Source: Apiotrichum sp. Y4204
Taxonomy: Eukaryota; Basidiomycota; Tremellomycetes; Trichosporonales; Trichosporonaceae
Direction: 5' to 3'
DNA length: 64,000 nt
Assembly: GCA_025531455.1 (NCBI GenBank)
Contig: JAMYHL010000002.1
Span: forward strand, 992,001 to 1,056,000
The translations under genes and the position numbers were made by a program. Positions 1 to 64,000 of this stretch are shown here, in pieces. Positions within the stretch are counted from its first letter, which is position 1. Each line of letters begins with the position of its first letter. The notes below the pieces were generated by a model, which was not told the DNA's origin, ran no database searches, and was given only the letters and a program-made list of their open reading frames with translations.

Positions 1-815
1 GCCATCGCTGGCAGAGCACCTCGCGCCCGTAATCTCGGACAACACCGCGATTGTCCTGCTCCAGAACGGCGTCGGCAACGAGGAGCCGCTGCACGCCGCG
101 TTCCCAAACACGCCGGTCCTCTCAGCGGTCGTGTGGACTGGCGCCAAGGTCCTGCCTACCGGCGCGGACGGCATCCCGACGATTCAGCAGTTTTCGGCCG
201 AGGGCCTCACTATCGGCGTCGACTACACCAAAAACAGCGACCGCGAGGCGGAGAAGAAGAAGCTCCTACAGCTCACTGGATGGCTCGAGTCGGCAGGTAG
301 CGCAGTCGTCGTCACGGACGATATCCAGACCGAGCGGTGGATCAAGGTCGTCTGGTGAGTCGTAGCCAGAGCTCTGGGGCTGATGGCAGGAACTGCGCAT
401 GGAACACGCTCACGACGGTGACCCGCCTGCGCACAAACCACATCTTCGAGTCCTCCCCCGGCGCCGACGACTTTTCCGTCAAGCTCATGCGTGAGGTCGT
501 GTCCGTCGCGCAGGCCAAGGGCCTCAAAGTCCCGGATGACCAGCCCGAGCAGCTCATGGTCAAGATCAAGGGTATGCCCGGGGCGGGGCTGCCGAGCTCG
601 ATGATGATGGACAACGAGGCAGGGCGGCAGACCGAGGTCGAGGTCATTCTCGGAACGCCTGTGCGTGAGGGGCAGCGTCTCGGTGTGCCGGTCCCGATTC
701 TTGAAACGTGAGTGTAAACCCGGGTTTATCTGCTCACGGAAGACTCTACGTTATCATCAAGGCGCTCGACTGGCGGAACATGAACAGGGAAAGGGCCGAC
801 ACCGAGGGGCCGTAA
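1..815 (+). CDS. 2-dehydropantoate 2-reductase (ketopantoate reductase), 3' part
   Basis: Partial gene entering from the left edge. Exons are 1-354, 390-707 and 743-815; both introns are 35 nt with GTGAGT donors. Joined, the protein runs from the end of the NAD(P)-binding domain (an LLQNGVGNEE stretch, typical of the loop after the Rossmann fold) through the C-terminal helical ApbA_C domain. The catalytic lysine segment is split by intron 1 and reads ERWIKVVWNCAWN, matching the family K-x-x-x-N-C pattern. The enzyme reduces ketopantoate to pantoate with NADPH in pantothenate and CoA synthesis. The N-terminus lies outside the window, so cofactor residues cannot be checked. Related ApbA/PanE reductases of unknown substrate are common in fungi, so the exact substrate is inferred. 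Confidence 0.88.
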
Positions 816-1177
816 TGGACATGGTAGTATTGCATAGGAGATAGAAGGCGGTCTCTCAGTGGGTGCTGTGTAGTGAGCTGCAGCGATGACGACAGGCTGT
901 TATGCCAAACTATGCGCGTCTTCTCAGTACTAACGCTTCTCACTGCTACTGAGTTACGAACAGAGGTACTCATCATACTCCGTGCGACTGATCATGGCGG
1001 TCGACTTGGGCAGTTGGTATAACCGTGAGGGGGAAAGGATATGAAACGCTATCTCTCTCTCAAAGGCGACTCTACGGCTGTCTTCCTCCTCACGTCACTG
1101 AGCACGGCTGTGGGCTGGCCTCATGCTAACTATTGTCCTGCCTTCTCCTCATCACTCTCCGGCCTCCTTCGATAACA
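816..1177. other. intergenic region, promoter of tandem family member 1
   Basis: No coding signal seen. The last 45 bases are pyrimidine-rich and contain a CTCATCACTCTC stretch. Similar strings precede the other two members of the tandem family, so this looks like a duplicated promoter or leader. Confidence 0.4.
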
Positions 1178-2017
1178 ATGTCCTCTCCAGTCTCAGCCGC
1201 AACTGATTCCAACGCTGATTCCGACACTCATTCCGACACACAGTCCGTAACGTCTGACTCGGAGTCTGCGTCCACCGCAACGGATCCTGAACCCGCCCAC
1301 CCCAAAAGTCTCTCTGCAGCAAGTGAGGCTTCCCGTGATGCACTGCACCTCGCCATGAGCAGGACGGACGGTGCCCTCAACCGACCTCTTCTCGGCTTCA
1401 TCTACGCCGTATTTCGTGCCAACGGCTATCCTGCCAGGCTCCCAATGAAATATGTTCTTGCTGCAATCAACACTTACGGCCCTCGTGCGTTATCTGCATC
1501 CCCACAGTGGCCATTCATTCTATCTCATTGTCTTCCTCTGACAGCAGAGTACCGGGGTCCTTTCATAGCAGCGACAGAAAATCCTCCCACTTGGGGCGTA
1601 CGCTTCTTCTACGACGACGTATGGCTTACTGAGGTGAATCAAGTCGCCCTCGACCACCCCTTGCCGCCTTCCCAGCTTCATCGACTCGTCAAAGCCATTA
1701 TCAACTCACCGTACTGCTTTATCGCGGAGGAAGGATCCGGACTGGAGCACTGTATACCCAGCGTGCAAGTCAATACGTTGCTCCGCAAGTTGCACGAGCT
1801 CCCACGTTGTTTCCCCGTCATGAACTGCCCGCACGGCCTCGACGACCATTCCCTGATTGACGCATTCGACACCGATCAAGGCACCGTCTATACTCTCACC
1901 AGGTGGGACTGGGGCGCGATCCGTCAATACCTCGACAAAGCAGACAGTGCAGTTGGCGCGCCGATCTACAGTCCTGAAGATATTAGAGGATTGGCTACGG
2001 GGGAGGAAGGCGACTAA
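1178..2017 (+). CDS. unknown protein, tandem family member 1
   Basis: Exons are 1178-1484 and 1548-2017. The 63-nt intron keeps frame, so unspliced RNA is also open, but the site is conserved in both paralogs and they splice to a comparable junction (Q-Y here and in copy 2). About 258 residues. A Ser/Thr/Asp-rich N-terminus of about 45 residues is followed by a globular part with LLGFIYAVFRANGYPARLP, then DHPLPPSQLHRLVKAI and SPYCFI, and a C-terminal QYLDKADSAVGAPIY. No domain is recognised and no signal peptide or membrane segment is seen. The DHPLPPSQLHRLV block is the best family signature. It is one of three adjacent same-strand copies. Function unknown. Confidence 0.8.
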   Translation: MSSPVSAATDSNADSDTHSDTQSVTSDSESASTATDPEPAHPKSLSAASEASRDALHLAMSRTDGALNRPLLGFIYAVFRANGYPARLPMKYVLAAINTYGPRALSASPQWPFILSHCLPLTAEYRGPFIAATENPPTWGVRFFYDDVWLTEVNQVALDHPLPPSQLHRLVKAIINSPYCFIAEEGSGLEHCIPSVQVNTLLRKLHELPRCFPVMNCPHGLDDHSLIDAFDTDQGTVYTLTRWDWGAIRQYLDKADSAVGAPIYSPEDIRGLATGEEGD

Positions 2018-2419
2018 GCGAGTTCGAGCGTCACAGGCCGGACCGCCGCCATATCAAGATGGGTCTTCTTCCCAAGCGCATGTGATCCGTCACATCTGAG
2101 AGACAGAAAGAAAGCGAGAGAGAGTACATGAAATGTGTAGAGCGTGCAGAGACTGAGTTACTCACCATTGCTGAAGGTCAGCGCTCTGTGACTAGGGTGA
2201 GCGGTGATAATGATAGAAGGAAGGACATTGCAACGGCATTTTGCCATATAGATCAAATGCATGGTTGTCTTCCTCGCCACCACTGACCTCTTTCGGTTGA
2301 CTGGGGCCGAACTCTTTCCCATCATCATCTTCACATCCTGCCATTCACTCATCACTCTCTGCATATAGGTCCTTGATAAGTTGTTCAAGCCTCGACTGCA
2401 CCCGCCTCTGACACCCGCC
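2018..2419. other. intergenic region between family members 1 and 2
   Basis: About 400 bases without a supported gene. The 3' end carries CACTCATCACTCTCTGC, related to the leaders of the neighbouring paralogs. Confidence 0.4.
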
Positions 2420-3276
2420 ATGTCCCTGTCAACTTCCTTGGCCGCTCTGACCCTCTCCGAGCCCGCCCCGCCCTTGACCGTCGTCGGCGCTCTTCCCTCC
2501 GTCGCCGACCTGCAAGCTCCAATTGCTGCTACGGAGGAAAACACCAAGGCCCTCGACCCGCCGCTCCTCGACTTCATCAGAACCGTTTTCCGTGAGACCG
2601 GATATCCCTTCTCGCTTCCTGTCGGAATCCTGTTGTCATCGATCAACACTTACTGCCCTCGTGCGTCTGCCCATCACTTGGTCTCTTCTTCCCTCATCCC
2701 TGCCGTCTCTAACATCAGAATACAAGAAGGCCTTCATCGATGCCGCCTTGCGCGGCCTACCGGGTGTAACCTTCCTCAAGGGTGGCATTTGGGCTTTCGA
2801 AAAGGGGATGAAGGTGTCTCTCGCGGACCCCCTTCCCCCCTGCCAGCTCCATCGCCTCATCGCCTCCTCAAGGTTATCACGACGTCGCCGTACTGCTTCA
2901 TCCCCCGTGACGGCGGCGCAAAGGTCCAGTGCGTCCTCGCTTTGGAGATCGACCGTCTGCTTCGCCCAATGTACTGTCTCTTCAACGACCACCCTTCGAT
3001 CTACCGCCTCGAGGACTTGGACCACCACCCTCTCATTGACGCGTTCTACACCACGACGGCAAAGTCTACACCCTCGCCACCTCGGATGCGGACACGATCA
3101 CCCAATACCTTGACGAGGCGGATCGCGCTGCCGGTGCCCAGATCTACCGTCTCGACGCCATTAAGGGCCTCGTCTTGAAGGAAGAGTCGGTGGAGGTTAG
3201 CACAGGGGCGATGGCGGACCCCGAGATGCACGACAACGATCTGGCGATGGCGTTTTTGATGACCGAGCACGCCTGA
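2420..3276 (+). pseudogene. tandem family member 2, two frameshifts
   Basis: Exon 1 is 2420-2660; the intron at 2661-2718 sits exactly where the paralogs have theirs. Homology then crosses three frames. The PLPPCQLHRL block at about 2830-2857 ends at an exact 8-bp tandem duplication (catcgcct at 2850-2857 and 2858-2865). After it, homology continues in another frame through LLKVITTSPYCFIP to LIDAFY. Near 3048-3055 one base appears to be missing, after which the ending GKVYTLATSD...ITQYLDEADRAAGAQIY runs in the third frame to the stop at 3276. Sequence conservation outside the breaks is good, so inactivation is probably recent. Assembly errors are an alternative, but a clean 8-bp duplication argues for a real mutation. 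The protein is not reconstructed here. Confidence 0.7.
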
Positions 3277-3744
3277 GCCCTTCCCGTTCACGCTGTCGGC
3301 ATGAGCCACCACGACCACGAAATCGAGCAGCAGCCGTAATGAGGTTGGCAATATCGCGCGTCGCTCCTACGACGAGTTCCCCAAGAAGCTGCGAGTTGCG
3401 ATATATGAGAGTACGGCAGAGTACCGAGAGCAGAGCATACAGAGATGAGACCGATAGAACAACGGTGAAGATCGCAATGTACAGTATGTATGTCCAGCCA
3501 TATTGTTAGAAAAGCACCGGTACGCCGAGAAGGCCAAGAACAGGGAGGGCGACGATCCCAGCGGACGCGCGACTGATGATCGCAATCTCTCAAGGCACAC
3601 ACCCGACAATCACTGATTATAACAACAATACACGTCAACTCGCATCACCTCCAGTCCGTAATCTTCTGCATTCCCTCATCACTTTCTCCCCCCACGCAGT
3701 TTCAATCAACCTCATACTCCATACCTCCCCCTTTCAAGTCTGCG
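3277..3744. other. intergenic region, promoter of family member 3
   Basis: No supported gene. The 3' end is pyrimidine-rich and includes CCCTCATCACTTTCTCC, again like the other two leaders. Confidence 0.4.
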
Positions 3745-4611
3745 ATGCCAGCAACGATAGCGGCGCCCTCCGACACCTCGTCAGTCGAGAACTCCGAAGA
3801 CGCAGCACTTCTCGACCGCATCAAGCTCATTTTCCGCTTCCATCAATACCCACACGCTATCTCCATCGAAGTGGTCAAGTTTTTATTCGAACGGTGCGCC
3901 CCTGGTAAGCCTCTCGCTTCTAACAATGCTTCTGGCGTTTTATTGAACGCAGTAGAACACCTAGACGCATTCGTGACCGCCGTTGAGGGCGGCATACACG
4001 GTGTCAGTTTTCACCACGACGGCGGTTTGGAGGGTTTCACGGGTCTGCCGTGCATGGCCCTGGATGACCCCTTGCCGCCCTCGCAGCTCCATCGACTCGT
4101 CTTGGCAATTCTTTGCCTGCCATCTCGCTACGTCTGCCGAGCCGAAGACATGGACACGCTCTGTATCCAATCTAATGATGTGAACTTCATGCTCAACGCT
4201 GTTTACGGTCCCCAGGGCGACTTGGACGATTTCAACCCGACGCCGGTCTCGGCCTGGGACGAGCTCGACACGCACCCCCTCCTTGAAGTCTTCTACATTG
4301 ATGAGACCAAGTACTACAGTCTCTCAGTTTGCGACCCCCGCGTGGTGACGCAATATCTCGATGAGGCGGACGCTGCGGTCGGTGCCCTAATTGGTGGACT
4401 CGGTTTTCCGGAGATGACCCTCGAGGAAGAGATAGACGACGCGATGCTAACTGCCCTCTGGGAAGGAGGCGATCATGAGATGGGAGAGGGGGATAGCGAC
4501 GACAATGAAAGTGACGACAGCGAAGGCGACGATGGCGAAAGCGGCAACGGGGAGAGCGACGACTGGGAGGGCGACGACGACAGCGGCACGGACACGGCAA
4601 TGGACGAGTAG
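3745..4611 (+). CDS. unknown protein, tandem family member 3 with acidic tail
   Basis: Exons are 3745-3904 and 3953-4611. The 48-nt intron keeps frame and has a clear CTAAC branch site; the paralogs support splicing. About 272 residues. It aligns with members 1 and 2 through a shorter N-terminus, DDPLPPSQLHRLVLAI, and QYLDEADAAVGALI. It lacks the Ser-rich N-terminus of member 1. Instead it carries a C-terminal tail of about 40 residues made almost entirely of Glu, Asp, Ser and Gly (from about 4487 to the stop). The tail is repeat-driven and disordered, as in nuclear or chaperone-like acidic proteins, but that is only composition. Function unknown. Confidence 0.8.
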   Translation: MPATIAAPSDTSSVENSEDAALLDRIKLIFRFHQYPHAISIEVVKFLFERCAPGKPLASNNASGVLLNAVEHLDAFVTAVEGGIHGVSFHHDGGLEGFTGLPCMALDDPLPPSQLHRLVLAILCLPSRYVCRAEDMDTLCIQSNDVNFMLNAVYGPQGDLDDFNPTPVSAWDELDTHPLLEVFYIDETKYYSLSVCDPRVVTQYLDEADAAVGALIGGLGFPEMTLEEEIDDAMLTALWEGGDHEMGEGDSDDNESDDSEGDDGESGNGESDDWEGDDDSGTDTAMDE

Positions 4612-5180
4612 GGATAGTGTGCAGTCTGGCGGGGAAAGAGGTTGTAGAGCCAAGTAGTCCTGGACGGTGTAGTATAGTCACGGTTTAGCTATCGTAGAGG
4701 GCAAACCCGAGAAACCTGGACTGAGTGAGCCGTTCTTTCATAGTCCTCGACCAGCACATTGATGTATCCTGTAATGTGTGTTGCGCGATGCCGAACGTTC
4801 TTGCGGACCCCGCTGGGTTTCCGTCAAATTTCTGTCAGCGCAAGAGGTCGATCAGTGCAGTCGACCGACATCGATTGGTTAGCAAGGTGAGATTTCCACC
4901 GTTGTTGTAGGCGTCACGTGACTGTACCCGGATGGACGCCCAAAATCTCAATCTGCAGCTTTCAGCAACAGATCTCCTGATCTCCTGCTCGCAGTGCTTC
5001 AGTGCTCGACGCAGCTCGCTGTTACAATTATTCTCAACGAGAATGTACACAATGCATCCCCAGTGTGGCTGCAGACCACGAGCCACTCTTCGAACCGGCA
5101 CGCAAGCGAACGCAGACTCTTCCTCGACCCGACTCTTGGCCACGGGCGCCTCAGACCGAGCGGGAAGCAGCCGACGACGC
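4612..5180. other. intergenic region between convergent genes
   Basis: 3' flanks of family member 3 and of the eL15 gene. No supported gene; open frames here are short or are shadows of eL15. Confidence 0.4.
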
Positions 5181-6277
5181 TTAACGGTAGCGGCGGAGCG
5201 AGAGAGTGTTGTGCTTGCGCCAGGTGGCGCGAGCGGGGGTGTGGTTGTACTTGGAGCCCTTGCCGAGACCACGGTTGCGCTTGCCCTCGGCGGTGAGGCC
5301 ACGGGCCTCGCGGTGCTTGTGGACGGGGTTGCAGATCCAGTTGATGCGGGCGTCGCGGCGGACGGCCTTGTGCGAGGGGTCGACAAGGATGACCTCGTAG
5401 AACTGGTAGACACCGTCGGATGCGACGTTGTACGAGTTGAGGCTGGACGTTAGGGCCTGGTGCCACCACATGTAACGGTTCCAAAATCTACTCACACACG
5501 GAGGTTGCCACAGCGGCGGCCAACACGCTCCTCGGCGGTCGACTGGAGACCACGCTGGTACTTGAGGTGGTTGACACCCTGGCGGACGGGCTTGCCGTAG
5601 GTGGCACCCTTGGGGGCGGGCTTTTTGCGGTTACCGCGGCGGACACGGACACGGTAGATAACGTAGCCCTGCTTGGCCTTGTATCCGAGGCGGCGGGCCT
5701 TGTCGGGGCGCGAGGGGCGCGACGCGCGGTGGATCACCGCAAGCTGGCGGTACTCCCAGCAACGAACGCGGGCAAGGAAAGCGAGAACATCGCTCTGCTT
5801 GTGGTGCTGAAGCGCGGCCAGGTACTTGTAGGCACCCACTGTGAGGTTAGTGATCGCTCAAGGACTGGGGACGAGAAGGCGCTGTGCACTCGAGAGAGAA
5901 GCGGGACGACGGCGCGCGGTGTTGGCAGTTGGCAGATCGGCATCGGTGGGTGATACGTGCGCAGGTCGATGCCGACAAGTTCAAGAATCCGCAACTGCAC
6001 CAAGCGATAACGCTCATGCACTACGTTCTCGTACTCGGGACAGATGGCGAGCAGATCGGCAGCAGTCGTCAAGGCCATTCCAAGCCCTTTCGTCCGTCGC
6101 CATCTGTCGCAAGTCTTCCTTCTCATCGTCGGACCGAGCGGTTTCGCGAAGTCGTCTGCGCGGAATATCGCACCCGTCGAGCGCTCGTCGCACCACCGCC
6201 GTTCGCTGCCGTTGTCGATGCGTTCCATGTCGTTCCGTCCTCTCTCGCTGCGTGAGCACCCGACTCGTGCACTTACT
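5181..6277 (-). CDS. RPL15: 60S ribosomal protein L15 (eL15)
   Basis: On the minus strand, coding exons are base 6277 (the A of ATG), 5496-5838, and 5181-5442. The first intron (5839-6276, 438 nt) lies inside the start codon. Its donor is GTAAGT after a run of A, and its acceptor is CTAACCTCACAG followed by TGGGTGCC. The second intron (5443-5495) also has a CTAAC branch site. The product is 201 residues, the usual length for eL15, beginning MGAYKYL and including [12 protein letters not shown] and GNLRVLNSY across the second junction. It is a structural protein of the large ribosomal subunit near the exit tunnel. It is divergently transcribed from uL11. The split start codon rests on matching splice sites and on the absence of any other ATG in frame. 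Confidence 0.93.
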
Positions 6278-6983
6278 TTTTGTCGTTTGTCCTTGAAGGA
6301 TAGGGAGGAGGCTCAACAGACTTTGAACAAGAATGTGGTGCAACAGCACCCGCACACTGGCACCCAGCGAGCAGGCAGGACCACACGCCCGGCAGCCCTG
6401 CGACGCTGGCTGGCAAGGCGCTACAACTACTGCTGCCAGAGTGGGTGCAGCCTGGGTGGGGGATCCCTGGGCAGTGAGTGTCGAAAACTGATTCTTGAAC
6501 GGCGTTTTGATAATATTGCCGAAGAAAATCGTATGTGGCAAAACTCCCTTCCCCCGCCAGGCCCACTGTAGCTCCACCACACTTTTGGCTGGTCGTGGCT
6601 GAAAAATATGTGCCACACAACGTGGTAACCTCAGTTTTCGGCGTTATAGCTTCATTTCACTAACTCATCCATCAAATTGTCTAGTTTTGTGACTTGCATC
6701 TGCCTCCGTTGCCCATCGTAGGAATTTCTCTGCTGGCTAGTGGAGCTACAGTGACTACAGTGGGGACCCAGCCTGGCTGGCAGATGTAGGGAACTTGTCT
6801 GTACGAGGAGTGCTCCCCAGCCAGCACCCAGGCTGTGGCCAACCCAGGCAGCCAACCCCCGCCCGGTGTCTGGCTGGCTGCTCGCTCGCTCACTGTCCGT
6901 CCTCGCTGCGTCGCTGCCAGTTCGACCGCTCTTCTGTCCTTACTGCTTCGTCCGCCAACCGCCACTAAAAAAAAACCGTAACG
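6278..6983. promoter_or_regulatory. bidirectional ribosomal-protein promoter (eL15 / uL11)
   Basis: About 700 bases between two head-to-head large-subunit ribosomal protein genes. The region is studded with CTGGCTGG/CCAGCCAG-type elements: around 6405, 6455, 6770, 6815, 6835 and 6870, on both strands. Similar elements occur in promoters at about 10320 and 18410-18455. The leader just before uL11 is A-rich. A shared motif for co-regulation is an inference. Confidence 0.55.
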
Positions 6984-8075
6984 ATGCCGCCCAAGTTCGA
7001 CCCCAGCGAGGTTAAGGTGAGCATGCTGTCGCCGTCGCCGTCACCGTCGCCATCGCCATCGCCGCGCTCCCGAGAACCGTCTCCGCGAAAGAGAGGGAGA
7101 ATGGAACGATCTGGCGGGCTGGAGCGGTGACTGGTGACGGGCGAACCTGGAGAATGTGCTATGGGATGCTGACGCTGCGTGTCTCTCGATTCGACCTACC
7201 GCGTTCTGCTCTACTCGTTCCGCGCCGTGCTCGTGTTCTCGATTTCTCGCGCTTCGATTCACCGCGATTCATGACTTGCTCCGATATGGCGAACTCTGTG
7301 CTTGCGACTCTGCGCTCTCGGCTTGTCCTGTTCTCGATCTGCCCCGATTCGCGACGCTTCTCTGGATAGATCATCTACCTCCGTGCCGTCGGTGGTGAGG
7401 TTGGTGCCTCTTCGGCTCTCGCCCCCAAGATCGGTCCTCTTGGTCTCGTAAGTTTGCGGCGGGCAGGCTGGCTCGGACAGGAGAAAGGAATGCGCCGAGG
7501 AGTGAGAGGCAAGGATTTGCGGAAGGTCTGAAGGTGACGCTGGAGAGCGTATCGATGTGGAATGGAGCCAGCCTGCAATAACTCGCGCCGCTTTGTACTA
7601 ACACGCACAGTCGCCCAAGAAGGTCGGAGAAGACATTGCCAAGGCTACTGGCGACTGGAAGGGTCTCCGCGTGACCGTCCAGCTCACCATCCAGAACCGT
7701 CAGGCTACCGTCTCGGTCGTTCCCTCGGCTTCGTCGCTCGTCATCAAGTGCCTCAAGGAGCCCCCTCGTGACCGCAAGAAGGAGAAGAACATTGCTCACT
7801 CCGGAAACATCCCCCTTGACGAGATCTACAACGTTAGTGTCACCGCGTGGTGAAAAGAGGCATCTCTGCAAAGCCGCAATTTGGGTACTAGGACCGAACT
7901 GACCCCACAGGTTGCCCGCAAGATGGCTCACAAGTCGATGGCCAAGACCCTCGCTGGTGGTGTCAAGGAGATCCTCGGCACCGCCCAGTCGGTCGGCTGC
8001 ACCGTCGACGGCCGTCCCCCTCACGACATCATTGAGGCCATTGACGCCGGCGAGATTGTTGTCCCCGACGAGTAA
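6984..8075 (+). CDS. RPL12: 60S ribosomal protein L12 (uL11)
   Basis: Exons are 6984-7016, 7370-7447, 7611-7832 and 7911-8075. They encode 165 residues, the standard eukaryotic length. It begins [11 protein letters not shown] and continues with [10 protein letters not shown], then a [15 protein letters not shown] segment, [16 protein letters not shown], and the C-terminal [17 protein letters not shown] with DIIEAID. uL11 forms the stalk base of the large subunit and binds rRNA at the GTPase centre. The first intron (353 nt) is unusually long for this locus. Intron 2 contains a perfect 12-bp inverted repeat (7463-7474 with 7565-7576). Intron 3 uses a GTTAGT donor. It is head-to-head with eL15. 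Confidence 0.96.
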
Positions 8076-8538
8076 TCTTGCGGTCCATGGCTGTAGTGGG
8101 GCGTGTACGGTAGTGGGGCATGCATGAGGCTCGTACGGCCTCTGATATACTGAACTCTGGGATTTTTGCATGGGGATTGGGGAAGATGGAGAGAGAATGA
8201 TTGGTGAGAGGTAATGGCGCGCGGTGCCAAGACAGGTGACGCGGGGAACGTTTCTCATGTGCGGCTAGAGAGCAGGGGAACGACGCCGAGCGGATGGCGC
8301 TGTAGACGACTGGGGAGCGTGGTCACTCAAGGAGCCTGGTTCAACAGGTGACCTGCCGTGTCAACCATTTGCCACTGTGCATCATGTTGCGAGAGCCTTC
8401 GATGGGCATCGTTCAGGCGCAACGCGGACATCCGCCCACGATGAGACGATATCAAACACCAGGGTCACATAGAACTATTGACTACAAGAGACGGACAAAG
8501 CGAGAGCGCAGCTATTCCTCCCACTTCTCGACGCGAGT
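8076..8538. other. intergenic region between convergent genes
   Basis: 3' flank of uL11 and of the minus-strand dehydrogenase. No supported gene. Confidence 0.4.
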
Positions 8539-9904
8539 CTACTGTCAGTCCTATCGAGTATTCACACCTACCTTTCCAGCGAAGGGGGGCAGACCGGCGG
8601 CCATGCGCTGCCCGCCGACGAGGGCCGTCCAGTCGAGCTGGTCGCCGCCCTGCGCGCGCGCGGTGATCATGTGCTGGTGTGCCTTCTGTCAGCGCGACCC
8701 AGTCTCTATCAAACCCACGAGATCAATAGCCGGCATGGGGACATTGTGCGAGTCGGCGAGCTGGCGGATGTGGCGCGCATCCTGCATGCCTCCCGCGAGG
8801 TTGAATCCGCCAGTCGCGTCAAACTTGTTCTTGCTGATGCGCTCCGAGTAGCGCACAAGCGCGGGAGACGCGTGCTGGAGACGGATGAGCTCGACGATCT
8901 GGTCCGAGCCGACACCGGCCTGGTCCGCGAGCGTGAAGCACTCGGCGATCAGCTCGATGAAGCCGAGCTCGAGCGCGTTCCCGACCAGTCTGCGGTTAGA
9001 GACAGAGTACAGAGTACTTGCGCGCGGCTTACTTGAAGGAGAGCGCGCGCTCGACATTGCTGCCGAGGTCCATGACCTTCTTGCCGATTGCGGGGCAGAG
9101 GACGTGCGCGGCGACCTTTTTGGCGCGGTAGTCGCCCGAGATGCCGAGGATGAGGTCCGCCTTTTCAGCTGCGCGCGGCACGCCAAACACGGGACACGCG
9201 ACGAACGCGCGGTGGGGTTTCGACGACGCGGTGCGCTCAAGCTTGCCCGCGGTCGTGGGGTATGTCTAGAGTAAGAGCCGCTCGGAACTGCCACACTTAC
9301 GGTAGTGGTGTCCACGAAGATGGTCTTGTGGATGTCGCCGGCCGGCGCGGCTCCCGCGGCCTGTGGTCAGAATGGTCGTTATTCCACTACCTACCTCCTG
9401 TCCTGCAAAGAGCTCCTCGTACACTGCCTCGGCCGCCTCGTCATTGCTGAGCGACGTAACAATGAGGTTTGCCCTGCTGTAAGCACTGCCATCGCATCCA
9501 GACGCACACTCTCGCAATCTCCTGGAGGTCGTTCACGACAGTGTACGCGTCCTCTGGGAGCTCCTTGTCCTTGGCCCACGCCTTGAACTTGTGCACGCCC
9601 TCGGGCGAGCGGTTGTACACGAGCAGCGGGGGCAGGCCGGCGTCAACAAGCGAGCGCGCAAAGTTGACCGCCATGCGCTTGCCCATCTCGCCGAGGCCGA
9701 CGAACGCGTAGCGCGCCTGGGGTTAGTCCGAGTTGGATGGATGCGCTCACTGCGCGCAGGGACGGCGACGCGGGCCTGGATGTCAGTTACACGGTTCAAG
9801 ACTCGCGGAATCGCAAAAGCGCACCTCGAGAACGGCACGGGGTTTGTGCCCGACTCGGAGTGGACGCGGGACATGACGGGGGACGCGGTCGAGGGGTGTT
9901 CCAT
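8539..9904 (-). CDS. 3-hydroxyisobutyrate dehydrogenase-like beta-hydroxyacid dehydrogenase
   Basis: Minus strand, proposed exons 9825-9904, 9751-9775, 9508-9716, 9395-9476, 9301-9360, 9033-9265, 8719-8989, 8572-8685 and a terminal stop codon at 8539-8541. Introns are mostly 30-34 nt; the one at 9477-9507 and the last one are the least certain. About 358 residues. The Rossmann motif FVGLGEMGKRM (G-x-G-x-x-G) lies near residue 40, followed by VYNRSPEG. The substrate/catalytic helix reads FKLVGNALELGF, where the Lys is the conserved catalytic residue of the 6PGDH/HIBADH superfamily. It probably oxidises or reduces a small beta-hydroxyacid with NAD(P). No mitochondrial leader is obvious, so a role in valine breakdown is not established. 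Divergent from the ankyrin gene. Confidence 0.82.
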
Positions 9905-10482
9905 ACTGGCGATGTGGATGCGCGATTGAAAGCAAAAGGGAGAGGAGGAGGCGGATGCGAACGAGTTGTGTATATAATGTGGTCACGAGAGAGCGAGAAT
10001 GGATGGTAAACGAGACTGGGTACTAAAGAGCTCTCTTGCTGCTGCGTTTGCTTGTAGTCTCGTTTGTCATTTTGTGGGTGGGAATGGTGACTGTCATCAG
10101 CAGCGTGCAGCGGAGCTGCTCTGTCCGACAACGGACAAGGGCCAGAATGGAAGGGTCGATGACGTAGTTTGAGTGTGTGCAATGGCAATACAAAATGGCT
10201 TAAGTGGCTTCTCGCCCAGTCAGGCACACGTGGTGCCGATCTGTGCCCCTGCGCCCCTGCGCTCAGACGCCCTCTCTGCCATAGACCGGTGGAGTCCGTC
10301 CCCCCTCCCCTGCTCTGTGTCTTGGCTGGCAGCCCACAGCGACGACGCATCATGGCTATGCACACGCGCGCATCGTCCAACGCACACCACCACCACCACC
10401 ACCGCCGTTCTCCACCCCCAATACTCTCCTCCTTTTCAACAACAACAACAATAACAACAACCAACTCAATCCCATCCCAGAT
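9905..10482. promoter_or_regulatory. divergent promoter, dehydrogenase / ankyrin protein
   Basis: Contains TATATAAT at about 9970 facing the dehydrogenase, a CTTGGCTGGCAGCC element near 10320, and a (CAC)n tract near 10383 followed by an AAC-rich leader before the ankyrin start. No gene seen. Confidence 0.45.
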
Positions 10483-11396
10483 ATGAGCAAAGCTCCCTCG
10501 CGCTCCGCCCCGCCACCGCCGCCTGCAGAGTCGGGAGACGGTGCTTCGGCGAGTAAGTCTTCGCAGCAGCGGTCACAGCCCAGTGCAGCAACCGACCTCG
10601 ACGGCCATCTCCACCCGCCACAACTTTTGTGCATGCAGCTGATCCGCAGACGAGCGCCTCCTCGCCGCAGCCAAGACGGACAATGAGGAGCTGCTCAGCT
10701 CGGCGCTCGAGCTTCTTGACGACGTGAACACTCCGGACGGGTAGGTCGTGCGCACTGCTAGAGGACCGAGCGCTGACACTGCGGCAGGCTGGGCAACACC
10801 GGTGAGGAAAGGCAGACACTGATCTTCTGATGGACACTGACGCTGCTTCTAGCACTGCACTATGCGTAGGTTTTCTTAACCTGACTCAACCTAACCGCAG
10901 CGTCATGAACGGCTCGACCGATGTCCTCGAGCACATTCTTGCGCACGACAGCTGTGATCCCGATGTCCGGAACCGTCTGGCCGGCGACACACCACTGCAC
11001 ATTGCCGTGCGCCAGAAATGGGAGGATCACCCGGGGATGAGGTTGTATCTCGGTAGGTGGGCCACAGGTGACATAGCTGACCGCAGTGGGATCGCTCCTC
11101 GAGGCTGGTGCGGATCAACTGTATGTCTGTCGGGGTTCCGAGAACTCTTCTAACTCTCAGTATCAAGAATAGGCGCAACGATCGTCCTGGGGACGCACTG
11201 CCCCCGTGGCACGCCGGTATCGATCCCGAGTCGGACGACGAGAAGGTCCGCAGTATGCTGCGGCGCGCACTCGCGTCGACCATGGTCGCGTCCGCGGACG
11301 ATGTCGCGAATGGTAAACGTGCGCGGCTATCCCATGCTAACCGCAGACGACGACGACATTATCGACCCCAACGACATCGCCTCGGACTCGGACTAA
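10483..11396 (+). CDS. small ankyrin-repeat protein
   Basis: Eight exons: 10483-10552, 10650-10740, 10788-10801, 10853-10865, 10901-11052, 11087-11120, 11161-11312, 11347-11396. They give 191 residues in one frame. Exons 3 and 4 are only 14 and 13 nt; joined they produce GNTALHYAV, the start of a canonical ankyrin repeat. NGSTDVLEHILAHD and GDTPLHIAVR follow. The N-terminus is Pro/Ser rich, then NERLLAAAKTDNEELL. The C-terminus is acidic. It resembles the small two- to three-repeat ankyrin proteins conserved in fungi (yeast YCR051W type), whose role is poorly defined. Soluble; no signal or membrane segment. Introns are 34-51 nt except the first (97 nt). Confidence 0.85.
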
Positions 11397-12370
11397 CCAC
11401 CCCGCATGGCTGTAGATTATGTGAGTGTGCGTCCGCGACCACTCGGGGCTCACATCAGTATGCATGGCTTTCACGACCACATCGAGACTCCGTCTAGACA
11501 CCGGACACTATGATTGACCAGGCGGATGGATATACGTAGGCCAGGGCGTCAAGAAACTGCGCGCGTAGGCCGAGCCTGAATCGGCCTGAATTCTGGATTA
11601 CCCCGTCAGTCATATCTAGATGCAATAGAGGACAAGGTTCAAGATGTCTTCCCAGCGACGTCGGGCGGGAATCATGGCGCGCGAAGCACACTGGGGTTAG
11701 ATAGGCAGTGTGGTGGGTTGGTGTGGTAATCGCGTACACCATTGCGTTGCGCTTGACCACCTCTCTGACGAAGTGTGATTTCTCCCGCAAGATCATACAG
11801 CAAGGTGAAGAACGCAAGAGCAATGTCAGAATGATCTTGGCTGCGGCACGAATCTAGTAGTTTCGTCAACACCAGTGGACCCTGTTTGGGATCCTGTTTG
11901 AGCTCAGAAGTTATCTCGGGACGATTCCTGTACCTGCAGTTGATGCTGCGCTGAAACTGTGGTTGTTGAAGTAGTGTGCCGTACTGTAGCAACGCCTTGT
12001 GGCACTTGGAACAAGCCTCCACGCGCTCCTTCCATGGCCCCCGTCTCGGCCTGAGCAGCATCCGCTTGATCTTCTCCCGACCAGCTCCATCGCGTCACCG
12101 TACCTGTCTGTCTTTAGTAGCTTGGAATGAGGACTCCAGAACAGCGGGACTTCAGAACAGCGGGTGGATGGCATGACGCGTTGGACAGATATGACGCCGG
12201 GCGACCCACAGTATGACGTCGATGTTGCCATGATGCAGCAATGCCGAGCTTCATGAACTCTGTGGGTGGATGCACTCGGTCTCGTATATATAAACCGCCG
12301 TGACGCGGAGCATGCTCAGCAAAGTTCCCAGGATCGAGTTTCCCAGCACCACATTCAAACCACACACACA
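11397..12370. other. intergenic region with weak minus-strand frames
   Basis: Almost 1 kb. Minus-strand frames at 11494-11823, 11672-12061 and 11911-12231 show no recognisable family and no clear start or splice logic, so they are not called. A TATATATAAA box at 12285-12294 lies about 80 bases before the next start codon. Confidence 0.45.
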
Positions 12371-12827
12371 ATGCTTCTCCCCGCTCTCCGTTCTGCCGTC
12401 GCCGGCCCCCGCTTCGCGGCCACCGCCTCGCGCGGCCTCAGCACCACTGCAGCCCGTAACAAGACGTTCACCGACACTGTCAAGGACGCTGCCGAGACTG
12501 TGAGCTTCCCTCTTTCCTGTCCATGACTGACGCCAGGTTGCCGACAAGGTGAAGGATGCGGCGTCGAGCGCGCAAAAGGGCCTCGACAGCGCGGCCAAGG
12601 TTGCGGCGGAGAAGGCGGGCGACGCGGCCGAGGCCGTTGGGCGGATGGAGGGGTCGGCGAAGGAGATGGCGGACGAGGCGGCGCACAAGGCTAAGCTCGG
12701 TGCTGCGGACGCGAAGAATGCCGCGGAGCGCGCCGAGGCCGACATCAAGCACAAGGCGGACAGGGCCGAGGCCGACGTCAAGCGCAAGGCTGACCAGGCG
12801 GACCGCGAGATGAAGGGCAAGCTCTAG
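12371..12827 (+). CDS. LEA-like amphipathic repeat protein, probably mitochondrial
   Basis: Exons 12371-12499 and 12537-12827 (37-nt intron) encode 139 residues. The first 30 residues are rich in Arg, Ala and Ser without acidic residues and end RGLSTTAARN, a typical mitochondrial presequence with a cleavage-like site. The rest is one long Lys/Ala/Glu/Asp pattern with 11-residue periodicity (VKDAAETVADKVKDAASSA, ADIKHKADRAEADVKRKADQ), as in group 3 late-embryogenesis-abundant and apolipoprotein-like helices. Such proteins are disordered in solution and fold onto membranes when drying. A role in desiccation or stress tolerance of mitochondria is inferred. A strong TATA box suggests inducible transcription. 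Confidence 0.8.
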
Positions 12828-13861
12828 GAAGTGGGAGAATCAGCAGTAGTGTAGCATTCATGTATCGAGGTTGAGGTGGATCGGCTGTCGGACGTTTCAA
12901 GACCTGAACATTGGACATTAGGGGTGCAAACATGAGGCGAACTGTGGACCTCATCGATCTCAGCAGTCTTGAGGCCTGAGGAATGACAGACAACCGCCAA
13001 CGATGTTGGTCCACGCCAAAACTGCTGATAGCTTTGCAGCGCTGCAGCAGTATTGCATCAGTATTGCAGTAGCATTACAGTGCATAATCTGCCATGTATG
13101 CGTTGCACGGCGTGGATTATGGCCTATGAAGGTGTTATGATCCGATGCATGGCTAGTATACCCGGCGCGTCCATGATCGATGATCAAAGGCCTGGTTATG
13201 CATTAGCAGTGGCTCATCATGCATTTAGTAGCTGCTAGCTGTTGTTCACTGTTCTCTGACTCGCAGCCTATGCTAATTCTAGCATTCTGCGCGCTGCAGC
13301 TACTGCGAGTCACTGGATCACTGGATCACTGGATCACTGGCCACTGGGAGCTACTCGCCGTTGTTGCGCAATCTTTTCCAACTCGAAAAAAACAGTGTTG
13401 CCCCACTGGTGGATGGCGGGAGTATATATAGTCCCTATACCCCTATAAAGGCCCCAGAACCATCCACCTCTCTCCAATTCCCCCCTGCCCGCTGCCCCAA
13501 CTGGCCCATCCGCCAGCCAGCCCCATTTCACCACCACTCCATCACTCATCACCACCACCGTTGACGCGCCCACCGGCTCCTCGCCACCATCCACTCCAAG
13601 CATCCCCGGCGTCACGAGCCCGCGCCGCACACGAGCAGCTAGCAGCTAGCAGCGAGCACAGCGTAGTCCCGGCTGGTCGGGGACGCCCGAGAAAAACACC
13701 GGAGAGAGAGAGAGAGAGAATTCTCATCTTCTCCCACCAGGGTCGCCACCCAACATTCACGCGAAAGGAAGCCAAACACCATCAACACCCACCCACCTCA
13801 CCCACCCATCCACTCTCCGGCTTCCTTGACTGCATCCCATCCCCCTCGCTCCCCCACCATC
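12828..13861. promoter_or_regulatory. intergenic region and promoter of TBP gene
   Basis: Includes an 8-bp direct repeat (cactggat, three full copies from 13311), TATATATA at 13423-13430, and a long CT/CA-rich leader with a short GA microsatellite near 13702. No gene seen. Confidence 0.45.
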
Positions 13862-14734
13862 ATGTCCGGCCTCGCGGTGCCCACGGCCTCGAGCTCCAAC
13901 GCTGTGGCGTCGTCGTCGAACGACGAGTCGCAGAAGGAAAAGGAGTCGTACGGCAAGTCGACCGCGCCCCCCCTCCGTGCGCCGGCGAGCGTACCCGAGA
14001 TCACCGCCGTGCAGGGAGTGGTCCCAGTCCTCCAGTAGGTATACTTGCTGTGTGTTTGTTTGTGCAGTGGTGAACCGGACAGGAACATTGTCGCCACGGT
14101 CAACCTCGAGTGCAGGCTGGACTTGAAAACCATTGCGCTGCACGCCCGCAATGCCGAGTACAACCCGAAGGTGAGTATTCGGAGCGAGCGGACAGGTCTG
14201 ACTCCAGCGTTTCGCCGCCGTGGTTATGCGTATCCGTGACCCGAAGACGACGGCGCTCATCTTCGCGTCGGGTAAGATGGTCGTCACCGGTGCGAAGAGC
14301 GAAGACGATTCGCGCCTCGCATCGCGCAAGTACGCGCGTATCATTCAGAAGCTGGGATTCGACGCCAAGTTTGCAGAGTTCAAGATCCAGAACATTGTCG
14401 GCTCGTGCGACGTCAAGTTCCCAATCCGTCTGGAAGGCCTGGCGTTCAGCCACGGTGCTTTCAGCTCCTACGAGCCTGAGGTAGGCTAATAAGTTCACAC
14501 CGCCAAGCCCGCTCACACACAGCTCTTTCCCGGCCTCATTTACCGCATGCTCAAGCCCAAGGTCGTGCTTCTCATCTTCGTCTCGGGCAAGATTGTTCTC
14601 ACCGGTGCCAAGGTCCGTGAGGAAATCTACATGGCGTTTAACCAGATCTACTCGGTGTTGGTCGGTGCGTATTGCTAGTCAACATAGGAATTCAGCAGTT
14701 GCTAACATCCACAGAGTTCCGCAAAGAGTCATAG
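13862..14734 (+). CDS. SPT15: TATA-binding protein (TBP)
   Basis: Exons are 13862-14034, 14068-14170, 14208-14480, 14523-14664 and 14715-14734. The N-terminal ~65 residues are a Ser/Ala/Pro-rich, species-variable segment. The conserved C-terminal core follows as two direct repeats: [20 protein letters not shown] with [20 protein letters not shown] in repeat one, and [20 protein letters not shown] with [18 protein letters not shown] in repeat two. All DNA-facing strands are intact. TBP nucleates transcription by all three nuclear RNA polymerases. The last coding exon carries only six complete codons plus the stop. Intron 1 is 33 nt. Confidence 0.97.
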
Positions 14735-15542
14735 ACGCTAGACGTCGTCCCCATCATCCACCCCATATCCACCACCATATACCCCGAATGCATCCCAGGC
14801 CCCGCCGCCTGGCCCAGCCTCTGACAAGCCGAGCCTCCTAACCGTGTTTCTTTCAGCGCATCCATCCAACTCCCTCCACTGTCCATTCCCACCCATTTTT
14901 TGTTTAAAAATTTCGATCCCCGATCCAGTTCTTGTGCAGTCCCGCTGCACGCGCCGTCTGGCGGCCGTCTAATTGTCATGCAACCATCATTATCATCTGT
15001 GGCACGTCGCGTCAAGTTGTGTGGATTGTGACGATTAGATTATAACATAAAAAAGACAAGGGGCATGTAAATGTGCGCCTTGAGGCTGGTGTCTGACCGT
15101 ACTGATCCAAGCGTCGATGCTTCCATGGAGCTCTATGCAAGTACAAAGACCAAACCGAGCGCAGCGCTCACTGATCTCTCCGCGACCGCAGCTGACAGGT
15201 CTTTTGTTGGCCTGTGACGACTCATGGTACCCAAAACGCCGACTGCTGCGTCGCATTATCCTCATGTGTGCTCAAAGCCCTCGACAGGGGGAAACAGTCC
15301 CAGTCCGGCGTACCCGCACATGTGCGCGTGTATGTTCATGGACATGACCTCTTTGTTCTGGGGCACGTCTGGCTTTGCTCTGAATAATCTCGGGCACGAC
15401 TGGGTTTGCTCTGTGTATATAATCCTTTGCTCAATCGGTACTCCCTCATCTGTTGCCACTGCCATTCACATCCTCCCCATCACTCTACTCCATCCTCCCT
15501 CTCCTAAGCCACCCAAGCCAACCCATCACAATTTACCGCACC
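14735..15542. other. intergenic region with TATA element
   Basis: 3' flank of TBP and promoter of the next small gene. TATATAAT occurs at about 15416. No supported gene. Confidence 0.4.
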
Positions 15543-16074
15543 ATGTCCGATGATCTCAGTGAGCATCACGCATCATAAATCACATTCAATACCCCAAGCA
15601 AACCCCAACATCCTCACACCAGACAACCTCGCCGCCCTGCGGAACGCCTTCATGGCCCTCAAGCGCCCAGGCACCCTCGCCCAAACGCTCTCCCTCATCT
15701 CCCTCACCTCCGCGATGGCGGCCCTCGCGCGCGCCAGCGCCGGAATGCCAATGTCTGGTGCGGAAATGGTGCTTGTCGAGGATATGCTAGATGCGTACCA
15801 TGCGGATCTGGACAAAGCGGAGGCGGGGGAAGTGGGGGACGAGGTGGAAATCTTGTCGACGATCGCGGAGGCCGGCGGCGGCTTCGAGTCCGAGTCCGAA
15901 TCAGAGTCCGAGTCTGTAATCGACGAGTCTGCGTCCGAGTCCGCCGTAATTCGAGTGGACGAGTTTGGGTCCCTCGGCCAACCGGCGTCTTCGCCCCCAG
16001 CTGGCAAGGTGTCGTGGGTGCGCCGTGTGCTCGGTGCCGTGCTCTGCCTCCCGATCAGGTCCAAGTTCCAGTAG
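15543..16074 (+). CDS. small unknown protein with Glu-Ser repeat
   Basis: Proposed exons 15543-15558 and 15623-16074, giving about 155 residues starting MSDDLNNLAALRN. The unspliced frame from 15550 is also open, but the GTGAGC donor and CACCAG acceptor, and the same layout in the next gene, favour splicing. An Ala/Leu-rich helical half is followed by a Glu/Ser alternating repeat of about 12 residues, and a basic, hydrophobic C-terminus (VSWVRRVLGAVLCLPIRSKF) that could insert into a membrane as a tail or amphipathic helix. No family recognised. It may be distantly related to the next gene, which has the same short first exon and similar Leu/Ala spacing. Confidence 0.6.
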
Positions 16075-16521
16075 AATATCAGATAATGGCTGCGCGTCGT
16101 TGTATATGTACACAGTTTAGTGTCTTAAAGGGATGGGGGATGGGATGGTCGTGTGGCGATGGTTGATATTTTGATTGTTTCTCTGTGTATTTTTGTAGGT
16201 ATTTTTTGTGGATTGTTTGTTTGTTTCCTGAGGAACTCATCCGCATCACTCACACACCGAACAACAGACTAGAGATAGGGATGAAGGAGCGATAGGGCGC
16301 GCCCGACGAGACGCGATTCTTCGACCACACCCTCTGCCTCGCGTCGCGACCGGCGCGAATCAGTAATCAAGCTCGCGATGGAAGATGATAGACAACCTGG
16401 GCACCATCATGACTCTCGCTCGCGCCAGATAGACGTTGAACAGAACACGCTCGCCATCCCATTTCCTAGAGCTCCAGCGCATAAATACCCCTCACTCACC
16501 AACCACTCACTACACAACACC
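16075..16521. other. intergenic region
   Basis: T-rich 3' flank, then a promoter with a CATAAATACC element near 16480. No gene seen. Confidence 0.35.
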
Positions 16522-17234
16522 ATGACCCAAGAAACCATGACTCCAGAAACCAGTACGTCCCCCCCCCCCCGGCTCCGTCGTCACTGACACCAGCCCTCGC
16601 GGTCCTGCACACGCAACTGACCGCCATACTTGCCACCACGCCGCCGGGCCACCCCTCCGCGCTGGCGGTCGCCTCCTACGTCGGGGCCATGTACGCGCGC
16701 ACAAAGGCGTATTACGCGGGCGACGAGGCCGCCATCCGCGCACTCCAGGACGCTCCCCTCCCCGTATCGCTTCCGCCGCACGCGCCGCACGGGCCGCACC
16801 ACGTCCTTTTTGACGGTATCCCCGGAAATGCTCTCAGCACGGCGAGCACGCCGTCTCTCGACCACGGGCTTAGTCCCCTCGCGCCAGAGTTTGCGCCCCG
16901 AGGACGCCCGTGTCCGCCGCGCTTCCAGCAGCAGTATTACCAGTACCACGTCCCTCAGTATCCGTTCCAGGGCATTCCGCCTCCGTATGCGTATCAGTAT
17001 CAGCCGTACCAGCCGTACCAGCCGTACCCGCCGTACCAGCAGAACCATCACCAGCAACAATTCCTGCAACCCCAGCAGTATCAGCACCAACCTCAGCACC
17101 AGCAGTATCAGTATCAGCAGCAGCAGCAGCACCAGCCCTACCAGCCCCAGCCGCACCAACCGTTCACGCACTTCTCGACAGGCCACGCGCGCCGGCGCCG
17201 GCGCCGTTCCGCCGACTCGTCGCGAGAGTCGTGA
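16522..17234 (+). CDS. Gln/Tyr/Pro-rich prion-like protein
   Basis: Exons 16522-16552 and 16594-17234, with a poly-C tract inside the short intron. About 223 residues. A helical N-terminal portion (LAVLHTQLTAILATTPP, YVGAMYARTKAYYAGDEAA) is followed from about residue 130 by a low-complexity domain of Gln, Tyr and Pro with tandem QPY units, then a His/Gln tract and a basic cluster of six consecutive Arg near the C-terminus. Composition matches prion-like, phase-separating domains of RNA-binding or adaptor proteins, but no RNA-binding fold is present. Function unknown. The basic cluster could act as nuclear signal or RNA contact; this is inference. The CAG/CAA-rich DNA is repeat-prone. Confidence 0.68.
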
Positions 17235-18945
17235 CACCGAGGTCAAGCAGAGGGGAAGTAAAAAATGAAGGCTCAGTGTGATAGGGAAGAGCACGCAGGT
17301 GGTTCCAGTGCGAGGTTGTGTAAGTTTCAATATCAATGCAATGTCAGAATCAATAAATCCCTCTTCCGTAGCCGCATGCGAGCAGCAGGTCCCGCAGACG
17401 GCGATAGCCCACGGCACACGGCGCGCCGCGCGGCAGTGCAAGCAACGAACGCAACAGCATGATCTTCGCGTTGTCCGTGCGGGCCGAGACTCCCAATTGC
17501 CATACACGTGTGGGACTGTGGGCGCATGTACCATGTACCGTGTTCCATGTCGCACGTTGCGAGGCTGGGAATCAATTCGCAGTTACCACTGTGAAACTTG
17601 CAGGCCTCCCTTTCGAGATCTGGGAGAACCGGATGAGTCTGGTTCGGATCTGGCCCACCTTGCACCTTCTCATTACGGATGACGGACAAGCTCGCCGTCG
17701 CGGGACGCCACATGATCGATGTCGCTCTCCTGGCGTGCTGGCGTGCTGGCTCGGGCACGCTCCGCAATTCGTATATTCCGGCCTGGGACATGTGTAAGGC
17801 ATTGAGTCTCGCAGTAAACAGAAAGAAGAAGTCAAGTTGCAACACAGCTGCGTGGATACACGATGTACATTCAACACGATGTCACGGAGCCATGATACAA
17901 ACGATCGGTCCGCCATGCACCGTCCACGGTGGCCACAGGCCGCAATCCTTGGGTGGCGCTGATTGCGGACCAACTTTTCTCCTTGGCAAACCTCCACCTC
18001 CACCCAGGCTCAGAGGCACAGAGGCACAACAGTCGTGACCGCGACTACTGCTGTGTCCCAATGGCAGCCCAGTGGAATGCTGTGTGCTGTCTATGCATAC
18101 ACCAGCGTCCTATCCAGCTGTCCTTTACGAGATGCATTGCGAGAAGAACAGAATGAGCTGCACTCGATTAAGATTGCCTGCATCTCACCTGATCAAGTGT
18201 TGCTATCTGGTTGCTCCTGTGTACTACTAGCAGTTGGTGGTCGGCATTAAGCGGCGTGCAGCCAATCAGGGAGCAGGGTGTAGATATAGATTTTGCAGTT
18301 GCACAGCGGGGCAGACGCGTCATACAGCGTATACAGCGTACAGCGTACGTACAGCCTGGCGCTTGCCGTTTTGCCTGGTCTCCCGTCTCTGCACCCCCCT
18401 GGCTCTGCGGCTCCTGGCTGGCTGGCCGGGCTGAATCCCCTCCTGCCAGCCAGCGTGCACACACCCTGTGGTTTGTAGGCACAACAGTTTGCACACTCTG
18501 CAACTCTGCCATTCACCTCACACTCACCACAACTCACAATCTACTCACTACCGCTCCACCGCTCCTCACCACCCCTTCGTCCCTCTCCACCACAACCTGT
18601 TCCGCCCATTCCTCCCAGCCCACCACACGCACTGGTCGACCGCTTGCAGCTGCTGCACGCTGCCGCCGCCGTTTCAGGCTCCGTCAAATTCTTCCGGTGG
18701 ATCCGATCGATCAGCGATATCGATATCTCGATCTCGCCACGCGCTCTTTCTCAGTTTTATCGTTGCATGCCCAGTGTAAATGGTAGCGTGTACGACATTG
18801 CATACAAAACAAGAATAGAGAGGAAATAGACGACGAACCCGCATCCTCTGCAACACGGCACGCAGGACCTCATCCACCCACTACCCGCGCTGCCGCCTCG
18901 CGCCTCGCGTCTCTGGCACCCAGTGCCCACCCCAGTCTGTCCAGC
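17235..18945. other. long intergenic region
   Basis: About 1.7 kb. A minus-strand frame at 17333-17845 has no recognisable features and is not called. Near 18324-18352 a short tandem of AGCGTA(T)AC units occurs. CTGGCTGGCTGG and CCAGCCAG elements lie at about 18410-18455, probably in the promoter of the carrier gene. Confidence 0.4.
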
Positions 18946-20934
18946 ATGAGTGAAGCGTCGTCCTCGTCCGCGGGGCCATCGGCGCCGCGCGACGAGACTT
19001 CGACCCCGATTCTCCCCGTTGTCAAGACACAAAACGTGTCGCTGCGCGAGCCGCGCGGCGCCGACCTCGCCCAGGAGCCGCCGACGCTCGCCGACTTTCG
19101 CGCGTCCGAGGGCTCGGCCACACGCGCCCAGAAACTCCGCTCCCTCTGGCAATCCCTTCCCCGCCTCCCGTCCATAGAAGGCGACGAACCCACGGACACG
19201 GCGCGCATGCACCTCCCGGGACAGGGCACGCTCACCGCCCTGAGCCCCGAGCGTGCTGCCCGCCTCCGCATACTGTACCAGGAGGAGCTGGTGCGGCGGT
19301 GCGAGGAACGGCGGCCCGATGCCCTTCTCTGGGGCGGTGCTGATGACCTCGAGCCGGGTGAGGGCCCGGGAGTGCGTGAAAAAGGCATCTCATGGAAGGC
19401 ATTTAGGTGAGTCACCGGTGACGAAAAAACTGGAGCGTAAAAGTGGGATAGACTGACAATCCAGAAAATATCTGTGGGACCAGGAGCGCCATCTCTGGGA
19501 CATGTTCCAGGAGCTGGACAGCAATGGGGATGGTGTGCTGGACGTGCAAGAGATGGGTGCGGCACTATCGCAGAATGGCGTCAACCTCACTCCCACCACC
19601 GTGCGAGATGTCGTCCGTCTCTTGTCCGGCAACGACTCGAATACCGTCACTTTCCCCGAGTTCCGCGACTTTCTGCTCATGCTGCCCCGCCAGGCAACGC
19701 CGAACGAGATTTACAAGTTCTACCAGGTCCACAAGCGGTATGGCGACGGCCGCGGCGCTGCACGTGTAAATCAGGACGGTGATCTGAACGTGTCGTTCCC
19801 AAAAGCCCCCGGATCCCCAGAACACTCCACCGCGGCAGGATTTTTGATACCCCACGAGAAGCACGACCCCCCGGTGGACGACCTTGACGACACGATTGAT
19901 GTGATGGATGACACCGAGGACGAGCTGATCACCGAGCACCGCAACGAGGCGTGGCGTTTCCTCCTGGCGGGCGGCATCGCGGGCGGCGTGTCGCGAACAG
20001 TAACTGCGCCATTCGACCGTCTGAAGGTCTACCTTATTACATCCACAGATATGCCCTCTGGCGCGTCGAAATCGCCGTTTCGCGGGGTCGGCAACCTGTG
20101 GGACGCCGTCGTGCGCATCTACCGCGAGGGCGGGGGTGTGCGCGCCTTTTGGGTCGGCAACGGCCTGAACGTCATGAAGATCCTCCCCGAGTCGGCCATC
20201 AAGTTTGTCTCGTACGAGCAGTCAAAAAAGTTCCTCGCAAAATACTGGGACCAGGTGACTGACCCTGCGGACATCTCGTCCACCTCGCGCTTCATGTCCG
20301 GCGGGTTTGGCGGTATCACCTCGCAGCTGGCGATTTACGGTCTCGAGACGCTCAAGACACGTATCCAGTCGGAGATGGAGCCGAGCGCAGGGCGGCATGC
20401 AGTCACAAAAGTCATGCGGCAAATGTGGGCCGAGGGCGGGCTACGGACGTTCTACCGTGGTCTCGGTGTGAGTACTATTTCGAGTGTGTGCTTTGTACGC
20501 CCTGACTGACCCCAGCTCGGCCTCATCGGCGTGTTTCCCTACAGTGCCATCGACATGGGCACGTACGAGACGCTCAAGACGGCGTACTGCCGACACATGG
20601 ACGTGGACGAGCCGCCCGTCGTCGCCGTGCTGTCGTTTGGCGCGCTCTCGGGCTCGATCGGCGCCGCAACCGTGTATCGTAAGTGCTAGCATATCCTGCA
20701 ACTCAGCCCTAACCCCCAGCGATCAACCTCTTGCGAACGCGTCTACAGGCATCAGGCTCGAGCGGCCATCCGCAGCAGTACGCGGGTTTCATGGACGTGT
20801 TGCAGACAACCATGCGCAACGAGGGCTGGCGCGGCCTCTACAAGGGCCTCCTCCCAAGTATCCTCAAGGTCGGCCCAGCCGTCGGCGTCTCGTGGATCGT
20901 CTACGAGGACGCAAAACGTCGTCTGGGCGTGTAG
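18946..20934 (+). CDS. calcium-regulated mitochondrial carrier (SCaMC / Sal1-like)
   Basis: Exons are 18946-19406, 19465-20467, 20516-20678 and 20720-20934, about 613 residues. An N-terminal regulatory domain has one canonical EF-hand (LDSNGDGVLDVQEM, about residues 165-178) and a degenerate second one (SGNDSNTVTFPEF). Three mitochondrial carrier repeats follow. Signatures are PFDRLK in repeat one and YPINLLRTRLQ in repeat three. Repeat two has YGLETLKTR, where the usual Pro is Gly. The family exchanges ATP-Mg or ADP for phosphate across the inner mitochondrial membrane under cytosolic calcium control. A long disordered N-terminal extension precedes the EF-hand. Convergent with the Topors-like gene. 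Confidence 0.9.
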
Positions 20935-21102
20935 CGTGGAGCGAGCGTAGAACGTGCTGCTGGCCCGGCGTGCGCGACGTGCGTGCCGGTGCGCAGCATT
21001 CATAGTCATCAATAGATAATTGCATCGCATTGACATGGTGGGCGCCGCAAGGCGGGCATGGCAGGCATGGCAGGCAGTGCAGAATGGGTCTAGCTACTCG
21101 GA

Positions 21103-22737
21103 TCACTCGGCCGCCGCCGTCTCCGCCTTGGCGGCAGCGCTGGCCTCCTCGGTCGGAGGCGCTGGTTCCGCCTTGGCACGTTTCCGCGCCATGAGCTGCT
21201 CGCGGAGTACTTTGCGCTTACGCTCGGCAATGAGGCGCGCGCGGAGCTCGGACGCGCGCTCTTCAGCTGACCCGGCGCCATTCGCAGGCGCAGGGGCAGG
21301 TACCGGCGGGGCCTTGCTCGCCGGCTCCGGCTCTGCCGGCGCAAGACGCGAAAGCAGCGTCCCGCCGCCGTCCGGGGCAGCAGCCGTCATCTCGCCCTTG
21401 ATCGCTTCGCCCTTGGCCTTTGCCAGGCGCTCCAGCAAGCTCTGTCTCCGTTCCGCGGCGCCGCGCACCGCAATCCCCGCACCAGCGAGCGCGCGCAGCG
21501 CGCCAGCCGCAGCGGCCTGCGGCTCCTCTCTCCGCTCCCCTTTGGCCCCTGCCGTTCCACCGGTCTCGGCGCGCCGCCTTTCACGCTGGCGCGTGCGCTG
21601 GTCCCGCCGCCGCCGCCGCTTATCCGCCGCAGCGAGTTCGCGGGCATACTCAGGATCAAGCCACGTGTCGGGCTGGTCCCACCGCCGCTCGCCGCGGGCG
21701 GGGGCGGGCGTGAATGTGTCTGCGCGCGCGAGGTCGCGGCGCGGAGAACGAGAACGAGGAGAGCGCGAGTCGTCCGAGTATGGCGATAATGAGCGGGATC
21801 GGGATCGGGATCGAGAACGTGATCTTGACCCCGAGCTTGACCACGAACGCTCAGACCCCGAGATGGATCTCGACCGTGACCGCGACCGCCCCCTCCTTGC
21901 CTCAGGAAACGGTTCCCCGGCCTCGGCGTAGCTCACAACGTCATCATACTCCTCGAGCACGCCAAACGGGGAGCGTAGGAACGCATACAACTCGTGGGCG
22001 AGATGTTCCGCATGTTCCCCAAGCACGGGTTCGAGAAGGCGCACGGCGACAGGCGAACGGATATCGGCGGTCGCAAGCAATCCGAGCACATGTTCCGTCG
22101 CTTGCTCAGGCTCGTCAAACCACACGCGCATCTCCCGGGAGAGGAACGCCCGCGCCCGCGCGGCCGTCGCGGCGTCCATTTCTCGCGGCGGCGGATTCGC
22201 CCGGTATCCCGTGTACGCGTTGCTCGCTACGTGCTTTACCCATAGCCCCCGGGAGTAGACTTCGCGGCGGCGCGCGAGGGCGGCTGCGTCTGCGCGGACT
22301 TTGCGCGAGGGGGAGAGCGCGCGCGGACCGAATGGCGAGGGGAGGGGCGGGAGGAAGAGCTGCTGTTAGGCTAAGAAGGGTCAGGGGACGCACTTTTGTT
22401 GGTGGTGGCGTGTCTAGCCCGTGCGAGAGATAGTCGCCCATCTGGGCATTACACAGCGGGCAGCGGCGCGAGTGGTTGGCCCACACGCCGATACATGCGA
22501 ACTGGGGTCAGCGAGCGCCATGGGAGCAAAGCGGGAAGCGGGCGTGGATGGCTCTTCTACAGTTGACAGCCATTCTGACGCCTGTGCTTCACGCTTCACG
22601 GATGAGCGACTCACGCAGAACTCGTGGCCGCAGCGCAGGGCCGAGCGGTCCGCAAACGGCGCCAAGCAGATGGTACAGCGCTCGAGGGCGCGCGACGGCC
22701 CCGCAGACGGGTGCCGCTCTCGTGGGCGGGAAGTCAT
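21103..22737 (-). CDS. Topors-like RING E3 ligase with RS domain
   Basis: Minus-strand exons 22615-22737, 22394-22501 and 21103-22359, about 495 residues. The RING finger is split between exons 1 and 2: CTICLAPF, then CGHEFCFACIG, then CPLCNAQMG, a complete C3HC4 set. After it comes a conserved segment with YSRGLWVKHVASNAYTGYR, and FLSREMRVWFDEPEQATEHV through FLRSPFGVLEEYDDVV. This is the arrangement of Topors, which is a ubiquitin and SUMO ligase in animals. Next is an Arg-Ser dipeptide tract of about 60 residues, then a long basic/Ala-rich helix-prone tail. Nuclear localisation is likely. The acceptor of the last intron could be shifted by three bases. Start at 22737 is the first in-frame ATG. 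Confidence 0.85.
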
Positions 22738-23210
22738 CTGCTGTCAGCTGGGAAAACTGGTACAATGACCAAAGTAGCTGACTTACGGGTTACACGAGGT
22801 TTGGCTTCCGGGCACGACGCTTGGATGGAGACTCGACTGGCGGGCGGAGACTGTCCCGAGGATTGGGCGATGACGGACTGGCGGATTGGCGCCGGGATGA
22901 ACCGCTACAGGAGACGAGATGAGGAACAGTCGATTCCAAGCGACGTGATGATTGTGGACTCCGGAGAAGGGATGATGCCAAAGCAGAGAAGCTCAAAGCT
23001 CGAAGCGCGGAGCTCGAAGCAGCTATGATCATCGTCGCACTTGGCATGGCTGGGCATCACGGGAATCCGGAAAAAGAAGTCAACAACTGGGGGAAATGGA
23101 ACTCGGGAGCCACCTGCACGCCTTTAAAATTCAGTGCGCCTAAAGTTTCGGAGCCTATTTTCCACAAAAGCTGATGAAAGAACCAGACAGGTCAGTCCGC
23201 AAAAAGACCA
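22738..23210. other. intergenic region
   Basis: Upstream flank of the Topors-like gene and 3' flank of the tRNA. No supported gene. Confidence 0.35.
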
Positions 23211-23312
23211 GGTGCGACAGGGATTTGAACCCTGGCGTCTTACGACAAATGATGGACTAGAAGCTCTGGAGCAGATTCTAATCATTCCCCTTAACCACTC
23301 GGGCATCGCACC
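23211..23312 (-). tRNA. tRNA-Ser(AGA) with 22-nt intron
   Basis: Minus-strand transcript. The acceptor stem GGTGCGA pairs with TCGCACC. The D arm reads GCCCGAGTGGTTAAGGGG. The anticodon stem AATGA pairs with TCATT. The loop starts TTAGAA, giving anticodon AGA after U33. The intron occupies 23254-23275, directly 3' of the base following the anticodon, the standard nuclear position, and begins TCT, complementary to the anticodon. A long variable arm follows and a T arm CAGGG-TTCAAAT-CCCTG. The long variable arm plus AGA identifies serine. Mature exons are 23276-23312 and 23211-23253. The SEN endonuclease, one subunit of which is encoded at 61938-63036, would remove the intron. Confidence 0.93.
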
Positions 23313-23702
23313 TTGATGACTTTCACAAGTCTTTGTTCCCTGCGTCTGACCTCCTTTCCTTCTGTCGCGAAGAGGACTTGAAGGAGAGTCTCTTCCCCAG
23401 ATCGCGAGACTGAATGCTTTACTGACAGAAAGGATCCAGAATGCCTGATCCCACACTAATTCCATGAGTAGCTGTCAACGCCTTAACAACACGCGGTGGT
23501 TGTACGGCAGCGGAACATCCTTGTGGAATGCGACCACGGCACCCACTTCCCGGCACGCAACCTTATCGCATGGGGACCGGTAACTGTGAGCTAATAATGC
23601 ATGACCAAGGATGAAATAAGATGGAATAAACTATGCGAGTGTAGAGACAGGCTCTGATGATATAATAAATGCACAATGAGACACGATGGCGGATCAAGGA
23701 AC
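23313..23702. other. intergenic region
   Basis: Upstream of the tRNA and 3' flank of the MFS gene. Nothing further recognised. Confidence 0.35.
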
Positions 23703-26131
23703 TTAGAGCGCCTGGGACGCGACAGACTGGGACAAACTCAAGCGGCGCTGCTTGGGCGAGAGGGGCATGCCGTCATTCTTCTCCATGTCGCGGAACTCGC
23801 GCTCAAAGTACGAGTGGGCGTTGGACGAAAGCTCGTCGTCCTCGTGGTCCTGGACGTCCTTGACGCTGCTCTGCTCCTTGAGGAGGTCCTGCTGGCGCGC
23901 CTCCCACATGACACGGAGCTCCTTGACACGCTGCTGACGGTCGAGCTCGGGGTCGTACGCGCGATGACGCTTAAGGACGAAGCGCTCAAACCACGAGAGG
24001 TGGCGGGGGTGGACGGCAATACCGTGGTAGTCCTGCGCACGGCCGTCGCGGACAAACGCCCAGTAACGGTCCTGCTCACGGAGGTCGAGGCCAGTGACGT
24101 CGGGAATGAAGAGCTGGGTGGTGATCCAGCCAGCGAAGCCGAACCAGCAGACGACCCAGAACTTGGTGTGCGAGTCAATGTAGTTGTAGATGACGGCAGG
24201 GAGGAGAGCACCAAGCTTGCCGGCGGCAGCAGAGAGACCGTGGGCAGTGGCACGGACCGAGACGGGGAAGACCTCGGCGGCGAGCAGGAAGGTGGTGCAG
24301 TTGGGGCCGAACTGTTGGAAGAACGAGGCGAGGAAGTAGATGGTCTGGAAGCCGGCAATGTGCTCCTTGGACTGAAGCTGCTTGTACCAGATGGCGGGGA
24401 GGAGGTAGAGGATACCACAGAAGAGGAAGCCGACGGTCTGCATACGCTTGCGGCCGTAGAATTTGTGGTCGACGAGGAAGGCGGCGAGGTAGTAGCCGAC
24501 AAGCGAGACACCGACGTTGAGGAGGTTCCAGAGCCAGATGGTCATAACACTGCTGTTACCGGGCGAGATGACCTTGATGAACGACGAGGCAAAGAGCTTG
24601 GCACCGTAGAAGAGGAAGTCGGCAAGGAGCCAGCCCATGCAGGTACCGAAGAGACGGCCGCCGAAGTGGGTCGAGACGAGCTTGAGCGAGATGAGGTCAT
24701 AGCCCGACTGGTTGACACGAGCGTTCTTCTTCGACTTGCGGAGGGCAGACTCCGAGTACGTCTTGCGGTAGTAACGGTAGTAGGCAAGCCAGAGGGTGGG
24801 GAGGATCATGACGGCGAAGGAGACACGGAAGACCCACTGGCCGGTCTTCTTCGAGTACGGGGGCGACGAACCGCCGTGGAAGATAAGAAGCAGGATAATG
24901 AGGACGCCCTGGTTGAGGAGCTGACCCCAGCCCTGCATCAGGAACGCAAGAACGACGTTGCGGCCACGGTGAAGCTTGTCATCCGTCTGTGCGTTGCCAG
25001 AAGGTGCCTTGTGCTCGAGTGCCGAAGTCGACGTCATTGGGTACTCGCCACCGACACCAAGGGTGTAGATGAACTGGCACCAAGCGTAGCAGATGACCCA
25101 GCCGTTGAGGGTAGTACCCCACGAGGCGGTGAGCATGACCAGACCCAGAGTCATGATGAGCGCATCCTGGACGAGACCGACACGGCGGCCGATCCAGTCG
25201 CCCTCGATACCGACACCAATCTGGCCGACAATGATACCAATAATCTGAATGTACGACACGGCAGCGATCCAGTTGGCGTCACAGACCTCGTGGGTCTTCC
25301 AGCACTGCGGCCAGACGGCCTGGTAGAGTGCAGTCAGGTTTCCAATAGACTGTATTGTCAGCAAGTCATCCTGAATGCCAAGACACCAGCGGTCCCTGCG
25401 GAGAAAGGGGCGACCAAGTGGGAGTTATTAAAAAGTGCCACTGGCGACTGCCACATTCAGGTGCAGTCTTGGCACCATTCACTGGTCACAAGTGGTCCAA
25501 AGACCAAAGGCCGCCTTTTCCGCAACGGACGGACGCGGACAAGATGCAAGATACGTACGAAAATGGTGTATCTGGCTGTCAGCAACGGAACGGAAGGGGC
25601 GCAGTGCTGGGTTTCAAAACTCACCCTTCCGTGAACATGCCCATACCAGTCGTGACGTAGCGGGAGCAGTAGGCGGTGAATGGCGAGAGAGGGTCCTTCT
25701 TGAACATGCTCCACACGACGTTGAGCTCGCGCTTGCACTCGGCAGTGGCCTGGTTGTTGACCCATTTCTGGCGCTCCTTGTAGGGCATGTCGGCCTGCGG
25801 TTAGCCTTGGCCGGAAAGAAAGAGAACGTTGTACGGGGCATGTGACCGGTACAGCTGGCACACGGGCGTGGCAACGATTGTCGCCGTGCGATGGAGGATC
25901 ATTCCAATCTTCGCACTAAATCGCAGCCCGATCCACCATGGTTCCAGAAGTTCCAGAAGCCGCACGGGCCAGAAGTGGCACCCCATCACCGTAGCAACTC
26001 ACCCAGTAGACACCATCCTCGTTGTACGAGTCCTCGGGGCAGAGGTCGAGAAAGAGGGGGTGGGCGGTGGTAAAGTCGATCTCCTTGGGCCCAGAGGGGA
26101 TCGTGTCGTCGAGGTCCGGGAGGTACGACAT
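23703..26131 (-). CDS. MFS transporter, glycerophosphodiester/phosphate permease-like
   Basis: Minus-strand exons 26003-26131, 25625-25794, 25559-25571 (13 nt) and 23703-25349, giving 652 residues. The microexon restores the family segment FTEGYTIFSIGNLTALYQ, which no other splice choice produces in frame. A cytosolic N-terminus is followed by about 12 hydrophobic segments with MFS loops GDWIGRRVGLVQD and GVGGEYPMTSTSALE in the N-half and VDHKFYGRKRMQT in the C-half. EVFPVSVRATAHG is typical of the sugar-porter-like/GIT branch. A charged C-terminal tail of about 100 residues is cytosolic. It resembles fungal Git1-like permeases for glycerophosphoinositol or phosphate; the substrate is inferred. 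Located at the plasma membrane. Confidence 0.86.
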
Positions 26132-28539
26132 GATGAGGGGAGGGGATCTGGCGGCCTGGAGCAGTGATGGAGAGAAGAGGAAGAGAAGAGAACTCTAGCG
26201 CCTGTCAACGGCGTCTACTCTACTGCACTAGGTGCGAGAAGTCTAGGTGAAGGGGATGAAGATGTGGAAGAAAAGTAATCATCTTTTTCCCGTTCTGATC
26301 TTTTAGGTCTCCATGGGCTGGCTGATCTTGCCGCGCTGCCAGACGAGCCAGAACGCCAGGAAGCTGGAAGTTTGCTCGCCCGACTCATGTGCGTGCCCAT
26401 ACGGCACCCAGTTGTGCCCCTTTGTTCCCCCCCAGTCCCTGTTTTGGAAGCTGGCTCGCCAAAGAGCTTGTAGTCATGTACCGGCGCACCGGCGCACCGG
26501 CGCAGGCGCCGCCCGTCGCTGATGTGGATGTCCTCCAGGATTGTGCACCACTCTGGCCACTCTGTGGAACAAGGTGAAAGGTGAAATTCTATCCAACAAT
26601 ACCCGGCACGCGACCCACATGCCGACAGATGGCGCCGGATCCTCCTATTGGCCAGAGTTGCTCGAACGTGTGTCGTGCCTGAACGAGATATTACACGCCC
26701 CCCGGTGCCGTGCCGCTCACCATGAAAAGCAAAATCCTTAGGTCTTCCGCCTGTGCGATGTGGTACCCTGTCCCCATTCCGCCCATTTGGGCCATTTACC
26801 GTGATCCTCGCCCCTGATCTGCGTCCTGAGCGTCCATCGCTTCTTCTTTCCCCACCCACCAAAGATGCAAGCCAAGACTTTTTCAACGATGAGAACAGCA
26901 CCATTCCGACGGGTTTCGTCTTATCGCTCACACGACCTCAATGTTGCTCGTGTGACTGCTCGTGTGACCTCTTGGCAGGCGTCCAAGATAGACCGTGCCA
27001 AGGATGAGCAGTGTTATCTCCAGAAACGACATTCGGCTTCTAACAAAGAAGCTGTCAATCAATCATTCTGCCAACTGCCACAGTGTAGAGCATAGAGCAT
27101 GCATCGACGCGTCAGAAATGGTCCCCGACGAACGTGTGTGAGCCCCGCGCGGGCCCTGCACCGGGCATAGTGTGCTCCGCGGAGCGAGGGTGCGCAGTCG
27201 GAGCAGTGTGCTGGGGTGGAGCTGGTGGAGAGCTCGATTGATTGGGCTGCGTCTGCCGTCTAGTGGCCTGATGCGGCGGGGCGGCCGCCCACAGCCAACG
27301 CCCCCCGCGGCCGCATCCGAAAGGATCGGGACGGGGGCAAAATTTTCCAGGGTTGGACAAACTAGACTAATAAATGACATAAATCGAACATCGTTAAGTT
27401 GAAGGAATATAAATAATTCAATAAGAGCAGCTGCTAATCATTAGTGTCCGGCCGACCGGCCAGTAACAAGGTTTTGCTCCTGGCCCGACGTCATGGGGGT
27501 GTGGGTTGTTTCAATTTTTTTCTTGCTTCTTTCGTTCAATTTTCCTTGTTCCTTGCACCTTGCACGTCGTTTGTGCCTGCTCCCGCTGAATCGCTTGTGT
27601 CGCTACGACCTTGGCCGCATACAGCAAGCGGCAAGTGATACAGCCAGTATGAACTTTGGGCGAGATGCTACAAGCGTACAAGCTATACGACGTCACAATG
27701 CACGCGGCTGCCGAGCTGCCCGTCCCAAAATCTCAAAACCTTCAAATCTCTCAGATATTTCCATTCCCTTCGGCAGGCCCACCTGGTGTCTAAATCGGTG
27801 CGATATTTTGGAATTAGGCGATTATTACGAGAGGAAAGATCGGCAGCCGCAGATTGTGGGGAACGTCGAACGCGACTACCACAGACTAGAGCTGGGAGGA
27901 GCAAGCGCACCAGACACGCCAGACGCGCCAGACACCCATGCGGCCTGCGGAATACTAAACACTTGAGCTTTCACACTCCTCAGCCAATTGAAGCGCTAGC
28001 GGTGCTCGCGCGACCACCTCGGAGCTCCTGACCTGGCGCTATACCGCGGACTGGAGTTGTAAATGGTTGGATTGTTGAATTGTTGGATCGATTCCCACAC
28101 ACTCTCTCATGTATTTTTAGCTGCTGATAGCACTAGCGTGCTACTACTGGGCTGGTTTCTAGTGGCCGAGTCACCGTCCAAAGGTATGCAGATCCATCCG
28201 CAATTACAACTGAGACACAATGCTCTGCTGATCAATCGAGACTATCCAGACCCACTCAGGCAGATTGGCCTAATAAAGGACACCATCGCTCGGATCGGCA
28301 CGCTCGGTCCGCCACTGTTCTTGATTTGTCTCAGTACCACAACTTAGATAAGGACACTATACGCAACAAACTCTATGCTAAACCAACCTCGATCTATCCT
28401 ACCAGCACCTCTGCAATCAAGTTTCTGGAAGCTTGATGCCAATGACGAAAGCCTACTCATCACCTGAAACGTGCGTTCCACCTCTTACGTGTCTCCTCTA
28501 TCTAATCAAGCACGTTCAACTTGATCCCTAACCGTGCTG
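26132..28539. other. 2.4-kb region without convincing genes
   Basis: A minus-strand frame at 26215-26931 is open but compositionally random. A short tandem (ACCGGCGC units) sits at about 26480. A very GC-rich patch at 27110-27340 is followed by an AT-rich stretch at 27360-27440. No protein family, tRNA or snRNA was recognised. Confidence 0.4.
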
Positions 28540-30016
28540 TCACTCGTAGACAATCTTGTTCACGAGGGTCCCTAGACATGTCAGCACGCATCACTGATTG
28601 ACCACTCGAGTTGCAGCCGGATTTCTCACCGATCCCGTGTGAGATGGTGCAGCACACGTCGTCACCGTCTTGGAGTGCCTGGCCGCGCGACCAGCCGATG
28701 CCGGGCGGCGTGCCCGTCAGGATCGTCGCGCCCGGGGGCAATGTCGTCCCCATCGAAAGGTATGATACAATCCTATGAGTCAGTTTGGAGGGTTACTGCG
28801 TGAATGGTCTTTCCGGACAGGAGGTATGCCTCATGCAGTGTGCCCCGCTCTCAGATCGGCGGAAGTCTGTGTGCAGGAGGAACGCGAAACTGACCTTCAC
28901 CCTTGGGGTGCCACACAGGCCGGGGCAGTGTGAGAACAGCTCCAACATCCAGTCTCACTCGCATGCACGGATGCGTGAGTACTCACTCAGACACGTGCCA
29001 GATCATACTCTGCGCAGTCCCCGATTGCACGACATAACCGTTCACGCGGGTTTGGAGGGTGACATCTCCGGGGTCCATAAGGGCCGTGGTGGACACGATG
29101 CACGGCCCAACGGGACAAAACTTGTCAAACCCTGGGGAGAGTGAGTAACTGATCCGTCCCGGTTAGTCATCGACACCCACCCTTGGAGTAACCCCATTGC
29201 GAGCACTGGTCCTGGAGCTTGCGTGCCGTGAGGTCGTTGGCACACGTCCAGCCGAGGACATACTTCAATGCGTCGCCAGGAGAAACGTTGCGGCAGCGGC
29301 GGCCGATCACGATCGCGAGCTCGACCTCATAATCTACCTGGTTGTCCTGTGCACAGATGGGGATTGGGATGTGCTCGCCTGGATTTGCGAGGGCGGCGGC
29401 GGGCTTGAAAAAGAGGCTTGGAACGGGAGGGAGGGGGAGACCGAGCTCAAGCGCGTGGTCCGTGTAATTGAGGCCCGTTGCCCGAATTGTGCCAACCTGC
29501 TCTTCACTCACGGGCGACAGGAGCTGCGGGATCAGCGCTGCCCATGTTTTCATCTATCAAATTCTCGCCTCAGCACATACCTTGTGGATTTGGATACGCT
29601 CGCCTGTACGCTTGGCGGCTGCGTCCCAGGGGAAACGGGCGTCGAGGACATGGGCGAATACAGGTACACCCTTGGCGGTGGCGAGGCCCACTGCCCTCAG
29701 TTGCTGACGTGCCAAAAGTGTGCTCACCATCAATGTTGTCGTCGACAGGCTCACCGAGTAGCGTGCGGCCGTCGACGGCAACGAAGCGAACGAGGCGGCG
29801 GAACGGCCACGGCCCAAGCTGTGTGTGAGCGTCTCCGACCAGAGCGTTCCCTCATTCCAGCAAACTCACCTCAGTCTCGCCTGGGGCACACGCTGCGCCG
29901 TTGGTTCCGTTGGAGGCCACGTCCGAATGCCCGTTGATAATGGGCCTGACGGAGTGGAGACGGCCATTGAGGCCGTTGGTGTTATGGGCGGTGAGATGTT
30001 CCATCGTGACGGTCAT
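28540..30016 (-). CDS. fumarylacetoacetate hydrolase (FAH) family protein
   Basis: Minus-strand exons 29870-30016, 29728-29818, 29581-29690, 29181-29523, 28987-29131, 28630-28772 and 28540-28571; 336 residues. After a variable N-terminus comes LVRFVAVDGRTLLGEPV, then the catalytic domain: GTIRATGLNYTDHALELG, FKPAAALANPGE, YEVELAIVIG (metal-binding Glu pair), GWTCANDLTARKLQ (metal-binding Asp), GPCIVSTTAL, and TILTGTPPGIG. These are the hallmarks of FAHD1-type acylpyruvase or fumarylpyruvate-type hydrolases acting on beta-diketo acids with Mg. No mitochondrial leader is evident. Intron 5 (about 215 nt) is long for this window. The exact substrate is unknown; aromatic or tyrosine breakdown intermediates are likely candidates. 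Confidence 0.88.
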
Positions 30017-32632
30017 GACAGATCAATCACTGCGGACTGTGGAGATGAGGACAGGTGGATTATAAAGGGAGAAAGCAGATGGAGAAAGAGTGGGAAAGCG
30101 TGGAGTCGAATGAAGGATGAGGATGAGAATGTGCTGAGAGAGGGAGGGAGGGAGGGATATAAGGACTGTGGTGGAAGGAGTGGGAAAGACGTCGGCGGAG
30201 GGGCGAGCGCGCTGGAGCTTGTGACTGGCGAGAGAAAGAGGAGAGGGACGGGAACGGACGCACATCTGTCCTTCCAACCATTTGGCGAGCAGCGAGCGTC
30301 GGGTGGCGAGCAGTGTACAAACGTACAAGTGTGCCGTGTATTGGGGCGCACGTCGAACCAAGCTATCCGGAGGTTTGCGTCCGCTCCCACTTTGGGTATG
30401 CCGCTGTAGTCTAGTGCTTCCTTGTCGGCGTTTGAACATCAGTCCAGGTAATACCGACTGGTCGATGGATCAAGGATGGGACTAAGAACGAGAGACTAGC
30501 CCGCAGTGCACCGCTTGCAGCTCGTCAGTTCGTCGGGATGGCGACAGAGGAACAGTTGGTCACATCTGGGTGTTGAGCCCATCTCTCTCACCCCCTCTCC
30601 CCCTCCACTGATGTCGGAAAGTCAAGGGGAACTAGGAAGTGAACGAAGCAGTCTTTGCGGGGCATGATCCGTGTTCTGTATGGAAAGGGAATGGTAGAGC
30701 TTGTCGTGAGGTATCTCCGAGATCTGGGATCACAGAAAGAGTACGCAGTCTGTAAGCCAGTGAGGGTTGTTGTGCCTGTCAGAAGGAGTCCAGACCGGAG
30801 AGGCGAGACAAACTTACTCGTCTCACAGAGCTCAGCCGATCAGCCTCTCAGGTCCAGTCAGCTTCTAGCCCAATGGTTGCAGGTTCAGTACTGTAGCTGT
30901 CTGCAAGGAATTGCAAGACGTCATGATGGATGCTCTTTCTGTACAAACGCTCATCGCGATGTCACTTCTGAGGATCTCAACCCGACAGCCAAGAGCAGCA
31001 AACCACACAATGTTGTCATGCCGAGAAGAGAAGTCAAGAGCTCGACCACCGCCCCGAAGGTTCAGCCCGAGATCTCCAGTTGCCAGTGACCAGTGGCGCC
31101 AGCTCCGGCCCAGCTATGTCGGGGCCAACCTTGCTTCCATCGTCTAGATCTCTTCATCACGGAATGCGTACGACGCCAGAATAACGCAGGTTCCCCACTC
31201 GCCGCGCCACAGTGTCACTGTCGTATCGGACTAGTAGCTGGTATGAGGCGCACCAAACCAGAAGGCCATTCTTCATTTCCTGTTTCTGCCCTGTCGGCAA
31301 GGACGGATCGGTGGGAAGCGGTTCGGCCAGTGTGCCCAAGTGGGAGAGGGCAAGCTTATCAAGACTCTGGAATCGTTCTTTCTCGGTTGCAGAACTTTAA
31401 TGGTTTGGAAGCTGAAAGATTCCAAACAATGAGCTGAGCACGCACCGGAAGAAGGCGGCCGAAGACTGCGACGCAAAACAAACCCACCACTACCGTAGCT
31501 CAAGTGAGATATGTACAGTAGATTCCCAGGTTCCAGCGATTCTCGCAATGGCATCCCGACAGAAACATTCTCGCGGTGGTGGCGTTACAACTGCGCCATC
31601 GTCCGCCCACACCGACCCATTTCCCGAGACAGAAGGCCGTGGCCGCTGCATGCGGCATGTTGCAGGACGTCATCCTCCCGATAAACTTTCTACATTGAGG
31701 ATCCGGATATCCGGCGTGACGACTGATAAGGTTCTGTCCATCACCGCTTCAACGGCAGATTTGGCGCGGTGCTCTCATCCCGTACATGCTGTGGAGCCTC
31801 ATGACCACCCACATCAGCCTTTCGGCTGAGGAACACGTGCCTCGTTCCAGCTCACCAGCTCACCCGATCGATCAAAGCCTGCGGAGAAAGTGCCCGACGA
31901 CCAAGACATCGGAGATTTCTCGCCGACCTTCGGTCTCTCCCAACACCATCCTCGTGAAGCTCATGGACGGTCATGTCTCCCAGTGGGCCAGTGAACCCCG
32001 TGTGGCGTCCAGCCCGTCTCCCAGCCCGTCGGCCATCGCTCACACTGGCCATGACGTTAAGCACCGCAAGTTATGCGGAAGAAGGCCCAATCCGAATCTC
32101 CGGAAAGCCCTGGAGCTCCAGATCTCCCATACTCTAAATTATTTCCTGGCAAGAGCCCCCAGGGTCAGCCAGGGGCGGGCACCACCATGAAAAATTACAC
32201 CAACAACAACAACAAATGCTCTCGGCGCGGTCAGACCATCATCCATCACCGTCGACCGATGGACATCAACGATTCACGATGCGGTTCGGGATCCTAGATA
32301 CCTGCATTCCACGGCGGTTGCCGGGGATCGGCTCGGTCAGATTTAACCGCGATCCAGCGGCTCTGTGACTGACAGCGCCGAGCTCGCCGACTTGAAATCC
32401 AGAATGAACGTGGTGGCCCCACCTACGGACTAGTACCCTATCCCGGCCTCGGCGGCCGAGAAGGTCAACCCACACCGCGGACTGCGGCGACCATGGCCTC
32501 CTCCGAGCAGGTCTCTGCATTAATAATATCTGGACCTCCGCATCTCCGTTGTTGATTGACCCTCGCTCGCCACTCATTGTCTCACTCACAACAACACAAC
32601 ATCCACGACACGCGACTGTTATCACGATCGCG
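30017..32632. other. 2.6-kb region without convincing genes
   Basis: Begins with the promoter of the FAH-family gene. Purine-rich repeats (GGGAGGGAGGGA) occur near 30140. Frames at 30655-31089 and 31786-32190 have no recognisable features. Nothing else supported. Confidence 0.4.
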
Positions 32633-33752
32633 ATGATATCTCACCTGAGCTCATTTGCGGCGCTGGCCGCACGGGCCACCACTCCCGACGGGCAGCCAAT
32701 TCCCGATGCGCCGCTCGACTCGCCGTACGGGTACACGCCTGCTATGGCGAACTGCATCGCGTTCACCGTCGTCTTCTCGCTCCTCACCATCGCACACCTC
32801 GGCCTCGCGATCAAGTTCAAGTACTGGGCGGCGATCGTGACCATGGTCGTCGGTGGCCTCCTTGAGATTATCGGGTGGGCCGGACGCCTGTGGTCCGCCA
32901 AAAACCCGCTGCTGTGGGACAACTTTATCATGCAGATCTGCTGGTGAGTGATCATGATGCATGTGGATACTGATAACTCAGCCTTATCCTCGGCCCCGTG
33001 TTCTTCTCCGCCTGGGACTACACCCTTCTGGGCCTGAGCATCAAGCACATCGGCCACCAGTACTCCCTCATCGGCCCGAATCTGTACCTCGTTATCTTTG
33101 TGATTGCCGACATTGTCTCCCTTGTCCTGCAAGCCATCGGCGGCGGTGGCGCAGCCATGGACGCCAAGGAGTACCGCGACACCACGACCAACACCCACAT
33201 CAGTGCGTCTGATGTGTATATCATGAGCTGACCTCAGTGCTTGCCGGTATCCTCTTCCAGCTTGGCACGACGACCATCTTTGTCGTCCTCGCCGTCGACT
33301 TCATCGTCCGCGTCGTGTGGGACAAGCCGTACTCGGCCCGCTGGCTCGAGGCGCGCAACCTCTGCCGCCGCCGGTCAAAGAACACCGAAAAGTCCGGGAG
33401 GGGAACGGGCGACTCCTCTGCGAGCTCGATCGTGACCGACACGACCCACCCGACCCCAAAGCTCGAGGACACGCATGGTCCCTGGCTCCGCAAGAACCAG
33501 TACCTCCTCCTCGGCATCGCGTGGGCCACGCTCATGATCTACATTCGTGGCATTTACCGTTCCATCGAGCTTGCTGAGGGCTGGTCTGGAAAGATCATCA
33601 CAACAGAGGTGAGTTAGAATGATTCCGGGATGGAAACTCACGCGCAGTCGTACTTCATCTGGCTCGACGGGTTCATCATGGTGCTCTGCATGGCTGGCCT
33701 CGCGGTTACGCACCCTGGCTGGCTCCTTCCGCGCAACAAGGGGTGGAAGTGA
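32633..33752 (+). CDS. RTA1-like seven-transmembrane protein
   Basis: Exons 32633-32943, 32982-33202, 33238-33608 and 33648-33752; introns 35-39 nt; 335 residues. Seven hydrophobic segments are visible, among them MANCIAFTVVFSLLTIAHLG, IVTMVVGGLLEIIGWAGR and YLVIFVIADIVSLVLQAIGG. The QAIGGGGAA motif after the fourth segment and GPWLRKNQYLLLGIAWATLMIYIRGIYRSIE are diagnostic of the fungal RTA1/RTM1 (lipid-translocating exporter-like) family. Members are induced by azoles, aminocholesterol or lipids and act at the plasma or vacuolar membrane; direct activity is not firmly known. A charged loop of about 60 residues separates segments five and six. Convergent with the permease gene. Confidence 0.9.
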
Positions 33753-33994
33753 GGTACTGGCAGCGAGAAGTCCTCCCACTTAGATTGATAGATGCCGGCC
33801 TGTAAATGTATCTAATGCCAACTCCAACCGCTTCCTTGTCCAAGCAAGCATGCAGACTCTGAGCACAGGCTCCAAGCATTCTATGCTCATTGCGACTGAT
33901 GGCTTGATTCAATAAGAAACCCGAAATTCATTGTCCATGCTACACTACTACCATCTATAGTATTAATACACTGAGCGCCAACAAGCCTACTCCC

Positions 33995-35817
33995 TCACGC
34001 CTTCTTAATGTGCTTGAACACGGTACGCTCGAGGCCGTCCTTGCCAACATCTGTCGTGCGCTCGAGGCGGTACCCGCCGAGCTTGGGGAGGATGTGGGCC
34101 CAGACAAGCCAGTAGATGAACCCGAGGCCGAAGACTGCCCACCCGGCAACCGCGTGCGTCCAGTACGGCATGGTGTGGTACGGCTCGCCGCCAGGCGGCG
34201 GGCGCGTGAAGGGGACGATGAAGAGGAAGACGTTGGCGGCGCCGAAGAAGGCGGCCGCGCACGATGCCGGCAGGCCGGGCGTCTTCCAGTCCTCGTACGG
34301 GAAAAAGTGGAGGTACACGATACCAAAGGCAATGACCGCGTTGATTACCGACAACGGGTACGAGATCTAAGGGGTTAGGCTAGTTGCGGTGCGGGCTTTC
34401 GCATGATACTTACAGTGTTGATGACAAAGTTGTAGGCGTCACCGGGAGGCAGGGCGAAAATGGTGATCACACACACGATCCAGTCTGGTGGGGGTCAGCT
34501 TTACCACAACATATATTGGTGTGGGTGCAACTTACGCAGACCAAGACCGGCGAGCGGTGCGTTGAACGGGCGGTTGCTGCCCCAGAACTTGGAGAACGGG
34601 AGGATGCCCTCGCGACCGAGCTCCTGGTTGACGCGGCCCTGGGAGAAGACGACGGCGAGCGTGTTTCCCAGCGCGGAGAGCGCGACAAACACCGACAGAG
34701 CACGCTCCGCGTTGCGGCCATAGACGTTGCGGAAGAGGAGGGCGGCAACAAGCGTGCCCGAGTTGGTGATCTCCTCCTTTGTCGCGGCGGCAAAGTAGGC
34801 GAGGTTGGCGAGGATATACAGGACGGTAATCAGCGCAATAGCGAAGGGACCAGCGATACGGATCGTCCTCTTCGGGTTCTTGAGCTCGTCCATCGAGTAA
34901 TTAGCGTTGGAGTAACCGATAAAGGCCCAGATGACGTTGTAAAGACTGAGACAGAACGAGCTGGCGCTCGCGGTAGTGCCCTCGAACGCGTTGGAAAAGT
35001 TGTCGGGCTTGGGGACCTTGAGGTGGCCGCCGAGCGCGATGAATCCGGTAATGATGACAAACACCAGGATGATGACCTTGAGGGTACCGAGGACGTTCTG
35101 GAGCCACAGACCCCAGCGGACGCGGGTGCCGTGGATGAGGAAGGTGAACGTGATTGCCGCAAAGCCGATCAGACGACGCGTCCACTGTCCCGGCGACTCC
35201 TGATTTGCCGCGCGCAGGATGTACTCGCCAAACACGATCGAGTTGCCCGATGCCCAGCCGAGAAGCACGGCCTGCGCCGCGAATGCGCTCGTAGCGAGGA
35301 ACTTGGGCCGGCGGATCAGGTACTCGAGGTAGTTCTTCTCGCCACCATTCTTGGGAATTGCCTGCGTGTCAGAGTCTCTCCAAAGGACACGAAAGCTCTT
35401 GTACTTACCAGTCCCCAGACGATGTAGACCCACATGCCCGCGGCGGCGATGATAGCTCCAATCACCCACATGATCAGTGACATGCCGACACTGCCACTGA
35501 GGGAGAGAATCGTACTCGGGGTTGCGAACACACTGTCTCGGTCAGACATCCATCCCAGGTACCACAAAGCCACATGCCACACTGCCGATCCGCCACACTG
35601 CAACCACCACAGTGTCACCACCACTTGCTACTCACCCCGTGCCGATAATACGGTTGAAGATGATAAAGATGGCGGACACGAGACCGATCTGCCTGCGGTC
35701 GGGGAGGCTGTCCTGCGATTCGGACGCGCCAGCACGAACGCTGACGCTGGCGACGCTCGCCGAGTCCGCCGAGCTCTTCCTCTCGGTCGCTCCATACGAG
35801 CTTAGTAGGTTGGCCAT
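33995..35817 (-). CDS. LAT-type amino acid permease, methionine-permease-like (MUP family)
   Basis: Minus-strand exons 35636-35817, 35409-35532, 34536-35361, 34414-34484 and 33995-34366; 524 residues. A Ser-rich cytosolic N-terminus precedes the first helix IGLVSAIFIIFNRIIGTGVF, whose IIGTGVF turn is the unwound substrate-binding site of the APC fold. About 12 hydrophobic segments follow, with AIPKNGGEKNYLEYL, GYSNANYSMDELKNPKR (conserved loop in LAT carriers), and SQGRVNQELGREGILPF. It best fits the high-affinity methionine permease/LAT group at the plasma membrane, moving a neutral amino acid with protons. The exact substrate is inferred. The second exon is 124 nt; the 3' acceptor of the last exon is TTAG. 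Confidence 0.88.
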
Positions 35818-37918
35818 GTTAGTAGAAGATGGGAAAGGTATACCGCATCATCCTCGCAATGACTCATAAGTATCTTTCGAGCAGCTGACGCGTGAGGGCG
35901 TCCAGGCCACTGCTCGTGGTCTGGGGCGCTGGCAGCGGTGACATTGGATATCGAGGTGAAAAACCTCGAGCCAAGAGGCCAATTGACTGTAGCGACACGG
36001 CTTGCGTGCTTTGTCGTATTTGTACGGGTACCCTATCAAGGTTTGTCACCAATCCGCCGATCAGCCCGGCGGCCACAGGCGAGGAGCGCGAGAGCAGGTA
36101 CCTGAGGCCGAAGTAGCTGTCCATGTGTGGTGGACCTGGACCGGCGGTAAGAGGGCGCCGGCGGCAAGTTCTACGCCCTGATTCGGGTACCATCACGCCG
36201 TAGCGAGAGGTAATCGTCACATCGTGCGCAGCCAGTCGCGTGATCGCCGTCCATCCTGCTAGCCAGATGGTGGACAATTGCATATGGTATAAGTTGGAGC
36301 CAATGTCACACATGAATGCCAAGCGCCCCAGCACTTCCGTCTAATGTAAGACCATGTCTAATGTAAGACCATGGTCGGATGACGGCGCTCAAAGTTTTGC
36401 GGATGCGGCGCGGCGGTGTGAGCGGCCGTAAGCTGCCAGAACGTCGTCAGGAGGCCAGGATGTCCAGGATGTCAGGAAGTCAGGTCGTTTAAGTCGGTGG
36501 AGCGGGGCAGGGTGCCGCTTGCGGATGTCGTTGGAAAAATTGCATCAGCTCGAGTGTGTCCACTGCGATATGGCGGCATGTTTGCATGTTTGTCCGTTAT
36601 CAGCACGTGCTCAGGCATTATTATCTTGGCCCTGTAGTGGGTGGAGCTGTTACGGCCGCCCTTCCGCCGCAGCTACTGTGCAGAGAAAACTGTTGGTGGT
36701 CCTGGTTTTGTCGGATCGGAACTTGGAAACCTTGTCTGCGGAACTTGCCACAACGTGGGTTATATCGAGACGTAATACCCCCCAGGAGATAGACGATGTC
36801 CTCATGATCGCCCAACGGCGGTAGATATTGGAATTGTGAGCCTGTGACACAATCAGATAAGGCTGGAGATTGGAAGCAGGCTTTTCAGATGTGCCGCAAC
36901 GGTAGATGTCCATGTCTTGCCTGTTCAGACGGGGGTGCCCCTTATGCGAGTCCGATACCCTCTATGGCAGTAAGCCATAGCAACTTCCAGTTCCATCCCC
37001 CCGCGTACGAAAAGCCGGACATAGCCTTCCAAGTGCGGCCACTCTCCTCACGACGGATCAAGTTCTCCCACATGCCCCCCACCCAACCTCACACCGCTGT
37101 CTACAGCGCCACAGCCATCAAAAGAGTCCCGTTCTCACATGCAGCTCTTGTAAGACCTTAATCTTGCCCAATCCCCTACATAACCCGGCCAAGATTTCCC
37201 GATGATCTCAACCCGACCCACGTTATGCCCCACTTCATCTTGGCTATGCAGCTGTAGGTATTCTGGAAACTGTCCATTGTGTGATGTCTGTACGATATCA
37301 TTCACTACGATACTTCGATCTTGCCGATCTGCATGCGTGATCTCTAGGCCTCGTGCCTGATAAGAGGCCCCCTGGCTCCTGTGCCTGCCAGGCCAATATG
37401 CGTGTTTCAGGATGCTTCCATGTGCTTCTGAAACAGGCTGCTCAGGCTGGACGCGCCTCACTACTGGCATCGTCCTTCAAACTCTTGTTCACATCATTCA
37501 CCCCATCGCCGGCAGTGCCCTGTTACCTACACGACCGACCGCCTAGAGATAAGATGCCTACAGAGGCTTGACCTGTGTGCCTACTGATAACAGGAAGTAA
37601 CGATAGGAAAGACGATATTGACACGAGAACGCATCGTTGACCGGCATTCTTCAGACGACCGGCATTAAGCTTTTGGCTTCATGAGGGGTGAGCTGCCAGT
37701 GTTTGCCCATGTTCTCTCCATCTTCTCCGCATGCCCTAGACCGGACGCACAGCAACAGGATCAACGGCAGTGAAATTAGGAAACAGTATTGTCTGGCAGC
37801 TGCGTTGAAGACCACAGGGTGTCTGATATTTCCCTCTGATGACTCCCTGATTGTCTATCATGTTTAGGAGTATTGAGGCATTGTCCTATGCATGAACTAT
37901 TACGAGAAACCATGCGAC
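35818..37918. other. 2.1-kb region without convincing genes
   Basis: Contains an exact 17-bp tandem duplication (units 36339-36355 and 36356-36372). No protein family or RNA gene recognised. Confidence 0.4.
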
Positions 37919-38652
37919 TCATTCCGCGGTCCGAACTGCCGCCATGCTCCAGGACTGGTTGTCTTTGTCGTCGCATTTTCCCAGCTTGACGCGCCCTCCG
38001 TCGGTCGTCTTGACGGCCTCAACACATTGGTCTAGAAGTCAGTCGTGATCAAACAAAGGACACTTACTCGCGCGTCCCGGATCCAATGACATCAGTGGGT
38101 GGCCGGAAACCTCCACGATGTTGTCTCCATCTCCTTGCTGCTTCATGTACGCCTCCTGGTCCGGGATGCTGATCAGCCATGCCCATCGCTGGTTTGGCTT
38201 CTCGCTGCAAAGGTCGATGATGAGCTCGTCATCCTTGCCAATCGCGAGGCAGTATTGGCCTTGTGAGCCCGTCCTCATGCGTCTGTATCCTCCGGGCGGC
38301 TTCCCGGCTTCCGGTTTCGCGGGACCTCGAATAAGCTCAGCTGTCCATGTTTGAGCTTCGACAGGGACTGAGCCAACGCTGTTACACTTTGCACTGTTTG
38401 TCAGCCGCTGTGACAAAAGGAACTATGAGAATGATATACGTACACTTGCAGAGGGGTGCCGGGCGTGAAATTGCCCCAAGGCACATCCAAGCACAAATCG
38501 GCGGTCTTCCCAAGAGTGATTTGCATCTTCTCCGGGGTCATCACAGGTCCCGCTAGGAAAGGCACATCCGGCTCGAAAGAGTTTGAAGAGACCGGGATGG
38601 CCTGGGCACCAGACAGGGTCGTAGTTAGGACAATCAGGCCGCTGAGGAGCAT
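37919..38652 (-). CDS. secreted ricin-B-type lectin-like protein
   Basis: Minus-strand exons 38444-38652, 38068-38393 and 37919-38031; 215 residues. Residues 1-18 (MLLSGLIVLTTTLSGAQA) form a signal peptide. The mature part holds beta-trefoil repeats: LCLDVPWGNFTPGTPLQVAKCN followed by VEAQTWTAEL; YCLAIG with LCSEKPNQRWAW; and in exon 3 QCVEAV with LGKCDDKDNQSWSM. These are the Q-x-W carbohydrate-binding repeats. It has no enzyme domain, so it is a lectin-only protein, probably binding glycans in the wall or environment. TATAAAAG lies about 70 bases upstream on the minus strand (near 38722). Confidence 0.8.
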
Positions 38653-39490
38653 TGTGGGGAGACTGAGCTGGATCGAAGGTTGAGAAGTGAGTAGGTGAGG
38701 ACTAAAAGGAGTACGAGACTCTCCTTTTATACTATTCTATTCACGAAGCTGACAGCCAAAGCAAAAGCAAGTGAAATGAGATTGCATTCTAGCGTGCGGC
38801 AATGCTTGTCCGTGTCCCCGCAGAATATCGCCGTGGGTTCCCATAGCTGTGCGAAGGATTCCGCAATGTTCATCAAAAACCGCGATTGATGCGACTTGCT
38901 ATTATGAAAACGACCATGAATTCACAACAGGAGAGCCCCTTACCACGACAGTCCAGAGCAATCAGATAGGTCAACTTGTGGACCCGGAACCGGAGAGATT
39001 GCCCCGTTCCGCGCGGCGTCCAGCACCGCCGAGGACAGTATTTGTGGTCTGTCCATCAGTACCGCAGAAGGGGGGTCATGTTTGTTCCTGGCGCGCGTCT
39101 TTCCAGAAACATTCCGGAAACTTTCCGGATTATCGATCACACTGCTTCCAGGACGACGCGACTCTTCGGGGAGTTTGACAACCGGCGCTGAGCAGCGCTG
39201 CACAGCTGGAAATAATCAACGGCGCACAGCGCGGAGTGACTGATTATGTATGCGATCGAGCGTGTCGATGCGTTAAAGTTGGCACTGACTTCTTTGCGTC
39301 ATAACTCGGGTGATTGGGAGAATTACTGGACTGGAAACTGCACTACTTCGTCAGCATGGACGACTCTAAAATCATCAAATGGCGGACTTGAAACGGGGTG
39401 CCATTGGTGCGCAGATATGATGCATTGTTAACCTCCGTCCACTTGCCGCAAATCGATCAAAGGGAGCTTGCCATCCCTGCGCATGAACAT
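38653..39490. other. intergenic region left of the retrotransposon
   Basis: Promoter of the lectin gene, then about 700 bases without a supported gene up to the target-site duplication. Confidence 0.4.
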
Positions 39491-39495
39491 CACTC
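39491..39495. repeat. target-site duplication, left copy
   Basis: cactc, repeated at 46954-46958 right after the 3' LTR. Confidence 0.95.
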
Positions 39496-39899
39496 TGTCA
39501 TGCCCTGCAAGACAAGCACGCGATGCGCGCCGAAGATCACCGAGCCCCGTGGGGACTCCACGAGCATCGGTCGAAACCGAGAAGTCCGTTCTCGAACTCC
39601 ACGCGCGCCGATGCCCTCGTCGGACCATCCGCAGAGGAGCGCTCCACCTTCGGCGTCGGTTAAGCGGAAGAAGCGAAGCGGGGTAGACAGCTCAATCTCG
39701 AACTCGACAAGTTCGAGATCTGACTATGGGGACCCATACGATATATAAGACGAGCAATTCGAGCTCGAACCAGGTAGCAAATGTATATCTTGCATTTCTC
39801 ATACGAACTTTCCTACAACCGACTGCAGTCTCCTTTGTACTTAGTTACCTCCGTGGGCTCCTGCCGCCAGCGGGATCCCTAGACACTCCCAGTCTTACA
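39496..39899 (+). repeat. 5' LTR
   Basis: 404 bp, starts TGTCATGCCC and ends GTCTTACA. A TATATAAG box at about 39742 lies some 34 bases before the sequence complementary to the priming site (39776), which is therefore the likely start of the transcript (U3/R boundary). Identical to the 3' LTR except at 39870. Confidence 0.97.
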
Positions 39900-39914
39900 T
39901 CATATACATTTGCT
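39776..39914 (+). promoter_or_regulatory. putative self-priming pair of the retrotransposon RNA
   Basis: AGCAAATGTATAT (39776-39788), at the predicted 5' end of the transcript, is exactly complementary over 13 nt to ATATACATTTGCT (39902-39914), which starts two bases after the 5' LTR where the minus-strand primer site should be. No TGG-initiated tRNA-complementary site is present. This is the arrangement of Tf1/sushi-type elements, which prime reverse transcription with their own folded 5' end. Confidence 0.75.
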
Positions 39915-39940
39915 CTTACCACGGAGATAACTTTATCGTT

Positions 39941-42900
39941 ATGTCTCGACCTACTCCTGCGAATGTGGGGCCTGATCAACCCACACGTAACACAAGGAGT
40001 CGCCCCTCAACAAGGAACCATACCGAGGGCAACCAAGGCGAATCTGTTCCCGAAGTAGAAACTTCGACCACGAACATAACTATACTCCACCCCTCGGGGG
40101 AGAGTCCGCCTACGAACGAGACAAATCAACAACGGGAACGATCCCGTGACGACACGCCCTCTAGGGCTCAAGGTTCTCGGACTCAACAAAATCTCGAACT
40201 AGAAGACTTCGAAAACGAAAATGACGTCATCGCCGACCAACGCTCTACACAAACCCAGAATCAACCAGTTCGTGAGGACCCCCCAGGCGGAGGGGACCAG
40301 AATATGGCCATACTACAACTTCTTCAACAATTCGTACGAAACCAACAAGCGGAGGACATACCCGCAAACAGAGCTATCGATCGCAATGAAGCACTACGTA
40401 CTAGAATTCAAGAACTGGAAAACGAACTCAGACAAACTCGTGAAGGAACAGAAATTACAGAGCGACGGCGCCGAGAACCGACCAGAGAATCGTCGAGGGT
40501 AGACCGGCAACTTAGCAACTCCGAAGTCGAAGAAAACCGATCGTCGAGCGCCAAACTACCGAAACCGGACACATGGAAGGGCGACGGCGAAAGCCTTCCG
40601 GCCTTCCTTGCGCAATGCGGCCAATACCTCGACTTCTATCATAAGGCGTACCCGAAAGACAAAGACCGCATTGCATTCACAGTATCTCTATTCCACGAAG
40701 GAGCCCGACAATGGTGGGCCCCTTATTATAACTCCGAAATCACCCCAATCTGGCTCGAAGACTGGAAGTTATTCAAACAAGAACTCAAGAACGTGTTCCG
40801 ACCCCTCGATCAGACCGAAGTGGCAGCAAACAAACTCCTTAACTTAACACAAACAACTACGGCCGCAGCTTACTATAAGGCGTTTCATCAACTGAGCGTA
40901 GACGCAGGTTGGGGAGACAAAGCGCTTAGGGACGTATTCAAGCGCGGACTTCACAGTCACGTCCGCGAAGCTATTGCAGCCATGGAACATCAACCGACTT
41001 CCTTCCACGAACTCGCCAGAGTCGCAATTCAAATTGATAGCAACCAACGAATGACCAACTCTTCCAAGTACCCCACAAACAACCGAACTACGAAGCAATA
41101 CGACAGAAAACCAACCACATATAACAAGGTTTTTAAGAAAACGACCTATACTAAAGACCGTCCAAACTACGCATCGACGAAAACCAAAACAGAATTCAAT
41201 TCGACAAACAAGGACAACGCGACCTGTTACAACTGCGGAAAGAAGGGCCACTTTAGTAGAGACTGCAAAGCCCCGAAGAAACAAGGATCGAACTCGTACA
41301 ATACAGACAACCGCGCGGCCCAAGCCATTAGTACGAAGACGAACCCGTTGGGAGCGATAGGTGCAATACTACGCCCCCCAGGGAATAAAGAACCACGGGT
41401 CGCAATGGCTAGAGTCGTAACTGAGCATCAAAGAAACGAGTACCCTCGAATCAACATGAGAGTAGCCACTACTTTCAACTGGAATACATCCACATCGGAA
41501 CCGGAAACCCAGAAACCAATGAGAATCGGACAAGACGACGACGGCGACTACATGTGGGAAACGGATAGCGAACTCTACTATCAAGACAGTGGCTATGACT
41601 CGGCGGAAGATACAACCTGGGACAACGAAAACGTCGAAAACTTCGACCACCATTGGCAATACGAGAACGAAGATTACGCAACAAACTGGGACCTTGTGAC
41701 AAACCGGAACGAAAACAATCAGCGATCCATTGTGGTTCCTCCACTTCCGGACTCGAACCCGCCCAGTTCGATTTTTGATCGTCCAATGGGCGTAGGACAA
41801 AACTTGTACTTACCCGTGGCCCACACAAGACGTCCAGACGAAGTGGTTCTAGCGTTCCTGGACTGCGGAGCTCAAACGAATCTCATCCGGACCGACCTCG
41901 CTATCGAATGGGGCCTAGAGACTCAAACCGCACCGATCCCGCTGGGAATGAAACTCGCAGATGGAACCAATTCACAGCATAAACTCAGCGAAATCGCACA
42001 CGTTCCCCTCTTGATCGGAGAGGGGTTCCCTCCAACTACGATCATCTGTTACATCTCGTCGAAACTGGATCTAAAGATCATCTTAGGAACACCATTCCTG
42101 GAAACAGTCAATCCCGTTATCGACTGGGTAAACAAGGAAATCAAACCTCAACCGCAAGTTACAATACGAACTGCAAAGACCGAGTTACAATCAGAAATAC
42201 CGACCGAAGAACTTCAAGAAATCCTCGACACAATACCGATCGAACTGGAAGACTATGCCGACGTGTTCAGCGAGACAAAAGCAAGCGTACTTCCCAAACA
42301 CAACGTATACGATCACCCAATCGACCTATTACCAGACACTACACCCACGTACGGGCCAATCTATTCGCTGTCACCCATGGAGCAAGAAGAACTGCGAAAG
42401 TACTTAGACGAAATGCTCCAAACCGGGTTCATCAGAGAATCCAGTTCACCTTGCAGTTCTCCCATTCTATTCGTCAAGAAGAAAGACGGATCCTTACGTC
42501 TATGCGTCGATTATCGAAAACTTAATAATATAACGGTAAAGAACCGCTATCCGTTACCGTTAATCAGAGATCTACTCGACCGCCTGGGCGGCGCGTCGTG
42601 GTTTTCAAAGATCGACCTCAGAGGGGCTTACAATCTAGTCCGCATTAAAGAAGGAGACGAATGGAAGACTGCTTTTCGAACTCGATTCGGCCTTTTCGAG
42701 TACACTGTTATGCCGTTTGGCCTCACGAACGCCCCGGCCACGTTCCAGAGGTTAATGAACAACGTGTTTAGAGACCTACTCGACTCCGAAGTTATCGTGT
42801 ACTTGGACGATGTCCTGATCTTCTCGAGAAAAAGGGAAGATCATACACGAACCTTGCGCAAAGTCATGGATAGGTTACGCCTCAATCGGCTGTACGCTAA

Positions 42901-45241
42901 ACACACCAAGTGTTCATTCTACCAAACAGAAGTAGCCTTTCTCGGGTACGTCGTATCCACAAACGGAACGAGAATGGACCCGAGCAAAGTCGAAGCCATC
43001 CATTCCTGGCCATATCCCCGAAACGTGAAAGACGTACAGAGCTTCCTGGGGTTGGTCAACTTTTACCGGCATCTAATGCCGGCACTGGCTAAAGCGGCTG
43101 TACCACTGTTCAACACGTTAAAGAAGGATTCCGTGTTCGAACTCACCGAGGACATACGCAACGCGTGGGACCGAATTAAGAAGCTCGCTTGCGAAGACGA
43201 GCTAGTCCGACATTTCGACCCAGAATTGCCATGTATTGTCGAGACAGACGCCTCCGATGAAGCAATCGGCGGTGCCCTATACCAGGAGGAAAACGGGACG
43301 AAAAGACCGATCGCATTCATGTCGCGAAAGCTCTCACCCGCCGAACAGAACTACCCGGTACATGATAAGGAGTTCTTGGCTATCGTACGAGCTTTCAAGG
43401 AATGGCGACAGTATTTGGAAGGATCACAACACGACATAATGGTCTATTCGGACCACAGAAGCTTGTGCTACTACACGACTACAAAAGACCTGAACCGACG
43501 CCAAGCACGGTGGATGGAATTCATGTCGGACTTCCACTACGTAATCACCTACAAACCCGGAAAACAGAATGTGGTTCCGGATGCTCTGTCTCGCCGACCC
43601 GACCATGGCCACAACGAGCTCGAACTATCAAATTCCGAGACCCGCTCAGATTTGGTTCGTGTTGCCGTGGCCACCACGTGGGCCGTCGAAGACCTGGGGG
43701 AACACGAACTGTTCACCAATTCCGAAGTTACACCGACGGTAGAGGAAATCGAGGAATTCAACCTCACAAAAGGACGAAGATGGTATTACAAAGACGAACT
43801 ACGCTATGCGCCCAAGGACATCAGGCCCACCATAATGAAACTACTACATGATCACCGATCGGCAGGACACCCGGGACAGAAGAAGACTGTATTCGCGGTC
43901 AATTCCAAGTACTGGTGGCCGACCTTGCGCCAAGACGTAATCAACTACGTCTCTTCATGCTTTGTTTGTCAAAAAACCAAGTTCTCTCGACAAAAACCAG
44001 CCGGCCTACTTAGACCACTACCGGTCGCGGATGGCCCATGGCAACACGTTACTTGTGATATGATCACTGCATTACCCCCACTTCCAAACATCGATCCCGA
44101 CAAACCTGACTGGGACGCCATCCTAGTGTTCGTAGACAGGTTTACCAAAATGGCACACTTCCTACCTACTACGAAGAAGTTAACATCCGAAGGATTTGCA
44201 GACTTGTTCTTCGAACACATTTATTGCAAACACGGACTCCCTAGGACCATCGTTTCGGACCGAGGATCGATCTTTACTGCAGCATACTGGAAAACGATCG
44301 CAAGACACCTACAAACCGATCATCGCTTATCGTCTTCGTATCACCCACAAACAGACGGTCAAACAGAAATCGTGAACCAATGGTTGGAACAGTACCTACG
44401 CTGCTACGCCAACATCGAACAAGACAACTGGATGTCGCTCCTACCACACGCAGAGTTCTGCTACAACTCTACTATCCACTCCTCTACCAATCTCACGCCA
44501 TTCGAAGCAAACAATGGTATCCAAGCTCGAAAGGGCTTGGACGAAGAAGGTACAATATCGCTTACCGGTAGCGGTGATGCCAACGTCCGACTGCAACACC
44601 TCCGAGAACTACACTCAACATTGAGAGGAACCTTAGCATCCGCCCGCGAAGAATACACCCATTACGCGAACAAGAAAAGGCGCGATGTTGAATACAAAGT
44701 AGGAGACCTCGTACTACTTAACGTGAAGAATCTCAAAGGCCTACAATCATCGCGGAAGTTGAGCGATCGCTACGCGGGGCCTTTCTCCGTACTCGAAGTC
44801 ATCAACAACGTCGCATACAAACTCGAGCTTCCCAAAGGCTCTCGAGTTTGGCCCGTCTTCCATGTGTCGCTACTCAAACGGTACAATGGAAGTCCATCTA
44901 CGGACAGACCTACTGCAATCATCGATAATTCCCCTACGCCCCTGTTTTTAGAGGGGAAGAGGGTCGTACGCGACCAACAACAATGGAAAGTCCGTTGGTC
45001 TACAGACGAAGTTACTTGGGAAACCGAGGAAACAATGGCCCCATACAAGAACGAATGGAAAGAATTAATCGACAACTTCCAACCACAACCGAAAAAGCCA
45101 AAACAAACTACGAAACTCAAGGGTTGGAAAGGCTACCAACTAATTTCCGAAGAAGAATGGAACAAGGCCCAAACGGAAGCAAACTCAGGTCCTCAACCGG
45201 ATACTCGACTCCGTTCTCGAACTTCCAAAATTCCGAGTTGA
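39941..45241 (+). CDS. gag-pol polyprotein (Ty3/gypsy)
   Basis: A single uninterrupted frame of 1,766 residues. Gag has a capsid-like helical region around residues 200-380 and a zinc knuckle CYNCGKKGHFSRDC at about 429. The protease motif is FLDCGAQTNLI at about 641, with Cys where Ser or Thr is usual. Reverse transcriptase carries YLDDVLIF near 954. RNase H begins near VETDASDEAIGGAL. Integrase has an H-H-C-C zinc domain (about 1300-1345) and catalytic Asp1373, Asp1440 and Glu1476 with the expected 35-residue spacing. The C-terminal segment (about 1664-1705, GKRVVRDQQQWKVRWSTDEV) resembles a degenerate chromodomain. Gag and pol are fused without frameshift, as in Tf1. Catalytic residues other than the protease change look intact. 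Confidence 0.96.
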   Translation: MSRPTPANVGPDQPTRNTRSRPSTRNHTEGNQGESVPEVETSTTNITILHPSGESPPTNETNQQRERSRDDTPSRAQGSRTQQNLELEDFENENDVIADQRSTQTQNQPVREDPPGGGDQNMAILQLLQQFVRNQQAEDIPANRAIDRNEALRTRIQELENELRQTREGTEITERRRREPTRESSRVDRQLSNSEVEENRSSSAKLPKPDTWKGDGESLPAFLAQCGQYLDFYHKAYPKDKDRIAFTVSLFHEGARQWWAPYYNSEITPIWLEDWKLFKQELKNVFRPLDQTEVAANKLLNLTQTTTAAAYYKAFHQLSVDAGWGDKALRDVFKRGLHSHVREAIAAMEHQPTSFHELARVAIQIDSNQRMTNSSKYPTNNRTTKQYDRKPTTYNKVFKKTTYTKDRPNYASTKTKTEFNSTNKDNATCYNCGKKGHFSRDCKAPKKQGSNSYNTDNRAAQAISTKTNPLGAIGAILRPPGNKEPRVAMARVVTEHQRNEYPRINMRVATTFNWNTSTSEPETQKPMRIGQDDDGDYMWETDSELYYQDSGYDSAEDTTWDNENVENFDHHWQYENEDYATNWDLVTNRNENNQRSIVVPPLPDSNPPSSIFDRPMGVGQNLYLPVAHTRRPDEVVLAFLDCGAQTNLIRTDLAIEWGLETQTAPIPLGMKLADGTNSQHKLSEIAHVPLLIGEGFPPTTIICYISSKLDLKIILGTPFLETVNPVIDWVNKEIKPQPQVTIRTAKTELQSEIPTEELQEILDTIPIELEDYADVFSETKASVLPKHNVYDHPIDLLPDTTPTYGPIYSLSPMEQEELRKYLDEMLQTGFIRESSSPCSSPILFVKKKDGSLRLCVDYRKLNNITVKNRYPLPLIRDLLDRLGGASWFSKIDLRGAYNLVRIKEGDEWKTAFRTRFGLFEYTVMPFGLTNAPATFQRLMNNVFRDLLDSEVIVYLDDVLIFSRKREDHTRTLRKVMDRLRLNRLYAKHTKCSFYQTEVAFLGYVVSTNGTRMDPSKVEAIHSWPYPRNVKDVQSFLGLVNFYRHLMPALAKAAVPLFNTLKKDSVFELTEDIRNAWDRIKKLACEDELVRHFDPELPCIVETDASDEAIGGALYQEENGTKRPIAFMSRKLSPAEQNYPVHDKEFLAIVRAFKEWRQYLEGSQHDIMVYSDHRSLCYYTTTKDLNRRQARWMEFMSDFHYVITYKPGKQNVVPDALSRRPDHGHNELELSNSETRSDLVRVAVATTWAVEDLGEHELFTNSEVTPTVEEIEEFNLTKGRRWYYKDELRYAPKDIRPTIMKLLHDHRSAGHPGQKKTVFAVNSKYWWPTLRQDVINYVSSCFVCQKTKFSRQKPAGLLRPLPVADGPWQHVTCDMITALPPLPNIDPDKPDWDAILVFVDRFTKMAHFLPTTKKLTSEGFADLFFEHIYCKHGLPRTIVSDRGSIFTAAYWKTIARHLQTDHRLSSSYHPQTDGQTEIVNQWLEQYLRCYANIEQDNWMSLLPHAEFCYNSTIHSSTNLTPFEANNGIQARKGLDEEGTISLTGSGDANVRLQHLRELHSTLRGTLASAREEYTHYANKKRRDVEYKVGDLVLLNVKNLKGLQSSRKLSDRYAGPFSVLEVINNVAYKLELPKGSRVWPVFHVSLLKRYNGSPSTDRPTAIIDNSPTPLFLEGKRVVRDQQQWKVRWSTDEVTWETEETMAPYKNEWKELIDNFQPQPKKPKQTTKLKGWKGYQLISEEEWNKAQTEANSGPQPDTRLRSRTSKIPS

Positions 45242-45373
45242 CCGAGAAACATGACGTAACCACCACATTCAGTTCGACAGTAATAGGCAGCCACCCGTAA
45301 ACACACAACTTGCATTCATATCACGCATAATATTATACCGAAGAATTATATACAATCACCAAACTCTACCTCC

Positions 45374-46244
45374 TCAGTCCTGGGCCGCGACCTGCTCTCC
45401 CTCCAACACCTCCATCTCGTCCACCTCGAAGACGAACGCATCCTCACCGGCGGCAACACCCTCCTCGATCTCCTCGTGCTCACGCTCGCGACGGGCACGC
45501 GCGGCGATCGCCTCGGCAAGCGCCGTGTCGGAAGCGGTAACCCACTGGCGAACGAGTTGCACAGCCTCCTCGAACTCGACGTCATGGATCACCGGGCGCG
45601 CCGGGAGCTCGAGCTCGAACGCGCGGTTCCGGTCGTCGCAAGTAAGAACCACCTACAATTAGCTATCACGAACACGATCCCCTTACCTTCAACACGTGAC
45701 GCAGGGCATCCTGAGTGGCCACCGGCAACTCAAGGTTGTGGTGGCGCGCGTCACGCTCGGCGAGCACCACAGGCCGGATGAACTCCTTCCTCTTCTCGAC
45801 AGGAATGATGATACGCGTGCGAGCACGCAGTGCACCGGCCACGCGCAGCGAGCAACCACGGTGGTCCACCATACAACGAAGACAACTATGGCATCAGCAA
45901 CTCGACAGTAATCGTACGTACCCGTTAATTGGCTTCCATTGGTTGTTCTTCTTCTCCATCGGACTATAGCAGTTCTTCTTGAGCGAAGTGCAATGCGCAC
46001 AACGATCAGCTTCTGCCTTGTTAGAACTATTCCATAGTACGAGAACGAACTTACCAGCAACGCCGCGAATAACAACCCCATGCAACTTGAGGCCATCCGA
46101 GTACGCGCGAAGGTTCTTGCGCGCCGAGGCCGACTTGGTGTTCTTCTGCGCTTTTTTAAAGCGCGCTTGAAGAGCGGCTAGACCAACCGAGCCGGCCGCG
46201 GGGACGAACGAATTGACGTTACGATAATTCTTCGAGCGAACCAT
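45374..46244 (-). CDS. antisense spliced gene inside the retrotransposon, putative zinc-cluster protein
   Basis: Minus-strand exons 46055-46244, 45922-46012, 45687-45885 and 45374-45652; introns 42, 36 and 34 nt with GTAAGT, GTACGT and GTAAGG donors and CTAAC-, CTGAT- and CTAAT-type branch sites. They give 252 residues. The first ~65 are basic and Ala/Ser-rich. Spliced exons 2-3 then create two C-x2-C-x6-C clusters, CAHCTSLKKNC and CLRCMVDHRGC, about 21 residues apart, suggesting a metal-binding module like a fungal zinc cluster. A domain with RIIIPVEKRKEFIRPVV and a C-terminal helical, Glu-rich part follow. It lies wholly between pol and the 3' LTR. Antisense orientation lets its introns survive retrotransposition. 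Function unknown; possible DNA-binding or element regulator. If the first intron is retained the frame also stays open. Confidence 0.78.
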
Positions 46245-46536
46245 GGCGAAGAATGAGCGTTGAAGAGAATGTTGCAAGAACAAGAGAAGGATCGTGAGAA
46301 CCTGGGTTAAGTATCGTGAGGCCGACACACACGCCCGCACAACGCTGCATCATCCTCGATGTCCTTCATGCCTCTCGCATCATCCATTCTCACATCATCG
46401 ACGAACTACACACACGCCCCCACCATCACTCGTCCGCGCCAAGCCACAACGACCTGCGCCCTTCGATCTACTCAGACATCATCCTTAATACGCATCCCAC
46501 CTCGCGGATTACCTCTTCGTCTTCGATCTCTCCTCT

Positions 46537-46549
46537 AGAAAGGGGAGGA
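46537..46549 (+). other. polypurine tract
   Basis: AGAAAGGGGAGGA ends exactly at the first base of the 3' LTR, the expected primer for plus-strand DNA synthesis. Confidence 0.88.
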
Positions 46550-46953
46550 TGTCATGCCCTGCAAGACAAGCACGCGATGCGCGCCGAAGATCACCGAGCC
46601 CCGTGGGGACTCCACGAGCATCGGTCGAAACCGAGAAGTCCGTTCTCGAACTCCACGCGCGCCGATGCCCTCGTCGGACCATCCGCAGAGGAGCGCTCCA
46701 CCTTCGGCGTCGGTTAAGCGGAAGAAGCGAAGCGGGGTAGACAGCTCAATCTCGAACTCGACAAGTTCGAGATCTGACTATGGGGACCCATACGATATAT
46801 AAGACGAGCAATTCGAGCTCGAACCAGGTAGCAAATGTATATCTTGCATTTCTCATACGAACTTTCCTACAACCGACTGCAGTCTCCTTTGTACTTAGTT
46901 ACCTCCGTGGGCTCCTGCCGCCATCGGGATCCCTAGACACTCCCAGTCTTACA
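46550..46953 (+). repeat. 3' LTR
   Basis: 404 bp, same ends as the 5' LTR and one base different (T at 46924 for G at 39870). Confidence 0.97.
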
Positions 46954-46958
46954 CACTC
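46954..46958. repeat. target-site duplication, right copy
   Basis: cactc, as at 39491-39495. Confidence 0.95.
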
Positions 46959-46969
46959 TAGTCCCTCTA

Positions 46970-48466
46970 TCACAGCTTGGCCCGCGCAGGATCCTGAGTC
47001 TCGATCTGGGTTGCCGCATACGAAGCGGCGATATCCTCCGGCGACGTCCCCCACGCGCCAGCAGCAAGGGTCTGGAGGAACCGCCTGGCGCCAGCAGTAA
47101 CGCCCGCCGGACTTTCCTGCAACACCAAATGCTGCGAGCCGGGCAGGCGCTCGTTGCGCGCAAGCGGCGGGCGCCAGACATACTCGTTCGTGACTGCCTT
47201 GCCGACCATGGCTGTGCCGGCCATGAAGAACGCCGTCGGGACAGTGACGGCGGGCAGCCGGTCCCAGCAGCGCGTGGACGCGATCGGCTCGCAGAACACC
47301 GAGGCCTCGGCCCACCGCGGCGTCGCGAGCGTGACTCCTCCCGAGGGCTCGTCGACCAGCCCGTGCGAAACTGTCAGAGCGACGATTTCGGGGTCCCACC
47401 GCTGGTAGAACGGCAGCGAGAGGAGGCTCGCGCGCGCGGCGACACGCGACTCCCACCAGTCGCGACGCTTCAGCGCGCCGAGTACCCGGCTGTGGTGGTG
47501 CGTTCCGGGCGTCAGGGACTTTTCTAGGGATCTCTCATCTGGCCGGATGAGGGGATCAACAAGAAACAGGCCGTCGAAGAGGTCGGGCCGCGTCGCCGCC
47601 GCTGCGATATGGCCTACCCCTCCGAACGACGAGCCGAACCCGATGACCTTGACCGGCGGCGCGGCGTCGCCCCACCACAGCTGCCACGGCGCGTCGTTCC
47701 CATGCTCCTCGGCGGCCTTGACGGACGGCAGGACGTGCTGCACAAAGTTGAGAATGTCGCGGCCCGTGTCGTCCCAGGTCTCGCATGGCCCGATGAGCCC
47801 GGCATTCAGGTCCATTGAGAGCCCGTGCGTCGCGTCGTCGATAAACCATACGTCGTCAATCCTGATCGAGACATCTCCGAGCGGCGTTCCGGTGCCGTAC
47901 TGTTCAGCCGGAGCAGTCTTTTGCAGAAGATCGCGGAGTACCGGGTGCCAGTGCTGCGGTCAATTTTTGGGCGGCAAAGATGGACTCACTTCCTTCTGCA
48001 TCCCGTTCGCGTGGGTGCATACTATCGTCGCTCCGCCGCAGGGCACGCTTCTTCTCCATCTCTCAACGCCAAGGAAAAGACCCGGCGGTTTCGGCCTCTC
48101 CGCCTCAGCCTCTTCAATACTCCATTCGTGTGCGTCGTACCGCTGCATAACGCAGGACCGGAGCTCGCGCGCAAGGCGCTCATTCCGCGCCTCCTTGTCC
48201 TTATCCACCGCTGGGTCTCCAAAGGGCTGCGAGTCACGGTTCAGCTTTCCATGCGCCTCGCGCAGCTGGCGGGGGTACGCTGCCGGCGCGGCGTGGAACG
48301 AGCGCACCCATCCCTCCGGCAGTGGGGCGAGCGGCTCATGCGGGGGCGGCGCGGGCGCGAGGTTTCCTGGATGCGGCTGCAGGGGGAGGAAGTGCGCCGG
48401 GACGAGCGGTGATGGCGGGATCTCGGAGGGGCCTGCGAAAGGCGGATAGTGGTCGATAACGCGCAT
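46970..48466 (-). CDS. alpha/beta hydrolase with peroxisomal targeting signal
   Basis: Minus-strand exons 47990-48466 and 46970-47953; 486 residues. A Pro-rich N-terminal region of about 80 residues is followed by TIVCTHANGMQKEHWHPVL, the oxyanion-side loop of fungal hydrolases of the LPX1/AKT2 type. The nucleophile elbow is GFGSSFGG (Ser about 268). VDPLIRP follows as the next strand. The C-terminus is AKL, a good PTS1 tripeptide, so import into peroxisomes is likely. The family includes yeast peroxisomal lipase Lpx1 and related esterases; substrate here is unknown. The stop codon lies 16 bases from the end of the retrotransposon 3' LTR, so its polyadenylation region may now be retrotransposon sequence. 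Confidence 0.85.
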
Positions 48467-48900
48467 GATAGAGGGTCTGAGCTGGCGATGGTCGTCGGCG
48501 TCGCGGTCGTCGGTCGTGTATTTGAGGCTGTCGGGAGACGGGTATTGCCGGTGGTCCCCGTGCAGGATCGGATGTTACCGAAACCCGTTCCGACCAGCAT
48601 CCCACATATCCCACGCCACCCAGTCTGTCTCAAACATCAGAGACCAGTCGGTTTAGACAGCGTGATGTGAACGTGGTAAGCACGGTCGTCTTTGATCCAA
48701 CGGCCAACAAAATCGAAGGGCGTGATGTTTTAGGCATGATACGGCCGACAGGAGGAGTGGCTCCTGATAACACGTCGGATCTCCAATACCGAACACCGAC
48801 ACAATCTGCTGTGAAACGTAGTGACAAACCATTTTGGCAACTGGTGCAGGCCAACATTTCCATCTTGACAACCCTCCACTCACCATCTGTGCTGACAGCA
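48467..48900. promoter_or_regulatory. divergent promoter, hydrolase / thioesterase
   Basis: About 430 bases between head-to-head genes. No gene or clear motif recognised. Confidence 0.35.
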
Positions 48901-49545
48901 ATGTTTCGTCCCGCCCTAACCGCCCTCCGACCGCTACTCCCACGGACCGCGCCGGCGGTCGCACGCGCTCAGCTCTCTCGGCCCACCCTCGAGCGCCAGC
49001 TGCACGCGTCAGCCATCCGGTACCACATCAGCAACTACAACCTCGGGGGCATGCGGCCCGCAACGGAGGCGGAGGCGGAGGATTTCCAGGAGAAGACGCC
49101 TGCGGGCTTTGGGCGCGCGCACGGCGTGGCGACGACGGTGCGTCCGTTGGCGTACGACACTGTTCCGCCAGTAAACAACCGCGGGGGCCGCGACGTGCGC
49201 GGCTGGCGCACAGTGTACGAGGGGACGGTCGCGCCAAACTGGGCCAACACCCACGGCACGATGCACGGCGGGTGCGCCGCCTGGCTCACGGACAACCTTA
49301 CCGGCCGTGCGACCGAGGCGCTTGGCACCGAGCAGTGGTGGGGCACACCACCAGTTAGCATCACCCTCGACATGACATATTTCTCCCCGGCGCGGATTGG
49401 AGACAAGGTCACGATTCTCGTTACGGTCGAGCGTATCGCGGGGTCCATCGCACATACGCGCTGCGATATCTTCCATGCTGCGTCTGGGGAGCGTGTCGCG
49501 AGCGGCACGCATGTGCTCATGTGGAAAATGCCGAAGGGAAAGTAG
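48901..49545 (+). CDS. mitochondrial hotdog-fold acyl-CoA thioesterase (PaaI/ACOT13-like)
   Basis: Single exon, 214 residues. The start at 48901 is the first ATG of a segment with a strong mitochondrial presequence (Arg/Ala/Leu rich, MFRPALTALRPLLPRTAPAV). The 4HBT hotdog domain has WANTHGTMHGGCAAWLTDNL, the family H-G-G turn with downstream catalytic Asp, then VSITLDMTYFSPARIGD and IAHTRCDIF, the usual strand order. It would hydrolyse acyl-CoA thioesters in the matrix. An upstream in-frame extension from 48667 exists but has no ATG context and lacks leader character. Confidence 0.87.
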   Translation: MFRPALTALRPLLPRTAPAVARAQLSRPTLERQLHASAIRYHISNYNLGGMRPATEAEAEDFQEKTPAGFGRAHGVATTVRPLAYDTVPPVNNRGGRDVRGWRTVYEGTVAPNWANTHGTMHGGCAAWLTDNLTGRATEALGTEQWWGTPPVSITLDMTYFSPARIGDKVTILVTVERIAGSIAHTRCDIFHAASGERVASGTHVLMWKMPKGK

Positions 49546-49965
49546 AAGGCGTGGGGGGGTGATTAGACTTTGTACAGCCGTGGGCTGCCATGAATGGACC
49601 AGCTCCACGCTCACACGATTCTTGGAAAAGATCACTTAATCATACCGGATTGATTAATTGCATCGAGAGGATCCACAGAACCAACAGATGATAAGAATCG
49701 ACGGATCTGCAGAGTCCGTTCTCATGTTCTTGTCGCCATCTAGTTCCGCTCATCCGGTCATGCCGCGCAATTCCGCGATCCGCGAGTTCACAACGCCACA
49801 CTACCACACTCGGGGGATCTGGAAGGCGTCTTGTTGGAACGGCCCATACGTCCTCACGCTCTGGGTCCGAGCTCTGACCGCGCCATACAAAAGCCATGCC
49901 ATCACACTCACTTCTCATCTTCTCACTTCCCCACTTCCGAGACTAACACCTATATCTCGCACACG
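49546..49965. other. intergenic region
   Basis: 3' flank of the thioesterase and promoter of the F-box-like gene. Nothing recognised. Confidence 0.35.
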
Positions 49966-51319
49966 ATGCGCACGAAACGGAAACGGAAAGCGAAACTGGA
50001 ACCGAAACCGAAATCGAAACCGATCGACCGCCACCGAACGGCCGCGCCGCGCGCGCCGCGGGTTCCACCCACCCCGCCCGCGGCAGTCTCCATGGTGCTC
50101 GACTCGCAGTCCTTCCCGCACATTCTCGACGCGATCGTCGACGCCGCCCCGCCCGAGACGTACCCCGCCCTGCGGGCGACCTGCCGCGCGCTGCATAAGA
50201 AGTTTTCCGCAAGGCTGTACGAACATTTCCTGCTGCGCAGGGCGTGGCGCGTGGTGGACGACGAGAAGCACGGGATATGTCTTTCAAACCACCCGGAGGC
50301 AATGGTTCCGACTTCTGCGGGTGGGAATACCCCGAGATTGCAGATCACCAGGGGGACGAGCAAGGCCGCGTGGCTCGCCCACCCGGAGGGACAGCTGGTC
50401 TGGGACCGAATTGTCGAGAACACGCGGGTGATCGATAACTCGCGATATCTCAAGTGTTCAGATCTTGTGAACGAAATCAAAAACGACCTCACGCTGCGGC
50501 ATCACAATGTGAATGTCATGAAGGGAAAGATGCGTTGTCTCTGCCACCGCAAGGCCGGCACGACGGTTGTGCGGTTCCATGACGTCGTCCCCAGGCCCGG
50601 GCAGAAGCAGCAGGACACAAAGTTTACTCTTCGGACCGGGACTGAGTGCGAGCACGACCAGCCGCGCCCATTCAGGCGCGACGTGCACTCCATCCGCATC
50701 GACACGCGATACCCCAACCTTCGCTTCACCCGCTTGCGTCACCTGTGGATCTACCCCAGACAGAGTCTCGCGCGGGACGAGCTCGTCTTCATCTTCACCC
50801 CGACGAAACTTATGCGCGGCAAGGCGGACCCCGAACTTCCCTACCTCCCGCTAGAGCTCGGACTGATTCATGACTCCGTGGGCATCTACGGCAAGCAGCG
50901 TGGAGATTTGGTGTTTGTCGGGCTCGAGACGCTGGAACCCACGTGGGTCGGCCAGACCTTCCCTACTACTACTCCGACCGCCGACCGTTTGTCGTTCATC
51001 AAAGAAGCGATTCTCGACTACTGGAGGGTGAATGAAACGTTCGGTTCGAGGAAACCCGGAGAAAGGGTCAGAAGCGGGAAAGGAGGCCGAGTTGGAAAGG
51101 TTGCGCGGGCAGCTTCATGTCATCTCGCATGCCGCATACCGCCAGCGTGTGGGGAAAACCGCGTACGATCTCCACACCATTCCGCCGCCGCACCATCCAT
51201 CCCCCACCAAATACAACGTGCCAGACTATCCCCTGCTCGAACACTTGGAGAGGCTTGACAACTGGGGTTATTGGTCGACCTCGGACGTCGATACAGAGGA
51301 CGAACACGAGTACTTATGA
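49966..51319 (+). CDS. F-box-like protein
   Basis: Proposed exons 49966-51027 and 51062-51319, about 439 residues. A very basic N-terminus (Lys/Arg/Pro rich) is followed at about residue 43 by SQSFPHILDAIVDAA...YPALRATCRALHKKFSARLYEHF, the short degenerate F-box pattern common in tremellomycetes, without recognisable LRR or WD repeats after it. The 34-nt intron is supported because the C-terminal frame (RLRGQLHVISHAAYRQRV...EHLERLDNWGY) looks protein-like while the unspliced continuation does not. Its donor GTGAAT and acceptor GGAG are weak, so a one-base assembly error is an alternative. Presumed SCF substrate adaptor. Confidence 0.66.
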
Positions 51320-51808
51320 GGGTGCTATGGCAAGCAGCTCACTTGATCACGTGTGGCCGTCCATGTACCATGCTACCAACTCGGATTCGATCGGGATCGG
51401 GCGTGAATGAAGATGAACAACCGGCAGGCCTCGGCTCCTAATGAGGTTCATAGATTCATAGATTAGATGAAGATAGAGTCGGCGGTGTTGCACTGCCTGT
51501 GTAGGCTGAATACAGACGCCGCCACTGTAGTGAACGCTTTATTTGGAGGGAGACGACCAGGTGGCGGTTGCGTCATAGCCAGCTGTCATTTAGCTCGTCG
51601 ACAACGATCGATCAACCGCCGCCACCGCCACCAAAACTCCCCAACAAAAAGTTGGATCTCCACTTACTCGTACGCGTGCTCATCGCAGTCGCCACCTGCA
51701 ACTTGACAGCACTCATTACTCTACCCCAAGCCGCAAGCTACTGGGCATCACTCCGCACCCCGGTAACCCCACCCAATCCCAATCCCAATCTCATCGCATC
51801 TCACGCAG
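51320..51808. other. intergenic region
   Basis: No gene seen. The distal half is C-rich, a likely promoter and leader for the next gene. Confidence 0.35.
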
Positions 51809-53445
51809 ATGGCGACGCTCGCGGGCTTTGGCCCCCTCGAGCCACTCCACCAACACATCCTCGCCACTGCCTGGCCCCTCGGCTCAGTCCGCAGCGTGCT
51901 CGAGTACTTTATCCTCCCCCTCATTCCTATTTGGTTTCAGGCATACGTCCTCGTCAGCCCGCAACAGCGCGAAACGCGTCCGCTGCGCGCCGCGCTCGCC
52001 GTTCTCGGGCTCGCGCTCATGTGGTATGGGTGGAGTCGGTGGCGCGTCGTCGGTGAGTGAGACATGTGGTATGCGCGGCGCCGTGTCGAGGGCGTCTGTC
52101 TCGAGTGTGTTGGATGCCGAGAGTCTGTCGGTCGCGAGTGTGTCGCGGTATCGAGAGAGTCCGTCGGTTCGGGACGCTGACCGCAGAACTCGAATACAAC
52201 GCCTTCAACAACGGTTTCACCATTGTCTTTCTGCACCTCGGCCTCAAATCCATCGAGTTTGCCCTGCTAAGGAAACACATCAATGACCCGTACATGCGCC
52301 GCGGGCGCAGCCGGGTAGCCGCGGCATTTGACCTCTGCTTCAACTCGCGGCTCGTGTCGCTCGGCAGCGTCGGGCTCGACACTGCTGCCGGCGCGCCGAA
52401 CGAGACTCTCCGGGATGTATCTGTTGAGCGGCATCTTCGGCACGGGAAGAAGCACCGCCACGTCGCGCACGTCCACAGCTCGCACAGCTCGCACAGGCGC
52501 CGCGGCGGCGAGCGCGAGCGGAACGGCGTCCAGAACGGCTCGGCGAACGGCGCAGCTGACGCGCGCGTCCACAAGGTCGTACACAAACACGACACATATC
52601 TTCACAGCGACCTGCACCGCCCAAAGACGCGGGCCGGCGCGATCGCCCGCCATCTCCTACACATGTTCGTGCACTATGCCGTGCTCGACACGCTGTTTGC
52701 GCTCATGCGGCGCACGGGGCCAGACACGCTCGCTGCCGTGCATGCGTGGGTGCAGCCAAATCTGTTTGCGACGTTTCTCCAGCGCACAAGCTTCGTCTTC
52801 CTCCCGGGCCGCCTTGACTGGAGGATACCTACCCCGATCGTGCAGGTTGCGACACAAGGCTCCATCCCCCTCGTCATCTGGCAGGCGCTTAGTGCGGCAT
52901 ACCATGCTGGTGCGGCCCTCGCGCTCGCCACGACGCTCTGGGAAGTGCAGTCGTGGGACGTCGATCTCTTCGACGCGCCGTGGAAGGCTGACTCGCTGAT
53001 TGACCTCTGGGGCAGGCGGTGGCACCAGCTGTTCCGCCACCAGTTTATCATTCTCTCGAGCGCGACGGCCTCCCTCCTCAGACTTCCAACGACGCCATTC
53101 ACGCTGTTCCCACTGACGTTCATCTTCTCCGGCGCGCTGCACGCCCTCGGCGAGCTCGCGATGCGGCCGGTACCCAACCCGCTGAAGCTCGCATCCTTCT
53201 TCGTCCTAGCCGGCTTGGGTTGCGCCGTCGAAGTCGCCGTCAAGCGCGTCACGGGCCGCCGCGTCCGCGGGGCCCTCGGCAGGCTCTGGACATGGGCATT
53301 CACCTTCTACACCGGGCGCATAGCCACCGACGCGTGGCTCGACGCCGGTATCGGCGGTAACCGGCTCCTGCCCGACGGCGGCGTCGGGGATTACCTCGCG
53401 CCATGGCTCCTCAGCTGGGCATTTGCACCGTACGAGCGGACATAA
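51809..53445 (+). CDS. MBOAT/wax-synthase-like membrane acyltransferase
   Basis: Exons 51809-52052 and 52187-53445; 500 residues. Several hydrophobic segments are visible (SVLEYFILPLIPIWFQAYVL, LRAALAVLGLALMWYGW, and four or more in the C-half). The key motif is LFDAPWKADSLIDLWGRRWHQLFRHQF, the conserved W-G-R-R-W-H block of the wax synthase domain in fungal and plant MBOAT_2 proteins, where His is part of the active site. SGALHALGEL supplies a second conserved His. A His/Arg-rich loop of about 60 residues interrupts the N-half. It probably transfers an acyl group in the ER, as in lipid or secondary metabolite acylation; substrate unknown. Confidence 0.83.
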
Positions 53446-53655
53446 ACCATCACTTCCACATACCCTGCATGCGGATAGAGACTAGACCCACGATCCAGCC
53501 GACATTAATAATGATCTTATGAACCAATGAGCTGTTGCTGTATGCTGGTCGAGATCGGTGCGGCGAGCGGCGGGCGCGCAGCGCGCAGCGCAACGCGGCC
53601 GTGCGCGCCCGCCCGCTGAGTGGTGCAAATGAGGCTCGAAGCTGCTCACGGGCGC
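53446..53655. other. short intergenic region between convergent genes
   Basis: 3' flanks of the acyltransferase and the EF-hand gene. Confidence 0.3.
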
Positions 53656-55210
53656 TTAAAACTCGTCGGCCCGGATGCCGGCGCGCATCTTGTACTCTGC
53701 CAGTCAGCGATGCTGCACGGCGATGGCTGCCAAGCTCCATTGGTGGAAGACTTGACTGCCACACGAGGTGTTGGTGACAGTTAAGCACTGGCCTACTTGG
53801 CAGCTTTCACACAGTTGGCTGAGGACTCACTGTACGGTGCGTCAGCGCGGATGCGCTCCTGGTGCGAGTGGCGGTTACGCGCCCGGGCGGGGTCGCTGGG
53901 AGGGTCCTGGAGGCGTGCGGGTAGGTTCCTGCGCGCTGCCCGGGCGGCGCGCTCGGCCCTGTCCTCAATCACCTGTCCGTTGTCCGCCAGGGCGTCGGGC
54001 CCGTCCCCCTCCGCGTGTGCGTGGCTGTCCAGCGGGTCGACGGGCGCCGCGTGCTCCTTCCCCAGGTCAGCATTGGCCGGGAGACCCTCGAAGATGCGCT
54101 GGCGCGCGTCCTCCTCGCTCTCAATGTGCCCGTGGTCTGCCGTCAGTGGGGAATGGCGGCCGTGGCTCACGCTTAAAGTGCTCAATGTCTGCGGTGTCAG
54201 TGTGGTAATGAGGAAAAGCGCTTACCCTCCGGGTGGTTGTATGACTCGTCCGTTTGTGTCTCGGGCGTGTTGTGGTAGAGCTGGTGTTAGCCGTGCCATT
54301 GGTATTCTCCGCGAGCTCGAGGACTCTTCGGACCGGTGCGTACCTCTTCGTGGTGCAGGAAGCTGCGGGTCAGTGATTGTTCAGGAACTGGTGCCCAGAC
54401 TCACTACTCCGATTCCTCATCGTAGTGGTGTCCGAGGTGTGCGTGCTCGGGGAACACGGGCAGCGAGTTGGCGCCTGCGGAGACGAACTCCTCCTGTGTG
54501 ATCCAGCCTGTGGTTAGTTGCGTCCGACAGAGGAGTCCGACAATGGAGCAGTGCCAGAGCGGGAAACAATGTGTCAGAGACATGTCCTCACGGCAGGGGA
54601 GTCCGCTGCTTGAGCACAGGAAGTCGCTATCCGAGACTGTGCCTCAATCACATGGGCGACCCCGAGCGCAGGGACGACAGGGGTCACTGTCTAGCGAGCT
54701 CCCAGCTCCCAGCTCCTGTCTCTTCCCTACCCCTACTCACCATCGCCGTTCTTGTCAAGCTTCTCAAAGACGGCATTCACAATCTTATCCTCGAGGCCGT
54801 CCGGGATCTTGTGCTCGGGCTTGCGGTTGAGCACGCTGTGGTGCCGCAGGCCGTAGATGGCTGCCACCTCGTCGCGGTCCCACGACCCGTTGCTGTCCAG
54901 GTCGTGCAGTTTGAAGAAGGCGGCCAGGTCAAAGTTGTCGATGTGGTGCTCGGTGCGCATCTGGTGTAAGCCTGTGACTTGGGAGTGCAAGGGCCGAAGC
55001 GGAGTGAGGGCGGCAGCAGCAGCAAAAGCTCGACGGCCCGGTGAGCCCATGCCTTGAGGCTATCTTGCGTCATGTAGCTGCGCGACCCCGCAGTCCACTC
55101 ACATGACGCTCGGCGTATCCGGCATTAGGGTCGTCCTCGCCGTGGCCCAGAGAGTGGTCGCCGTGCGCGAGCGCAAGCGTCGCGAGGAGGAGGGGCAGGA
55201 GACGTGTCAT
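53656..55210 (-). CDS. SSP120/nucleobindin-like secretory EF-hand protein
   Basis: Eight minus-strand exons: 55103-55210, 54741-54960, 54507-54507 to 54405 (i.e. 54405-54507), 54344-54362, 54226-54280, 54171-54188, 53831-54136, 53656-53696; 289 residues. The signal peptide is MTRLLPLLLATLALAHG. The core reads RTEHHIDNFDLAAFFKLHDLDSNGSWDRDE (EF-hand 1) and VFEKLDKNGDGWITQEEF (EF-hand 2), then DIEHFKHHGHIES, matching fungal Ssp120 and animal nucleobindins. Exons of 18 and 19 nt lie in the middle. The last exon gives the C-terminus RAGIRADEF, whose ADEF resembles a weak HDEF-type ER retrieval signal. Calcium binding in the ER/Golgi lumen is expected. Confidence 0.84.
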
Positions 55211-56754
55211 CGGGGAATGTGGGGTGGGGGAAAGAGTGTGGTGAGTAGTTGGAAGGAAGGAGTGTGGAGGCGAAAGTTGAAGTCGTCGGAGGTGTCTAGC
55301 TGTCCAACGAGGTGAGATATGGGCGAAGATGCAAAAAGATTACAAGTGATAGCGAATGGACAAGAAATGGAGAAGAAGATGAAGATGGAGAGATGTGACG
55401 AAGCGAAGCAGGGCACCACCACCAGCACTATTACTAGTTGTTCTCCATAGCTCGATTCCTCGGTGTTGCTGCAATTTCCGCCGCCGCCCGCGCACAGATC
55501 TCCCCTCCTACTCATTACTCTTTGCTTGTCTCGTCTCGCCTGTCTCCGTGCCCTGAACGCCGACGCGGAGCATCCTCTGTCGGGCTCTTCGGGCTCTCGT
55601 CTAGCCCATCTCCTCCTGAAGCCCATGTGCATGCTGTCCCATAATCCCATACCGTGTGTCAGACTTGCAGCCCCTCGGCCCCACGGCGCACGCCATGCGT
55701 CTTGCGCGGCTCGCGCGTCCCGGCTTTACGGCTCTCCCACGCATGGCCGGGCGGCGCGCGGCGCGTGGCGTGTGTATGATGCTGGGTGTGTGTCCGATCG
55801 CTGCCCCTGAGTCGCACCAATCCGGAAATCACCGCCCGGCCTAATCCGTGAACCCCCGTGAAACGTTGCAGACGTTTCCTCTCTAGTAGTGCACCATGCT
55901 CGAGCGGAAGATCGCTTATCGATGAGTCCGCACGTCCGCAGCATGCACGCTGAGAAGGCTCGAGAAGGTGCGGTCGATGCTTTCGATGCCAGCAGTCGTG
56001 CCGCTGGCCGGTGGGCTGCTCGGCGCCAAGCCCGCGGCCAGCCGCAGGTCGCTAGTACGCCTCCTCCGCATTTCGCGCGCCACGACGCGTCCCATACCCC
56101 CTCGACCGATTAGCCCAAGATGGTGCAGATGAGGCTGAGACACGCCTTGCTGTCCTGGCCTATTCCAATTCCAATTCCAATTCCAACCACCACTCCAACT
56201 CTGCTGGCGACTAGAGAGCATGCTGTACATACAGAAAACACTGGGGAGCAGTCTCGTTCAACTCGTACCAGCACTGTGGCATGGCATGTTCACTCATGTG
56301 CCTGTCCCGCTGCCAATGTGCAAGCGTAATGTGCGATCGGGGCCCACAGCAGATTCTGTAACACGAGACCGACAATAGTCAGATAGCTCCGGAGACTCCG
56401 GCCTGGGTTTCCAACGTTCTACCCTCGATATCACCATAACCTTCTGCGACGACAATGGCGCTTGCACGCGTGCTTAGAGGGAGATTCAGAACACGGCTGA
56501 ACAAACCGACTCTGGGAGCTCTGGAGATCTCGAGCTTTTGAGCCCAATCTGTCCTGGGGGCGTCATGCCATTTGTTTATCCGATGTTTCTCCTCTGATCG
56601 CAACCTCCACTCCACTCTGTTCGCAACGGTTGACTCATCCGCACCGCAAGACCACAAAGACCACAAGGACGCAAACGAGGCGGAGGACAACAACAACTGC
56701 TCTACACGCTATATAATCCCCTCCAGCTAAGCCCATGCCCCGCACAACACTACG
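55211..56754. other. 1.5-kb divergent intergenic region
   Basis: Promoter of the EF-hand gene on the left and of the AlkB gene on the right (TATATAA at 56710-56716). A tandem of ATTCCA units lies at about 56162-56186. No supported gene. Confidence 0.4.
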
Positions 56755-58662
56755 ATGAGCGCTTCGGCCGATGCCGCGCTCGCCGCCCTCATCGCCCTTC
56801 TGGACCCAGCCGCGTTCCCGCACGAAGACTACCTCGCCGCACTCGACCGTACCGGAGGAGATGTAGAGCGCGCGGCGGAGAGCCTGTTGCTCGGCGAGGG
56901 GTCGAATTTGAAACCTGAGCGGGGGAAACGCGGACTCGAAAACTGGTTACGCCCGCCGAAGCGCGCCAAGTCGGAGGTGCGGACCGAGCTGGCGAAGAAC
57001 GAACCCAAGACGCCAGGATCAGCAGGACCGGGGTCGACATCCCAAACTCCGTCGCCGCCGAGACTCGACCGCGCAGCCTCCGCATCGCAGTGGGCTACGC
57101 TTCTCAAGGCTCCCGCTGGGGCCGAGAAGACCCCCGCTCCGCGAGGCACTATCCACCTCACGCCGGCAACTCTGGCCGGTACGGACCTTCCCCTCGCACT
57201 TCTCCCCTCTCCGCTCGACGCCCGCACCGCCGCAGCACTGTACCACGAGCTCCTCGCCGAGTCCCCCTCCTGGCCGCGTAACCGGTGGTTCTTGGCCGGC
57301 CGCGAGGTCGAGAGCAACCACCAGGCGACGAGCTACGCGCAGCCGGGAGGCGGGTTCGGGGCGGGCGTCGGCGTGCCGTACTTTTACGCGTCCAAGAAGT
57401 ATGATGCGAAGCCGTATACGCCGATTCTTACTCGCGCGGCGGAGCTCGTCGAGGAAGCGGTTAATACCTACCTTGAAGGGATTGCGCGGTATCCATGGGA
57501 GTACCGCGGGCGGTGGAGGGCGAACATGTGTGCGGCGAACAGGTATGACGGGGCCCAGAGCACGTGAGTGAATCTGCGGGATGAAGGTTGCGAGCAGCCC
57601 AGCTGGCCAGCAGCCGACCTATTGTCCAAGGATCCAAGGACATGATTGACCGCAGGGTGGGCTTCCACGCGGACCAAATGACATGTGAGCCGCCCAACAT
57701 CCTGGATCCGCTCTGATAGCAGACCTCGGCCCGTATCCCACAATCGCCTCGCTCTCGCTGGGCACGCCGCGCGCGTTCCGCCTGCGCGCAACCGAGGCGA
57801 CGGACCCGGCGTATGCCGGCCCCCCGGCGCGCACGTATGAGGTCACGCTGGGGCATAATAGCCTGTGTCTCATGACGCCGGGGTGTCAGGAACGGTACAA
57901 GCATACGTGAGTTGCGAGGAGATGCTCTACCGGGGTTGGAGCTGATTTCAGTGTGCCGCCACAACGCGCTCTGGATACTTTCCGGCCCGGATGGGATGAA
58001 GACGGCAACGCCGTGCCGCCTGGCGAGGGCAAGGCGTATACCACCAGAATCAACATTACCTTCAGGTGAGTAGCCGCTTCAGTAATTCTCGTACCGTACT
58101 AACTGCAGATTCTATCGCGATGGTGCGTTATCTCTGCTCCATTCTCAAATCTGACCACAGACTTCCATCCATCTCCTGGCACAGGGCCTTACGGCCCACG
58201 TTCCGGCACGCCAATCTGCAAGTGTGGCATCCCAACGTGCGTATCTACCAAGAAACGAATACTGATTACAGGCTGTTGCGCGCGGACCAAAAGGCGAAGG
58301 CGCGCAGTCGAATGGGCGGGGGCGCATACCGAGGGCGAGCTATGTGGAACGGGCGGGCGGTGCGCGAGGACGATATGGCATTCTTCTGGCAATGCCAGAG
58401 TCCGGGGACGACGGGGCAGCTGAAGGGGTGCGGGTTCTTCAAGATCCTGGATATGCGGGGCGAGGGGCGGGGGCCGTGTATCGGTTCCGAGGACGAGGAT
58501 GATGAAGATGCGGAGAGGCAGCCCGATGCGGAGGAGAAGCAGGAAGAGTTGGGAACAGGTGGCGCCAGTGGGAAACCGGATGACGCAAGGACCGATGGGA
58601 TCTTGGACGCGCGGAAACCCTCCGAGGAGATAGATGAGAGTGTAGCTGGGGAGACGGGGTAG
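56755..58662 (+). CDS. AlkB-type 2OG-Fe(II) dioxygenase with CUE-like and GRF zinc-finger modules
   Basis: Exons 56755-57563, 57656-57684, 57723-57906, 57952-58065, 58109-58122 (14 nt), 58161-58236 and 58272-58662; 538 residues. The N-terminus (residues 5-42, LIALLDPAAFPHEDYLAALD through VERAAESLLL) looks like a CUE/UBA ubiquitin-binding fold. The dioxygenase domain has the Fe ligands of VGFHADQM (H-x-D), a distal His in the RYKHTVPPQ segment, and TRINITFR with the 2-oxoglutarate Arg. After it, ICKCGIPTLL and FFWQCQ...GCGFFKI form a GRF zinc finger for single-stranded DNA. An acidic tail ends the protein. It matches ALKBH2/3-like alkylation repair enzymes. The 5' TATA box lies only about 40 bases from the ATG. 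Confidence 0.9.
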
Positions 58663-58756
58663 TACCGGAATGCAGGGTATATGTATCGATTTGAACATGC
58701 GGTGGCAGTCGAACACAGATGACAGTCGACCGGTTGGAGATGTCGCGACATGGCAC

Positions 58757-59233
58757 CTACTCCTCCTCGTTGTCGGGCTCGTCCTCGTCGTCGTCCGGAA
58801 CATCGCCGTACTCGACGTCCCCGCGGTCGTCCATAGTCTGGTCGGCCTCAAAGTCGTTCTCTCCCATCTCGACATCCTCGTCTTCCTCGGCCTGCTCCTC
58901 CTCCTCCTCCTCCTTCTCAATCTGGTCCTCGAGGCTGGCGTTCTTGGCGCGCTCGCGCTCCTCCTCCTCCTCGCGCCGCTTCCGCCTCCTCTCCTCCCTA
59001 GCCTTGGCAATCTCAGCTGCACGAACAGCCTCGCGCCTCTCCCCCTCCGAGGGCGCGATCGCGCCAATCTCGACACCGAGCGCATCCGCCATCCTCTCCA
59101 GCTGGGTCTTGCTCGGCCCCGCGTCGAGCGAGACCAGGAAGTTCTGTAGGTGCTTAAACGTCGCGTCGGGGGCGATCTTCGTCGGGCGTCCGACCTGCTC
59201 AATCAGGAGCGGCGAGGTGAGGGGCTTGTCCAT
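58757..59233 (-). CDS. unknown acidic coiled-coil protein
   Basis: Single minus-strand exon, 158 residues, start at 59233 (first in-frame ATG after a non-coding-looking stretch). Residues 1-60 are globular-like (MDKPLTSPLLIEQVGRPTKI, TFKHLQNFLVSLDAG, LERMADALGVEIGAI). Residues 60-105 are a charged helix with Arg/Glu repeats, and the last 50 residues are almost all Glu and Asp. The frame is open upstream but with no credible start. No family recognised. The layout (small domain, coiled coil, acidic tail) recalls ribosome-assembly or histone-binding proteins, but nothing specific supports that. Confidence 0.68.
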   Translation of the reverse strand: MDKPLTSPLLIEQVGRPTKIAPDATFKHLQNFLVSLDAGPSKTQLERMADALGVEIGAIAPSEGERREAVRAAEIAKAREERRRKRREEEEERERAKNASLEDQIEKEEEEEEQAEEDEDVEMGENDFEADQTMDDRGDVEYGDVPDDDEDEPDNEEE

Positions 59234-60170
59234 GGTGTGGGGATGCGAGTTCTTGGGATGAGTGGATGGTCGATACTGGATGCTTGATGCTGGATGCTGG
59301 ACGCTCGATGAGGATGTGTGGGTGAATTCTGAAAAAATCAGCATGCAGTGCGCTGCGATGAAGTCAGGCCACGCGAGTTTGCTCCCCCCCGCACCCCGCA
59401 GTGTCCCGTCCCATCCCATGGACAGTGGCGGGCACAATGAGCGAGGTTGCAGGGATGGACGGAAGTAGATTTTGGCTGGAGAGTGGAGGCCAGAATCGCG
59501 TCCTGGGTGCTTTTAGTGTGCGCGACGCGCCTGAACTCTGCGGGTGGGCCAGGGAAAAAGCAAAGGGTCAGGTGCAGTGCAATAGTGCAGCGTGGGAGGC
59601 GGGATTTGTGTACAAACTAAACAACCATCACACACACAAACCACACGCACAACACCATCACCACCACCACCACCACCACCACCCACCATAGTGTCCTTCC
59701 CTCGACGACACCATCATCAACAGCGACGAAGCCTTCCTCGACCTCGTCAACTTTCGTAACCCACACACACACTCGACATTCGACAATCGACACTCGACAG
59801 CCGACGTTCGACCAAACATCCGATCTTGCATTTACCATCTTCCTCACACCTTCCTTCCTTTCTCTCACTCACTCACCCAATTCTCTCGTCTATATCTATA
59901 GCGACTATCTACTCTTTCTTTTCACCCTCTATCTACCCTTCCTTGTCTCTCCCTCTATCTCTTCATCCGGCGACCTGCAACACCACTGCAGCCACTCATA
60001 ACAGCGACAGCCGCCAGCCCCTGGTCTCTCGCTCCAACCCTCCAATCCCAACAACCGTCGAGCCCGCGTTTGAGGTAGACCACCTGTCTCCCTTGCTCAG
60101 CTCCGACTTGTCGTCCAACACTTATCTACTGTAGCCGCTACTGGACATCTCCTGTTCATTTTGTCACATC
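59234..60170. promoter_or_regulatory. divergent region with long pyrimidine-rich leader of CDK1
   Basis: About 940 bases. A (CAC)n microsatellite at about 59650-59690 is followed by 400 bases of CT-rich, CACTC-rich sequence leading into the CDK1 start, compatible with a long 5' untranslated leader. Confidence 0.45.
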
Positions 60171-61740
<1,570 letters not shown>

Positions 61741-61937
61741 ATTCCATTACTGTCCTGCATTTGAAATACCCTAGTGAAACGCGCTCACGATTGCGGCCAC
61801 GACCGCCCGCCAATGGTAGAAGTTGGCGTTCTCTGCTCATGTATTGTATGGCACTACAGGCGCGGATGGTAGAGGCAGGGAGCGGTAGAGGCAGGTGGCA
61901 CAAGTACAAGTATAGCATGCTCTACTGATCTACTCTC

Positions 61938-63036
61938 CTATCCGAAGTTTGCCCACTCCAGGCTGTAAAACTCGACCTCGCCCTTCCCCTTGACCTCGTC
62001 ATCGCCACGGCCTCCGTCGTCCCAACAGCACAGCAGCCCCGCCTTCTTGGTTCCCGTCCCGAGACGTCCCCACGCCACGAGCTCAGCGGGTCGGATTGGA
62101 TCGTCGCGCACTATCACTTGCGACGTAAAGTGTGCGTGGTAACGGAGGTAGTCACCAGGATAAACGAGGTACTCTCCGCCAAATCGCGGCCCAAGGCCCA
62201 TGCGCAGCCCGCGCTCGTGCATTGCGTCGAACGCGTCCACCAGAGCTGCGTCGCGCACGGATTGCGGAAACGGGAACGGTTCGGAGGAAAGCCCCGCCGT
62301 TTCCTGCGGCACAAGCTCGGGCAGGACAGGCGTGGCGGGGACGACGGTGAATATGTTCGAGTTCTCCGCGGTCGGAAGTGGGGGCGCAGCCTTCTCTTTT
62401 TCCTCCTTCTTCTCCTCGGAAGCAGCAGCGATAGCCGCAGCGTACACCCTCTCCACCTCTTCGGCGTCATCTCCAGCAGCGAGCGCCGCCGCCCTAGCGG
62501 CCTCGGCGCGCTTCTTTGCCCGCTCCACGCGCTTCAGGCGCGCCTTTTCGTCCCGCGCGCCAAACGCCGCCCGCGACGCCGCGACCCGCGCCTCTTCCTC
62601 TACCCGCATGCGTTCCGCCAATGCCCGGGACCGCGCGACTCGCGCGGCTGTGCGCTCCGCTACGAGCTCGGCGGGCGGCGGGGCGGTCGATGTCGGGACC
62701 GGAACGAGGTGTGCCGCGCCTTATGTCAGTAAACCTCGCTGGAAATTGGGATTTTGGGCTCACCGATGCGCACGAGGTGTGCGGCCTCCTCCATCATGAG
62801 CGTCACTGGAAGTCCTAGGAACGCGTTCTGCTGCACCACGCCTGGGAGTGTGCCGGCGCGCAGGCCCGAGATGTCGTATTTGCAGTGAAGGGTCGCCGCC
62901 GCTGGGTGTCAGTCTGAAATTGTGGTGACCTCGGGGGGGGGGGGGCCTCACTCTGCGCGTCCCAGACGGTCGCGACGCCGTCGACGACGTACAGCGGGAT
63001 GCTGCCGCTCGGCTCGCCGGGCTTGTCGAGTGACAT
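61938..63036 (-). CDS. SEN34: tRNA-splicing endonuclease subunit Sen34
   Basis: Minus-strand exons 62952-63036, 62764-62901 and 61938-62719; 334 residues. The N-terminal domain (PLYVVDGVATVWDA, GLPVTLMMEEAAHLV) is typical of Sen34. A long Ala/Arg/Glu coiled-coil insertion follows. The C-terminal catalytic domain has YLVYPGDYLRYHAHF with the catalytic Tyr and His, and ELVAWGRLGTGTKKAGLLCC with the catalytic Lys, ending EVEFYSLEWANFG. Sen34 cleaves the 3' splice site of pre-tRNA introns in the heterotetrameric SEN complex. The last intron ends in AAG and intron 1 contains a poly-C tract. Head-to-head with LSM2. Confidence 0.9.
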
Positions 63037-63284
63037 GGATGCGAGGGGGGAGTGGATGGATGTTGGATGTGAGGAACGAGTTGCGATGGTCTCTCTAGTT
63101 GAACTTTCTGGCCACGGGTGGCGATTCGGCTCAAAATGTGGGATTGTACACGTCATTATGAAAGAGTGATAATCAACTGGCTCTGGCTTGCCCCTGACGA
63201 GCGTCAATATCGACAACCTCGAACTCGAGTTGTAGGCTTGGTTTGTTGTTGTTTCCGACCATTCCTCTCATACACTCGGCACAG
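63037..63284. promoter_or_regulatory. divergent promoter, SEN34 / LSM2
   Basis: About 250 bases between start codons; no motif recognised with confidence. Confidence 0.4.
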
Positions 63285-64000
63285 ATGGTACGTTCCCCGT
63301 CTTGGTATTTGCTAACATCAGCTTATCTTCTCGTGAGTGCGGTACGAGCCGAGACGTGCTGGTACCTTGCCGATTCCCACCTGCACCGCCAACCTCAACT
63401 CGACTGCTCTCAGCATTGCACCAAGCCGCATACTCACACCAGATTCTTCAAGACGCTCACGGATCAGGTGATCACGGTCGAGCTCAAGAACGACCTGTGC
63501 ATCACCGGGACGCTGAAGAGTGTGGACCAGTGAGTGGGATCTGGCGCGTCTGTTTGGCAATGGATATAACTCGAGGGCGGGATGGCAAGGAAGCTGGATC
63601 CGCTTTCTGTGGTCCATCTCCCTGCATGTAAGGCTGTGTATGTCCCTAAACTACTTATCAGCCGCTGTGCAACTTTATATTCCTCTTGATATTTTGTTCT
63701 TTGCTCCTGACCGCGTCTCATCGGATCTTGCATGCATTGCTCACTCCAGGTTCCTCAACATTCGGTTAGACGGCATCCGCGTCGAGGACCCCGAGAGGCA
63801 CCCCCATCTCGTGAGTTGACATCTGTCGGGAAACATCGTGTAGAAGGTCGACTTCATATCAAGTCGCAATTACCCCCACCTGACACCTTTCCCCACGCTT
63901 TCCTCCCTTACTCGACTCCTCCGCTGACCCCAGCTCGCCGTCAAGAACATCTTCATCCGCGGCTCAGTCGTGCGCTACGTCCGCATGCCCGCACGTGCCG
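63285..64000 (+). CDS. LSM2: U6 snRNA-associated Sm-like protein LSm2, 5' part
   Basis: Exons 63285-63287 (just the ATG), 63322-63332 (11 nt), 63443-63529, 63750-63810 and 63934 to beyond the window end. Joined they read MLIFSFFKTLTDQVITVELKNDLCITG and so on, then QFLNIRLDGIRVEDPERHPHL and AVKNIFIRGSVVRYVRMP. This is LSm2, with Sm motif 1 (VTVELKND...GTLKSVDQFLN) and Sm motif 2 (IFIRGSVVRYV). LSm2 is part of the LSm2-8 ring on U6 snRNA in the nucleus and the LSm1-7 decapping ring in the cytoplasm. The first intron follows the ATG directly and the second exon is one of the shortest in the window. The 3' end is missing. Confidence 0.94.

Follow-up and report, generated by a model that had tools for sequence, protein, structure and literature searches.

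The window, the 64-kb stretch of DNA analysed here (C94:992001-1056000 of the searched genome, 48.9 Mb in 182 contigs), holds a complete Ty3/gypsy element at positions 39496-46953. Its LTRs differ at 1 of 404 sites, the target-site duplication (TSD) is CACTC, and the LTR pair, the TSD and the order gag, protease, reverse transcriptase (RT), RNase H, integrase place it among the Ty3/gypsy elements (Table 1). Pfam matched the gag, zinc knuckle, RT, RNase H and integrase parts of gag-pol, and the protease and integrase-core models scored below their curated cut-offs. Both flanks of the element were also found on contig C139 (88% and 94% identity), where they lie 18 bases apart. C139 thus has the empty site, and the element must have inserted after the two sequences separated. 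The element, referred to here as a member of family F1, is a young insertion, as the single LTR mismatch and the empty site indicate. The recurrence of the window flanks on C139 at 88-94% and the many Zn_clus matches with an equally scoring partner on another contig are what would be seen if the assembly comprised two diverged sets, and it likely derives from a hybrid or a diploid; hybrids are described for some Trichosporon species in the available part of PMC6642101.

On the opposite strand, the interval separating pol from the 3' LTR holds a gene of four exons (46244-45374) with 252 codons and a stop. The sequence-only reading of this DNA had proposed four opposite-strand exons encoding 252 residues, separated by three introns of 34-42 nt with good donors and branch sites, and we found all of its coordinates, its strand and the length of its product to be correct; the introns measure 42, 36 and 34 nt, and each starts with GT and ends with AG. 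The predicted protein has two C-x2-C-x6-C groups with 16 residues between them, one encoded by exon 2 and the other by exon 3. Each group lies within a single exon, so the proposal that they form only by splicing did not stand as worded; it is their union in one polypeptide that needs splicing. In the genome both groups are in the same frame, with one TGA between them, in intron 2. The leader upstream of the antisense ATG is probably where the antisense promoter and the 5' UTR are located.

Table 1. Features of the F1 element in the window (window positions) and antisense genes of the other families (contigs).
Feature	Position	Strand	Remarks
TSD CACTC, left copy	39491..39495		Sequence and empty site on contig C139
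5' LTR	39496..39899	+	404 bp, direct repeat of 46550-46953, one mismatch
gag-pol ORF	39941..45241	+	1766 aa; gag, CCHC, protease, RT, RNase H, integrase, SH3-like (Pfam)
Antisense exon 4	45374..45652	-	Stop at 45374-45376; acidic C-terminus
Antisense intron 3	45653..45686	-	34 nt, phase 0; changes reading frame; GT, AG kept in C17
Antisense exon 3	45687..45885	-	Contains cluster CLRCMVDHRGC
Antisense intron 2	45886..45921	-	36 nt; in-frame TGA
Antisense exon 2	45922..46012	-	Contains cluster CAHCTSLKKNC
Antisense intron 1	46013..46054	-	42 nt, phase 1; GTAAGT...CTAAC...CAG
Antisense exon 1	46055..46244	-	ATG at 46244; conserved in two other copies
Leader, antisense ATG to 3' LTR	46245..46549	-	305 bp; 73% pyrimidine in 60 nt before ATG; probable (inferred) location of antisense promoter/5' UTR
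3' LTR	46550..46953	+	404 bp, direct-repeat partner of 39496-39899
TSD CACTC, right copy	46954..46958		Sequence and empty site
F2 antisense gene	C124 and C150		277-278 aa
F3 antisense gene	C104		747 aa, coiled-coil-like N-part (by eye)
F4 antisense gene	C113		329 aa
F5 antisense gene	C172		441 aa
F6 antisense gene	C171 and inside C17		405-420 aa

The best spliced-ORF score of the interval was 217, compared with a maximum of 198 over 150 dinucleotide shuffles; on its sense strand, the largest ATG-started spliced ORF has at most 101 aa. Spliced ORFs of at least 249 aa were present in 23 of 106 control windows, and ORF length by itself is modest evidence for the gene. The top model of the spliced-ORF finder for the window copy had 292 aa, read intron 1 as coding and included an extra upstream exon. 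We preferred the 252-aa model because of the conservation between copies described below (dN/dS of 0.098 and the divergence of intron 1). The same misreading of intron 1 occurred in F2 on C124 and in the F1 copy on C17, and in this F1 copy the finder overlooked intron 3 as well; the hand gene models were based on pairwise alignments.

The spliced frame is under purifying selection

A second full copy of the F1 antisense gene was found on C17 (80102-80972), 84% identical to that of the window across all 871 bases. Its element has its own young LTR pair, with 2 mismatches in 405 sites, and the TSD TCTGG, which means that members of diverged subfamilies have brought the gene along in no fewer than two independent insertion events. 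This copy is without gag-pol residues ~303-1203 (the rest of gag, protease, RT and RNase H), and its antisense frame is open. The integrase end of the same copy (L034/L035, C17:79395-92395) is interrupted by a nested gypsy element of another family (F6, see below) with the TSD CATGG.

A Ka/Ks below 1 between copies was the check that the sequence-only reading had put forward, and this is what we observed: the spliced frames of the window and C17 agree at 225 of 252 residues, with a dS of 0.582, a dN of 0.057 and a dN/dS of 0.098. Third codon positions account for 78 of the 106 exonic differences (binomial p 3e-17), and when the same changes were placed randomly, in 500 trials, dN/dS ranged from 0.495 to 2.3 and internal stops appeared in 96%. 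For comparison, the same pair of elements gave a dN/dS of 0.149 in gag (302 codons) and of 0.058 in the integrase part (496 codons), and the antisense dS of 0.58 is within the range of the gag and integrase values (0.45 and 0.70). By exon, dN/dS was 0.066, near 0 (dS saturated), 0.058 and 0.286; exon 4, the loosest, has 18 of its 33 changes at third positions. A third copy, on C136, comprises exon 1 and intron 1, its similarity stopping inside exon 2, ~80 bases before the contig end; its exon 1 gave a dN/dS of 0.117-0.13 against the other two copies (0.066-0.13 over the three pairs).

The introns behave differently from the exons. In intron 1, GTRAGT, CTAAC and YAG are kept in all three copies while the interior has diverged, and between the window and C17 its would-be residues changed at 10 of 14 positions, versus 27 of 252 for the exonic residues (Fisher p 6e-7). 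Intron 3 differs from the C17 copy at 11 of 34 sites, with GT and AG kept. These comparisons leave us nearly certain that the F1 antisense gene is real and protein-coding.

Antisense six-cysteine genes in five further gypsy families

Searches of the genome with pol gave 25 matches. We examined 17 stretches around the pol matches and the antisense matches, reading the interval from pol to the 3' LTR in those that included both. Five further gypsy families (F2 to F6), with pol 42-49% identical to that of the window over the aligned length, each have an antisense six-Cys gene between pol and the 3' LTR, so that the position defining aORF-3R genes (antisense, between the pol stop and the 3' LTR) was found in F1 to F6. 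Several copies together with protein-level selection were found for F1, F2, F5 and F6. Conserved splice sites support the introns of F2, F5 and F6; those of F3 and F4, each known from one copy, are predicted, and the 5' end of the F6 gene is uncertain. One F2 element (F2a) has LTRs identical across 287 bp and the TSD ATCTT. The antisense gene is thus resident in a whole group of elements, and its description as cargo, if this means a passenger peculiar to one element, was not supported, given these equivalents in five other families. The sequence-only reading had further held that related elements lacking the gene, or with random stops in it, would refute it. Within F1 this did not happen: the other full copy, on C17, has no stop in the spliced frame, and the C136 copy is truncated after exon 1 and intron 1. 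On the 3' side of a more distant element on C90, the spliced-ORF rule described below found no motif. The elements on C131, C93, C82, C144 and C132 gave no reading of this interval, being either incomplete or without a clear 3' side.

In the F2 pair, the antisense gene gave a dN/dS of 0.208 at a dS of 0.76, with both introns kept. The F5 pair (C172 and C113:928-1710; 900 to 1800 was the part read around the second copy) was compared in exon 2 and gave 0.079 at a dS of 1.25, with the splice sites flanking this exon kept and with indels in intron 1. For the F6 pair the value was 0.22 at a dS of 1.06; NG86 dS values above 1, as in F5 and F6, are near saturation. Splice signals kept around diverged intron interiors were observed in F1, F2, F5 and F6.

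Several other loci were noted during these searches. The long coiled-coil-like N-terminal part of the F3 protein, recognized by eye (L038 9780-8224), was not seen in other families. On C157 (L041 1729-3404, F7), a four-exon gene for a 520-aa Cys6 protein adjoins an LTR and is followed by gag-pol on the same strand; F7 was not counted among the six families, as its orientation relative to its own family's pol is not settled and the locus is composite. A fragment on C145 (C145:96641-96896, L050 4642-4897) encodes CTHCETGRPC...CARCRTDNLAC with no pol match in the surrounding 9 kb; it is the sole weak F1 match outside the F1 copies and probably what is left of another antisense gene. At C111:1490-1600 there is a weak match of the F7 Cys6 protein (E 0.08, 38% over 41 residues) in an open frame of 585 aa.

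The cysteine cluster and its relation to known domains

The cluster was evaluated with a uniform rule, in which the longest spliced ORF was taken under a fixed intron penalty and then scanned for the pattern C-x2-C-x3..9-C-x3..45-C-x2-C-x4..10-C. Of the 9 antisense intervals, 8 had the motif; none of the 9 sense intervals of the same DNA had it, nor did any of the 106 control windows, which were taken outside the element as 53 overlapping 2-kb windows read on both strands. The antisense interval missed was that of F6 on C17. Shuffling of residues recreated the motif in at most 1 of 20000 cases for each of seven proteins; pattern, test intervals and residue shuffles were all chosen after the motif had been seen. 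Without splicing, the pattern was absent from the six frames of the 64-kb window, and in an unspliced scan of eight stretches (L041 and L043-L049) L041 alone was positive. The six cysteines align in all nine pieces compared, including F7 and the C145 fragment; F2, with its 37-residue linker, was left out of this alignment.

Fungal Zn2Cys6 clusters have the spacing C-x2-C-x6-C-x5..12-C-x2-C-x6..8-C. F3, F4 and F7 have this spacing, and departures were found in F1 (linker of 16), F2 (4 and 37), F5 (last spacing of 9) and F6 (first spacing of 4). In the six proteins scanned, no Pfam family reached its cut-off (the best score was that of PF21725 in F2a, E 0.008, 16.5 of 27 bits), the Zn_clus profile PF00172 had no match, no bZIP match was listed, and PF04195 (TRP28) was not listed at E up to 10 with the HMMER filters on. 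Among the Zn_clus matches of the genome (at least 100 at E<=0.001, with 150 of 170 candidates scored), none listed lies in the antisense genes of F1 to F7. The PDB gave no relative of the F1 protein. Basic stretches are seen by eye in the proteins of F2 to F6, those of F1 being weak, which suggests that the F2-F6 products are nuclear.

Comparison of the F1 protein with a cross-species library (the 7999 top word-sharing candidates scored) gave a single match, the Logan partial protein P0001, in which 62 of 63 exon-1 residues are as in the C17 copy. The Cys exon of F3 (942 candidates) likewise gave one, the Logan partial protein P0002, 99% identical to F3 over 83%; a structure prediction made for P0002 alone was uninformative (mean pLDDT 37.6). 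From their sequences, both matches look like proteins of the same species. As a control, pol residues 780-1279 matched 7970 proteins at E<=1e-30 among 7977 scored (120 listed); the relatives among the matches listed include a JGI protein (65% identity), proteins of Trichosporon asahii and Tremellales sp. (60%) and one of Cutaneotrichosporon oleaginosum (56%). By this nearness of pol, the host is probably a member of the Tremellomycetes, perhaps of the Trichosporonales. The library thus includes related fungi, in which either the antisense protein has not been predicted or its divergence is too rapid. In IMG/VR, four pattern matches were obtained, none of which was confirmed, and neither there nor in the plasmid search was a related locus found.

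Divergence, possible exchange and descent of the antisense genes

In two families the antisense gene is more diverged than the rest of its element. In the F2 pair, gag-pol has a dS of 0.25 (1525 codons) versus 0.76 for the antisense gene, and in the F6 pair pol has a dS of 0.13 (1210 codons) versus 1.06, a value near saturation. The two F6 elements have LTRs that are 95-97% identical, and their antisense proteins differ at 122 of 402 aligned residues. The F6 antisense module itself (L042 2219-3634 and L034 4274-5665) is 74% identical, the other parts 93-97%, and this local jump in identity suggests an exchange of the module. Either the F2 and F6 antisense genes have passed from one diverged element to another, which template switching during reverse transcription would permit, or they change unusually fast, even at silent sites; exchange would be the simpler account.

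Between families, the antisense proteins of F3 and F4 show a clear relationship (phmmer E 3e-10, hhalign 95%). Between F1 and F2, phmmer gave 10-12 bits, with E-values, calculated for nine sequences, of 7e-5 to 2e-4 (F2a) and 0.004 to 0.02 (F2b), and hhalign gave a probability of 17% (E 0.0015), the weak similarity being located around the second Cys group. F2 and F6 also reached 17% in hhalign, and the remaining pairs at most 5%, many of their best alignments falling on the Cys cluster. A common descent of the genes of all six families is at most plausible on sequence similarity. Two introns of F1 resemble two of F2 in position and have the same phase. The phase-1 intron lies 4.7 codons (F1) and 2.7 codons (F2) before the first Cys, and the phase-0 intron 55 and 65 codons after the last; the middle intron of F1 has no F2 counterpart, and the phases in F3, F5 and F7 do not follow the F1/F2 pattern. 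The pol proteins of F1 and F2 are ~49-53% identical. If the shared introns are homologous, they would have survived within retroelements across a pol divergence of about half the residues.

Discussion

The whole is best explained, and we think probably so, by a resident spliced antisense gene whose product is a nuclear, DNA- or chromatin-bound regulator of the element, comparable to HBZ. The gene would be read from a promoter of its own, situated in the leader or in the 3' LTR. A pyrimidine-rich stretch before the ATG fits a separate 5' UTR in F1, F2a and F5 (68-73%), is weak in F3 (55%) and is absent from F6a (37%). The antisense pre-mRNA would then be spliced in vivo. The genomic RNA, being the opposite strand, would present no splice signals, and the introns would survive each round of retrotransposition; it is by this strand logic that the antisense orientation preserves them through reverse transcription. 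The encoded proteins would be small or of medium size, with basic stretches and a six-Cys cluster that probably binds zinc, and would act in the nucleus, bound to DNA or chromatin, to regulate the element as HBZ does. The regulatory role taken by itself is a suggestion to which we give slightly less than even weight. The F6 elements, with near-identical LTRs and an antisense dS of 1.06 (near saturation), count against a protein tuned to its own LTR, in which case gene and LTR would be expected to change together.

The main rival is that the product is an accessory of the replication cycle, acting in integration targeting, nuclear entry or nucleic-acid handling, or an anti-silencing factor, and not a regulator of transcription. 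The Cys cluster and the basic stretches noted by eye would fit binding of nucleic acids in general, the excess of antisense over pol divergence in F2 and F6 could reflect conflict with the host as well as an exchanged module, and in the C17 copy the antisense frame is intact although gag-pol residues ~303-1203 are missing. Against this, the gag-pol ORF of the window is intact and the antisense protein is not needed for any known enzymatic step; we consider this alternative rather improbable, while giving it more weight than those that follow.

The antisense transcript might instead work as RNA, by pairing with genomic RNA or triggering siRNAs, with the ORF incidental. The available parts of PMC7264820 and PMC10186651 report that antisense transcripts of retroelements can silence, yet purifying selection acts on the spliced frame, across the frame shift caused by the 34-nt intron of F1, and in three other families, which makes an RNA-only function very unlikely. 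Slightly less credible still is the recent capture of a host gene as private cargo of this element. Introns are present, and GC3 in F1 is 0.71 in the antisense gene versus 0.535 in gag-pol; however, the two values are nearly equal in F2 (0.705 and 0.694), the gene is carried by two full F1 copies and a truncated one and has equivalents in five other families, and a search of the genome with the F1, F2, F3, F5 and F7 proteins gave, beyond the antisense genes, only the weak matches on C145 (E 0.05) and C111 (E 0.08). Finally, this GC-rich DNA often has long ORFs on the opposite strand (the F5 sense ORF has 529 aa, and the control windows gave the long spliced ORFs counted above), but a mirror ORF or annotation artefact of the GC-rich strand is practically dismissed by the dN/dS values, the third-position bias, the conserved splice sites, the motif enrichment and the short sense-strand ORFs of the F1 interval, a comparison made in F1, F2, F5 and F6, with F3 and F4 as single copies.

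Returning to the resident regulator, a bolder version would be that of an ancient family of Cys6 antisense regulators, a fungal counterpart of HBZ, that has had introns since before the families split, shielded by its orientation, and that forms a partly exchangeable cassette. We advance this only as a tentative idea that is more apt to fail than to hold, and do not rate it higher because the F1-F2 similarity is weak (hhalign 17%) and the shared introns are not exactly placed. An antisense dS of 3-8 times the pol dS, as in F2 and F6, would be expected of a gene that served element-specific control or acted against host defence. Retroelements are expected to lose sense-strand introns on moving, and coding introns persist here in recent insertions, which makes them a natural example of introns surviving in a retroelement and of shielding by antisense orientation. 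The role of antisense extra genes in LTR elements also becomes testable, with a defined Cys6 protein under clear selection and six families at hand.

Comparison with known systems

Among the papers listed in literature searches, judged by titles and abstract openings, none dealt with an intron-bearing antisense gene with a Cys cluster in a fungal LTR element. As Zhao et al. 2011 are said to have described, Boty-like elements of Botrytis cinerea carry an antisense gene, brtn. Likened here by description only, Boty is likewise a fungal Ty3/gypsy element with an additional antisense gene, in an ascomycete and thus in another phylum. The fungal Zn2Cys6 factors (PF00172) share with the present proteins six cysteines and two C-x2-C groups, whereas a match to their profile is absent here.

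Some gypsy elements are drawn with an additional ORF of unknown function in the available part of PMC2864245. The plant aORF-3R elements (Grande gene23, RIRE2 and Retand TRP28) have the antisense gene between pol and the 3' LTR, as here. According to the accessible portions of PMC7264820 and PMC11963269, the antisense product of Grande is nuclear, and TRP28 of Retand is predicted to bind DNA and occurs in 97% of Retand clusters. TRP28 has the domain PF04195, which was not listed for the six antisense proteins here, and the word intron occurs 0 times in the main texts of these two articles, as far as they were available, in contrast to the coding introns described here. HBZ and APH-2/3/4 are likewise antisense genes at the 3' side. 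As stated in the part of PMC10186651 at hand, HBZ has a spliced form and promotes latency, APH-3/4 inhibit LTR activity, and the proteins are nuclear, APH-3 being also cytoplasmic. HBZ belongs to the bZIP proteins and its expression starts from the 3' LTR, whereas the genes described here have several coding introns and a Cys6 cluster; the likeness is one of analogy. Antisense extra genes as such are therefore already known from Boty brtn, Grande and Retand; what is new is the conserved coding introns, the Cys6 cluster and the presence of such genes in six families of one genome.
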